In this document: piece by piece, positions 1-64,000 of the stretch
Numbering within the stretch: the first letter of the stretch is position 1
How the letters are laid out: each line of letters opens with the position of its first letter
Source of the DNA: Pisolithus tinctorius
Taxonomy: Eukaryota > Basidiomycota > Agaricomycetes > Boletales > Pisolithaceae
NCBI GenBank assembly: GCA_024663395.1
Contig: JANFAH010000027.1
Location: forward strand, 1 to 64,000
DNA length: 64,000 bases
Direction: 5' to 3'
Position numbers and translations under genes: made by a program
Notes under the pieces: generated by a model
The model's database searches: none
Told to the model about the DNA's origin: nothing
The model's input: the letters and a program-made list of their open reading frames with translations, nothing else

Positions 1-323
1 CTTTGTATTCACACTACAATAGTATGTAGTAGTACATATGAATGTGGATGTTTGTCTTCTTTGCTATCAGTTCATTATCACTTGTTAGATCTCTCTGTTG
101 ATAAGCATGCACGCTTTTCGGCGGAGTTGAATCTCCATTCGCCCGGTTGAGTTGTGAGTTTGTGAGCGAATATTTAAGCTCCGAATGGAGATTCAAACTC
201 CGCCGAAAAGCGTGCATGCTTATCAACAGAGAGATCTAACAAGTGATAATGAACTGATAGCAAAGAAGACAAACATCCACATTCATATGTACTACTACAT
301 ACTATTGTAGTGTGAATACAAAG
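1..323. repeat. Foldback (inverted-repeat) element
   Basis: Positions 1-141 and 182-323 are reverse complements of each other, differing by about one base (a 2-T versus 3-T run), around a spacer of about 40 bp. The left arm may extend beyond the window. There is no coding capacity, and the small ORFs within are shadows of the two arms. It could be a MITE, a foldback element, or the end of a larger palindrome. The arms lie about 220 bp upstream of the thymidylate synthase start, so the element sits in or next to that promoter. The inverted repeat is certain; its classification is not. Confidence 0.85.
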
Positions 324-540
324 CAGATGTATACATGGGGGGGAATGGGGATGCATACTAAATGATGATCAATATTCTGATTAGACGAGAGCAGTCGGAG
401 TTTGAATACTGATATTCTCAGCCGAAAACTCACCACAAACACCCGACAAACACCCGAGGAATTAGCCGAACCTCTAGCAACTTTGAGCGGCCCTATTGCC
501 AGCGTGTATCAACGCGTTTCGTTGGTCCCTCATCACTACC

Positions 541-1508
541 ATGGCATCGTCGTGTGCAGATGGCGACCACGAAGAATACCAATACCTGAATCTCGTTCGA
601 CGCGTCATCGAGAATGGGGAGTCTCGAGACGACAGGACCGGGACTGGTACACTGTCCATCTTTGCTCCACCCTCGCTGCGCTTCTCCCTCAGAGACGGGA
701 CATTTCCGCTTCTTACCACCAAGAAAATATTTATGAAGGGTATTGCTGAGGAAACTGCTGTGGTTCATACGCGGGGATACGGATGCGAAGGTTCTCGACG
801 CCAAGGGGGTCAAGATATGGAACGGGAATGGTTCGAAGGAGTTCCTCGAGACGCGTGGTCTTGGTCACAGAGAGGAGGGTGATCTGGGTCCGGTCTATGG
901 ATTCCAATGGAGACACTTTGGAACGGAATATGTAGACTGCAAGACAGACTATGCGGGACAAGGGTTAGATCAACTGCAGGAGTGCATAAGGAAGATCGTC
1001 GAGACACCCACGGACCGCCGCATCATTCTCAGCGCTTGGAATCCAGCTGGTAATTATGGACAGTGGTTATTAAGCCTTCTCAGACTTACACTCTCTTTGA
1101 AAGCTATACCACTGATGGCGTTGCCTCCTTGCCATATGATGTGCCAATTCTACGTCCATATCACCCCAACGCCTCCTCAAAAATCGCTTGTCTTGTCTTA
1201 TGTACCAGCGTTCTGCCGACCTCGGACTGGGCATACCCTTCAACATCGCATCGTACGCTCTGCTCACACACCTAGTCGCACAGGTCACCAATACCGAAGC
1301 TCACGAACTGATCATCCAGCTTGGCGATGCGCACGTGTACAAGAACCACGTGGAAGCGCTCGAGAAGCAGCTGGAGCGTCATCCCAAGCCGTTCCCAAAA
1401 CTGCGGTTCAAAAAAGAGCTGAAGAGCTTACGAGACCTCGAGCAGTTGAAGTATAGTGCTAAGGAGGCGGAGAGTGATTTCGTGGTTGAAAAATTACCAG
1501 TCACATGA
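541..1508 (+). CDS. CDC21: Thymidylate synthase, with two apparent frameshifts
   Basis: Thymidylate synthase methylates dUMP to dTMP using methylenetetrahydrofolate. The start at 541 gives [16 protein letters not shown], followed by the family motifs [50 protein letters not shown], the catalytic-cysteine region [33 protein letters not shown] and a C-terminal [10 protein letters not shown]. An intron fits 1050-1103 (54 nt, GT-AG, divisible by three). The reading frame changes twice without room for an intron: one extra base near 752-754, just before LLWFIRG, and another near 1188-1191, before SCLMYQRS. All catalytic segments are otherwise intact and full length is about 300 residues. An essential single-copy gene is rarely broken, so the frame breaks may be assembly errors; otherwise this is a pseudogene. 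Identity is very secure, functionality is not. Confidence 0.93.
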
Positions 1509-2430
1509 AGTGATGCCGATGAAGATGAGCGTGTAACAACAACTACCGTTGTAATTCTTGGATACCTCCTGTACACGTACTTATTCTGAGCCGTGTACTT
1601 TAGATATGTATTACAGGGATCGTTCTTGTTCCAGAATGCTGTCGTTTATGAGTACTGTGACGGCAGATTTTGTCTCAATCAATCTCGAACTACCAGGCAA
1701 TGAATGGCACCCAACTATGGCGTCGACAAGCATATTCAGTATTGTTCATCTCAACTCAAACAATTCACTGTGTGTGCGTCCTGAATACGCTCGGATGTTC
1801 CGGGCTTAACAACTTCGACCTTCATGCCCAATAGCAATTTCGCCCCGTCTTTCTGATATCTACATGTTATTAGTAGCACACTCGGATAATGAAAGAAGAC
1901 GTACGATACAACTGAATCCCAGCAAGATTGCGTGCGCTGCAAAGATGACGGTGACCAAATATCTCGGTCTGATAGGATGGATCCGAGCACCCGGGGGAGA
2001 AGGTGTTGCAATACTGAAATCCACATCACTTGTTGTTGAGTCCCCTATTAGTCCGATAATCTACACCATCCTTACTCGAGAGCCAACAGGTTCGTGATTG
2101 GGGTATGAGTGCGTGAGTGCTAGAGTTGGCTATCCCGCAGCCGGTCCTTGTGTCAATAATGGCACAGTAGTTTGCAACGTGTCTACAGCATTTCCGCGCG
2201 CTTATTGCAACTTCATTTTCAACGTCGACCTCATCCAGAAAAGTTTGAACGAAACACATACTGATTTCTCAATGGTTTTCCGAATTTTTAGAAGTGGAAA
2301 GCCGTCTGGCTCTCCATCCAACTCTATCTCTGTAGGGAGTTCATATGCCTGCAGGCGATTGTAGTCACTGATTCACAAGAAACAGCCACAAGGTGGTGTA
2401 GCCCCGAATGCTGGAACGCCGACCGCACTC
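1509..2430. other. Intergenic region, no supported gene
   Basis: This stretch lies between thymidylate synthase and the NLR. Short open frames occur on both strands (for example minus 1751-2029 and minus 2026-2259), but none shows a recognisable motif or a convincing splice pattern. CpG content is ordinary, unlike most of the window. It probably holds the 3' UTR of the first gene and the promoter of the second. Confidence 0.5.
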
Positions 2431-2708
2431 GCAAGTTTGAGGCACATCGTCCGTCGGTCGAACCAAGGCTCCATCGCAGCACAGACTGCTGACACAGGCG
2501 CCAGTGGGGGTGCTCAGCAGCAACGAGAACAAACCCAGGCGACCCCAACTCAGGATGTGTGTGATCTACCTCATCCCGTTGTTGCGATGACCTTGAGTAA
2601 CAATCGTGCTGGACAGACTTCAAATGCCAACCCACAACTCGGAAACAGTGCCCATGCCGGCTGCGCATGATGTCGGTACTGTAGTCGGGCCATTCGGCGA
2701 CACCAGCG

Positions 2709-5700
2709 ATGGTGCTGTTGACCCCCACTAGTACCACGATCAGTCCGGCCTCGGCATTGGTAGGCAGTGAAGTCGACGCTGCTCAACAGGCCCTGGATCG
2801 CATGGCGCCCATATCGGGCGCTGGCCATTTAGCCATCGAGCTTGTTGCACAGGCTGATACTGCGGCCGCCGGCATCCAAAACTTCAGCAACACATACCTC
2901 CAACCTCTCAAAACATTTAACTCCGTCGTTACTAGTATCGCCAATGTACGCTCATTGCCCTACATTTACTCACAAGCTCTGATATAAGGGCGCAGGTTCA
3001 CCCCTATGCCCAGATTGCGCTGGGAATCTTAACCGCTGCTGCTCAGGTACGTGTTCACACCCCGGCCACAGCTGCGCCTCACACATCCCTCTGTAGTCGC
3101 TTCTCAATCAAGTTAACCTGGACAGACAGGTGTTCGGCCTCCTTGATACAGTCAGCAAAGTCTATACATTCCTTCTGGAAGACGATACCACTCGGAACAT
3201 CGATACTATGAAGGAAACTTTGGGGAAGATTGCACAGGTGATTAGCGAAGCGGCTCGATTCATTAAGAGTTACTCGGAGACGAAAAATTTCTGTACGTTG
3301 GTTACACCTTTTATCGCAGATCTGACTCAAATTCTTCTCAGGGAGGAGACTAGGAAAGAACATAATGTCGGAGACACAGACCACGACTGATGGTTACGTC
3401 AAGTTGCTGAACGACTTGATGCAACAGTATCGCGACCTTGCGGTCCGGGATATTCACACCAACGTGCACCGCGTACTCGAAGATCTGAACCTCGTACGTG
3501 GGGATCTGTTAGAGATGAATCTGGAAGGCATGGCTTATGCGGGAGGTGCGAGCGTCAATAAGACGAAGAGGTGCCTAGACGGCACCAGAACGGAGATCCT
3601 CACGGAGATCGTTAGCTGGATCCATAACACTAACGCAGATGCTCCGCGTATCTTCTGGTTGCATGGGCAGGCCGGCAGGGGGAAGTCTGCCATCGCGCAT
3701 ACCATTTCCCTGTGGCTCAAAGATACCGGAGGGTTCGGGTCGTGCTTTGCTTCGCCCGTGATAGGCAGGCTGAGCGTCGCGAGGAAAAGATATTTACCAC
3801 CATTGCACGCGATCTGGCGGACCGCGACCCTGCATTCCGGCGAGCTCTGGCCGATGTAGTTGCGAAGGACCATTCCCTCAAGACCACATCTGACGTCACG
3901 TTGCAGTGGGAGAAGCTGATATTAGAGCCGTTGTCGAAGGCGTCGAGTACTATCATTGGAAATATGGTCGTGGTGGTCGACGCCCTGGACGAGAGTGGCG
4001 CGGAAGGATCACGGAGCCACATCCTGTCTGTGCTTGCATCACGGGCGGATGAGCTTCCTCATAACTTCCGTGTCTTCGTAACATCCCGCCCGTTGCCAGA
4101 CATCGAACATGCGTTGAGAGCTGCTCCGCATGTGAAGGCAACCTCCTTGGACGACGTTTCTGCAAGTTGGACAGAACGCGATATCCGTCTGTATGTTGCC
4201 AAGCAACTTGGACACCTTCCAAACATCAGGGACGCTGAAGTTGAGAGGATCTCCCAGATGGCGGATTGCCTATTTGAATGGGCTCGTCTAGCCTGTGATT
4301 TCATCAAGTCAAACCGAGCCGGAACAACTGTACAGGAACGCTATGACGAGGTGATCACTCTCCAGTCCGAAGGGGGACGAACACTCTTGGATACCACGTA
4401 CCTGGCAATCCTGGAGAATGCTATCCCCAAATCTAGGAAAGCTCTTCAACGATACCACTCTGTGATGTGCCAAGTTGTAATGACACTCGAACCTCTACCT
4501 ATGGTGGCCTTGAATCACCTGCGCGGATATTTCCCAAACGAGCAGGACCACTATGATGTTGTCGTCATCCTCGAGTTCATGTCCCCAGTACTTGGAGGCA
4601 TTACAGATCCCTCCTCTCCTGTTCGACCCCTCCATGCATCCTTTTATGACTTCCTAGCTGATCATTCGCGAAGTGGAGCCTACTTCATTGACACCTCTTG
4701 CCCATATAACCTTGCTGTTGCCACTCTGCGAGTCCTTCATGATGACCTTCAGTTCAACATTTGTGGACTGGAGAGTTCCTACGTGAGCAATGCAGAGGTT
4801 GATGATTTACCAGAGAGAATCAGCAAGAACATTCCATTCCATCTATCTTATGCTTGTCAATTCTGGTCCCAACATCTGGAGAAGACTAGATTTGACTTGG
4901 CTGTTGCAGAGTGGGTAAAGGCCCTTGTGGGAAGTGAAAAAATTCTATTTTGGCTTGAGGCTATGAGCCTGCTGGGTGGAGTTGGAAATACTACTGCTGC
5001 ACTCATCTCTACCAAAAGATGGCTCTTGGTGAGTTTCTCATAGCTACCTGCATCTCATGTTGTCTGACTTGACATTGAAGAACCAAGATGGTGTCAAGAT
5101 CATTTCAGGTTTGGTAGAAGATGGAATCAGGTTTATTCAGAGCTCCAGTGGTGCATTTTCTCACAGTGCACCACATCTGTATGTCTCTGCACTGGCATTC
5201 ATTCCTAGGAAGACAGCACTGTCAATGATGCTCATGACAAAATTTTCTTCCCTTCCTGGAGTTGTAGGAGCTCCAGAACACTGGTCAGCCACTCAACTGC
5301 TTAGCTTTGAGGGGCATACAGGTAGAGTCACTTCAGTTGCATTCTCCCCTGATGGCAAGAGGATTGTGTCAGGCTCAGAGGACAAGACTGTGAGGGTCTG
5401 GGATGCTGAAAGAGGTGTGGAGATTGGCAGCCATCTTGAGGGGCATACAGATGGAGTCTTGTCAGTTGCATTCTCCCCTGATGGCAAGAGGATTGTGTCA
5501 GGCTCTTTGGACAAGACTGTGAGGGTCTGGGATGCTGAAAGAGGTGTGGAGATTGGCAGCCATCTTGAGGGGCATACAGATGGAGTCTGGTCAGTTGCAT
5601 TCTCCCCTGATGGCAAGAGGATTGTGTCAGGCTCAGAGGACAAGACTGTGAGGGTCTGGGATGCTGAAAGAGGTGTGGAGATTGGCAGCCATCTTGAGGG

Positions 5701-7627
5701 GCATACAGATGGAGTCTGGTCAGTTGCATTCTCCCCTGATGGCAAGAGGATTGTGTCAGGCTCTTGGGACAAGACTGTGAGGGTCTGGGATGCTGAAAGA
5801 GGTGTGGAGATTGGCAGCCATCTTGAGGGGCATACAGATGGAGTCTTGTCAGTTGCATTCTCCCCTGATGGCAAGAGGATTGTGTCAGGCTCTTTGGACA
5901 AGACTGTGAGGGTCTGGGATGCTGAAAGAGGTGTGGAGATTGGCAGCCATCTTGAGGGGCATACAAATGGAGTCTTGTCAGTTGCATTCTCCCCTGATGG
6001 CAAGAGGATTGTGTCAGGCTCTTGGGACAAGACTGTGAGGGTCTGGGATGCTGAAAGAGGTGTGGAGATTGGCAGCCATCTTGAGGGGCATACAGATGGA
6101 GTCTGGTCAGTTGCATTCTCCCCTGATGGCAAGAGGATTGTGTCAGGCTCAGAGGACAAGACTGTGAGGGTCTGGGATGCTGAAAGAGGTGTGGAGATTG
6201 GCAGCCATCTTGAGGGGCATACAGATGGAGTCTGGTCAGTTGCATTCTCCCCTGATGGCAAGAGGATTGTGTCAGGCTCAGAGGACAAGACTGTGAGGGT
6301 CTGGGATGCTGAAAGAGGTGTGGAGATTGGCAGCCATCTTGAGGGGCATACAGGTAGAGTCACTTCAGTTGCATTCTCCCCTGATGGCAAGAGGATTGTG
6401 TCAGGCTCTTTGGACAAGACTGTGAGGGTCTGGGATGCTGAAAGAGGTGTGGAGATTGGCAGCCATCTTGAGGGGCATACAGATGGAGCCTGGTCAGTTG
6501 CATTCTCCCCTGATGGCAAGAGGATTGTGTCAGGCTCTTTGGACAAGACTGTGAGGGTCTGGGATGCTGAAAGAGGTGTGGAGATTGGCAGCCATCTTGA
6601 GGGGCATACAGGTAGAGTCACTTCAGTTGCATTCTCCCCTGATGGCAAGAGGATTGTGTCAGGCTCAAGGGATGAGACTGTGAGGGTCTGGGATGCTGAA
6701 AGAGGTGTAGAGATTGGCAGCCATCTTGAGGGGCATACAAATGGAGTCTTGTCAGTTGCATTCTCCCCTGATGGCAAGAGGATTGTGTCAGGCTCAGAGG
6801 ACAAGACTGTGAGGGTCTGGGATGCTGAAAGAGGTGTGGAGATTGGCAGCCATCTTGAGGGGCATACAGATGGAGTCTGGTCAGTTGCATTCTCCCCTGA
6901 TGGCAAGAGGATTGTGTCAGGCTCTTTGGACAAGACTGTGAGGGTCTGGGATGCTGAAAGAGGTGTGGAGATTGGCAGCCATCTTGAGGGGCATACAGAT
7001 GGAGTCTTGTCAGTTGCATTCTCCCCTGATGGCAAGAGGATTGTGTCAGGCTCTTTGGACAAGACTGTGAGGGTCTGGGATGCTGAAAGAGGTGTGGAGA
7101 TTGGCTGTCATCTTGGGGGGCATACTAATGCAGTTGTTTTAGTTTCCTCTTCTCCTGATGGCAGGAGGATTGTTTCAGGATCAATGGCTGAGCAATTGAT
7201 GTTTTCTATGTCTAATTTGAGCAATCAACTTCAAGTTCAGTCTGACAAAGCAGATGGTAAGCATAATCCACCTATGATGTATTCTGATTTATTAAAGGCA
7301 ATTTCAGTGATCAGCTCTTGTTGCATTTACTTTTCATTTGATCCTTCACATGCACTTTGTGATAGTGAACAACTTATTGATGGGCTTCTGCAGGGAGATA
7401 GGCTGACACAGGCTGAACCAGTTAAGCTTCACCATGATGGTTGGATCAAAGGTCCAAAGGGTGAATTATTGCTTTGGATACCTGTAACATTGAGGTCCCC
7501 ATTGTACACAATGAGGACCAAATTGGTCATACCCAGAGGTTGTTGCATAGAATTGGACTTGAGCCACATGGTTCATGGGCATCAGTGGCATAAATGTTAC
7601 AAGCCAATTGAAAAGGTGGCCATTTAA
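2709..7627 (+). CDS. NACHT-WD40 NLR-like STAND protein
   Basis: This is a fungal NLR-type signal-transduction NTPase. The proposed exons are 2709-2945, 2996-3046, 3097-3292, 3342-5028 and 5081-7627. All four introns are 49-52 nt, GT-AG, and join in frame; the 3293-3341 intron restores a Trp codon. Order: a helical N-terminal region, a NACHT domain with Walker A GQAGRGKSA and Walker B-like VVVVDALDES, a winged-helix/linker region, then 14 near-identical WD40 units and a degenerate 15th, then a C-terminal extension of about 160 residues. One apparent -1 frameshift lies near 3746-3749, shortly after Walker A, where SCF should run into CFARDRQ. An upstream exon in 2437-2660 (a Ser/Gln/Thr-rich frame) is possible, so the start is uncertain. 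In this family (HET-E/D/R, NWD) WD repeats are thought to recognise ligands in heterokaryon incompatibility or defence; that role here is inferred. Confidence 0.88.
5311..7190 (+). repeat. WD40 tandem repeat, 129-bp unit, 14 full copies plus one degenerate
   Basis: The unit starts at the GHT codons (5311, 5440 and so on every 129 bp to 7117) and encodes 43 residues. The core SVAFSPDGKRIVSGS...KTVRVWDAERGVEIG is almost invariant between copies. Variation is confined to two short windows: the residues after GHT (DGVL, DGVW, NGVL, DGAW, GRVT) and the residue after SGS (E, L, W or R), with one DKT to DET change. The 15th unit from 7117 is diverged. Such arrays are hard to assemble, so the copy number may be wrong. 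Confidence 0.97.
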
Positions 7628-9767
7628 CTGTAGCCTGGATGACTGCATCCCCATGTACATACCTTTCCTGTACTATACTGTGCACTAGTTTTCTTTCTTC
7701 TTTTTTTTTTGCCTGCTGTTATTTACATCTGTCCTCAATATATCCAATCCACACCACATCCCTATATATGACTACTTATGGGAACCAGTGCTGATGTCAA
7801 TGTGGCTTAAAAGCCTCATGCCTCATGCCATAGCTACTGCATGAATTACCTTGCCTCACACAACTTAACCCTAATGTTCACTTTCCAGCAAAGGATTGGG
7901 CAGTTGAGACATAATGTAATCTACAGGCAAATATTACACATAGTTGAGCAAATGAATGAGCCATCTCCCCTTTACAGTAGGTTGGCATATTGTTCAGAGT
8001 CAGTGTGTAGTGACTATAGTGGCATGACTCTTATTGCCTGTTGCATTCCAAGATTGGGTAAGGCATCACTGGCCACAAAGGACCATTTGTAAGTCATGAA
8101 GAGTATGATGCAGTACCACTCCTTACCTCTGCTGAGGAGGGAATCAAACATTACATGACAGTCTGGTAGTGCTGTGTTATTATCAGCACTAAATTGAAGG
8201 AATTTATGAAGGGTCCACCACATGCTTGAAAAACTTGTCCATGCCTGTCTTGGTGATATGTCTCACAGCCACCAAATGCTGGAATGGCATCCTGAATGGT
8301 ATCTTGTGCATGTCATGTGCCATAGCATCAGCAAATTAGCTGATGTCTATCCATGCCTTTCATGTGCACAGATAATCAAAAAAGTCTGCATAGTCACTGG
8401 GACTATCTCTAGTATTTCAATTTCAATTTTGACTATCTGTACTATTTTTCTGACTATTTGTACCCATTCTTTCTGGCTATGTGCTCTATTTTTGACTTTC
8501 CAGACTTTTCATGATGGTGACTTTCTTGACAATCTTGCTCATCATTTTCAATAGCAGGTTCATCACACATTCCAGGATAAGCAGGCTCAACCCTCTGTTG
8601 GAGTTTAGAACTTTTACCTTAGTCATGATTCACCAAGCACAGCATTACATAATCCAAAAGCGGACACTTGGTAATTCTTTTTTTTTCTTACTGCACCTCA
8701 GCTTCAACCAACTTGAAGTCTGAGGTGAGCTCCATTCCATTCATTGTATTGGAACACTTATTTATCTACATACCTACAGTATAATCCTTTCTCTAGACCT
8801 GACTACCCTGCAGCTTGTCAACCTACCAAACCCTCATCATGTCCAATGGCAGTTCTGCCACCCTTCTGAACAGGTTGGCATTAAAGCCAAGTGCAAACAG
8901 ATCTGCCTTCTGATCTATGATGAAGTTCACACTGCACTCTGGCCCAACATCTTGAAAAAGACTTGATCCATCTGTGTATTCACATCAAGGGAAGAGTGAC
9001 CAGGACAGATTCCCCTCCCCATTTGGCATATGAAGGCATGTATACACTACATGCTGTCCATTTCTCTGCCACTCTGAAGCAGGCAAAGAGCTTGAATTAT
9101 TTGTGCACTGATGTGGACTGTGATCCCAAGTTCATAATAGCCTGGTATACTAGGACAAGGATCAGCAGAGAATAAGTCATCAAGTTGTGGTAATATACAC
9201 ATATATTAAGGTTGGGGCCAGACATTGGCTCTACTAGAACATGAGCAGCAGTAGTCCATGAACAAATGAATCTGCAAAGATCTGTACACTGTGGGTACAG
9301 TGCACACAGTGCACTGGTTGAGTGTAAGGTTGTGGTTGGACTTTCTCAAGCTCACCTGCATGAAGTGAACTGTATGGTATTTGCACAGTAAGATGTAGAA
9401 AAAGAATTAATTTACATGAGACTTCAAGACATGTTTTATATACAAGCAGGGCATGTGATACTAGGTATCACATGCCAGTAATAATGACTACTGTTTTAGG
9501 GTAGGCCCCTAACACCCTCCCCAGTAGAGCCAACATAGGCTCAGCAAGAGAAAGAAGAGAAAAAAGGGAAACAAAGAAAAAAGGGAAAAAGGAAGAAAGG
9601 AAGGAAGGAAAAAAAAAAACAGAAGACATACATGAGGGTTGGGCCTCACAATTTTCAATAGTCAAGGGTGAAACCTCAGAATTTTATGTGGAAGAAGAGG
9701 TGTTGAACCCCATGCTTCTGAACTCAAGGGAGAGTTGGATCTCCAGAGGGAACACTCCCTCACATTC
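7628..9767. other. Gene-poor CpG-depleted region
   Basis: No convincing gene is visible. Small plus-strand frames at 8222-8554 and 8963-9175 have no recognisable motif and may be decayed mobile-element pieces. Two minor structures stand out. One is a perfect 12-bp-stem hairpin with a 3-nt loop at 9450-9476. The other is a purine-rich A/G tract at about 9541-9620, followed by GGGC-containing sequence resembling an LTR end. CpG dinucleotides are almost absent. Confidence 0.5.
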
Positions 9768-12345
9768 ACAACCTGTCTTCATCCTCAAACAGGTCATCAG
9801 TCATTTTTCCCTCCTCAGGCTCAGAATCTTTAACAGGGGGGCTTCCCCTGGTAGTGGACACTTCCCCATGAGGGCAGTGGGGAAGATCATAAATAAATGC
9901 CACAGAAGCAAATGCAGAGATGATCAGCTGATTGTCAGCCCATAAAGGCATGTGACCTGGAGGGATCTGGTTGATAGCACAACCAATGGCTTGAGCCTGA
10001 CACTTGTACCACTCCCTCAGTCCAATGTTGCTTGGAGGGCAGGGTTCAGCAAGAGCCCTCCTCAGGGGCTTGATCTTAGCCATCACCTGAGGGTTATTCT
10101 CCCCTCCATTTGCAATGATACTGTTGACATACTCTTGGCCCACTTGGTGGGCCCATTGCAGTGCATTGTCAGCTTCATATGTGCTGACTCCATTAGCAGT
10201 GAGGTATGTTGTGATTGCAGCCCTGTTGGCTGAGGTGGAGAACTCACTGTCCCAGGGATGTGATGTGCCCATGACTGGGCTGACCTCTGCCCAGTTGAGA
10301 AGGGACCAGTATCATCCTCTTGCTGCAAGTAGGCAAGCCAACTCATACATCCAGACATTACGAGCCCTATGGCTCAAAGGGACTGACACCAGGCACTCAT
10401 AGAGGAGGAATCCTTAGATGTTTCACAGAGATGGGGGATTTGACTCTGTCTCAGAGTCATCTGGCCTGCTGGATGTCCCCAGCACTCCTGGGAGCATGGC
10501 CATGAGCATGGACTTGCTGTCATTGTCCCAATGGGGGTGCTTCTGTTCCTTGTTGATGAAATTCCTCCAGACCTCAATGGGGCTGTCAAGGGAGGGAGCA
10601 TTCGAGGGGAGTTTGGGGATGCCCCTAGACTTTCCACTAGAGGGTTTGGCCCCTTTTGCCTTGTGAGGGGGTTGTGTCCTCATGGAGGACTCAGCTTGGG
10701 AGCTCAGTCCAGGATGCTGTTCAGAGGCTGGTTGGGCCTCATGTGGTTGGACCACTACATGGTCAATGAAAGCAGGAGTAGGGGTTGACCCTACACCAGG
10801 CACTGGAGTTGGAGCCACAAGAGCATCTGCTATCTGCTCCAGCAATGCTGGAGCTCCTCCAGAGGGTCCAGGCATAGGTGGGGGTATCCCCACAGCAGAG
10901 GCTTGTTCCTCCTCTGCTTGGGGATGGGTTACTCTCCCCTTCCCTTTGAGTGCTTCTCTCCTCTCATGCAATTTCTTGGAAGACCAAGCAGGGGGCTTCC
11001 ACTTGCTCAATGTGAGGTCAATGACCTTGTTCAACCCTAACTTACACCTTTTCCACAAGTTGAGCAGGGTGATAAGGTCCTGCACCTTTTGGACACAGGG
11101 AGCCTTTTCCTCTGGCTCCTTTAACACTTTCAAGTAGAGCTGGTGGATAGCATCTGCAGTATTGAAGAGGGAAATGGGGCCCAGGATGCCACCCTCAAAA
11201 TGTATGGCCCAGCCATACTGCCACTTGCCCACAGGGACTGGTGGGATGACATGCAACTTGAGGTTGTGCTTGACACTTTCAACCTTTTTGCCTTCATAGA
11301 CATAAAGATTGTCATTAATCCTCATGAAGAGGACATGATTCTTACCATCTGAGCCTTTGCCCAGACTGAACACTCAATGGGGCCACTCAGTCCCATCAAA
11401 TTCAGGGAACATTGTTCCCTGTACATGAGCAGAGGGTGCACTCTCATCCAAGGTCATGTGGATGTCACTAGTGACATCCAGGAAGTTGAGAGCATGGTTG
11501 ACCATCATCATGTCCTCCATAGGAGGATGGTGAGGCCATCCATGCTGTGACAAGGATTGTTGCTCCCTCAAGCTTCAAGAAACAGCAGGAGCAGGCTTTG
11601 CCTGCACCCTCCCCCCTGAAACAGATGTCACAGTGGGGAGGGCCATCTGAGACATGAAGGACCAGCCCCAGGCTGGTCATGGATATGGTGGTCAAGGTCA
11701 CTGAGGGACACAATGCAAGCATGCTCCAGATCACATGCCTCCTCTTCAACTGACATGGGAGCAGGATCTGCATGATGAAGTTTGTCAAGTTTGTCCTGTA
11801 AGTGACAAATTTCATCATCACAGTCATTGAGGTTGTCCTCAAGATACACAATATGATGATGCATGTCATCATAGGGGGAACAACAGGTTATGCATACAGC
11901 CTCATCAGCAAGGTTGAATATTGCAGGCATAAGACCTGCTTCAGAGAGGGCCATACCTTGGGAGACATGCAGTGCTTGTGCATTGCATGTTGCACACCCC
12001 AAATCCTGGTGCTGGATGAATGGCAACTGGGGGTGACACACCCAGTAAGGCCCTCAAGGGTGTTTGTCATGATGATCATTGCACTCTTGAGACAAGGCAC
12101 ATGATGATGTGACAGAGGGGGAGTGAGCATGCTTCTGGCCACTGCTGACCATGTGCATGCTGTGCTGACTGACTGGAGGTGGCAAGTGATGACCATCACC
12201 ATCAGTTTGTGCATCAAGATGTGCAGAGGGCTCACCATGATCAAATGCAGCTGACCCTCAATATGAGTGACGAGGAGAGGGCTGGGGGGAGTGATGGGGG
12301 TAGTGAGAGCTCCAGTTTGAGCGACAGTGATCATGGGAAGACATT
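9768..12345 (-). pseudogene. Unknown multi-exon gene, decayed
   Basis: A run of minus-strand open segments reads as one disrupted gene. From the 5' end: a His/Ser-rich start near 12,345 (MSSHDHC); a segment at 12,041-11,628 with a CxxC pair and a likely coiled coil (YLEDNLNDCDDEICHLQDKL); 11,571-10,423, a globular part (VGKWQYGWAIHFEGG) followed by a Pro/Ala/Ser-rich linker; and 10,272-9,768, with an acidic C-terminus (MTDDLFEDEDRL). A TGA at about 11,371-11,376 splits FDGTEWPH from VFSLGKG in the same frame, as expected from a CGA arginine codon mutated to TGA. A second in-frame TGA lies just upstream of 10,272. I do not recognise the family. The unusual length and lack of CpG suggest a multicopy or element-borne gene. 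No function is proposed. Confidence 0.5.
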
Positions 12346-12559
12346 GTTATAAGAATGGTATAAGGCGAGTGAGTTGGATGGTGGTGGTAAGTAGCTAAGA
12401 GTTAAGAAGAGAAACAGTGAATGGCATGAGGCATAATTAAAAACTTAAGTAATACTCAAATAGGAAAAAGCATGTGGATGAAGAATGATCAGTGGGTGAC
12501 TACATTATACTATCTACCTTTGACAGAATGCAGTGTTCAGTTATTGTTAGACTTTTGAT

Positions 12560-12630
12560 CTTTGTCTTTTGTATGTTTGTTTTTTTTTTTTTTTCATATT
12601 TTTTTTTTTATATGACTTTTTTTTTGAGTC
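12560..12630. repeat. Poly-T/AT-rich low-complexity tract
   Basis: Runs of T of 9-18 bases lie between the unknown gene and the gypsy remnant. On the minus strand this is a poly-A tract, possibly part of an LTR or a retroposon tail. No other signal is seen. Confidence 0.8.
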
Positions 12631-12699
12631 CATTCAATTCCATTAGTAGCTCATGACTACTCATAGCTACTGAGTGGCTACTACATGTTCCCATATATC

Positions 12700-14685
12700 C
12701 TGTGCCTTTCAAGGCAGCTGGCATATGTTCCATACACCTTGAAGCTCAAGATACCTGTCCAAGGTCTCAAGGTTCTTGCAGTGGGACATTGGCTCCCATG
12801 TGGAATCTCCCATATTCTACTTTACAAGGAATTCAACCTTGTTGTTTGACCAACAGTGGGCAAGTATCTTGTCCACTATCCACTTGTCATTGTCAGCCAT
12901 GCTGATGTCATAGAATGTGTGTGCATCCTGCCTTGGGAACAGTAAGTCATTAGTGGGTTTGTACTTATGCAGAAGCCCAACATGAAATGTTGGGTGTATG
13001 CATCTTGCTTTCAACTGCTCCAGCAGTTCAAGCATGTATGTATTGCTTGTGCTGTCATGGCACAGCACTCTCATCAGTCCAATGTGTTTAGGTACAAGCT
13101 TGTGAGCTTGTCCCTTGGGCATGGTCATGTTCTTTGTGGAGAGGTACACAAGATCTCTGACTTGAAGATGAGTACCTTCTGTCCATTTCTTGTTGGCATG
13201 GTGAGTCTGCACCACTCTACTCTTGATTATGGCATTGTGTGCCATTTCTAAATTCTCTAGCACTTGTCAGATGAACATCCTAATGCCTGGGGACATTGTC
13301 ATCATCCCCATATCAATCCATGGCATCATCACAGGCATGTGCCTGTAGTTTAGTTTGAATGGGCAAACCCCATAGAGTTGTTGATGCTTGAGTTTATTGC
13401 AAACTTGACCATTGGCAGCTTTGCCACCCAGTCCTTTTGGTCTGGATGGACCATCAATCATAGCATCTGTGCTACATTGTGTATAGCTCATTCAGATGCA
13501 CCATCTGTCTGTGGATGGAATGCAGTTGACATTGGGAGTTTTGCTCTCAACATTTGTGCATTTCATGCCAGAACTTTTACATGAACTTCATGTTTCTATC
13601 CAAGACAATTGTCTCTGGTAGTCCATGCAAGTGGGCTACTTCCTTTATGAATATCCATGCAAGTTCTGAGGCTCACACTGTTGTCTTTACCAGTATCAGG
13701 TGTATCATAGTCATCAGATGGCATAGGACTACCCACAGGTAGTCATACCCTTTGCTTGGTGGGAATGGTCCCACAAAGTCCATAGCTATGGACCCCCATG
13801 GTTGTCTTGGCACAGGTAGACTGTGCATTAGGCCTGAAGGCTTCTGATTCTCAGTTTTCATCATTTGACACATGGGACAGGTTCTACAGAACCTGTTGAC
13901 TTCCTTGCCAAGTCTTGGCCACCACTACCACCTGCAGATGTAATCTGCTGTTCTCTGGGACCCAAAGTTTCCCAGAATCTTGTGCACTTGGTCTATGACC
14001 CATGCTATTATGTCATCATTCTTGTACTTTGCATGTGGGGGACACAATACCTCCTCTCCAGCATGATTCTTCATCTATAATAGGCCATCCTTCTCCTCAA
14101 ACTGAGGATGATGTGATGGCTGTGCTTTTATCTTAGTGAGCATAGGCTCATTTTTATATCCCTTATGGACAGTGTCCAGGAAACCTGACATGTATCTGTA
14201 CATTATTGGTGAAGTTCATTAGGCCTTGGCAGATTCAAATATCCATGGATCATCCTCCACACTGGGTGTTCCTCAATGTTCCTTTCTGCAGCTGAGGCCA
14301 TCTCCTGAGCCTCCAGGATGCAGTTCTCCCACTTTTCTTTCAGTTGGTTACTCTTATGAAGAGTTCCCTCCTGTTCTTCCATCACTGATAACCTCAGCTC
14401 TTGCCATCTGTGCTGAGGGAGATCATCTCCCTCTGGGTCCAGATGTATGTTGGCATTTGCCCACTCAATGTCCTTGTTTTTTTATAACAAATAAAGAAAT
14501 GGGAAAGGAGGTGCACAGGCACCTAAAGTGAACACCATGGCCATACAGACAAGTTCATTGTCCATGTCCTTGATGGAGTAGGGTGTAGCAGTGTCTTTAG
14601 GATGCAGTTCTTGGATTCTAGACATAGAATCTTCAATTCTGGTGATGAGGGAGGTCAGGGACTCATCTGGCTGCTTCCTGATTTT
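12700..14685 (-). pseudogene. Ty3/gypsy integrase and chromodomain remnant
   Basis: Read on the minus strand, this contains the integrase-core segment MDFVGPFPPSKGYDYLWVV (13,873-13,673). It is followed by a degraded region with GVCPFKLNYRHMP (13,491-13,267), then the integrase C-terminus LRPTFHVGLL-like block IHPTFHVGLLHKYK (13,263-12,817). A chromodomain beginning WIVDKIL and continuing DSTWEPM to about 12,710 ends it. Stops and frameshifts break the frame several times. Reverse transcriptase and RNase H are not visible because LINE A abuts the 5' side at about 14,686. The remnant belongs to the chromovirus branch of Ty3/gypsy. The small frame at 14,385-14,203 has no recognisable domain. 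Confidence 0.82.
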
Positions 14686-14899
14686 TTTTTTTTAACTCTG
14701 AATTTAAGTGCATGAGGGTATTACTACCCTATGTTGCACTATACTAGTGTAGTTTAGCAATCTAATTTTGCCCCTGTGGCCTACCATTCCTTATCAGCAA
14801 GTGAATGCCCTGATGGCAGGGCTGTTGGCCCCCCATCAGTCTGCCATTCCCACTGGCTGTTTTAGACACTCTGCCTTTGTGATGAAGGAGGTTTAGTAT

Positions 14900-17554
14900 T
14901 TCCACTGACTGTTTTGGCTCTATCTACATTGGCCTGGCAGTCGATAGACTGGCCAGTTTCTAGGGCATAACAAGTTCTTCTTTGTCTGGGGGTGTGGGTC
15001 TGTCTTGGTTGTTTAAATAGCATGCAAGGATGTGGTTGCTACAGGACATGGGAACTGGTTGTGCAAGTATGCTGGGGGGTGTGCGGTTTATAAGTATGGT
15101 ATGATCTGATCTTGGTGTGAGTGAGTTGGGCAAGTGGGGGGAGTTTGGACATGATTGTTGGTTTAGGCTTGGTGGTGGGGGATGTGTAGGTAGCTCTGCT
15201 AGCTTGGTTGATGGATGCCTGTGGTCCTGAGGTGTCTACTGCTTTGTTTGCCATCTTTGTTTGTTTTCTTATCTGTGTGTAGCATTATTCTTTGTTAAGT
15301 TTGTTTGTGGATCTCACTGAATGTGTTTTGCAACCATTTGGTGGTTGATATGTATTTGAGGAGGTGTGATTGTGCTTTTGGGTTAGTGAGAAGGTATGCC
15401 ATGGAAGTGGCATCCCTCCCTAATATCCTTTGCAGCATGTATCATTCTCTGACATATCTAGTGCATTGGAATAGATAGTGATGTATGTCTTCTTGGCTAG
15501 TTTCACTGCACTGCAGACACATAGGAGTGTTGCTGCATCCTATGCAGTGAGGATGTTTGTTCAGGGGGATATGTCCCATGTGTAGTTGGATGTATAGGCT
15601 AGTTTGTTTCTTGGGGAGGGAGGTGGTGAGTTTTGTGAACAAGGCATTTAGTAGTTGGGGATCTATGGCAGATATTCTGTTGTACTGGGGGGGGGGGAGT
15701 TCTTCCAGGTTTTGGCCCATAGGGTCTTGAGTTTCGCATTGTGGGTCTGTTTAAGGGTGGATATACTGAGGGGTAGCTGTTTTCTTAGTAACAGGGGTAG
15801 ATCCTCTGGTGGGCTAGCCAATTCTGCCCCTGTTTCCACTATCTTTGCCTCCCTGTCTGCCAGTTCATTGCCTTTGACTTCCATATGTCCTGCTATCCAT
15901 CATATTGTAATGTTTTTTCTTGATAGCTGTTCTTTGCTTAGGGCTTTGATGATCATGGACCTGGAATGCATCAGTAGATAATGGCCTGGTCTCAATTATG
16001 GCCACTCACTTGATCTTATTACTGCTTGGTTGTCAACTAATATGGTTTCCAGATACACAACCTCCAGCCTGGTGTTGAGGAGGTGAGCTGCCAGCAACAG
16101 AGCTGCTGCCTTGGCTTTGAAGACCATATGTTGTGATGTGTTCCCAAGGTGGTATCTCAGCATAGTGACATGTTGATAGTCCATGTAGAGGACTGCAGCT
16201 GCTCCCACCCCATATTCTGTGCTTGATCCATCTGTGAAAATTAGTGTGCAGTCTTTAAGTTCCACTAGCTCCTTGATTGCCTCTTTCTTGTTTGGAGCTA
16301 TGGCAGTGGTGTGTGAGATAGGGGCATAGGGTGAGGTTAGACATGGGTGGATTGTCTCTGTGAGTTGTGGGTTGACATTTAGGTCATGTAAGAGTTGGTG
16401 AATGGATGATCTGTGCTGTTTAATGTTTGTTTTACTGATTTTGGTGATGATAGCAAGGAGCAGGTGGGTTCTGGGAAGCAAGGAGAGCTGGAGCGAGGCA
16501 TTGTAAAGTGTTTTCTGTATGAGTATCAGTGCTGGTGGGATGTGGACATGCACTAACAGTGCATTGGTGGGGGTTGTTTTCATGGCTCCTGTGGCTGCTA
16601 TGGCTGCTAGTCTTTGTATTGTTAGTAGGTGTCTCACTATACCTTTTGAGCCTCTGATTCTGGTCATGTGGTTTCCAGAGTAGGTGGGTTGGAGCCACAC
16701 TGGGGCTGCATACATTATTTTGGGGATGACTACTGTCTGGTACAGTTGGCACATTAGTTTCACAGGTATGCCCATGTCATTGCAGATAGTCTTCTCAGGA
16801 GTAGTGCTTGCTTAGTACCCTTTGCTAGGGCTCATGCTGCTTGTGTTTTCCATCATAGTTCTTGATCAAGTATGATACCTAGGAATTTGTGAGTTGGTAC
16901 TGCAGTGATTTGGGTGCCTCTTAGTGTTAGCAGTGGTTTTGGTTTGGCCCTGTTGAGCATGAAGTCCATTAATGTGAATTTGCTCATTTCAAATCTTGAG
17001 TTGTGTTTGTGGGACCAATCATAACCTCTGTCCTCCCTTTCCATCATGTTCAACAGCATGGCATGAGTTTCATCAAATGTTTTTCCAATGGTGATGAATG
17101 CTGTGTCGTCTACAAATGCAAGCATTAGTTCCTTTTTTCCCTTGGCTGCATCTACTAAGTCTGAACTGTATATCACATATAGTACCATCGACAAGGGGTC
17201 ACCTTGACCAATGCTATTCTTGATGGCAAACCACTCAGATTCATAGTTGTTGAAGTGGAGTTTTGTTTTCCTGTTTGTTAGTAGTCATTTGGTGAAGCAT
17301 ACTATCTCGATAGGAAGACATCTTTTATGCATGTTGTGTAGTAATTGGTCTGTAACTGCATTTGGAAATGCTCCTTCAATGTCTAGGAACAGTGCCAACA
17401 CCACTTGTTTTTGGCACCATGTGTGTCATATCATGGTTTTGAGAAGCAGTAATGAGTCCTCAGTTGACTGGCCTGGTCTGCTGCCAAAGTGTGTGGCCAG
17501 GAGGAGCTGGTGTTCTTCTAGTATGAACAAGGTGCATGCCACTACTATGGCCAA
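14900..17554 (-). pseudogene. LINE A ORF2, RT palm, RNase H and C-terminal region
   Basis: The RT active-site motif appears as LAFVDDTAF (17,194-16,853), with FLGIILDQEL downstream. Thumb-region text follows (LMCQLYQTVVIPKIMYAAPVWL), then RNase H TLIFTDGSSTEYGVGAAAV and LLLAAHLLNTRLE (16,775-15,996), and GNELADREAKIVE (15,884-15,663). The terminal CIGCSNTPMCLQCSET...DIHHYLFQC motif (15,720-15,442) is a CCHC-like zinc cluster typical of fungal LINE C-termini. Several stops and frame changes occur. 15,440-14,686 is the decayed C-terminal tail and 3' UTR. Confidence 0.87.
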
Positions 17555-17556
17555 TA

Positions 17557-19079
17557 CAGTGGCTCAAAAAACTGTCTGCATGTTTGTATGTTGTACATTA
17601 GTTATGACTAAACACAATAACCCCTAACCCTATCCCTAAACCATGAGTGCATGAAATAAGGTACTTACTCTTGGCTTTCTATTGGTCCATGAATCAAGTG
17701 ATTTGGATAGGAATTGATAGAATAGCAGCCATTTGAAAATGACATGTCATGCAGACAGTTTTTTGAGTCGAACAAAGTTTAAAATGCTGTGAGGTGCTTA
17801 CTAATGCTTACATGGTATATCACATGGTCTATTTGATGATTTGTCATCATACAAACAATGCCAAACAATGAATTGGGTCCATCAAGGCTCCCTCTTCTAC
17901 CCCAACTCATGAAACCATCCTCCTGGTCCATCTGGGCCATTTTCTCAGAGTAATCCCCATAAATATTGGTGCCCACTACAGTAATGTCATCAGGGTATAT
18001 GTCCAACACAATCAAACCCTTAAAAAATCTGCTTTCAGTCATCCCTGTGCTGTTTCCCCCACCCATACCTGACATGTTCTGCAACTAATCAGTACTGAGA
18101 ATGCTGGAAATGCCATGGAGGTTAATCCAGCACATCAGGAAATGATGAACAAACAAAACACCTTTTAACCAGTGCATTTTCACCACAGTGCAACTAGTTT
18201 CAATGCTGGGGTGAGACAAAACATTCCTGCACACTTCAGGTGGCATGGGAAGCATGGCTAGACTGTGCTCTCAGCTGACTGTGGATGACTGGGAATGGGT
18301 GATTTGGTCATATAGGACCATAGGTAATACTCAGGGCTAGATGGATTGATGGAATCTCCTTGCTAGTAGTTCAGTGGACTATCCCCCCCAGGGCACCTGG
18401 ACTGTAATGAAGGGTTTTAGCTCACCCTAGCCCTCAACCCAGCACCCCTGAGGTGGAAACCCACCAGATAAGAGGTGATTGGATTGTTGGTCATGTTATA
18501 CAGTGCCAGATTAACCATCATGGCTTTTTCAGCATTCTCAGTACTGGTTAGTTGCAGAACATGTCAGGTATGGGTGGGGGAAACAGCATAGGGATGACTG
18601 AAAGCAGATTTTTTAAGGGTTTGATTGTGTTGGACATATACCCTGATGACATTACTGTAGTGGGCACCAATATTTATGGGGATTACTCTGAGAAAATGGC
18701 CCAGATGGACCAGGAGGATGGTTTCATGAGTTGGGGTAGAAGAGGGAGCCTTGATGGACCCAATTCATTGTTTGGCATTGTTTGTATGATGACAAATCAT
18801 CAAATAGACCATGTGATATACCATGTAAGCATTAGTAAGCACCTCACAGCATTTTAAACTTTGTTAGACTCAAAAAACTGTCTGCATGACATGTCATTTT
18901 CAAATGGCTGCTATTCTATCAATTCCTATCCAAATCACTTGATTCATGGACCAATAGAAAGCCAAGAGTAAGTACCTTATTTCATGCACTCATGGTTTAG
19001 GGCTAGGGTTAGGGGTTATTGTGTTTAGTCATAACTAATGTAAAACATACAAACATGCAGACAGTTTTTTGAGCCACTG
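17557..19079. mobile_element. Palindromic TA-flanked element P1
   Basis: The ends are perfect inverted copies starting CAGTGGCTCAAAAAACTGTC, flanked by TA at 17,555-17,556 and 19,080-19,081. The whole 1,523-bp element is one long palindrome centred near 18,318. Its outer parts are near identical; the inner few hundred bases are diverged. Each arm carries the same 101-codon frame in opposite orientation (minus 17,779-18,084 and plus 18,552-18,857; starts MQNMSGMGGGNS). The outer 218 bp of each arm (17,557-17,774; 18,862-19,079) itself has inverted ends, so P1 may be two MITEs around a duplicated core. TA duplication and CAGT ends fit Tc1/mariner-type transposition. No DDE transposase is seen, so it is non-autonomous. 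Confidence 0.9.
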
Positions 19080-19081
19080 TA

Positions 19082-19707
19082 GTAGCTTCACCATGGTGTT
19101 GAGTAATGCTATTGGCCTGTAGGCCTTCAGCATTGTGTAGTCTGGTTTGCCCAGCTTCCAGAGGATGACCATTGTGGATTCCCTCCAGGGTTCATAGTAG
19201 GTTTGAAAAGTGAACACTGAGTTGAATAGATGTAGTAAGTATTCTGAAAGCACTGGTGATTTTTGGAATATGATGCTGGCTATACTCTCTGGCCTTGGCA
19301 CCTTGTATGGGCTCAAGTTCTTGATTGCACATGCTATCTGGTCTTTCATGATGGGGGTCCATCATTCTGCCTGGTCTGAGTATTTGTAGTCCTGTGGTAC
19401 CAATGAGTGGGGTGGTGGTGGAGGGAAGAGTGTCTTCATGAACAACTGGCTTTTGTCTTCATTGGAGTTGGTCATGGTTGTGGTACTGTCCTTGTTGGTT
19501 TTCTTGAGAGTGGGTATCCTGGCTTTGCTGCCATTGCCATATGTTTTGGAGATGTATCTGTTAGCTTTCCAAAGGTCCTTGCTACCAGCCTCTTCAAGCC
19601 AGTCCCTCCAGTGGGACTTCTTCACCTCCTGTATTGCTTTGTTGTACTCTTTCACCTTCTCCCTGCATAACCTGTGGCTGTTGTGATTGCAGATTGCATA
19701 GAATGTG
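19082..19707 (-). pseudogene. LINE A ORF2, N-terminal reverse transcriptase segment
   Basis: This minus-strand piece lies between the two palindromic insertions. It encodes HWRDWLEEAGSKDLWKANRY, then the conserved LINE RT start LSPYKVPRPESI (family form YKAPGPDGI) and WRESTMVILWKLGKPDY, LKAYRPIALLNTM. Both ends join the flanking LINE sequence cleanly once the insertions and one TA are removed, as shown by alignment to LINE B (36,060-36,080 and 36,680-36,730). Confidence 0.88.
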
Positions 19708-19709
19708 TA

Positions 19710-21304
19710 CAGTGAGGGACAAAAGCATTGCAATGTTGGTGAGGTGTGACTTGCTGCTGATGTAGCTCAGGCTATTCTGCACAGATAATCATGATACCTA
19801 TACCATTGGAGAGGGGTGACTCTGAGCTTTCCAGAGCACTAGGGTTCAGTCCAAAAAAAGCAATAAATGCTGAGATATGCCCTATTCTTTCCAAAAAGTG
19901 CATTGCAACACTTTTGTCCCTGACTGGTGAAATAGTGAAAAGTGACCTTTTGATGGGATTGAGGGCATGAAGGATGGGCAAATATGATTACATAATAAAC
20001 CACATGATCTTCCAGATGATTTATCAGCATGTAAACAATGACAAACATTGGACTTGCACCATTAACCCTCCCTCTTTTACCACAACTCATGAAATCATCT
20101 CTCTAGCTCACATGGTCATTTTCTCAAGGAATTCTTATCAAACATGGGTGGCCACCACAGTGCCATCAGTATAACATGCTCTCAGAACCATCAGTCCCTT
20201 AAAAAACCTGCTGTCAGTCATTCCCTGGACTGTTTCCCCCCCCCCCCCCCCCCCAAGCCTGATGTGTTCTGGGACTAATCAGTACTTGGAAGGCTGAGAA
20301 TGTTTTGGAGGTCAATCTGGCACTTCAGAACATGATGGACAAACCAGTCCCCTCTCAACCAATGCATTTCTGGCACAGGGACAGTGGTATGGAAGTTAGG
20401 GCAAGACAAAATCCTCTTTACCCCTGGGTGTCATGAGAAGGATATGCTACTGAACTGCCATGGAGCAGAATCCTGTGCTTCTATCTGGCCCTGAATATTG
20501 CCTTTGGTCACATATGACCAAATAATCCTTCCCCAGTCATCTACGGTTCAGATCAGAGCAAGATCTAGTGAACCCCCTTATGGTGCTCAGAGCACAAGGA
20601 GGTTTTGTCTCACCCCAACTTCCATACCAGTGTTCCTGTGCCAGAAATGCATTGGTTGAGAGGGGACTGGTTTGTCCATCATGTTCTGAAGTGCCAGATT
20701 GACCTCCAAAACATTCTCAGCCTTCCAAGTACTGATTAGTCCCAGAACACATCAGGCTTGGGGGGGGGGGGGGGGGGGAAACAGTCCAGGGAATGACTGA
20801 CAGCAGGTTTTTTAAGGGACTGATGGTTCTGAGAGCATGTTATACTGATGGCACTGTGGTGGCCACCCATGTTTGATAAGAATTCCTTGAGAAAATGACC
20901 ATGTGAGCTAGAGAGATGATTTCATGAGTTGTGGTAAAAGAGGGAGGGTTAATGGTGCAAGTCCAATGTTTGTCATTGTTTACATGCTGATAAATCATCT
21001 GGAAGATCATGTGGTTTATTATGTAATCATATTTGCCCATCCTTCATGCCCTCAATCCCATCAAAAGGTCACTTTTCACTATTTCACCAGTCAGGGACAA
21101 AAGTGTTGCAATGCACTTTTTGGAAAGAATAGGGCATATCTCAGCATTTATTGCTTTTTTTGGACTGAACCCTAGTGCTCTGGAAAGCTCAGAGTCACCC
21201 CTCTCCAATGGTATAGGTATCATGATTATCTGTGCAGAATAGCCTGAGCTACATCAGCAGCAAGTCACACCTCACAAACATTGCAATGCTCTTGTCCCTC
21301 ACTG
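19710..21304. mobile_element. Palindromic TA-flanked element P2
   Basis: The ends start CAGTGAGGGACAA and are inverted copies, flanked by TA at 19,708-19,709 and 21,305-21,306. The arms of about 720 bp are almost identical around a centre near 20,507, which holds a small TGGTCACATATGACCA palindrome. A C-run (about 20,237-20,255) is mirrored by a G-run (about 20,760-20,778). Each arm has mirrored frames of 66, 69 and 83 codons. The 83-codon frame (MSCGKRGRVNGASP) is visibly related to part of the P1 frame (FMSWGRRGSLDGPN), although the terminal repeats of P1 and P2 differ. It is inserted in LINE A with one TA duplicated. No transposase is seen. Confidence 0.9.
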
Positions 21305-21309
21305 TATGA

Positions 21310-22347
21310 GGCTTTACTTAGCATTTTGAGATTCTTTCATAGGTTTGTCAACTCCTTTGTCCACCAACATTTCACATGTGGGTGGGGGTGAGACCTTGGT
21401 ACCTCCTTCTCTAGTGTCATCTGTAGAGCTGTCTCAATTCCTCTTGCATTCCTTTGGAATTCTTCCTTGCTGGTTATCTCCACTGGGGGGCTGATTTTGG
21501 AAAGTTCAGTTTTTAGAGTCTTGTTGAAGCCCTTCCAATCTACTTTGCAGTAATTGTAAGCAGAAGGAGACAAGGACAATGTTAATGTGGTTTCGATGCA
21601 TGTTAGTATCAGTAGGTGGTCACTGTTGGGTCCTCATTCCCCTGGTCTCATGTCACAGCTGACGAGTCTTTCCATTGCTGATTTGGTGCAAAAGACATTG
21701 TCTGGGCATGTCCAGTTACCCAAGGATGAAGACTGGAGCATAGGTATCCCTTTAGGTAGAGCTTGTATCATACCATAGTCCACAGTTAATTCAAGCAGCT
21801 TCTGAGCTGATGCGAGGGCTGCAGCTGTAAACAGATGATGGTTGTGGTCTTCATCCCATAGTGGGTGGTGTCTGTTGAAGTCTCCTAGCCACAGCATTTG
21901 ATTGTTCTCAGTTGGGCATATGTTTCTGATTTCAGAGGTGAGGAACACATTCAGCATGTCCACAGTGTGGTCATGTTTGCAGTCATTGTATATGTTGAAG
22001 AGCACATAAGTGCCCCTTGTAGTTCTCATGCAAATTATGACAATGTCTGGGGATGGGAATGGTACCTGTTCCCATATGTTAGTGCTTATTCAGGAATTAA
22101 TTAGGGTTACCACTCAGGGCTTGGAGTTTAGTGTTGCCTTGGTCATTGGGTATGCCACTCTCCAGTGGGTGTTGGCACATGTGTTGCCTATTTGGTCAAT
22201 CAGTGGTTCCTGTAGGGATATGATGTCCCATTCATCTGCTATAGGGCTATTGATTAGTGAGTGTAGGGCTATATGAGAGGTATTAAGATTTTGTTGCCAA
22301 ATACATAGTTTAGTTAGCATATTGTTGCATGTATGTTGTTCAGACAT
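21310..22347 (-). pseudogene. LINE A ORF2, endonuclease domain
   Basis: An apurinic-type (EEP) endonuclease remnant. It has the N-terminal LCIWQQNLNTSHIALHSL and SLQEPLIDQ (22,347-22,114), then WLGDFNRHHPLWDED (catalytic-type Asp/Asn/His) and NTFC-like DNVFCTKS (22,029-21,634). A spacer frame follows, with KVDWKGFNKTLK and CWWTKELTNL (21,579-21,337). Frames are broken between these pieces. The domain nicks target DNA in LINE retrotransposition. The reading frame is cut at 21,306 by the palindromic insertion and resumes at 19,707. Confidence 0.85.
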
Positions 22348-24214
22348 TAGTTATGGGAGGGGTGGAGTTTGCATTGCCTGGCTGAGAGTTCATGACAGGG
22401 ACAGAAGGGGGGGCAGGGAGAGGTTGGGTCAGGATTGGGGCTGGAGGGTGTGGAATGTCATGTTGCATGTATTGATGCATGAGAGGACCTCCTCTTCCTC
22501 CTCTGATGTTGTTCTGGCTGTGTCTGGATGGTATTGTGTGGAAGTTTGCTGCTTCCCCTAGTGTTGTTTGTCTGAATTGGCTTTGGGCTGCATTCTGTGG
22601 GGGGTGGGGTCTTGTTGGCACTATGGGGTTTGTTGGGCACAGGGGTAGCTCAATGTGGGTCCATTCTTCCAAGGTGGGGCAGTATGGCATTCAGTTTTCT
22701 GGAGTTCTTTCATCCATGGCACTGTGTCTCCTAGTGAGGTCAGGGCAGTTTCTGTCAGTGCTGGTGTGGGAGTCATTCTGGCAGTTGATGCAGTAGTTTG
22801 TGATGGAATTGCATTCTTGCATGCAATGGGCCTGAGCACAAATGCCACATGTGTCAGCAGATTGCTGGCAATCTCTGGTGAGGTGTCTGATGCATTGGCA
22901 TCTGAGGCATCTGACTGGTTCCTTCCTGTCCTTGTGTGGTTGTAGTCTGTTGAGGCCCCAATAGAGGCCATCTCTGAGTAACTGGTTAGTGATTTTGGGG
23001 GAGGTGAGGGAGACTAGCACATGCACTACTCATTGATTGGGGGAGCATTTGGCCAGGTCTTTGATCCACTTGATTTGTGTGATTGACTCATACAGGATGT
23101 TGTTCTCACTTTCCATATCATGGAGGGTGTCTGGGAGTTCTGTGTTGGTTGAGATAGGGAGAAACAGGATAACTATGTTGTAGTGATGGTTTTTGATCAT
23201 GACCTTGCCACCTAGTTTTGCAAGGAAAGCTGCTTTGTTGATGGGCTCCTTGATCCATGCTACAGCGTTGTGGGTGTTTAGCTCTAAAAGTATTCCATTG
23301 TTGTGTAGTTGCATGATTGACTTGAGCTGTAGATTGGGGCTGTCAGCTTCTTCCACTGCCTCCAGGGCCAGTTTTATTGCTTCTATGATGGACTCCCTTG
23401 ACAATGAGTCATTGAGGGTGGGGTGGTTACTGTTGGGGTCAATCAGTAATTGTCTTTCTTTTATTGTAGCATGGGCCTTAGCATATTCCAGTGATAGGTG
23501 CTTGCCCAGCAGGATCTGATTGGAGTTGGTTGCTGTTATTACTAGAGTGTCTCTGTAAGGCATATGGGTTATGGTGGGCAGTGTGTAGTTTTTTAGCAGG
23601 TTTTTTATGTCTTCCATTGTCATCTTCATCATACTTATGTCTGTGATTATGTTCTGGACTTCCCCTTCAAGTCAATTAGTGTCCACACTATTGGTCATGT
23701 TGGAAATTGAATCTATTCTTTGAGAGTAATTGTCATTCAGTGAGGTTGCATTCTCATTTACTTTTTCTAGTTTTTTGGCATTTGATAGTATCTTGGCAAT
23801 CTGGGGGGAGATGGTGGTGACTACTGAGTTTTCTATGTTGCTTGATACTGTCTTGATGATGGTTTTGGCCATTGCCAATGCTGCTAATTCCCTGACCAAG
23901 TATGCTGTGGCTCTGATGGCTGATCTTAGCATGTTATTTACTCCTTTAGTTTGTGATATGTGGAATAGCATGTGTGAGATATGTTTGGGCATGGCTGGTT
24001 CACCTTGGACCATGTATAACTGGTCTGGGTATGCTCTGGCCAAGTCAGCATTTTTTATCTCAGCTTCTGGGTTATTGACAATTTTGTCTAACAAGAAGCC
24101 ACTACTTCTAGTGGACTTGCTGGCAAAGCCAGGGCCTGATATATGAGGTGCTTGCAGGGGTCCTGGCATGGTGTGTGAATTTGACCTCAAGGATGTTTGT
24201 CCTACTGAGGTCAT
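22340..24214 (-). pseudogene. LINE A ORF1, gag-like zinc-knuckle protein
   Basis: The frame runs in three segments: 24,214-23,672, 23,632-23,030 and 23,026-22,340. The N-terminal part has the motif DKIVNNPEAEIKNADLARAY and a helical segment shared with LINE B ORF1. The last segment carries a cysteine/histidine cluster (CLRCQCIRHLTRDC, CGICAQAHCMQEC, CINCQNDSH), consistent with two or three nucleic-acid-binding knuckles, followed by a Pro-rich tail. LINE ORF1 proteins bind element RNA. Frame breaks at about 23,650 and 23,028 show it is not functional. Confidence 0.85.
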
Positions 24215-24465
24215 GTAGCAGGGAACATGAGGTGTCAGGGGTGTTGGGCATGGTTATTGTACTGGGTTGTGATTCTGGGGATTGGGGGGTTTGTTTGTTT
24301 TTCATCACTTTGTCTGTGATGGGCTCTACTTTTTACTTCTCCTAGCTGGTGTGACAAGTCCTGAGAAGTTTTTTCAGGGTCCTAGTCAGGGTGCCAGGTG
24401 GAGTGGAGTCAAGGAGCATTCCAATGTCCTTGTTGGAGGCATTGTCTCCTCCTTCCATCTCATAC

Positions 24466-24680
24466 AGTGGCTCAAAAAAGTGTCCCAATGTTGGGTGATT
24501 TTGGAAAGATTTGAGATTTATGAGAGAGCCAATGGGAATTAGTTCAAAACCCTGCAGGACCAAAGATAGCACTAACTGCTTCCTTGAAAACAGGGGTTTT
24601 CTCATGTAATTTGGTTGTCATGGCACTGAGATATAAACATTTTAAAATGATATGTCATTGGGACACTTTTTTGAGCATGA
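24466..24680. mobile_element. MITE with P1-like ends
   Basis: A 21-bp inverted repeat, GCTCAAAAAAGTGTCCCAATG at 24,470-24,490 and its complement at 24,656-24,676, bounds about 210 bp. The left end reads CAGTGGCTCAAAAAA, the same first 15 bases as P1, and is preceded by TA. The right end has lost the expected CCACTG. No coding. It sits next to the 5' end of LINE A. Confidence 0.75.
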
Positions 24681-24696
24681 TGTTGTCAGTCATTAT

Positions 24697-24960
24697 TTAG
24701 TAAATAACATAAGGATTTGACAACTTCTGAAGGATTATGTGCTTCAACCATGCCTGATTATGTAATTTACATAATCCTGAGCCATAAAAATGGCTTGGGT
24801 CCCACTCAGCTAGCTCTATTTCACCATAAAATGCATTTTTGCCTCTGCTAGAGTAAATATCCATCTTCTTTCTGAATCTGGCATTTCTACTCATCAAATC
24901 TCCTCTACAACTGGTCTGGGGAGCTCTACTGTGGCCAGGGTCATCAAAGAGCTCCAGCTA
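24697..24960 (-). other. Possible coding remnant
   Basis: A minus-strand frame ends at 24,697 (66 codons from 24,897, extendable upstream to about 24,960). It contains DIYSSRGKNAFYGEIELAEW and reads like protein, but I recognise no family. A possible GT-AG junction at about 24,962-24,995 would join it to the 45-bp repeat frame upstream. It may be the last exon of a decayed repeat-bearing gene. Weak evidence. Confidence 0.3.
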
Positions 24961-25149
24961 GATTAAGGAAAGGCTCAAAGTAGGACATCCTTACCAGCTT
25001 TCTTCTACTGGAAGAAGGAGAGTAGTCTCTAGTATGACCTCTGGAAGGGCTGAAAATGCTGTCCAGGCCACTGATATAATCAGTGTGGCCCTTTCCTCTC
25101 CTGCCACTTCCCAAACTGTTTGCAGTGTGCTCAATTCTGCATCCCTGAA

Positions 25150-26050
25150 GGCTATTGTCATAGCCTTCAGGACATGAGCCCTCTCCTGGGAAGCAGTTTC
25201 AGCCAACATAGCATCAGCATGAGCCCTCTCCCAGGAAGTGGGTTCAGCTGACCTCACATAACCATGAGGGAGCTTCCTGAAAGTGATGTTAGCTGACCTA
25301 GCCTTCACATGAGCCCTCTCCCAGGAAGTGGTGTCAGCTGACCTAGCCTCCACATGAGCCCTCTCCCTGGAAGTGGTTTTGGCCAACCTCACCTAACCAT
25401 GAGGGGGCTCCCTGAAAGTGATGCTGGCCAACCTAGCCATTGCATGAGCCCTCTCCCTGGAAGTGGTGTCAGCCAACCTGGCCTCCACATGAGCCCTCTC
25501 CCTGGAAGTGGTTTCAGCCAACATAGCATCAACATGAGCCCTCTCCCTGGAAGTGGTTTCAGTGGACCTCACCTAACCATGAGGGAGCTCCCTGAAAGTG
25601 ATGTTGGCTGACCTAGCCTCAGCATGGGCCAGTACCCTGAAAGTGATGTCAGCTAACCTCACCTAACCATGGCTGAGCTCCCTGGAAGTGGTGTCAGCTG
25701 ACCTAGCATCAGCATGAGCCCTTGCCCTGGAAGTGGTTTCAGCCAACCTCACTTAACCATGAGGGAGCTCCCTGAAATCAATGTTGGCTGACCTAGCCTC
25801 AGCATGGGCCAGTACCCTGAATGTGATGTCAGCCAACCTCACCTAACCATGGCTGGGCTCCCTGGAAGTGGTGTTGGCTCACCTAGCCCCAGCATGGTCC
25901 CTCTCCCTGGAAGTGGTTCCCAGCCCCTGGAAGTGGTATCAGCCAACCCCAGCTAACCATGAGTGAGCTCCCTCAAAGTGGTGACAGGGCCTTTGAAAGT
26001 TGTATTGGTCATCCTCCCCTGAGGATGGCCAAAGCATGGCCCATCCCCCA
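25150..26050. repeat. 45-bp minisatellite, coding-compatible
   Basis: About 20 imperfect copies of a 45-bp unit alternate two subtypes, one containing CATGAGCCCTCTCCCTGGAAG and one CATGAGGGAGCTCCCTGAAAG (about 20-bp signatures). 45 is a multiple of three. The minus strand therefore reads as 15-residue repeats (WERAHVEARSADTTS style, 25,392-24,991 open), and the plus strand reads HMSPLPGSGFSQ style (25,354-25,611 open). Which strand, if either, was coding is unclear. Copies degrade toward 26,050. No spacer/array logic of a CRISPR is present. Confidence 0.85.
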
Positions 26051-26217
26051 GTAGTGGTGTTGGTGGACCTCGTCTAAACCCAACCCAACCTCAGCAAAGC
26101 ATGCAACTGAAATCAAAAAAATTACATTTGCATATCAGCTGTGAAACCCACAGGATAACTGAGGACCTCCCTCTTATATACTTTTCAATATAATTTCTTA
26201 GGATAGATGTGACATTC

Positions 26218-27906
26218 TCACAGGGTGGGCCATATCATTGCATTCATTCTTTTTAAAATGTCCATTGTGTATGTAATTTGGAGGTATATGTATCTTACAA
26301 ATTTTCTACCAAACATGCAGATGACTTTTTTCCATCTGGCAATTTTTTCGGCTCCTTGAGGCATAGAGATGGTATATATTTTGGGTGGCAATGCAATCCC
26401 CTCCAAGTCCTTCCCACAATCAGGATACTGGCACTGATAGGAATAAGTTGAATCAGCACTAGCAGCCAGCCATTGCTGTATGATCCCACACTGAGGGCAT
26501 TGATCAGGCAAGTCCTACCCCAAGGTTTGATGAACTTGTCAGTCCAAATGTACCTTTCCACCAATATCCTCCCTCCTGAAGACCCCCAATACATGAGGAT
26601 GATATTTGAGTGTCTGCCCAGCACTCCACAGTCCTTGAAGGCAACCTTAACTGTCTTATCCATCTGTTGAAAGCATTGGATGATGGTAAGGTCCAAAACA
26701 CTCATGAGGAATGGAATGGTGTTGACAGGGAGTAACTTGTCTGCATCAAAGAGGAGCATTGACCTTGGCTTGAAGCTAGAATGGTGATGAGCAATAAATA
26801 TGTGCTCAGATTGAGAGGACACTTACTGGCTCATGGCTGACTTGAGGTCTTGGAAACTCTCCTGATGCTTGACCAGATATCCACACACCAGGAAGATGAG
26901 GTCACCTCCCTCAACAACCTTGGAGAGGGGTGTGAGGAGAGCCTCTAACACCTGGAGATGGTGAGGTGAGAGTAAAGATTGAGAAAGTGGTGACTCACCT
27001 CAGAGACCTTTGAGGCAATTACCTGCCCATCCCTACTTCCAGCAAAGAGATCCCCCCTTTGTTCTTCACTATGGGTAGTCAAGAAGACAACCACCCTTGC
27101 ATAAGGGGCCAGGAAGGAAGAGAGCTGTTGAGCTGCAGTTTCATAGGCAGCCCCAGACTCCTGAGTGCACAAGTTGTAAGACAACTATGCAAAATGGTAA
27201 GTGCCCTGTTGTTTGAAATACCCTTGTATCATGGATTGGATGATATGGACAGGGTCAGGGTCAAGGGTCAAGCCATCCAGGTGAAGGTGGATGATGGCTG
27301 TGGAGAGGGTAGCCATTTCAGAGGTGGTGGCATGCTGGAATGTGCCTATGACAGCAGGGGGCTTGCTGAGGACATGCTTGTCACCCAGATAGAAGCCCTG
27401 TATTTGGAGTTAGGATGGATGGTGGAAGATTGGATGGACTTACATAGTAGGGCTGAGGTGTTCCATGTCTGGTCCTCTTCCAATGACAACTGACACACCT
27501 GAGGAGAAACAAAAGGACTTGAGGTGATGAAATAGAGTGGTGGGTGAGACATACCTAAAGGTGACACCAGGCTGAGTGAGCTGTTGAAGAGAATCCTCAG
27601 GGACCACCAGACACTTGTTGCAGACAACCCTCCAGCAGCCCATGACATCACACTCCCATAAAGTGCCCCCATCCCTACACATGAGACAGAACTGGAAGAA
27701 GAAGTGAGGATGATGATGAGATGAGAGAGCAGACTCACAGAATTCCTTAACCTTCTTTTCTTGACTTGAAGGGGAGTCCTGATGGCATTGGCAGTGGCAG
27801 CCTGGGCAGCTTGTTGCTCCTTGGCCTGTAGAGTGACCAGAGAGACTCTGGAAGCCTTGTGACCACCATTCTTCTTGGCAGTTTGCTTTGTCCTTGCTGT
27901 GGTAGT
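26218..27906 (-). pseudogene. H3-tail-like / PHD-like / possible caspase-CHAT-fold protein
   Basis: A spliced minus-strand gene with exons 27,906-27,739, 27,691-27,555, 27,498-27,444, 27,397-26,999, 26,951-26,827 and 26,775-26,218. Internal introns of about 45-51 nt are GT-AG and keep frame. Exon 1 encodes ARTKQTAKKNGGHKASR, matching the histone H3 N-terminus (ARTKQTA identical). Exon 2 encodes a PHD-like finger, CLMCRDGGTLWECD...CWRVVCNKCL, completed by CVSCHW from exon 3. Exons 4-5 encode VVVFLTTHSEEQRGDLF and DLIFLVCGYLVKHQESF, spaced like the His and Cys strands of caspase/CHAT folds. Exon 6 ends with a zinc-ribbon-like CPQCG...CQYPDCG. Two lesions are visible: an in-frame TAG at 27,185-27,187 and a frameshift near 26,507-26,518. 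The 5' exon was not found; an acceptor AG precedes 27,906. The fold assignment is inference, while the H3-like and PHD-like segments are seen directly. Confidence 0.72.
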
Positions 27907-28077
27907 CTAGTGGTACAAGATCAGTAAGGCTGCCATGCAATCAGAATACTTAGGAGAGAAAATGACAGCATGTGGGTAAACCCCAGCTGACTTGGAATAT
28001 AATGGAATTATGAATGTAGATATGCATGTTACATAGTTACATACATATTATATGGATACATACATGTGTATAGAGTA

Positions 28078-28810
28078 ATGTGGGAAGATGGCCTTAAGAA
28101 TGATGAAGCTAGATGAAAGGAAAAATTCATTAGTGGACACAGGGAGATGAGCCTGAAAAATCACATACCATTTTTTTTCTTGGGGCAAGGGTGGGAGGGG
28201 GATGTGGGAAGATGGCCCTAAGCATGACAAAGCTCAACAAAAAGAAAATGACATACTGATTGTGTTTCTGGGGGCAAGGGGGGGAAGGGGGATGCAGGAA
28301 TTTGGCACTAAGTAGGGCAAAGCTAGACAAAAGGAGGGGGATGTGGGAAGATGGCCCAAGGATGACAAAGCTAGATGAAAGGAAAAAGTCATTAGTGGAG
28401 GGGGGGATATGATCCTGAAACTCACATACCATTTTGTTTCTTTGGGCAAGGGGGGCAAGGGGGATGTGGGAATGTGGCCCTAAGCATGATGAAGCAAGAT
28501 GAAGAGGAAATGACATACCAATTTTTTTTCTGGGGGAAAGGCAGGCAAGGGGGATGTGGGAATGTAGCACTAAGCACAATGAAGCTAGACAAAAGGAAAA
28601 ATTGATTAGTGGAGGGGGGGAGACAAGCCTGAAAGTCACATCATTTTTTTTTCTGAGGGCAAGGGGGCCAAGGGGGATGTGGGAAGATGGCCCTAAGCAC
28701 AATGAAATGAGACAAAGAGAAAATGACATACCAATTTTTTTTCTGGGGGCAAGGTGGGCAAGGGGGATGTGGGAAAGTGGTGCTAATCATAACGAAGCTA
28801 GGTGACCAAT
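28078..28810. repeat. Composite minisatellite, about 122 + 91 bp alternating units
   Basis: The phrase GGGGATGTGGGAA recurs at about 28,078, 28,199, 28,278 (variant), 28,336, 28,460, 28,552, 28,674 and 28,764. Spacings alternate between about 120 and 90 bp for most of the array, so a higher-order unit of about 212 bp is likely. Each unit includes a T-rich run and a G-rich run. Minus-strand frames (for example 28,729-28,130) are open because of the repeat and are not taken as genes. It lies just upstream of the H3-like gene and may have displaced its first exon. Confidence 0.8.
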
Positions 28811-29720
28811 TTTCATAAGCATTTAGGCTGAAGTTTTCTACAAATCATCCAAGCTAAAAGCCACTCAGACCAGGTCATCCCAGGGACATCTGGCCATGTC
28901 CCAGGGCTATATGCAGTGTGCAGGACCTGGGATGTTCCATAATCCCAGCCCTTTGGTAATATATTTTGGGCTGTCCCATGGTTGCCTTAGGTGTCAGGGG
29001 TCCTCAGCTGCAAAAGTGCAGCTCATATTCACACTGAAATCCCACTTCTGACCAAGAAACCATAGCTGTCACAATCATCCAGGATGATGAGAATACCTGG
29101 CAAAGTAGGGGCCTATGTATGTGGCAGCCACTGACTTTCCAAAACCATTTGGTACACTTATTATGCACAAATTTGAAGTGGGAAATCAGTGTGATTGTGA
29201 GGTGTCATCTCCAGAATCATACAATACTTCTGGAAGTGAACCTTGCATCATTGTGATAAATTTTAATGGATTCAGCACTGTCCCATGAGTAAGTTCCATT
29301 GCTTATAGAAGGAGTACACATTAATAAGATGATACTAAATGCATTCAATGAGGATGAGTGGAAGACCTTCCCAGCCAAGGAATAGATTGTAGCACAATAC
29401 ATGACACTATTGTGGGGAACAAGCATGTGAGAACCCCACTGTCCAAAGGGGTTATGTAATCTGATTGCTGTGGGGCCCAATGTCCCATTATGACCCTGGG
29501 CTGTAAGGCCCTCCAGTGGACCACCATGTGCTTCAAATACCAATCCAGCCAGGATGGGCAGAAGACTGAACTTTGTTGATTCTCAAAGGAAGGGTGGACT
29601 TGTGTTGCTAAAGACCACTGAAGTCTGTTGGAGATGATGCATTCTGTGTATTACTCTTCATGGATAATTATTCCCAAAGTTCTGATCTAACCCCCAAGCA
29701 ACTGACATTAGTACTCAAAC
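28811..29720. other. Intergenic, no gene recognised
   Basis: CpG-poor sequence without a convincing open frame. The longest is minus 29,543-29,217, with no motif. It may contain decayed mobile-element DNA, but nothing was identifiable. Confidence 0.5.
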
Positions 29721-29800
29721 CATATCGCTCAGTGATTAAACCACAAGGTCAACTCCAGGAGACTGCTGGTTCAATCCCACCTTTAGTCACATGTTCATCA
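29721..29800 (+). mobile_element. tRNA-like SINE candidate
   Basis: CGCTCAGTGATTAAA resembles a pol III A box and GGTTCAATCCC matches a B box, about 40 nt apart. The tRNA stems do not pair well enough for a working tRNA, so this is read as a tRNA-derived SINE head or tRNA pseudogene. LINE copy B is inserted about 30 bp downstream. Confidence 0.4.
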
Positions 29801-29818
29801 AGGTCATCTATGTAGAAC

Positions 29819-29832
29819 AACCAAGAGGCAAT
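29819..29832. repeat. 5' target-site duplication of LINE B
   Basis: AACCAAGAGGCAAT here is repeated at 39,508-39,521 directly after the poly-A tail, giving a 13-14-bp duplication typical of target-primed reverse transcription. Confidence 0.9.
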
Positions 29833-30058
29833 TGCTCCTTGACTCTGCTCTGTGTAGCACCCTGACTAGGACCCCAAAAAAACTTTTTGCCCTCATCACA
29901 CCAGCCCTAGCAGCAGAGGCCCATTGCAGGCACCAGTGATGTATAGTAGTGTTCTTCAGGATTATAGCCCTAGAGCACCCTACCTAACTCCCTCACCCAC
30001 ATATTCAGTAAGCCCACTGTACACTCAACGTCCCATGACCATGACAGGATGAACATCC

Positions 30059-31763
30059 TTGAGGTCAGGCTCCCATGCCACATCAGGTCCACCACCAGGA
30101 CCCCATACATTGGGTGTGGCCCCACCTGGCAAAATCACAAGAAGCAGCAGTATACCACTTGAAGATATCGTCAACAACCCAGATGTGGAAATCAAAGATG
30201 TGGAAGCAGCAAGAACCCTCCTAGACCAAGTGTACATGATCCATGGAGAACCAGCAATACCAGAGCATATCTCACAGGCACTCTTCTATATATTGCAAAC
30301 CAAAGGTGTCAACAACACACTACAATCAATCATACATGCCATGGCATTCCTCATCAGAGAACTTATGGTACTGGCCCTGGCTGACTCCATCACCAGGGCA
30401 GTTGCAGATAAACTTGATAGCACAGTACTGATTGCAATCTCCCCTCACATAGGAAGGGTACTAGCAGCTGCTGACAACCCAGAGAAGATCAACAAGAGAG
30501 CCAACAAAAATGCCCAACTGCTCAATGCTAGGATCACCAAATCCCTCAATCAGCCATCCAGTGCCCCCGTCCATTCAAACATCGACCACCTAGAAGGCAA
30601 AGTACAAAGCCTTGCTGATGACATAGGATCAGTCAAATCAGCACTAGAAGAAGTAAAAAAACCTCCTCAAGTCCAATGCCCCCCCAGCTCCCTTCCCCAC
30701 CTCCTACAGGGATGCCCTCATGTCAGCAACAGCCAATCCAAACCAAATTCCATTAGGAACTCACCCCACCTCAGAGCATGCCAGGGCCCACATGGCCATA
30801 AAAGAAAGGCAAATACTAATAGAACTTAACAGCAATCACCCACTCCTCAATGATACAACTAGAAGAGAAACATCCATTGACCTCATCAAACAAGCTATCA
30901 ACACAGTTGACTGCATGGATGGCCCAGGCCTCCAACTCAAGTCCATTGCCCATCTACACAACAATTGCATCCTACTAGAGCTCAACAGCCAGGAGTCTGC
31001 AGCATGGATCAAAGATACACCAAGCAGAACCACCTTCCTGGAGAAACTAGGAGGAACGGCCACAATCAAAGACAGGCAATATGGTATAGTCATCCCTTTC
31101 CTCCCCATCACCACTGAGCTAGACAACCCTGGTACCCTACATGAAATGGAAAATGAGAACAACATCCCAACTGGCTTGATATTGCGCATTAAATGGATCA
31201 AGGACCCCACCAAACACTCACCCACTCAGAAAGTAGCTCACACCCTCGCCTTCATCACCACACCCAAAACAGCCAACTGCCTCCTAAGAGATGGCCTATA
31301 TTGGGGGCTAGATAGACTCTGCCCATACAAAGACAAAAGGGAACCAGTCTGGTGCCTCAAATGTCAATGGATAGGCCACCTGGCAAAGGATTGCAAACAA
31401 ACTGAAGACACCTGTGGCCTATGCGCCCAACCACATCACACACAAGGATGCAACTCCTTCACAGCCTTCTGCATTAACTGCCAGAATGACACCCACTCCA
31501 GCAATGACAGACAATTCCCAGACTTCATCAGACACTGCAACATGCTATATGACCACACCTTGGAGAACAGAATGCCATATTTCCCAACAACAGATGAATG
31601 GACACAAGTAGAACTACCTCCACACTCCCTAGACCCCATCAAACAGACCAGACCACCACTGAACCAACTTGCTGCCCAGGGACAGCTGAGGCAGCTGACC
31701 CTAGGCAAGGCCATGAACATTCATACTCATGCCCACAAGTGCAGTCAGCACAACATGATATGA
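30059..31763 (+). pseudogene. LINE B ORF1, gag-like zinc-knuckle protein
   Basis: Two overlapping frames (30,059-30,829 and 30,720-31,763) make up ORF1, with a frame change near 30,700 where a C-run occurs. The N-terminal part contains EDIVNNPDVEIKDVEAARTL and a helical ALFYILQTKGVNNTLQ region. The second part carries HNNCILLELNSQESAAWIK and the Cys/His cluster CLKCQWIGHLAKDC, CGLCAQPHHTQGC, CINCQNDTH. The function by family is RNA binding. It is nearly intact compared with copy A. Confidence 0.87.
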
Positions 31764-31887
31764 GGGGGCAGAGGAGGCCCACCCCCTTGTGCCCAAGCCT
31801 TACTCCATCCCCTACCTCCCCACCCCAGATCCCAGCCCACCCTGATGGTACCCTCACTAGCAGAATCACTCCCCAACCCTACCTCCA

Positions 31888-32020
31888 ATGATGTCTGAAA
31901 ACCACACACAAGACAATGCAATAACTAAACTATGCATCTGGCAACAAAACCTTAATATGTCACACATAGCCCTACACTCACTAAATCAACAGCCAAATAG
32001 CAGAAGAATGGGACATAATT
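31888..32020 (+). pseudogene. LINE B ORF2, endonuclease start
   Basis: Encodes MMSENHTQDNAITKLCIWQQ and NLNMSHIALHSL, aligning with the LINE A endonuclease N-terminus. The frame is cut at about 32,020 by an insertion and resumes near 34,240 with LQEPLINQL. Confidence 0.85.
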
Positions 32021-34239
32021 GCTGTCACACACCAAAGGTGTTTGGTGAGGTGGACATGGATGCAGCTGATGAATGGAGATGAAGACTGTAGCCCTCATGT
32101 GAAGAAGGACAGCCAGAAATGTTGACAGTCATCCCTTGCACAAGAACAGGTCATCAATGCCAAAGAAAAAGGAAGGAAGCAAGTTAAGCACTGATGAAAA
32201 TTCTTAAGCACCCATGTACAACATTCTGGTTTTCAATATATCTCCACCATTTCTGCAGATACCGAAACCATTCCCACACTTGCTTGTAGTGCTCAGCCAC
32301 ACAATCCTACCTTCCAAAATTGGAAAGGATTTGTGCACTCCACATGTTTCTACAGCACTCCCTCCAAAAAGACACTCATTTTGCTAATTCTTCTGATATG
32401 GCTGCCTCTGCATCAATCATTTCACTTGTCCCCTTTGCTAGGGACCATGGCTATGTATATCTACCAGGAGTTCCTACCAGCTTCTGTCCTGAAGCATCCT
32501 GGTACATCCCATCCTCGTCTGCCCCCTCTCAGCCCATCCAGCTTGGTCAGTGTGTTCTTTTTGTCAGTATGACCTCTAGGAGGACATTCTTTGGTCGCCT
32601 CAGGTCTGTCATTTGCTTGGAAAGGTCTTATGTGGTCATTTCAGTCTATCCAGTCCAAGAAGCATATGGATCCTTCCTCCCTGCTCCCTGTGATGTCTTC
32701 ATACCAGTCTTGTCCATCGTTCTTCCAAAATTGCGACAGCTACAGTATAATCTACTGTTCTCCACTCTCCCTGATTGCATCCATGATGAGTATGATGCAC
32801 ATCTTGCCTCCTTATTGCAAGATACAGCAGAAGATGCTCCCCCTTCATCCTTTCTTCCAACAAAGCCTCATTCATGAAGTTTTACTTGCTTCACTGAGAG
32901 GATGGTTAAGGGGGGGAAAGTTGCGATCCCTTATGCTCCTGTCACCCCACAGACCCCCAAAGCTTGACCCCTGTTGACATCTGACTCACCTTGTCTGCTT
33001 TTGGATGTACTATATCAGCATCAGATCTGCACTGCCTCTCTGTCATCCCACTTTGGCCCAGAGGTGATCTCTTCAAGATGTGACATGCACAGCCTCCCCC
33101 TAATGTGATTCCAGTGTGCTTTCCCAGTTCCTGACATTACTTGACTCATACTTTGACATTCTGACTGTCTTTGACTCACCTATTGCCAATACTTACCAAT
33201 CTTTTGACTTTGCTTACTGATTCTTCACTTTTTGGCTTACTTATCCTTACCAATGCTCACCAATGCTTTCTAAGATGATTACCCACTGCTTACATTCCTT
33301 ACTCATCAGTTACCAATCACTTACCAAGTGTTTGCACCTTGTTGTCCATAGGCAACACACCTGTACTGTATATAAATCACTGTACTTAGATAGCAAAAAA
33401 AGGAAGAAGACATCAGAGAGCCCCTCTTGCTCGCATTTTATCATCTCTCAGTAAATCATTCATCAGCTTCAATAGTTGAGACTTTATTAAGGGTCTAGCT
33501 ATTGTCTACTTCGCTTATCATTGTCTATCTTCAATATACTTCACTCCAAGTCCTCCCTGAGCTCAGTGCAGCTCAGAGCATCAAATTAAGTCACCATCCA
33601 TCCTTCTGTAGGCTGACAGCAGTCTACCCCATCACATTCTATCGCATTCCTGCTCCTTCTTTGTCAGGAGCATCCCCAACCCTCAGCACTCATCTTTGAG
33701 TGTTGTAGCTTGCAAAAACCTTTCCCAATCAAAGGTTCCACCATCTAGGTACTGCATAGGCACACCACCACTCACTTTCATTGTCTTTTGTGTTGGTTTT
33801 TGTTACAATACGTATTCTTTTCCTTTCTTCTCTTTTTCTTTTCATCTTATCTTATCTTTCCATCTTATCTTATCTCTTGATCTCGGTCCGGATTCCGGCC
33901 TGGGCCTTGCCTCACCTTTCCCATGCTTTCTCCTTCTAGTATGTTCTGCTCCACTATGATATCATTGTGACATCACCATGATGTCACAGACCTCGTATGC
34001 GCCTCACCGTTGCCTCATGTACTATAGTATAAGTACTGTTGCTCAATCACCCAACTAGCTCTAAGCTAGTTCATTTGGGTCTTCGAGTCCTAAAGTCGCC
34101 TGCTTCTAAGCCATATCCTCCTTCTTCTTTCTGTTCTTTTCTGTTGGTTCTCGGTGCGAGCCTACAACAAACCCTGTTGTTTAGGTATTGTCACAGTTTT
34201 GGTTGGTTTCCACCACTGAACCACACTTTGACTCACATC
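32021..34239. mobile_element. Unclassified 2.2-kb insertion in LINE B
   Basis: Alignment with LINE A shows about 2.2 kb of extra DNA in the endonuclease codons. It could begin at TGTCACACACC (about 32,023) and end near GACTCACA (about 34,234), in TG...CA form, but no clean target duplication was found. It contains an open frame at 32,320-32,877 without recognised domain, a TATA-like GTATATAAAT at about 33,371, and pyrimidine-rich sequence at 33,800-33,880. LTR-retrotransposon or nested LTR origin is plausible; coding for pol is absent. The 33,800-34,230 part has more CpG than the rest. Confidence 0.6.
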
Positions 34240-34614
34240 ATGCTACAAGAACCACTGATCAACCAACTCAGCAACACCAGAGCAAACTCCTGCTGGAGAG
34301 TAGCATACCTGATGAAGAAACTGACACAGGGTGCAAAGCCTCAAGTGGTAACCCTGATAAACTCAAGGATTAGCACTAACACCTGGGAGCAGGTCAACTT
34401 CCCATCGGCAGATGTGGTGGTTCACAAGGATGAGAATGACAAAAGGGACATATACACTGTTCAATGTGTACAATGATTGCAAGCACAACTGTACAGTGGA
34501 GGGAATGGGGTCTTTCCTGGCAGAGAACATAAGAGACATCAGAAGGGAGGACAATGATGGCATGATCTGGGTAGGAGACTTTAACAGACACCACCCCATG
34601 TGGGACAAAGAATG
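34240..34614 (+). pseudogene. LINE B ORF2, endonuclease middle
   Basis: Resumes with LQEPLINQLSNTRANSCWRV and continues in another frame with KGTYTLFNVYNDCKHN and MIWVGDFNRHHPMWD, the catalytic loop of the EEP endonuclease. A one-base frame change lies near 34,425. It is cut at 34,614 by the solo LTR. Confidence 0.87.
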
Positions 34615-35515
34615 TGTCATATCCATGACTCTTGGACTCGGACTCAGCCCAGTCCGGACCCCTAGCCCCTAACTCCGGTCAACTCCGGTCCTAGTCCAGC
34701 CTAGAAAACCCAATCCCGGCCCTAGATAACTCAACTCTGGCCTGCATAACTCAAGTCCGGTGTTTTACCCCTATCTCCAGTCCGTTTCGGCCTCCCAGCC
34801 TTGTGCTGCTCCACCCTGGTCCTCCCAGGTCTATGTCTGGGTCACCCGGACATAACTCCGGTCTGTTTCCCTCTGTTTGTACTATATTTAGTCTAGCCCA
34901 CTCATCTGACTTTGCTTACTGTACAAATCCTGTGTCTGACCCTGGTATGCCGGTCATCCGGACTTTAGCTATTAGTCTCTGCACAGCCTCTGTGGCTATC
35001 CTCACTCTTGCTAATCATCTTGCTAATAGCTTATTCACAAGTCTGGCTCATGTTCATTATCCTGGACCGGCCTCCTGTATTTAACCCCTGTACATACTTT
35101 GTAGCACCCCAGTCAGAATATCAACTTAGTATTACCCTCAACTCCGTATTACCCCTCGAGACTACTCTATAGCTAAGGCCAAGCCTTAAGCTATCCCCAA
35201 CCCCTGTCCCAGACCTCTCCCTGGCTTGCATAAGGGTACAGCACATAAGCTGAGACCAAGGGAGGTATATCCAACCCCGGACCAGCTTCCCCTTGTGCGC
35301 ACTCCAACACCGGTCGGTTTCCCACGCTACCGGCCTTGTTCCTGCGCTCCCGGCCTTAAGTCCGGTCCTCCGGACTTAGCCCCTAACCTCCAGCCTCAAC
35401 TCCAGTCCAACTGGACTTGGCCCCTGTCTCTCGGCCTTGACTCTGGCCACTCGGACTCAACCCCTGTCACCTGGTCTTGAAGCCTGGTCACCCAAGGGTA
35501 AACCCATACTTCACA
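34615..35515. mobile_element. Solo LTR, 901 bp
   Basis: Begins TGTCATATCC and ends ACTTCACA (TG...CA). It is flanked by a perfect 5-bp duplication GAATG at 34,610-34,614 and 35,516-35,520, and removing it restores the LINE frame. The interior is rich in degenerate CCGGTC/GGACT repeats and has relatively high CpG, suggesting a recent insertion. There is no internal region, so it arose by LTR-LTR recombination. Confidence 0.92.
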
Positions 35516-38500
35516 GAATGCAATCACCACCTATTCACAGCCTCTGCAATCAAGTCAGCACACAAACTGTTGGAGTTGGTGGCAGACTATGGCATGGTCC
35601 AAGCCTTGCCCAAGGGTACACCCATGCTCCAGTCCTCCTCATCGGGAAACTGGACACACCTGGACAATGTCTTTTGTACAGAATCAATACTAGCAGACCT
35701 ACTCAAGTGTGACACCAGCCCAGAGGACCACAGCCCCAACACTGACCACCTCCTGATACTGACCCTAATAGACATGACCCTCGCCCCCTTGTCAACACCA
35801 CCACTCTGCAACTTCAGGGAGGTCGACTGGAAAAAGTTCAACAAATCACTCAAAGCCAAGCTAATGAAGATAGGCCCCCCAATGGCTATCATCAGTGAGC
35901 CTGAGTTCCAGAGAATGGCTAGAGGCATAGAGGAAGCCCTGTGCAGGACTGTGGAGAAAGAGGTCCCAAGGACATGCCCACACCCTCACAAGAAAAGATG
36001 GTGGACAAAGGAGCTGACAATGATGTGCAACAAGCTAAAAATGCTAAGTAAAGCAATGTACACCTTTCATGCAATATGCAATCACCCCAGTCACAGCCAT
36101 CGCAGAACAAAAGCCAGGGAGTATGACAAAGCCATTCAATCAGCAAAAAAGAATCACTGGAGGGACTGGCTTGAGGAGGCAAACAGTGACGACTTATGGA
36201 TAGCAAACAGATACTTATCCAACCCCTATGGAGATGGCAGCAAAGCCTGTGTGTCAACACTCAAGAAACTAGACAACAATGGAGTTGCATCCACACTCAA
36301 CACCAACAAAGACAAGAGCCAAGCCTTCACAAGCACACTCTTCCTGCCCCCCCCCCCCACCCCAGTCCTTGGTACCACAAGACTACAGGTACCCAATGCC
36401 AGAGGCACAGTGGTCAACCATCACAAAGGACCAACTTGCACACACAATCAAAAACCTCAGCCTATACAAGGCCCCAGGGCCTGATGGAGTACCAAACATC
36501 GTCTTTCAAAAATCTCCCATTCTGTCAAGTTACTTACTACATCTTTTCAATGCAGTGTTCACACTAAAGACCTACTACAACCCCTGGAGGGAGTCAATGA
36601 CAGTAATCCTCTGCAAGCCTGGAAAAGCAGACTACACCACACTGAAGGCCTATTGCCCTATCGCACTTCTCAACACCACTGCAAAACTCCTCTCAGCAAT
36701 TGTAGCAGAAAATACAACCTACATCCTTGAAAAACACCAGTTACTCCCAGGTACACACTTCGGTGGCAGGCCAGGTTGTTCAACCGAAGACTTGCTAATA
36801 TTACTAGAGTCCACGATATGACATGCATGGAGACAAAAGCAAGTGGTCTCTGCACTCTTCCTTGACATAGAAGGGGCATTCCTGAATGCTGTCACAGACT
36901 GATTGCTACACAACATGAGGAAGCGGAGCCTACCCATGGAGATCATGGACTACACAGGATGGCTACTCTCCAATAGAAAAACCAAGATATGCTTCAATGA
37001 CTATGAATCTGACTGGTTCAAAATCAACAACAGCATAGGACAAGGAGACCCACTATCAATGATCCTCTACATAATCTACAGCTCAGACCTAGTGGATACA
37101 GCCAAAGGTAAAAATGAACTAACACTGGCTTTTGTGGATGACACTGCCTTCATAGCTATTGGCAAAACCTTTGCAGCAACCCATGCCATCCTATGTGACA
37201 TGATGGAACAAGAAGATGGTGCCTACACCTGGTCAAAGGACCACAATTCTCATTTCAAAACCAGCAAATTTGCACTGATGGACTTCATGCTCAACTGCAA
37301 CAAACCCAGACCACTGCTAATGCTAAGAGGTACCACTATAAACCTGTCAAGTACTCACGAATTTCTAGGTGTAGTGCTGGACCAAGAACTAAGATGGAAA
37401 ACACAAGCAGCACAAGCCTTAGCAAAAGGCACAAAGCAGGCCCTCCTACTCCAAAGGCTCTCCACAACCTCATGGGGCATCCCCATGAAACTGATGCGCC
37501 AACTCTACCAGGCAGTCATTGTACTGAAAGTAACTTATGCCACATTGGTGTGGCTATGCCCCTCCTACACTGGGGATCTCTCCTCCAGGTCATGAGGCTC
37601 GAAAGGCATAATGGTGCACATCACCATGATCCAAAGAATGGCTATCCTAGCAGCCACAGGTGCCATGAGAACCACACCCACAGATGCCCTACTAGCACAT
37701 GCACACATCCTCCCAGCCCCACAACCTGTTCAACACATGCTATACAGAGCATCCCTATGACTGGCGTCACTACCAGACACACACCCTCTACATCAGCATA
37801 TCAACAGAGCAGCAAAAAGGAACATAAAAAGACATTGCACAGCACTACATCACCTCTTTCACAACCTAGAAATCAACCCAAGAGCCATTGAAGAAATCTG
37901 CCCATGCCTATTGCCCCCAAGCGCCCTCCCCATGCATGTGATCGCTATAGCCCCAAACAAAAAGGAAGCAGTCAAGAGCTTCGCAAAGATCCAAAACTGG
38001 ACCCTAGTGTTCACAGACAGGTCATGCACAAGCGAGGGGGTTGGCGCAGCAGCCACATTGTATGTAGACTATCAACACCTCACCACACTACACTACCAAC
38101 TAGGTAGTGCATCGGAGCACACAGTCTTTGAAGCAGAAGCAACAGCCCTGCTCCTAGCAGCCCACCTCCTGACCTCTAACACCGAAGTGACCTTCCCAGC
38201 ATCAATACTTGCTGACAACCAAGCAGTCACCCAATCCAGTGAGTGACTGTCAGCTAAACCTGGGCATTATCTACTCATGCACTTTAGGTCAATGATACAA
38301 GACTTACACAAAAGCAATCACCTGTCAAGAAAAGACATCACACTGCAATGGATAGCCAGGCACATGGAAATAGAAGGAAATGAACTAGCAGACAGAGAAG
38401 CAAAACTAGCAGCAAAAAGAGATGAACCCACCAGCCCACCAGAAGCACTCCCACCTGCACTAGCAGAATGCCTACCCCTCAGCATATCTACCCTGAAACA

Positions 38501-38960
38501 AACCCATGCTGCCAGACTGAAAGTCCTCTGGAACAATGAGTGGTGAGGATCCCCTCATTACAGCAGGATATCATGCATAGACCCCCTCCTACCCAGTAAC
38601 ACTTTTGTGAAACTAACTGCTTCGCTCCCCAAAAGACAGTCAGGCCTGTACATCCAGCTCCACACAGGCCATGTCCCACTCAACAAACACCTACACCACT
38701 TCAAGTGCAGCGACACACCTATGTGCCTGCAGTGCAGTGAAACCACCCTGGAAGATGCCCATCACTTCCTGTTCCAATGCCCCAGATATGACAGGGAGAG
38801 ACACATCCTCCACAATGCCCTTGGCAGGGATGCCAGCTCACTATCCTATGTTCTATCAAATGCAAAAGTGCAACCCCATCTCCTCAAATATGTGACAAGT
38901 ATGAAACAACTACAGGAAACATTTGGTGAGGTATTCAAAAGCAAACAAGACACCAGTTAA
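35516..38960 (+). pseudogene. LINE B ORF2, RT, RNase H and C-terminal zinc region
   Basis: The first part (35,477-36,484) encodes HHLFTASAIKSAHKLLEL, FREVDWKKFNKSLK and RDWLEEANSDDLW. After a frame change at the C-run near 36,350 come the RT motifs YKAPGPDGVPNI, LKAYCPIALLNTTAKLL and GTHFGGRPG, then a TGA at 36,819-36,821, FLDIEGAF, and GQGDPLSMILYIIYSSDL with the active site LAFVDDTAF (36,903-37,595). RNase H is FTDRSCTSEGVGAA (37,911-38,246; the usual Gly of TDGS is Arg) and GNELADREAK (38,277-38,546). The tail has CSDTPMCLQCSETTLEDAHH (38,607-38,960). At least five lesions make it inactive. Confidence 0.88.
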
Positions 38961-39490
38961 AGCCCTAGTACAGATAAAAGCAGCTACCCAGCCAAGTGTA
39001 CCCATCCCACACATCACTGCACCACCATCTACAGCCATGACACCCATGTCCCCAGCCCCATGCTCCATCAGTCCCAACAGACCCCAAACCCATTGGCTAA
39101 AAAAGCTGCACCCATTCTCAAAGCTCCCCAATCAACTCACCCCATCACTGCACCACCACCACTGCAAAATGCAGCCTCCACAAAGCAGTCTTCAATCAAC
39201 AGAGCTAAAGAACATGTCACCTTCTCTATCAGCTCGCCCAAATGGCAGCCAAATTAGTGTAGATTTAGATTAGCATCTAGAGAAGTCTTAAGCCTACCCA
39301 CTCCAAGGCGGAGTGTCTAAAATGGCTGGCAGGAATGGCAGACTGGTGGGGGGCCAAAGGCCCTGCCACCAGGGCAATCACTCGCTTGTGGGATCAGGCA
39401 GGCCACAGGGGGCTGTACTAGATAAGCTAATACCATGCTTGTATAGTGCAACATAGGGTCACTAGACTCTCAAGCACTTAAAGCAATGAA
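38961..39490 (+). other. LINE B 3' UTR
   Basis: Between the last ORF2 codon and the A-tail, with a Pro/Thr-rich open frame (38,923-39,273) of doubtful meaning. The section 39,310-39,480 aligns with the LINE A 3' UTR (14,700-14,870 minus), sharing GAGTGTCTAAAA and ATAGTGCAACATAGGG, and so defines the family's 3' end. Confidence 0.8.
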
Positions 39491-39507
39491 GAAAAAAAAA
39501 AAAAAAA

Positions 39508-39521
39508 AACCAAGAGGCAAT
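39508..39521. repeat. 3' target-site duplication of LINE B
   Basis: AACCAAGAGGCAAT immediately after the A-run, identical to 29,819-29,832. Confidence 0.9.
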
Positions 39522-39524
39522 GAT

Positions 39525-40055
39525 GGGACATCTCACCCCCCTCTCTGGAGGCCAGTGGGATGTCCCATGATAGCTTCAGAGGCTACTGTGGGACATCCCA
39601 GCCCCCTTTCTATAGACAGTGAGATGTCCCATGATAGCTTCAGAAGCTACTGTGGGACATCCCAGCCCCCTTTCCATAGGACAATGGGATGTCCCATGAT
39701 AACTTCAGAGGCTACTGTGGGACATCCCACCCTCCTCTCTGGAGGCCAGTGGGATGTCCCATGCTAGCTTTGGAGGCTACCATGGGACATCCCAACTCCT
39801 TTCTATTGACAGTGGGATGTCCCATGATAGCTTTGGAGGCTACTGTGGGACATCCCACCCCCCTCTCTAGAGGCCAGTGGGATGTCCCATGATAGCTTTG
39901 GAGGATACTGTGGGATGTCCCACCCCCCCTTCCATAGGCCAATGGGATGTCCCATGGTAGCTTTGGAAGCTACTGTGGGACATCCCACTCCCCCCTCTGA
40001 AGGCCAGTTGGACATTCCACTGCTCTCCATAGAGGCAAGTAGGATGTCCATGTAA
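39525..40055. repeat. Tandem array of 64-bp hairpin-forming units
   Basis: Eight copies of a 63-66-bp unit start near 39,555, 39,619, 39,683, 39,749, 39,812, 39,877, 39,942 and 40,006. Each contains GGGATGTCCCA about 20-25 bases before its complement TGGGACATCCC, with TAGC/GCTA extending the stem, so each unit can form a hairpin of about 40 nt. The array ends by decay near 40,055. Open frames on both strands are by-products. LINE B inserted at its left edge. Confidence 0.9.
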
Positions 40056-40838
40056 TATGTATATGTCAGAACACCAAAATGCTCTCAAATCAATTTTGTG
40101 GCAGCTTCAAGACAACCAGATCCACCATGCAGGTCTGTATTGACATATTGCACAGGTAATGTTATCTACTTTTTATACTAACTCACAGAGCACAGTGAAG
40201 GGCCAATGTAGCAGATTAAATGGGGGCAAATTGTGCAGCTGCAAGTGATAACAACATGATGGGTCTGATAAAAGATAGACCTGTTTTAGTAGCAATGCAG
40301 GTAGATTAATTCTCAACACAAAAATAGGCTCTTAGAAAAAGCATTGAACAACAATGTTTATAGGGCAAAGTCAATGAGAGAACCCAGACAAGACCAAAAT
40401 AAATCCAGAAGTCAGCCTCTGCAGCTCTACAGTGCTTGCATGTAGCATAGAACTGTAGTATCCTGATGATGATAACAACACCTGATTAGTAAGCAAGAGA
40501 TGTTGCCCAAGTCCCTTTAATCTGAGGTACTGCTAACCTTGCCTCAACACCACTTTCAATCCTTGCTTTCCAACCTTGCCACCCCCCTCACCATGTGGAA
40601 AAACCCTATCTGTCAAAACTTGAAGGAAATTGAGTTTTGAGTGTTTTTAGTCCTCAAAATTCAGGCTATTTACCCATTATTTTGAGATAATCATTTGAAT
40701 TCCATTCAGTTCCCTCAACTCACCAGGGAAAAACAATTACTTGATCACAGTAATAAAATATAGATAAGGTACACAGGAAACAAGGCAGCAGAACTCACCA
40801 GAGCCCCTGGCCATTGGACACAGTGACACTAGGAGAGT
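40056..40838. other. Intergenic, nothing recognised
   Basis: AT-rich, CpG-poor sequence with no usable frame between the hairpin array and the Ngaro-type element. No repeat with another part of the window was noticed. Confidence 0.5.
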
Positions 40839-40984
40839 TGGAGATTCTCAGTAGCAGAGATACATAGCACACTGAGAATATAGTCTAGGCATGGGAAGCA
40901 AGGTGGTGTCACCTCTCTTGCTCTTGCCACTCACCTCACTCCCCAAGCAGTTTGGTCCACTCACTCTCAGCCTTTGTTTTTGCA
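40839..40984 (+). repeat. Ngaro split repeat A1
   Basis: Starts TGGAGATTCTCAGTAGCAGA and is repeated as A2 at 52,848-52,993 with a few substitutions (mostly at CpG/TpG sites). It forms the left terminus. Confidence 0.92.
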
Positions 40985-41143
40985 AAGCCAGACCTTACAC
41001 AAAACCCCCATCTAGCTGTCCACCTGGTCTGAGAGCTACTGCTTAGCAAGGGACCATCTGGTAGATGAGATGATTGACCACAATGCAGCAGCACATCAAC
41101 TGGAGCTCCTCTGGACTGTCAACAATGACCTAGAAAAACAAGA

Positions 41144-41888
41144 ATGGGACTGACAACTCTTAGAGGAGCAACAAGCAGTTGCGGAGATAGATTGGCCAGA
41201 GAAGAACAAGAACAACTACAGCAGGAGCAAGAGAGGGAACATGAGCTCACTCTACAAGAGGACAAGAAGAAATATCACCACAAGCATGTGCCAATCCTGC
41301 AAGATGCCATAATACCAACAGAGCCCATCATAGTCCCAGCACACATCACCACTTGCAAACTCTGTAAAGGAGATGACTGTGAGCTCTACTTCTTCACCAA
41401 CAAGGGGCTCAAGGATGCAGAGCTCACTCCACAATCTACAGACAATGATGCTATGGCCCTCCTACAGTCAGGAGATGGCTTACACTCCTTTGTCCTAATA
41501 GCAGCTGCTCATGCCAAAGCAACATCACCAGAGATGAAGACCTCTCCTGGGAAGAGTTTGCAGAAGCAGTGCATGCCTAATCTCTGCCATGAAAGACAAT
41601 GACTGGCCCAAAGAACAGATCAATAGCCACATCAGATTCTGGCTAGCACTGGAGAACCACCCTTGGAGGCATGGCAGCTGTGATATCAGTAAGAAGGCAC
41701 TCTTAGCATATCAAGCAAATGTATGCTGCAGATGGCATGACACTCTTTCAACCCCCCAGTCTTTCAACATAGCCCTCATCAACAGCATGCTCCTTACTCA
41801 AGTCCAAGATGAACTGGTCCATTCAGTGCATGTAGCAGAACTCAATTCTCTCAGACAGGTCAGGTTTTTCCTCCACAAACATCATTGA
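41144..41888 (+). pseudogene. Ngaro ORF1 (gag-like)
   Basis: Two frames, 41,144-41,602 and 41,589-41,888, overlap by a few bases with a frame change. The first has a charged coiled-coil-like region (REEQEQLQQEQEREHELTLQ), then CKLCKGDDCELYFFTNKGL; the second has WPKEQINSHIRFWLALENHP and a WHDTL segment. From its place ahead of RT it is the structural protein of the element. The CxxC...C spacing suggests a zinc-binding site. No family name can be given with confidence. Confidence 0.6.
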
Positions 41889-42559
41889 ACATGATGAACT
41901 AACAAATAAACCTTCAATACCCTGATACATTTTTTCCCAATCCCTCACTCTCCCCTCCCCTCACTCTCCCCTCCCCCCCCCTCCTACACACACTACATGG
42001 ATGCACCTGGTTTACACACCAACTGCCCTGGGTCCCAGTTATCACACCAAACACAACCCAGACTATTGCATCAGGTTCACACACCCACCCACCCCACCCT
42101 TGCTCCCACACCTTACATGGCCCCCCACTGCACCCAACATGGCCCAAATGCCTAACATGGCTACACACCCCACACTTGGGATCAACCCACACCACATACC
42201 ACACATGGTCACCTTTTCCCCCACACAGATAGCACACAAGTACTCCCACAGTGTGGCTACTCAACCAGCCACATCGAGGCACAAACACCCCCCCTCACCC
42301 CTTTTTTCCCCTTCAGACCATGGGAAGTTGAGGCCTTTTTGAGTGGATACACCATGCTTCAACTCTGGCCCACTCCCAGTATGTGCTGTTTGCCTCAGCA
42401 GGGAACACCATAAAGGACCAGTCATCAATTTCCAAGCAGAATGCACCTGGGATGGTCGCCACAGCACCAGTTCAGAATGAATCAACAGAAGTCTATATTC
42501 CAAGGGAGGACAGAGGTTATGCATGAGGTGGCAAAGAGAGGAAGGGTGCACAGAGAGAC
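41889..42559 (+). other. Ngaro internal non-coding or decayed stretch
   Basis: C/A-rich low-complexity sequence (for example 41,940-41,990, CCCCTCCC-type runs) without a sustained frame. It connects ORF1 to the RT frame and probably was coding linker in an intact copy. Confidence 0.5.
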
Positions 42560-43303
42560 ATGACCCAAGGCACCTGTGTTCAGGATGCAGGCTTGCCACA
42601 CACAGAGCCAGAAACTGCCCTAGAGCACAGAAAGTGCCACCCACTAACCCCATATAAGCTGGATGTATGGGAGCATGAGCTCAGTGCAGTAGGGGTAGCT
42701 CACATCTTCGCACCCATAATATCAGGACTGTGCAATGGTTTTGTAATAGATTTTCCCCTGATAATGCTTACACAGTCACCCCCTAATAAAGACTTGATTG
42801 ATACATACCATTCTAAGTTCACAGAAATAATAAACAAGGAAACATCTAAAGGAAGATACATAGGGCCTCTTCCCCTCGCCATGATAGAACAACTAATAGG
42901 ACCTTACCAATCCTCACTGCTTTCACTCATTCCCAAACCAGGGAAACCAGGAAAATTCAGACTCATACAAAACTTCTCTTTCCCTTTATTGCCATTGCCA
43001 TCATACCCTAACCCTGCTGTTAATTCATTCATCTCAGCAGAAAGTTTTCCCACCACATGGGGTAAATTTGCCATCATCTACCTACTCATATCCTGACTTC
43101 CCCCAGGGTCCGAGATAGCCACATGTGATGTTGCCAAAGCATACAGAACCATCCCCATCCACCCTTCACAATGGCCAGCAGCAGTAGTACATACCTTGCC
43201 AACCCATGCATGCATTGACACTTGCCTCACCTTTGGAGCCACACCCTCAGCCAGAGTTTATGGCCAAGTAGGCAATGCAGGAACAGTGATCTTTCAGGCC
43301 AGA
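42560..43303 (+). pseudogene. Ngaro reverse transcriptase, 5' part
   Basis: Encodes LIPKPGKPGKFRLIQNFSFP (42,560-43,096). After a TGA at 43,094-43,096 the same frame continues with EIATCDVAKAYRTIPIHP (the RT motif-A Asp region), then GATPSARVYGQVGNAG up to the gypsy-1 insertion site. The reading continues at 50,076 without loss once the insertion and one CCAGA are removed, giving IFQARGIGPLDKWVDDHIF with the VDD active site. Confidence 0.87.
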
Positions 43304-43748
43304 TGTCATAGTCATGCCTTGACCCCAGCTGGACTTGGCCTTGTAACCATTCAGTCCAGCCTCAGCCTCGCCAATCCCACATCTCCAGTTGGTCTAGTGT
43401 GGTGAGCACTGCTTTGCAGTGTGTGTCATTTCAGTGAAGTCCTGCCCAGTTCTGTCCCCAGTCCACCCTGTCCCAGTCTCCGTACTATAGTTGACTCTAG
43501 TAGATAAACTTGTAGATACTTGGCCTGTACCTCTCAGTCTGAAATCAACAAAGTTTACTCTGATAACCCTGTCTTGGCCTCGGACTCAGACTGAGACCCA
43601 CACAAGGGAATAGTGCTGTATCCCCAGTCGCTAAGTCCAATCAGTCCAACCATCTGTGTCTTCAACTCCCTTCCTGATCCCAACCTCTCAGCTTTGCGCC
43701 CACTTCAGTCTCTGGTCTGGCCTCAACCCAGACATCCTGAACTTGACA
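43304..43748 (+). repeat. 5' LTR of gypsy-1 (445 bp, internally deleted)
   Basis: Homologous to the 3' LTR but lacks about 80 bp present there (the section between CAGTCTCC and GTACTATAG). The TATA-like sequence reads GTAGATAAAC instead of GTATATAAAC. TG...CA ends are intact. The start of gag follows about 40 bp downstream. Confidence 0.93.
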
Positions 43749-43786
43749 GTATTTCAGACTCTCCACTTGTGTGGGTCTAATACATC

Positions 43787-44400
43787 ATGGCAACCAAGAC
43801 TTGCTTCCAACCTCCCCATGGCCACTCTGCCTCAGCCAGTGGGGCTTGCTGCAAAACAGCACTAGCTGCTTTGGGCACCACTAGGTGCTCCCCAGATCCT
43901 GTCAGTCCCTTCAGGGGCTTTTCAGCCTGCACATCTAATACCCCCACCCCACATTGTCCCACTGCTCCCATCCCTGAGGGGGACCCCAGTGATGATGGGC
44001 TGGGTGACAATGATGATAATAACCCAGACAATGATGACCCTGGCAATGGTCCCAGTGATGAGAATCTGGAGGATGAACCAGACTTCCCAGATCTGGACAC
44101 TGAGCCTGCCATTACGGTCTTGGACAACCTTGCAGCAGCCATCAAGCTGTTGGCTTGCAATGCCCATACTAGTCCTGAGTCCTCAAGCAGGACCAAGTTA
44201 CATGAGCCCAACACCTTTGATGGTACCAACCCTAAGAAGCTTCATGCATTCTTCATTCAGTGCAAGCTGAATTTTCAGGACTGACCCTGGGCTTTTAGGA
44301 CCGACCATGCCAAGGTCATCTTTGCCCAGTCCTACCTCAAAGGCATGGCCTTAGAGTGGTTTGAGCCAGACTTGCTCAGGCTCAACGACCCTGATGACCA
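43787..44400 (+). pseudogene. gypsy-1 gag
   Basis: Starts MATKTCFQPPHG and passes through an acidic Asp/Asn-rich stretch (DDGLGDNDDNNPDNDDPGN). It then has the capsid block KLHEPNTFDGTNPKKLHAFF, IQCKLNFQD and, past a TGA at 44,282-44,284, FAQSYLKGMALEWFEPDLL. In this family Arg is usual where the TGA lies. Part of the C-terminus, including any zinc knuckle, is missing after 44,400. Confidence 0.87.
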
Positions 44401-44599
44401 AGGCTCATGCCATGGCCACCACTGAGGCTGCACCAGCCTCAGGCTCAGGTTCTACCCCCAAGACAAAAAAATAGGTAGCAGCTCCCAGGACTCCACACAA
44501 TCTGGGAGCTGCATTGACTCCAGTTGTGCAAACTTGGAGGCTCATCTCAACACGTCCACTCTTTCCAGCCTGAACTCTTTAACCCCCTATGTTACATGA

Positions 44600-47500
44600 G
44601 AAAACCCAGAATTACCTTGGCTTTGTACTTTAGTGGACTCCAGCTCCACCCATTGTTTTATAGATAATCAATTTGCTAATCAACACTCTCTTACCCCATA
44701 CTTGGTCTCACCAATCTGACTCCAGCTTTTCAATGGAACATCCACCTTCACCATAACTCAAGCAGTAGATGTCAACATCTGCTTCACATCCAGTAATGTC
44801 ACCCTGGTAACCCTGTATCTAGCCCCATTGGATTCTGAGTGTAAGATAGTTCTCAGACATGACTGGCTCACCTGCTACAATCCATTGATTGACTGGGTAC
44901 TGAGCAGTCTAACATTCCAGACTCCTGCACAAGGAATGCCAACCCCATCAACACCCCCTGTAAGCCCAGTTTCCACTGGCCTCCCTGACTCCAGTCCTAG
45001 TGACCAACCTGGCCTTGCGCCATCCATACTGGTCTCCAACTCCCTGGCTCACACCCCCCTGAAGGCCCCTTTTGTTTCTCTAATCAATGCAGCCGCTTTT
45101 GTGTGTGCCTGAAAACTAGAAGGGTCTGTCCAGTTCCAACTTCAGCTCCATCCCTTGGATGAAGCTCAAGCCTGATTGGCCTTGGCTTCCCCTCCTCTGG
45201 CCTTACCCAATGTACCAGAAGAGTACCATGATTTTGCTGATGTCTTCAGCAAAGCCAAGGCCTTGTCTCTCCCACCTCACTGGGAGTATGACCTGAAGAT
45301 AGAGCTTGAAGAAGGAACAACCCCACCCCTCAGCACCATCTACTCACTGTCTCCAGTCAAGCTTCAAGCTCTCCAGACTTTCATTGATGAAAACCTTACT
45401 ACCAGATTCATTTGGCCTACCTCCTGCCCTTATGCTGCACCAGTCCTCTTTGTCAAAAAGAAGGACAGCTCCCTCCAGCTTTGCATAGACTTCTGTGGCC
45501 TGAATAAAATCACTAAGAAGGACTGCTACCCACTTCCACTCATCTCCAACCTCTTGGACTCACCAAGCTGAGCCAAGATCTATACTAAAATTGATCTTCA
45601 GCATGCCTACCATCTTGTCTGGATTGCCCTGGGTGATGAATGGAAGACTGCATTTCAGACTTGGTATGGATCTTACAAGTGGTTAGTAATGCCCTTTGGC
45701 CTGACCAATGCCCTGGCCACTTTCCAACACTTCATGAATACCATATTTGCAGACATGTTGGATGTCTGCATAGCCATCTACTTAGATGACATCCTAATCT
45801 ACTCCAGAGATAGAGTCCCATAAGCAGCATGTCTGAGAAGTCCTCTGCCAGCTTCAGCTTCATGGCCTTTATGCGAAGCTGGAGAAATGTGAGTTCCACT
45901 CAGACTCAGTTGAATACCTCAGATTCCATCTTTCCCCTGCTGGCCTCACAATGTCCAAGGAAAAAGTCCAGACCATCTGCAATTGGCCTGAGCCTTGCAA
46001 GGTCAAGGACATACAATCTTTCCTTGGCTTTGCTAACTTCTACCACTGGTTTATCTTTAACTATTCAGACATTGTTGTACCATTGACTTGGCTTACCCAC
46101 AAAGGGGCTCCTTGGAACTTCTCTGAGGAGTGCTGCCATTCATTCAACAACCTCAAGGCTGCCTTTACTACCACACCAGTCTTAACTCATTTCATCCCTG
46201 GGGTCCCTATCACTGTCAAGACCAATGCTTCAGACTATGCCATCACTGGCATCCTCTCTATCACCTGTGGCGATGGCCAGATCCATCTGGTCACTTTATA
46301 CTCCCAGACTCTGACAGCCCCAGAGTTGAATTATGACACCCATGACAAGGAATTGCTTGCTATTTTCGAAGCATTCCAGACCTGGCACCATTACCTTGAG
46401 GGCTCAGCCTCACTGGTTGACATTGTTACTGACCACAAGAATCTTGAGTACTTTTCTACCTCTAAAGTACTCACCCACTGCCAAGCTCACTGGTCAGAAT
46501 TCCTTTCTCAGTTCAATATGATCATTAGATTCAGACCCAGTAAGCTTGGGGCTAAGCCCAATGCCCTAACTAGACAATGGGATGTCTACCCCAAAGAGGG
46601 GGATAGCAGCTATGCCTGAGTGAACCTGCAAAACCTGAGACTGGTCTTCACCCAGGAGCAACTAGCAGTCTCCCTCCATGCCACTTACCTTGAGTACCTG
46701 GTCTTATGAGCAGTTGCCTTAATGGATGTTGAGAAATCACACAATGATATCCTGACTGCACTGCCAGATGACCTGGTCTCACAAATCCACCTGTCCAACA
46801 TGTCTGACCCCTGGTGGTCAGTAGATGACATCAGTTTCCTTTGTCTTGATGGAAGGATCTACATGCTGGACTCAAATGATCTTCACCTTAGGGTCTTGTG
46901 GCTTAAGCATCACCACCCCCTGTCCAGCCATTTCAGCCAAAACTGCACACTGGAACTCATATGGCATGAATATACCTGGCCCAGCCTCAGGACATTTGTC
47001 AAAGACTATGTCCAGTCTTGCACAGCCTGTGCTCAGGCTAAGGTCCCCTGCCATCAGCCTTATGGCCTCCTTAAGCAACTTCCGGTGCCAGAGAAGCCAT
47101 GGAATTCCATCTCTATGGATTTCATTGAGCAACTTCCAGCCTCTACTGGCTTCATGGCCATCCTTGTAGTAGTTGACTGGCTTTCCAAGCAGGCCATATT
47201 CATCCCAACCCACGACACCATAACAGCCCCAGAACTCACCAAATTATTCCTACTCCATGTCTTTTCGAAGCATGGAGTACCAGCCCATGTAACCTCAGAC
47301 TGAGGCTCAGAGTTCATCTCCCACTTCTTCCAGTCACTCGGTAAGGCCTTGGATATGTGCTTACATTTCGCCTTGGGTTACCACCCTGAAGGTGATGGCC
47401 AGACCAAAAGGACCAACCAGACTCTAGAACAATACCTCCAAGTGTACTGCAACTACCAGCAGGACAATTGGGCTGACCTACTACCTTTGGCTGAGTTTGC

Positions 47501-48188
47501 TTATAATAATGCCCCTAGCGCTACTACTGGTGTCTCTCCTTTCTTCACTAATAAGGGCTACCATCCCAACATATCTATATACCCTGAGTGCAACCTTACC
47601 TCTGCTCAGGCTCACGATTATGCAGTCGACCTAGACTCACTGCACCAGTTCCTATGCAAGGAAATGACCCTTGCACAACAGCATTATCAAGGACCAGCCA
47701 ATGCTAAGCACATGCTGGCTCTGGACTTCAAGGTTCGTGACCAAGTATATGTCAAAGCCAAATACTTCCAGTCAACTTGGCCTTCCAAGAAGCTCTCAGA
47801 GAAAAACCTTGGGCCATATCTGGTCATAGCTCAGGCTGGTACCCACTCATTCACACTGTGACTACCAGACTCAATGCATGCAGTCCACCAGGTCTTCCAC
47901 ATCTCCCAACTTGAGCCAGCCATCTCTAATACCATCCCAAACTGGACTCAGCCACCACCCCCACCAGTCAAAGTCAACAGTGAACTAGAGTTCAAGGTGG
48001 CTGAAATCCTTGACTCTAAGGTCAACTGGCATCACCAGTGTTGGCTTCAGTACCTAGTCTGGTGGACCAGCTATGAAGGGACAGACAAGGAAACCACTTG
48101 GGTACTTGCTACTGAACTTGACAATGCCTCTGAACTCATACAAGAGTTTCATTCCCACTACCCCAGTAAACCTGGCCCTTCCCAATAA
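44600..48188 (+). pseudogene. gypsy-1 pol (protease, RT, RNase H, integrase, chromodomain)
   Basis: Protease: TLVDSSSTHCFIDNQFA, the DSG-type motif with Gly as Ser (about 44,630-44,700). [61 protein letters not shown] and active site [11 protein letters not shown] (45,176-45,830). After a frameshift near 45,815, SFLGFANFYHWFIFNYSD and RNase H VTDHKNLEYF follow (45,951-46,619). Integrase: SCTACAQAKVPCHQPYGLLK, NSISMDFIEQLPAS, then TSD-TGA-GSEF at 47,301 (46,722-47,861). Chromodomain: VAEILDSKVNWHHQCWLQYL, TTWVLATELDNA (47,985-48,188). In-frame stops at about 44,600, 44,718, 45,110, 45,169, 45,569, 46,617, 46,706, 47,301 and 47,859 are all TGA. Confidence 0.93.
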
Positions 48189-48363
48189 GGACCGGTCTCG
48201 ACTGGCCTCAGTTTCTTTTCTGTTTTCTATCAGTATCTAGCTTTTCTTTGATCTCTTACTTACCTTGTTTTTTTGTTCTTGTGTTCCCTTACTTTACTAT
48301 ATGAGACCAGACACTGGACATGACATTTTTAGAAGCAGGGAAAAAAGGGGTCTACACTAAGGC

Positions 48364-49412
48364 CTACTTGGCCTCAGCCATAGGCTCATCCTCCCCCTCA
48401 GCTTCCTCTTCTTCACCCTTGGCCCTCAGCCACTCTGCTTCCTCGCACAGTTCATCTGAGTTGAGTTCAGACAAACCCAAGTCTGAAGGGGTGACTGCCA
48501 TGCCAAAGCCATAGGACTCATCCAACATGGCATTGAGTGCATTGGTGATCTGGCTTGAGTGTTCGACTGTGGCCTCTTGGAGTTCAAAGAGGCCTGCCAG
48601 ATTGTTGGTGATGAGCCCTGCAACATCGATAAGTCGCTTGAGTTTGTCTTCTAAACCTGAGAACCTTCCCCACACCAGTCTTCCTCACCCTGCTCCCACT
48701 GGCTTTGGGCTTGTCAATCTCCAGCACCTCGGTCGGTTTCGACTTCACCCATTTCTTCTGGCTGGGCCCAGGCTCAGGTGACTCCTTGTCAGCCTTCCAT
48801 TTCTTCCCCTTGTCAGCCTTGGTAGCAGCCTTGGGACCAGCCTCAGTGTCCTTCCCATCCCCAGGCCACCAGCACTTGCCTTTGGACTGGTTGCACCATA
48901 TGCAGGCAACCCACTTCTTGTTACCATCCATGAGAAACTCACAGACAGTGTTCACCTGGGTGCAGTGGGTACAACTAAAAAGAAGGTTAAGGGAGTAACA
49001 AGCACAAGAGTGAAAAAGGCACTTACCTGGGGTCCATCACCACCTTCTTCACCTCCCCCCTGGCCTCATCACCCTTGCACTTGCACTTGGCCTCCCATCT
49101 CTCCTCCTCTTCACATGCCTTCTTCTCCTTGGCCTCCCTCTCTGCCCTCTCAGCCTTGGCCCTCTCCCACTCTGCCCTCTCGGCCTCAGCCTTCTCCCAC
49201 ACCACCCTCTCAGCCTCAAGCCACACCTGTTCTTTGCACTGGGCCTGTTCAGCCACCTTTTGCCATTTCCTCTCCTTTGACTTTGCCTTCATCTCCTCCT
49301 CCTCCTCATCAGTGTTGTATTGGATAGCATTGTCCAATACCTGGGTCCAGTCAATCATGACCCAGTCCTCACTATTGTTGTTGGTTGTGGTGATCGGTCT
49401 CGAGGCAGACAT
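48364..49412 (-). CDS. Antisense spliced gene inside gypsy-1
   Basis: On the strand opposite gag-pol, between the chromodomain and the 3' LTR. Exon 1 is 49,412-49,027: MSASRPITTTNNN, an acidic part, then a long Glu/Lys/Arg/Ala-rich helix likely to form a coiled coil (ERAEWERAKAERAEREAKEK). A 52-nt GT-AG intron (49,026-48,975; GTAAGT donor) joins in frame to exon 2 from 48,974: SCTHCTQVNTVCEF, then CIWCNQSKGKCWWPGDG, two CxxC-x5/6-C clusters like a zinc-binding module. A Lys/Ser/Pro-rich tail follows, then an acidic Leu-rich helix to 48,364. One frame change lies near 48,660. The frame is far better preserved than gag-pol. Role unknown; regulation of the element or packaging are speculation. 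Confidence 0.72.
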
Positions 49413-49537
49413 GATGGTTAAGATGCAAAGCAAAGACACAAAAGGCTTAGTGGGCCACAAGTATCAATTTTTCGAACTCAGTCAATGTTTTGGACTCAGC
49501 CTACTGCCCTCGCAGGGGTCTCATGGGTTCAACCCCT

Positions 49538-49550
49538 AAGAGGGGGATAC
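49538..49550 (+). promoter_or_regulatory. Polypurine tract of gypsy-1
   Basis: AAGAGGGGGATAC directly precedes the 3' LTR start TGTCATAG, in the position used for plus-strand priming in LTR retrotransposons. Confidence 0.75.
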
Positions 49551-50075
49551 TGTCATAGTCATGTCTCAACCCTGGCCAGACTTAGCCTCATAACCATTCA
49601 GTCTGGCCTCAGCCTCGCCAATCCCACATCTCCAGTTGGTCTAGCGCAGTGAGCACTGCTTTGCAGTGCATGTCATTTCAGTGAAGTCCTGCCCAGTTCT
49701 GTCCCTGGTCCACCCTGTCCCAGTCTCCATCATCTTAGTCATACATTACTAATCCTTGTCTTACCAATCTTCTTAGCAATCTTTGCAAGACCAGCATTAC
49801 CGGTCTCTGTACTATAGTTGACTCTGGTATATAAACTCATAGATACTCAGCCTGTACCTCTCAGTCTGAAATCAACAAAGTTTACTCTGATAACCCCATC
49901 TTGGCCTCAGACTCAGACTGAGACCCATGCAAGGGAATAGTGCTGTATCCCCAGTCGCTAAGTCCAATCAGTCCAACCATCTGTGTCTTCAACTCCCTTC
50001 CTGATCCCAACCTCTTGGCTTCATGCCTGCTTCAGTCTCTTGTCTGGCCTCACCCCAGACATCCCGAACTTGACA
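49551..50075 (+). repeat. 3' LTR of gypsy-1 (525 bp)
   Basis: Begins TGTCATAGTC and ends GAACTTGACA, followed by the CCAGA duplication. It has a TATA-like GTATATAAAC at 49,828-49,837 that is altered in the 5' LTR. Confidence 0.95.
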
Positions 50076-51404
50076 CCAGAGGCATAGGACCTCTAGACAA
50101 ATGGGTTGATGACCACATATTTATCAGGATAAAGCTATGCTACCTCAAAGCTTACAATGCCTCCAGATGAAGGTGGCACAAACAGATTACTGAGCACCAC
50201 GTTCAAAGAGCCAGCAGCAGAACTTGGTTCAAAGGGCAGACTCAGGAGGATAGCACAACTGATGAGTACAATGAAGACTGCTCACACCTGATCCTGACCT
50301 TTCCAAAGCCTCACCCAGATCAGACCATGACACTGAGTTCACATACAGCTTCACAGACATCAACTGCCTCTCCCATGAGCTAGGAATCCCATGGGAGGCA
50401 GAGAAGGATCAACCATTCACACACTCAACAATCTACATAGGTTTCCTCTGGAATCTCAAAGATATGGCCATATCTCTAAGCAAGGGAAAGGTAGGAAAGT
50501 ACCTGCATGCAATCCACTTGTGGCAAAAGAGACTGACCCACACACTACAAGATGTACAAGAGCTATATGGCAAACTGTTGCATGCATCTGCTATCATCCC
50601 TAAAGGTCATGCATACCTCACCAGCCTCAAGTGCATGGCAGCCATATGCATGCCAAAACCTTTCATGCCCCACTGGCCAGACAAACAAGTACAAACAGAC
50701 CTAGAATGGTGGACAAACATTCTTCAAACAGGCAGAGTCATCTGACCCATCACACCCCCCCTCACACTCACAGACCTCAGAGCATTCTCTGATGCTAGCA
50801 TGGTTTCAGCATTGTGATTATCATCAGCACACAATGGAGAGCCTTGAGGCTCAACCCAGGTTGGCAGTCAGAAGGAGGGAAGTGCCAAGACATCGGATGG
50901 GCAGAAGCCATTGGCTTCAAGCTGCTCATTCACACAATCAGCTCTATACTCCATGCTCCATCCCACATCCTTGCCCATGGGGACAACTCAGGAGTCATCA
51001 AAGGTTGGTGGGTCAGCAGGCATTGGAACAGAGAAACAAACAAAGTCTTTAAATGCATTCATGACTTCACTTCCAATAACTGCTCTAACATCCTTGGTGT
51101 CCACACAAGATATGTACCAAGCAGCAAGAACCCAGCAGACCACCCTTTGAGGGGTGAATATGACTCCTACACTCTCCTTCTACCTCCAATCCCCCTCCCT
51201 CTTGAACTTAAGCATGTCATTTTTGACTTCAACACCCCTTTATCCCCTGCAGAACACAGGGTGTGGAGAGACAGCTACTATGCTACCCAACCAGCCCAGG
51301 CAATCGACCACATTGCATGCCAAAAAGAAGCCAAGGCTAGACTGGTCACGGACAATCAGGCTTCTGAGCAACTCATTCGACAAGCCATCAACCCCAAGTA
51401 CTGA
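50076..51404 (+). pseudogene. Ngaro reverse transcriptase (3' part) and RNase H
   Basis: Begins with RGIGPLDKWVDDHIFIRI (RT active site DD) and continues with CTYLHAIHLWQKRL-like text around 50,464-50,745, including DLEWWTNIL. The RNase H part includes DIGWAEAIGFKLLI, HILAHGDNSGVIKGWW (Asp near the active site) and VPSSKNPADHPLRGEYDS (50,814-51,404). Several frames are used; TGA stops and at least two frame changes are present. RT followed by RNase H ahead of a tyrosine recombinase matches DIRS-order elements. Confidence 0.85.
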
Positions 51405-51518
51405 AAACAGCATAACCAAATTCAACGCACCCATCAGCACCACAGACCCAAATATGACCCAGAAACCAAAACCCTACCATCCCCACCTCACTCTCGCCAT
51501 TTTGCTCCTCTGACCCCA

Positions 51519-52613
51519 TTGCCTAGCCAAAGAAAGATTAATCCTTTGGCATCCCACCCACCTCCCAGCATGCCTGACAGTACTCTCTCCCCCCCCCCAC
51601 AATCCACAGTAGACAGGATAACCAGCATGATTGGAGCCTCATGGACAAACTCCACTAAAGAACTATATGGAACCAGCCTCCTAGTATTCCATGTTTTCTG
51701 CAATCTAAACAACATCCCTGATGAGAGCAGATGTCCAATATCCTCCAACACACTCGCCACTTTCCTAGCAAGTTGTGCCAGTGCTCACTCTGGTTCCACC
51801 CTAGCCAACTATGCAGCCAGAATCAAAGCTTGGCATATTGTCCATGGCTGCAGCTGGGACATAAACGAGGCTGAATACAAGGTGATACTGGAGGGAGCTA
51901 CAAGACTCGCTCCGAACACATCCAGATGCCCTCAGAGAGACCCATTCACAGTAGACATCTTAACAGTATTCCACAGTCTGTTTGACCACAATGACCCATG
52001 TGACACAGCCATTTTCACATGCTTAGTAGTGTCCTTCTACTGTGTAGCCAGGTTGGGAGAGTTCACAGTGCCCACCATACAGAGTTTCAATCCTGCCAAA
52101 CACATCACCCAAGCAGGATTCAAACTCACACACAACCATGATGGCCTACCCATACTAGTATTCCACCTCCCCACTACAAAATGTGATCAGAAAGGAGAAA
52201 TAGTCCAATGCATGCCACACCAAGTTCCATTGGTGACAGACCCCTTATGTGCCCTAGAGAACCACATCCATCTGAACCCAGCCAATGAGCAGGACCACCT
52301 GTTCATCTGGTGCCACCCAACAATGGGCATGCATCCCCTCTCCAAAGCTGAAGTATTCAAAAAGCTCACAATGATCGCCAAGACTCACAAAGAGATCCCA
52401 TCTCTGAAAGGACACAGCCTATGGATCAGAGGGACCTTATTTTACCTACTCAAAGGAGTTCCCTTTGACATAGTCAAAACCATGGGAAGATGGACTGGAG
52501 ACTCTTTCACACTCTACCTCTGCCACCATGCCCTGATATTAGCCCCATTCCTCCAAATGGAACCAACAATACTGGACAAATTCAAGCACTACATGCTCCC
52601 CCAAGTACATTGA
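51519..52613 (+). pseudogene. Ngaro tyrosine recombinase
   Basis: An uninterrupted 364-codon frame with no IS-type DDE. The N-terminal SAM-like part (ASWTNSTKELYGTSLLVFHV) is followed by the catalytic core: ARLGEF with catalytic Arg I, HSLWIRGTLFYLL for the His-x-x-Arg box, MGRWTGDSF and a terminal LYLCHHA with the nucleophile Tyr. In the His-x-x-Arg box the expected Arg after HSL is Trp and LYLRxHA reads LYLCHHA, both explicable by CGG to TGG and CGC to TGC. Family enzymes integrate circular cDNA. Length is normal, but the altered catalytic Arg suggests inactivity, so it is labelled pseudogene although the frame is open. Confidence 0.87.
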
Positions 52614-52698
52614 GCTGTAAGTAACTTAGCTCCTTCCTCCTTGGGCCTCAAGCTTCACTGGATGCATTGCTAACTCCTACCTCTTGGGAACCACAGCC

Positions 52699-52845
52699 CA
52701 GCTTGAGGACATCTTCAGGTCATTGCTTAGGGCTGGAAAAACCTCCAGTTTTTTGCCCAATCCCTCTCTTTAGTTTTCTCATTCACAAAGACACAGCTAG
52801 TACATTACATACACTACATGTTTAACTGTCGAGCAGTAATGCATA
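52699..52845 (+). repeat. Ngaro split repeat B1
   Basis: Starts CAGCTTGAGGACATCTTC and ends at GCATA. It matches B2 (53,121-53,267) over 147 bp. B1 directly abuts A2. Confidence 0.92.
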
Positions 52846-52847
52846 GA

Positions 52848-52993
52848 TGGAGATTCTCAGTAGCAGAGATACATAGCACACTGAGAATATAGTCTAGGCA
52901 TGGGAAGCAAGGTGGCATCACCTCTCTTGCTCTTGCCACTCACCTCGCTCCCTGAGCAGTTTGGTCTGCTCACTCTCAGCCTTCGTTTTTGCA
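52848..52993 (+). repeat. Ngaro split repeat A2
   Basis: Near-identical to A1 (40,839-40,984). It forms the B1A2 junction typical of Ngaro elements. Confidence 0.92.
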
Positions 52994-53120
52994 CCCACCT
53001 GCCACTCTCTCTCACAGCCTGTGCAAAACAGCTCACACCCAACCTGTTTTCCCGATGCTTTGAGCTCAACAGTTGCCTCTCAAAGCTGACCTGTTCAGCA
53101 CCCAGCCCTCCCACACAGCT

Positions 53121-53267
53121 CAGCTCGAGGACATCTTTGGGTCATTGCTTAGGGCTGGAAAAACCTCCAGTTTTTCACCCAATCCCTCTCTTTAGTTTTC
53201 TCGTTCACAAAGACACAGCTAGTACATTACATACACTACACATTTAACCATTGAGCAGTAACACATA
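53121..53267 (+). repeat. Ngaro split repeat B2 (right terminus)
   Basis: Matches B1 with substitutions mainly at CpG/TpG positions. It ends at ACACATA and marks the right end of the element. Confidence 0.9.
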
Positions 53268-53452
53268 AATGTCAGTCAGTGATCACTACATCAACACCTG
53301 CTTAATGTCACCATATCCCCTCCTCATTGCTGGAGGCTCCTTTATCTGTAGGTGTGGCCTGCAAGCTTCACCTCAAATGTCCTTTGACCTAACTCTCTGC
53401 AGCTCAAACTCTTCAAACAAGAGTACAGTATTTTGAGTAGATGCATCTTCCC

Positions 53453-54044
53453 TGTAGAATGTCAATCAGTAGAAAATTCATTGGTAGATCAAGTGAGCAG
53501 CAATATGGCAGTGTGCCCACAGGAGGTAACAAAATAACAGTCAAGCAGACACAAATGCTCTTGCATTCAAAATGATGGAGAACTGAGAGATTTGATTCAC
53601 TCACTGCTCACCCTATCATGGAAAAACAAACATGTATTTCTAAAGAAAATACTGAGGTGAAGTGATCAAAGACAAGAGTCTTCTCAGCTAACACTTCAAA
53701 CCAGAGAGATTTGGGAGTGGAACCCGTTGATTGAGGGACAAGCTCAAAACGAACTAGATTAGAGAGTCTGGCTATGACAAATGATGGGACTTATATACTG
53801 CCTTACTGTTTGTATGTACTGCCACAAGAGAACATTCTAGAAGGAGGTAAACAAAAGAGAAAACTATGCTATTGGACAAATGTGAACATGCATTAGTAAT
53901 GAGGCATGGCCTTACTAAGTATTATGTAAGCGTGAAAGGGAAAGTCCGAAATGACCAAGCATCCTTGAAGGGAACCCTAACCAGAGGGTGGATATATACA
54001 GAGGTCTAGGAAATGCGGAAGTGAAAAGTCTACCGGTCATTACA
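53453..54044 (-). repeat. 3' LTR of gypsy-2 (minus strand)
   Basis: On the minus strand it begins TGTAATGACC right after a polypurine tract (GGAGGGGATAG, plus 54,045-54,056). It contains a TATA-like AGTATATAAG near 53,795 and is proposed to end TTCTACA at 53,453. The start is well supported; the end is a guess because the 5' LTR is outside the window. Confidence 0.65.
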
Positions 54045-54054
54045 CTATCCCCTC

Positions 54055-56557
54055 CTAAGGCTCGACTTCCAGGCAAGACCAAATAGGACAAACGGTAGTA
54101 AATGGTTCTGGTACAGGTATGAACAAGCTGTCAAAGCTTTCTGAGGAAAGGAGAGATAATTTATGGGGTGCCCTGGGGTGGGACCGATAAAAATCCTTGA
54201 TTGCTGACTGCAAATTCTTCAAGGTGGAGGCTGGCTCCCAAGTACAATCTTCTTCAGGGTACCCCCTCCAATGCACGAGGAATTGGAGAGCTCCTCGTTT
54301 CAAACAGGAGTCCACAACATACTCAACCTTGTATTCAACATCTCCTTCATCAGTAACCCTCTGTGGTCCGGGCCTGTTAACAGGCTGCCCATCAAGAGCA
54401 CCAAGATAAGGTTTGACCCATGAGACATTCACAACCAGGTAGATCCTCATGCTGTGTGGCAACTTTAACTTAAGGGCATTCAGAAGTACCTCTAGGACTT
54501 CATACGGTCCAATCCACTTTTTGGAAAGTTTATGGCTCTGTCATTCTTTCAAGGACAGATGGTCTGTAGCTAGCCAGACCTGAGATCCAATGGAGTAGGA
54601 AGGGGTAGACGAGTGGTGTCTATCCACTTGTTGCTTTTGCCAGGAATGCACCTTGGCGAGGTTTGCTTTTATGTCCTGGAACACCTGGAACCAGGATTTA
54701 ACAACTTCTTCCACTGCTTCTACCTTTGAAGTCGTCGGTTCGACGCCCATCCTAGGTCTATAGGATCGAGTAACTTTGAAGGGGCACTTGCCAGTAGAAG
54801 ATGAAGAGGAGTTGTATGCAAATTGAGCCAAAGGTAGCCATTCCTCCCAACGAGCCTGTTGTTGGTTGGCATACATCCATAAATACTGCTGAATCTTGCA
54901 GTTCAACTGCTCTGTTTGTCTGTCTGTCTGTGGATGGAAAGCCATAGAAAGTTTTTGCTGTACTCCCAGCATTTTAAATAGTTCCTTCATGAAGGAAGAG
55001 GCAAACTGTGGACCTCTGTCCGATATGATAGAATCTGGAAGTCCGTGGTGTTTCCACACATGCATCAGGTAAAGTCGAGCTGTACTAGCAGCTGTTTCTT
55101 CTGCAGTGCAAGGGATGAACTCTGCTTAGAGAATCTATCAGCGACAACCAGGACATGGGACTTTCCAGAAGATCCCTTGACTCCAAGGTCCATGAAGTCA
55201 GTTGTTAATTCTCTCCAAGGCCCATCAGGGATAGGTAAAGGTTTAAGTTCTCCTGCAGGTGGCCTATTTCCAGACTTGCTGGCTTGGCATGTTTGGCAAT
55301 GCTTCACGTACTCTTCTACATTGGTTTTTAAGGTGGACCATGTGAACCAGCATGTGATCAACTCCTGAGTTCCTTTTATTCCTCAATGTCCCACTAGGGG
55401 AGAGTCATGTAGAGCATTAAGCAGCTTCCTTCTGAGTGCACTGGGTACCCAGACTTTTTCTCCATTGTAATGAAGACTGCCTCAGAGCTCACATCCAGGT
55501 GGAACTCCTTTGGCTTTAGCAGATTCAATCTGCAGATCTTCCATGAAGGGGTTTTCTAACTTTACCAAGCGAACCTGACTCAGGTTTATAAATAGGGACT
55601 CTTCTGACCTTGCCCTTTCCTTTTCTTCTACAAAGTCCTCTGGTCTTGACAGGGCATCTGGCCTTCCCATTGTGACTCCAGGTTTGTGAACTATAACACA
55701 GTTAAACTGACTAAAGTACTGTGCCCAATGCACCTGGCATGGTTGGAGCTTCTGCACAGTCATAAACCACTTGAGGTTGTGGTGATCTGTCCAGATTTCA
55801 AATTGGTATGGAGTAGCCTCGAGGTAATGATGCCACTGTTCAAGTGCACAGATAATAGCCAGCATTTCTTTGTCGTGAACTGTATAGTTAAGTTCAGCCC
55901 CAGATAGAGAGTGACTAGAGTAGGTGACAGGTCTCCAGAGACTGTCATCACATTCTACTGAGAGCACTGCTCCGGTGGCATAGTCTGAAGTGTCCATTTC
56001 TAACCAAAACCTCCAATCCTGATCAGGGAACATAAGGATAGGGGCGGTGGTAAAGGCTTCTTTGAGCATGTCAAACACCATCTGACACTTGTCATTCCAG
56101 ATGAATGGAAGGTCCTTCTTTGTGAGGTTGTTTAGGGGTTTCGTGATCTGCACGAAGTCCTTAATGAACCATTGGTAGAAGTTTGCTAGGCCAAGGAAGC
56201 CACAAACTCTGCGAATGTTGGTAGGTATGGGCCAATCCTGCACCGCAGAGATTTTGGTAGGGTCCATATGTACTCCATTAACACCAACTATCATTCCTAA
56301 AAAGTCCACCTCTTGTTGCCTGAAGATACACTTCTGTGGTTTGACAAACAAGTCATTTATCTTCAGCCTTCTAAGCACCTCCAGCATGATCTTGTCATGT
56401 TCCTCCTGATTGTCCGTTTTCATAAATACCATTAGGTCATCAATGTAGACAACAAGCACATCCTCCATATCGCCAAAGATATTGTTCATCATGTTCTGGA
56501 ATGTGGCAGGCAAGTTACAAAGCCTGAAGAACATAACTAGTGGTTCAAAAGCACCAT
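54055..56557 (-). pseudogene. gypsy-2 pol, 5'-truncated chromovirus
   Basis: From the 5' side: RT from FEPLVMFFRLCNLPATF with active site VVYIDDLMVFM (56,557-56,350), then GFLGLANFYQWFIKDF. RNase H: DTSDYATGAVLS, WTDHHNLKWF (55,482 onwards). Integrase: zinc-binding ITCWFTWSTL...HCQTCQASK, ELTTDFMDLG (55,361-55,065), ISDRGPQFASSF, HPQTDRQTEQLN (55,065-54,541). C-terminus and chromodomain: KVEYVVDSCL, LQFLVHWRGYPEEDCTWEP (54,462-54,055). TGA and frame changes occur between segments. The N-terminal RT, protease and gag are absent because an LTR of another element abuts at 56,558. CpG content is higher than in gypsy-1, so it is less decayed. Confidence 0.92.
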
Positions 56558-57029
56558 TGTAGGGAATGAGTTCGAGTTCCCTAGGGGAAGCTGTCTGGGT
56601 CATGAGTTCAGGGGTGGAGAGTTTTTCTTTTGTTTTATTTCCCTCTTTTGTTTTTTTTTGCATTGTACCACTGGACTTGGTGGCGAGCAGCCATGTTGCT
56701 GACTAAGCACGCACGCTGTGTTTGTGTGAGTTCAGTTTACCATAACAACCAGTACATGTCACAGGCCCTCAGTAAAAGGGTGATCTAGTCTCGCAGTTCG
56801 GCAAGTTTTTGAAGTTAGATTTATTACTTTGGGGAGTACCCAAAGGGCCAGGAGGACTGGCAAGAGCTATTGGATAGACAGAGTTAAGTTTTCCATTTGA
56901 GTTTCGCATTTTTACATTTTTACTACACTTCTTTTTCTCAAAACAGGACCTCCCTTTTGGGTCGAGCACTAAACTCACCCATTACTGACTGTTACTATTT
57001 CTAGGTACTTCTTTTTACCTATTCCTACA
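56558..57029 (+). repeat. LTR of element X, forward copy
   Basis: Begins TGTAGGGAA and ends TTCCTACA (inverted TGTAGG/CCTACA ends), 472 bp. It is the reverse complement of 59,143-59,601. It is inserted in the gypsy-2 RT codons, with CACCAT on its left. Confidence 0.88.
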
Positions 57030-57031
57030 TC

Positions 57032-57050
57032 TGGAGCCCACCACGAGGGG
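57032..57050 (+). promoter_or_regulatory. Candidate primer-binding site of element X
   Basis: TGGAGCCCACCACGAGGGG starts two bases after the LTR end and begins with TGG, complementary to a tRNA CCA end. The tRNA was not identified. Confidence 0.6.
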
Positions 57051-57130
57051 GGTTCTGTCCATTTTGGGGAAAGAAGCCACCGTTTTATCACTGAACGAAG
57101 TTTTTGCTGGATTGGGCTTGGACAAGCTAA

Positions 57131-59065
57131 GTGTTCAGAGTCTTGGTTCTAGCTACCATCTACTCTCAGGAGTTTGGGAAATTTTCAGAGTTATTTTTCA
57201 AGCAGCAAATGTCAAGCAAGTATCTAAGTCAAAGATCCCTCGAGCCAAGAAGCAAGTCCAAAGGCAAATTAATAGTCAAATTTCTGCGAAGAAGTCGTGA
57301 GAATGCGCCGAGAGAACTCGAGGGAATGCCACTGAGGCATTCAAGGGATGCACCATGGTTCTCAGGGTGCACATCTGACCTTTTTAGGTATTTCGAAGAG
57401 GTTCAAAGTCTTTGTGAGTGTGAGAATTGCTTTGATGACCAAGAATGGGTGAAATGGGTTAGCTGGTATGCAAGCAGCGAAGTCTCGGACTCATGGTATG
57501 AATTCGTCGAAGATCAGCTGAGTTGGCCTGAATTTGTGGTGGCCATTGCATGTTTGTATCCTGGGTCCCAGAAAATGGATCAACAGTACTCAAGGAATGA
57601 CCTTTACAGCCTCGTTGACAGCTGAGCAAGAAGAGAAATTCATACAGGGGAAGAACTGATGAACTACAGACTCTATTTTCTAGATTTAGCAATGTATCTA
57701 CAGGTTTCGAAGCAACTCGAGGCTGACAAGCTCAAAGACCTCTATATACAAGGCTTCGACAAGGAATTCCAGTGCAAAATCATTCAGAAAATGCGATGCA
57801 ACGATCGACAGCGACACTCGGACGATCCATGGCCCATGCAGCAAGTAACATACACAGCAACACGACTACTACACAAAGGATTTTGCTCAGAGCGAGCGCA
57901 AACAAGCACAGGAGACTACTATGAGCCACAAAGTGACCCAGAATCGAGTTTGGACAAGCAACATCTATCTATGAAGTGTTTTCTGCCTACAGCTACACAT
58001 GACTCGCTGACATCCAATATACAGGGATCTACAGAGTTATCAGGATACATAGAGTGCAAGAAAGTACCAAAGTTAGTTTCGACAAGTCGCATGCAGCCAC
58101 ACAGCCCACCCGAGAAGACAAACAGTGAGGACTGAAGCCCTGGCAGGCTTGTCGAAGCAGCCACAGCAGCCCATTTTGAGACAAAGGAGTTTTCTTTGAG
58201 TATGAACGAACTACTGACTATGGAATCCCAGGAAGCAGCAAAGCTTGAGCAAGTCAAACAAGTGGTAGTGGAAGAACCACTCACAACGAAAGCCCCATTC
58301 AAATTCGAGGCCAACTACAACACTCAAAGGGGTTTTTCTTTTTGTTCATATCGAGTCTCCCTGATGGCTACTGGTGTGTCACTACAGGAGTCCTACCTAA
58401 GAGGTTGAGGCAATGAAAGATGCAGCCTCGGAATTCCTGCAGTCAGCAGATATATGCATCAGTTAACTGACAACCTATTCAGGTCAAAGATTCTGCTTGA
58501 ATTTGAAGCAGAAAGGCTCGAAGAACACCTGAAGCCCACAGGAGTTGAAGTCGAAGGGCTCGAAACACTTGCAGGCAGTCACGAAGTGGAAAGGTTGGCA
58601 TACAAAGAGATCACTGACTCACAAAGTGCACTGCAGCACATGAATCACATCAAGTCGAAGGCTATTGCAAGAAGAATTAAGATCGAGGAGCCATTGAGGC
58701 TCATTACACGAAGGAAGCCACCAGAAGAAGTTTTGCGAATCAAAATGTTGAAGCACGCAGTGAGGGTGGATGGCCTCACACTTGAAATGTTCCATGGCAG
58801 CGCAGTGCCAGAAATATATATTTTATTTGAGAATCTGTCAAGAGAATCGATGCGCGCACTTGGTGTTAGGACTTGCACAGAAAGTCCTGCAATGTTGACT
58901 AAGCGGAGTCACGTGACCACTCTGCACGTCGTGGCTGCATGCACTCAAGTAATACTACATACTGATGAGACTAGTGTTACAGGCCGACTATGCAAGATTG
59001 CGGTGATCGAAGGATGTGAAGAATGGGGAGAACAACCTACTGTGTGGAAACTACTGCAGTTATGA
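57131..59065 (+). pseudogene. Element X gag-like polyprotein (forward copy)
   Basis: One reading frame, open except for four TGA codons (57,623, 58,133, 58,406, 59,063). The N-terminal half is Ty3/gypsy-gag-like: RHSRDAPWFSGCTSDLFRYF, WVKWVSWYASSEVSDSWYEF and NDLYSLVDS. The second half (58,196-59,065) has MHQLTDNLFRSKILLEF, HMNHIKSKAIARRIKIEEP, YILFENLSRESMRALGVRTC and TKRSHVTTLHV, with no domain I recognise. It lies 100 bp inside the LTR, after the PBS. No protease or RT was found. A short intron near 58,320-58,378 (GT...CAG) is possible. The second half recurs inverted at 63,098-64,000. Confidence 0.72.
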
Positions 59066-59142
59066 GTGATGGTGACAGCAACAAGGGCGACAACAGCAGC
59101 AGATAGTGCAATAGCGACAAGGACGACAACCCTACTTAGCGC

Positions 59143-59601
59143 TGTAGGAATAGGTAAAATAGATATACCTATAATGGTAATAGTCAGTAATGGGCGAGTT
59201 TAGTGCTCGACCCAAAAGGGAGGTTCTCTCTGGAGAAAGAAGTGTAGTAAAAAGTAAAAATGCGAACTAGAAAAAAGATACTTAGCTGTGCCTGTCTAAT
59301 ATTCTTGCCAGTCCTCCTGGCACTTTGGGTACTCCCCAAAGTAATAAATCTAACCTCAAAAACTCGCTGAAATGCGAGACTAAATCACCCTACTACTGAG
59401 GGCCTGTGTCATGGATTTGTTGTTATGGTAAACTGAACTCGCGCGAACACAGCACACGCACTGAGTCAGCGACACGGCTGCTCGTCACCAAGTCCAGGGG
59501 TACAAACACAAAAACAAAGGCAAGAAATAAAACAAGTCCTTCCACCCCTAAACTCCTGACCAAGACAGATTCTCCTAGGGAACTCGAACTTGTTCCCTAC
59601 A
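59143..59601 (-). repeat. LTR of element X, reverse copy
   Basis: 459 bp; on the minus strand it starts TGTAGGG at 59,601 and ends CCTACA at 59,143. It is alignable over its full length with 56,558-57,029 in inverse orientation. It probably belongs to the minus-strand copy whose gag-like part is at 63,098-64,000. Confidence 0.87.
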
Positions 59602-60380
59602 TCCGAGGGGTGGTTTAGCATTTGACCGTCCTCAGTCGCTCTCCTCCTCGCACGAACATCCTCATCCTCGCATCTGCTTCCCTCGACCTCACCACATGTC
59701 CTCATGCCCTTCAAACACAACTCTTCGCCCCTAACCTCCTCACTACTCGAACATTACCCCCTTCCTTCCCAAAACACGCTCCTGATCTCGCTGAACAACC
59801 CTCTTCATCCTCAAAACCTTTCGCCCTCGAACACAACCCTTTCTGCCTACAGAGCGCCACCTGGCCTCTCGAACACACACCCTGCCTCTCGAACACTCCC
59901 CTCAAGGCCCAAACCTCAAACCAAAAGACGATGGAGATAATCTCCAGGCAAGCAAACAAGTGAGTAATAAATCGAGTGCAGAGTGAGTCAATGACAGCTC
60001 TTCGAGGCACAGTCTTTGTGCGAAACAGTAACAGAGTGTAATGCAGCTCTGCGGCTGGTACAGCGGATGCTGGCCCTCTACGAGGCAGCTCGAAGACGTA
60101 TATATGTACCTAAAACAAACCTCGATCAGTCGTGTATTTACTATCCTTATACGCATATGTGCTCTCGACTACTGCTCGTCCTTAAGACGATTTAGCACCA
60201 AGAAAAACAACGGAACTCGAAACTATAAGTCGGGGTGAGTAGAATCACCCGAAGGTTAGCACGACTCGGTTGAACGACGTCGCTCAAAGCAAAACTCATT
60301 TTAAAGAAAACTATATATCGACACGCTCACTGGGACCCTTGCCTCGTTCACTTGTCCCATTCCTATTTTCACAGCCTCAA
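59602..60380. other. Unassigned region between LTR and module array
   Basis: CpG-normal, C-rich sequence with Leu/Pro/Ser-rich open frames on the plus strand (59,622-59,963, many CTCGAACAC-type short repeats). No domain is seen. By position it is the 3' interior of the reverse element X copy. Confidence 0.45.
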
Positions 60381-63045
60381 CTCCCTGTGCATGCGCGCAC
60401 TTGATTTTCTCGTACTTCGTCTGGTACTCCATCCGGTGGCTGAAGCTCTCGCACTAAGTGTCGCCGAGCGACCTCGAGTCGCCCATCTTCGTCTACCACT
60501 TGTTCACTGCTAGAAACAAAATATCTCGAAGTAGCACATGTTTGAACTATAACAAAAGCTGTCACCTTAAGTCTGTAGATCCTCAAGCTCTCTTCGATGA
60601 TAGGTCTTCGGCCCCGACGGGTGAAGGTGCTAACTTTGTTCGATCTTGGTCGTCGGCCTTCAACCTCACAGTCAGGCAGACGAAGTCTTCATGCTAAGTA
60701 CTGATGAACAGCTTCGAGCCGTCCATCCCCATCGATCGCCTTTTCCTTCGCACCAGGGTACCTGTACCTCGCAGTAGATAATGTTCGAATCAAAACCGAA
60801 AAGGGCACCTTGGCTTCAAATTTCCCCTTCCTGAGTTTCGTCAATAGCTCTTCGCACTCTACCCATGAACTCGTGCTGTCTTCTTTTCCTTCGGATATCA
60901 GCGACTGCGCTTCGACTCGGTCGAGTACCTTAGACCTGTAGATTCGTGAGTAGATCGTCATAAAAACAAAAGACAAAAACGAGCGCTCGGGCTCGGTGTC
61001 TGAATCCACATCGCCTCGAATACACTGTGTGCGACTTCGTTGTTCTAGCCAGCCTCGCCCCCCCTCAATCTTCGCATACTGCTCGCCATCTCGCCTACTC
61101 GAACTCGCTTCGTCTTCTTCTCTTCCAGACATCAGTAGCCACATGTCGATTCCTCCACATGTCCTTTGCTCACAGTTCATTGTAGTCTCTTGTTCTGCGA
61201 CCGCAATTCGCTGCAAACGTCCATCTTCCCTAGAATAATGAGGATGTAAATAGAATGTTCTAAGATCAAAATGAAAATCCGAGCTGTCAAGCCCAGCATG
61301 TGAATCCTCTATGTTGCTCCTCCGCCGAGAGCTCTCTGTTGCTTCAAACGACCATCGTTCGGTGATAACTCGAGTCCTTGTTGCTTCGCATAGTCGTTCG
61401 ACAACACGTCGACCCATAAAACCGCTTCTTTGTACTGCAGACATCTTGTAGCTCAAAGATTCCTCAACTGCTGGTAGTACTTTGTCTTTCCTAAAACGAT
61501 GCAGCCGTAAGTAAAACGCTCTAAGGAGAAAGCTAAACTTCGGGCTGTCAAGCCCACTCGGCAGGGCCTCGATACTCCTCGCGTTGCATGCATCTCTTTG
61601 CGACTTCGAGACTTGCTGCTGTAGATCGAACTGTATTCGTCGCGCTAGTCTGGCCATACTTGGTTCGAAGCTTGTTGCAGATCCGTTGATTCCTTGTAAA
61701 CACTCGACGCTCTTCGGACATCGCGCGTCTTGTTGCGGCTCCGAATCCCACTGTCGCACTGCCATTCGTAGCAGCTCTTGCATACAAGTTAGCAAAGTCG
61801 CTTCGAACGTTCCTCTTGTAGCTCCTCTTAGTCGTGCTCGTCGTTCCAGAAGTCGATGCGTTCTTTCTTCTGATTCGTTGTCTATTCTAGAATAATGTAC
61901 CTGTAAGTAAAAGGCCATGAAACAAAAATAAAAACTTGAGCCATCAGGCTCCATTTCTACGTTCGTCAGATGTCGTATCCTCGACGATCGCCGTTGTAGT
62001 TCGAGTCATAGTCTTCGTGCTTGTCCCGCGGCAACTCCGTGCAATCTTCGTACTTGTCGCTCTGTATGTTGATACCTTGTTTCACTAAAATCAAAACTTG
62101 GGCCATCGCGCTCGGCGTCCATGTCTGTCGAATCTTGTATCTTTGGTGATCGTTGCCGTAGATCGAACTGTAGTCTTCGTAGTTGTTTCGCCGTACTTCG
62201 TTCGTGGTTTGTTGTAGCCTCGTTGATACCTTGTAAAAAGTCACACTCCCTAAAACGGTGTAGGTGTAAGTAAACTATCATAGGACTAAAACAGAACTTC
62301 GAGCATTCGAGCTCAGTGGTCTTCATCGCATGTTGTTTCCTTCGGATGGCAATTCTTGCCTCGTGGCGCACTCGCCCTTGTATCCTCGATGGTCATTGTT
62401 GTAGATCGAACCATAGTCGTCACCCTTGTTTTGCTGTACGTCCGAGTGTCTTCCATTCATGGTCCTGTGTAGATTCTTGCGCCGCGACCGCGCTTCGTCG
62501 TAGGTATCTCTCGCTCTTCCTAGAGTAGGATAGCTGTAAGTAAAATGCTATGAAATCAAAATAAAACCTTGAGCCGTAATGCTCAATATCTGTGCTCGTC
62601 GCGCCCTGTCTCCATCGAACGGCTGTTCTAGCCTCGTGCAATCTTCGATCTGTGCTGAGTGTCATCATTGTCGTCATTCTTAGTACTGCAGTTCCTCAGA
62701 TGTCAGTCACTTTTCGTCGCGTACTCTTGTAATCCCTAGAATAGCATAGATGTAAGTAAAACGTTTCGAATTCTAAACAAACTGATGAGCCGTCGAGCTC
62801 CATGTCTGCGCTCCTCGCGCCCCATTCCCATCGAATGGCACTTCCACTCTCGCGCGGCCATTGATCCGCACCAAGTCTAACCGTCGTCTTCGTTCCTTGT
62901 ATCGCGATCATCGTTGTCCATTGTAGATACCCGGCTTCCCTAGAGCAGAACAGATGTAAGTAAAATGTACTGATATCATAACAAACCTTTGCTCCGTCGA
63001 GCCCAGAACCCGCGCTCCTCGTGCCTTGTCTCCACAAGATGGCTG
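60380..63045 (-). repeat. Tandem array of intron-like modules
   Basis: At least eight diverged units, 200-400 bp apart. Each carries, on the minus strand, a 47-52-nt stretch that in most units begins GTTT, contains TTTACTTAC about 20 nt before the end, and closes with CTAG or TTAG. Unit ends on the plus strand are near 60,932, 61,231, 61,490, 61,885, 62,249, 62,519, 62,734 and 62,940. Translated without splicing, the stretch gives a recurrent FYLHLxYSR-like motif, and minus 61,954-60,689 is open for 421 codons. Between them lie 150-250-nt Arg/Glu-rich segments. The array follows the gag-like part of the reverse element X copy, and I know of no named family. Confidence 0.7.
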
Positions 63046-63097
63046 TTCCAGCCTCGCATGGCTGTTGCTCTGAGTCCGGCGCTGTCGTCGTCCCTGC

Positions 63098-64000
63098 TCA
63101 CACTCGTGTTGTTGTTGTCGCTCTTGTCACCATCACTGTCGCTCGTAGTCGTGGTAGTTTCCATGTGGTACCTTGTTCACCCCATTCTTCGTATCCGATT
63201 GTCGCGATCTCGCGTAGCCAGCCTGTAACACTATAGTTGTCAGTATGTAGTACTTGAGTGTGCGTGGCCACAACGCGCAAAGCGGTCACGTGACTCCGCT
63301 TAGTCAACATCGCTGGACTTCCTCTACAAGTCCTAATACCGAGTGCGCGCATCGATTCTCTCGACGGATTCTCGAATAAAATATATATTGCTGGCACCGC
63401 GCTGCTGTGGAACACTTCGAGTGCGAGGTCGTCCACCCTCGCCGTGTGCCTCAACATTTCGATTCGCAAAACTTCATCTGGCGGCTTCCTTCGTATAACG
63501 AGCCTCGATGGCTCCTCGATCTGAATTCTTCTCGCAATAACCTTCGACTTGATGTGATTCATGTGCTGCGGCGCTCTGTGTGAGTCAACGACCTCTTTGT
63601 ATGCCAACCTTTCCACTTCGAGACTGCCTGTGAGTGCTTCGAGCCCTTCGACTCCAACTCCTGTGGGCTTCGGGTGTTCTTCGAGCCTTTCAGCTTCGAA
63701 TTCGAGCGGAATCTTTGACCTGAATAGGTCATCGGTTAACTGATGCATATTTCTGCTGACTGCAGGAACTCCGAGGTCGCTCCTTTCACTGCCTCAACCT
63801 CTTAGGTAGGACTCCTGTAGTGACACACCAGTAGCCATCAGAGAAACTCGATACGAACAAAAAGAAAAACCCCTTTGAGTGTTGTAATTCGCTTCGAATT
63901 CGAACGGGACTTTCATCATGAGTGGTTCCTCCACCAATGCAGGTTCAACTCGCTCGAGTTCTACTGCTTCCTGTAACTCAGTAGTCAGTATTCTGTTTGT
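63098..64000 (-). pseudogene. Element X gag-like second half, reverse copy
   Basis: Frame 63,748-63,098 (216 codons): MHQLTDDLFRSKIPLEFEAE, HMNHIKSKVIARRIQIEEPS, YILFENPSRESMRALGIRTC and TKRSHVTALRV. This is the inverse counterpart of 58,454-59,065. Homology continues upstream to the window edge, matching 58,200-58,450. This copy retains CGA arginine codons where the forward copy has changed them, so it is the younger or less mutated copy. It probably continues beyond the window. Confidence 0.75.

Follow-up and report, generated by a model that had tools for sequence, protein, structure and literature searches.

On the minus strand of the 64,000-nt window (the whole stretch of DNA analysed, from contig C27 of Pisolithus tinctorius, an ectomycorrhizal fungus) lies an accessory gene of Kyakuja-type (KDZ) transposons, present here as a decayed copy and with homologues in Boletales, and the intact gene may encode a transposon anti-silencing factor that offers a histone H3-like tail as bait. 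Judging from sequence, we place about half of our confidence in this reading. In the translation of the gene, which runs from 27,906 to about 26,295, ARTKQTAKK is followed by a Cys-rich finger and a caspase/CHAT-like domain.

The window gene and its decay

Exon 1 (27,739-27,906, minus strand as all exons below), delimited from the sequence and its homologues, encodes the H3-tail-like segment and a basic linker. The segment resembling H3 residues 1-17, ARTKQTAKKNGGHKASR, occupies 27,847-27,897, the first codon (GCA) of ARTKQTA being at 27,897. Re-deriving the exons returned the structure given in the earlier note, i.e., an exon 1 from 27,906 to 27,739, a 47-nt GT-AG intron (27,692-27,738) and an in-frame splice from 27,739 to 27,691 that joins ...RRLRNS to the finger, FCLMCRDGGTLWECD...CVSCHW; at the position of this intron the multicopy subfamily has GC-AG whereas the window copy has GT-AG. 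The first part of the PHD-like, Cys-rich finger is encoded by exon 2 (27,555-27,691, from exon re-derivation and profile matches) and its last ligands (CVSCHW) by exon 3 (27,444-27,498, from exon re-derivation and alignment). Exon 4 (26,999-27,397, 3' end counted by hand) covers the first half of the CHAT/caspase-like domain and contains, at 27,071-27,073 (counted by hand), the codon of a His that is conserved in 49 of 49 proteins in alignment A1. The second half of the domain lies in exon 5 (26,827-26,951, both ends hand-counted after the pattern of the intact copies), where a hand-counted Cys codon at 26,883-26,885 is conserved in all 48 rows of A1 that have a letter there. The motifs around these two residues, TTHSEE and FLVCG, had been read downstream of the finger before and are both present in the translation. 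The remainder of the domain and a C-terminal Cys-rich ribbon fall in exon 6 (26,295-26,775, from sequence and alignment).

We consider the window copy decayed because it has no ATG at the tail (the sequence reads TAG ACT ACC ACA GCA... into ARTKQTA), because exon 4 contains an in-frame TAG (27,187-27,185) at a place where the intact copy on contig C17 reads through, and because the reading frame shifts in the last exon. The public gene model of the window gene, P0041, leaves out the sequence around the in-frame stop. Neither this decay nor the status of the gene as transposon cargo was mentioned in the earlier note.

Little of the element is found around the gene. Searching the window with the element's proteins (tblastn, E 0.01) gave no match to a KDZ transposase or TET protein, and neither the window copy nor the one on contig C30 has a Tet_JBP match within 15 kb. 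Within the window, the gene and a 45-bp tandem array downstream of it (25,172-25,918), which by repeat comparison resembles the subterminal array of an intact ~16-kb transposon, are the only parts that match the intact element. Positions 7,876-29,832, the gene included, are 99.9% identical to C30 over at least 22 kb, the C30 stretch compared ending there, and this shared sequence may be a duplication or a second haplotype. The H3 genes of the host are likewise paired, three of the four pairs sitting on different contigs, and owing to this pairing and the 22 kb of 99.9% identity, C27 and C30 may come from different haplotypes. Upstream of the gene, at 28,078-28,801, lies a minisatellite with units of 90, 213 and 262 bp, and the array that precedes the gene in the intact element is a different one. 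Also on the minus strand, between 15,996 and 24,253, ORFs judged by eye resemble a non-LTR retrotransposon (endonuclease, reverse transcriptase and RNase H).

The tail gene as cargo of a mobile element in Pisolithus tinctorius

The tail gene belongs to a mobile element in P. tinctorius: its intact copies sit within a ~16-kb Kyakuja-type (KDZ) DNA transposon, which measures 16,475 bp in the C17 copy. Five copies of this element (on contigs C17, C46, C6, C2 and C1) are 93-99.7% alike in long blocks, the lower of these values being those of the tandem arrays. The element ends in 5'-CA..TG-3', its left end reading CAGACCC... and its right end ...GACTGAATCATGTG; read by eye, one end resembles the other imperfectly in inverted orientation, and the left end recurs at 39 places in the genome with at most two mismatches. 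Perfect 7-bp target-site duplications flank three of the five copies tested, C1, C2 and C6 (ATGCCAT, TACCAGT and CTGTGAC). These duplications were predicted from the 7 bases of the right flanks and then sought before the left end, and a single degenerate pattern recovered exactly the three left ends plus one unrelated match on C11; at the other two copies examined, C17 and C46, no target-site duplication was found. On the strand opposite to the tail gene, the C17 copy gives Pfam matches to KDZ (PF18758, 3.7e-28), CxC2 (5.3e-24) and Tet_JBP (PF12851, 2.6e-9). With 150 of 186 candidates scored, a Tet_JBP match was found within 15 kb at 22 of 43 tail-gene places, in all 22 upstream and on the opposite strand, when about 0.05 would be expected per place by chance; since the copies at most of the 43 places are nearly identical, this linkage amounts to nearly one event.

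We use the label Kyakuja-type on account of the CA..TG ends, the 7-bp duplications and the TET/JBP gene. TET+ Kyakuja elements are described from Agaricomycetes, including Boletales, as having CA..TG ends, a 7-bp target-site duplication, a KDZ transposase and a TET/JBP gene (Kojima 2025, PMC12730594), all of which the element has in common with them, but they are reported there to lack TIRs, while the ends seen here look imperfectly inverted. A cargo with H3-like tail, finger and CHAT-like domain receives no mention for TET+ Kyakuja in the passages of that article available to us, and a term search of its main text returned no PHD, CHAT, zinc finger or peptidase, its four histone passages naming no mimic (PMC12730594).

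A census of copies in the host genome, foreseen in the earlier note, placed the window gene among about 43 places in P. tinctorius (at least 43 by exon 1 search), and a search with exon 4 gave at least 53 rows, 26 of the 53 having an identical score. Intact copies of the large subfamily encode 447 aa beginning with M-VKTKQTAKKTTGGRAPR, and in the copies examined a stop codon lies just 5' of the gene start in the unspliced frame. Among 26 modelled loci (25 places, L045 being the same as L005), 17 have the 447-aa frame with exons 1-5 free of stops and the remaining nine have stops, frameshifts or a shortened end. For five diverged copies, in which the frame is kept in exons 1-5 or broken by one stop, dN/dS is 0.35-0.52. 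Compared with subfamily A, the tail of the window copy has seven codons replaced, six changed synonymously and four unchanged, so that this pair by itself gives no sign of special constraint on the tail.

Several further loci deserve mention. The two C17 copies L017 and L018, otherwise intact, have a TAA codon in exon 5 in place of the CAA of other copies. Four diverged members (C42:435687, C1:591107, C2:1202336 and C2:1031117) have first exons 58-68% identical to an H3-like exon of P. marmoratus, and a Tet_JBP match lies about 5 kb from C2:1202336. More distant matches, 39-42% identical and confined to the finger (C21:752729, C48:89975, C53:105985, C11:1642174, C1:1437307 and C3:4015276), perhaps belong to a separate family whose finger is related.

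The H3-like tail and the domains that follow it

Three protein searches recovered 134 homologues, from sources including Pisolithus species, many Suillus, Rhizopogon vesiculosus and Boletus coccyginus, and most of them have the tail. The H3-like start described in the earlier note is a property of the family across genera: 113 of the 134 homologues carry a segment resembling H3 1-17, defined by a BLOSUM62 score of 40 or more, and none of 2,680 shuffled proteins does. Identity to H3 in these 113 ranges from 9 to 16 of the 17 positions, with K4 (111), T6 (106), K9 (109), G12 (112), A15 (101) and R17 (97) well kept, while Ser10 (43) and Lys14 (27) vary, as does Ala1, which is present in 58 and replaced by V, T, P or Y in 55, a change that would weaken readers needing it. 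The GG-x-KA pattern once read from the window as that of H3 is only partly so, the glycines and the KA being there but one residue out of register with GGKA of H3; many relatives have the H3 register, as GGKAPR, GGRAPR or GDKAPR.

A Met stands immediately 5' of the segment in 106 of the 113 (it is absent there in 7), and the gene models start at the segment in 59 and elsewhere in 54; most likely, the intact protein begins at this Met and continues with an imitation of H3 residues 1-17. Among 49 chosen proteins, mean identity between Pisolithus and Suillus is 0.60 in the tail, 0.17 in the linker, 0.37 in the finger and 0.27 in the core, the tail being the best conserved of six segments compared. 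Family profiles run against PDB sequences matched histone H3 over the tail (E 6e-7 and 3.2e-7) and not over the histone fold, as the five H3 alignments shown end by chain residue 39 and the modelled core is CHAT-like.

The PHD-like finger of the earlier note was recovered in profile matches to CHD4 (stretch 347-401, E 7.6e-7), to PHF21A (E 1.9e-5) and, across tail and finger together, to the DNMT3A-H3.1 construct 3a1b (A2 profile, E 1.5e-6). The fingers of CHD4 and PHF21A read H3 without K4 methylation. Pfam models matched weakly, with no cut-off given: at E <= 0.1, PHD was found in 4 of 49 members (best 0.012) and DNMT3 ADD in 2 of 49 (best 0.029), and PHD gave no match in the 447-aa protein or in the conceptual protein of the window. 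In most rows of the alignments, inspected by eye, the fifth ligand is Cys instead of His, so that these fingers depart from the C4HC3 type; ADD-type fingers also have Cys at this position. As in 3a1b, the H3 tail lies N-terminal to an ADD/PHD-like finger, but 3a1b, DNMT3A and histone H3.1 in one chain, is presumably an artificial fusion made for crystallography, whereas the arrangement found here is natural and has a linker of about 30 aa.

For the downstream domain, two AlphaFold models predict the CHAT/caspase (caspase-haemoglobinase) fold that had been suspected from the TTHSEE and FLVCG strands, with a conserved pair formed by H220 (49 of 49), which follows strand 212-218, and C267 (48 of 48, one gap), which follows strand 261-265; residues 1-13 have no confident placement in either. 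Clan CD peptidases have a His-Gly motif, and their His and Cys stand at the ends of two core strands. SAVED-CHAT was the best VIA-align match of both models, the rows for SAVED-CHAT, caspases and C11 having 3-13% identity, and the top Foldseek row for the first model was an unrelated receptor. The predicted core fold, in which the His and the Cys each follow a strand of their own, is that of SAVED-CHAT (PDB 8tl0), caspase-3/7/8 and C11 proteases; in contrast to SAVED-CHAT and the caspases, the His is followed by T (32) or S (16) in 48 of 49 proteins and by G in one, a departure from the His-Gly motif, and the domain is joined to a finger and an H3-like tail. The profile matches show a finger related to PHD fingers and the models a predicted CHAT/caspase fold, and the domain is a putative protease. 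A CPxCG...C....C ribbon is present in the C-terminal region of many members of both genera, and Zn_ribbon_3CxxC_2 matches weakly in 4 of 49.

Possible roles of the intact protein

The intact protein would consist of Met, the imitation of H3 1-17, a basic linker, the PHD/ADD-like finger, the CHAT/caspase-like domain with its His/Cys pair and the C-terminal Cys ribbon. We postulate that, upon removal of the Met, host readers or modifiers of the K4 and K9 region of H3, such as an H3K9 methyltransferase or an HP1-type reader, would mistake the exposed tail for histone H3. The tail could titrate such factors or bring them to the protease-like domain, which would weaken silencing of the element, and at the same time the element's TET/JBP enzyme would act against DNA methylation. 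If this is true, the transposon combines an enzyme of the demethylation type with a mimic of the H3 tail, suggesting an attack on both layers of silencing, and the contrast between kept (K4, T6, K9, G12, A15, R17) and variable (S10, K14) residues across Boletales may point to the host factor addressed. A fuller version, which we hold tentatively, is a two-armed counter-defence in which TET/JBP acts against DNA methylation and a bait-protease holds out its copy of H3 1-17 to the host's H3K9/K4 silencing enzymes and cuts or traps those that bind.

A role like the one proposed belongs to the anti-silencing protein of plant Vandal elements, which we take to be the protein named VANC. This transposon protein is said to regulate its own epigenetic silencing, and the passages of PMC12730594 available to us contain no histone-tail mimicry for it. 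The element type and each kind of domain are already known, and no published description of the combination of tail, finger and CHAT-like domain was found in the literature searched, a scope that left Iyer et al. 2014 outside. Histone mimics are known from viruses and from a few host enzymes, e.g., G9a. These, too, are non-histone proteins with a histone-tail-like stretch; here the likeness spans H3 1-17, usually follows a Met, and is part of a transposon cargo that also has a finger and a protease-like fold. To our knowledge, if the proposal is true, no histone-tail mimic encoded by a transposon has been described before, nor any natural protein in which an H3 tail is fused to a reader finger of its own and to a protease fold.

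A rather unlikely, though serious, alternative is a self-reading switch in which the PHD/ADD-like finger binds the protein's own H3-like tail, in cis or in trans, and keeps the protease-like domain off, or forms chains, until nucleosomal H3 competes it off. The match to 3a1b across tail and finger and the matches of the finger to CHD4 and PHF21A are in its favour, but residues 1-13 are the ones that neither model places with confidence. The usual PHD footprint on H3 stops short of K9, G12, A15 and R17, which are kept although Ala1 varies. We place the bait above the switch because the retention of K4, K9, G12 and R17 rather than Ala1 points beyond a partner that is only a PHD finger. A precedent for the switch is BAZ2B, in which an H3-like linker weakens H3 binding by its own PHD finger (PMC5663869); in the passages available, an H3-like basic stretch and a PHD finger likewise share one chain, but the stretch lies inside the protein, as a lysine-rich linker from PHD to bromodomain, and is no copy of H3 1-17, and the protein is one of the host.

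We find it improbable that the CHAT-like domain clips H3 tails, with the protein's own tail serving, by the same sequence, as propeptide or pseudosubstrate: the invariant His and Cys, each at the end of a core strand, follow the clan CD arrangement and SAVED-CHAT is the best match of both models, but K14 and S10 vary and no residue resembling a cleavage site is singled out. Still more doubtful is a chromatin-linked factor in cell death, the role suggested in the earlier note, or in host defence, which would draw on the caspase/CHAT fold, as the gene lies within a transposon, beside its transposase and in high copy, and a fold shows no function. Least credible is an ordinary basic nuclear-localisation tail that resembles H3 by accident: the segment and linker are rich in Lys and Arg, but the uncharged T6, G12 and A15 are mostly kept and the score is reached by 113 of 134 homologues against none of the 2,680 shuffles, which makes this very unlikely; by these counts, the H3 likeness of the tail is not chance.
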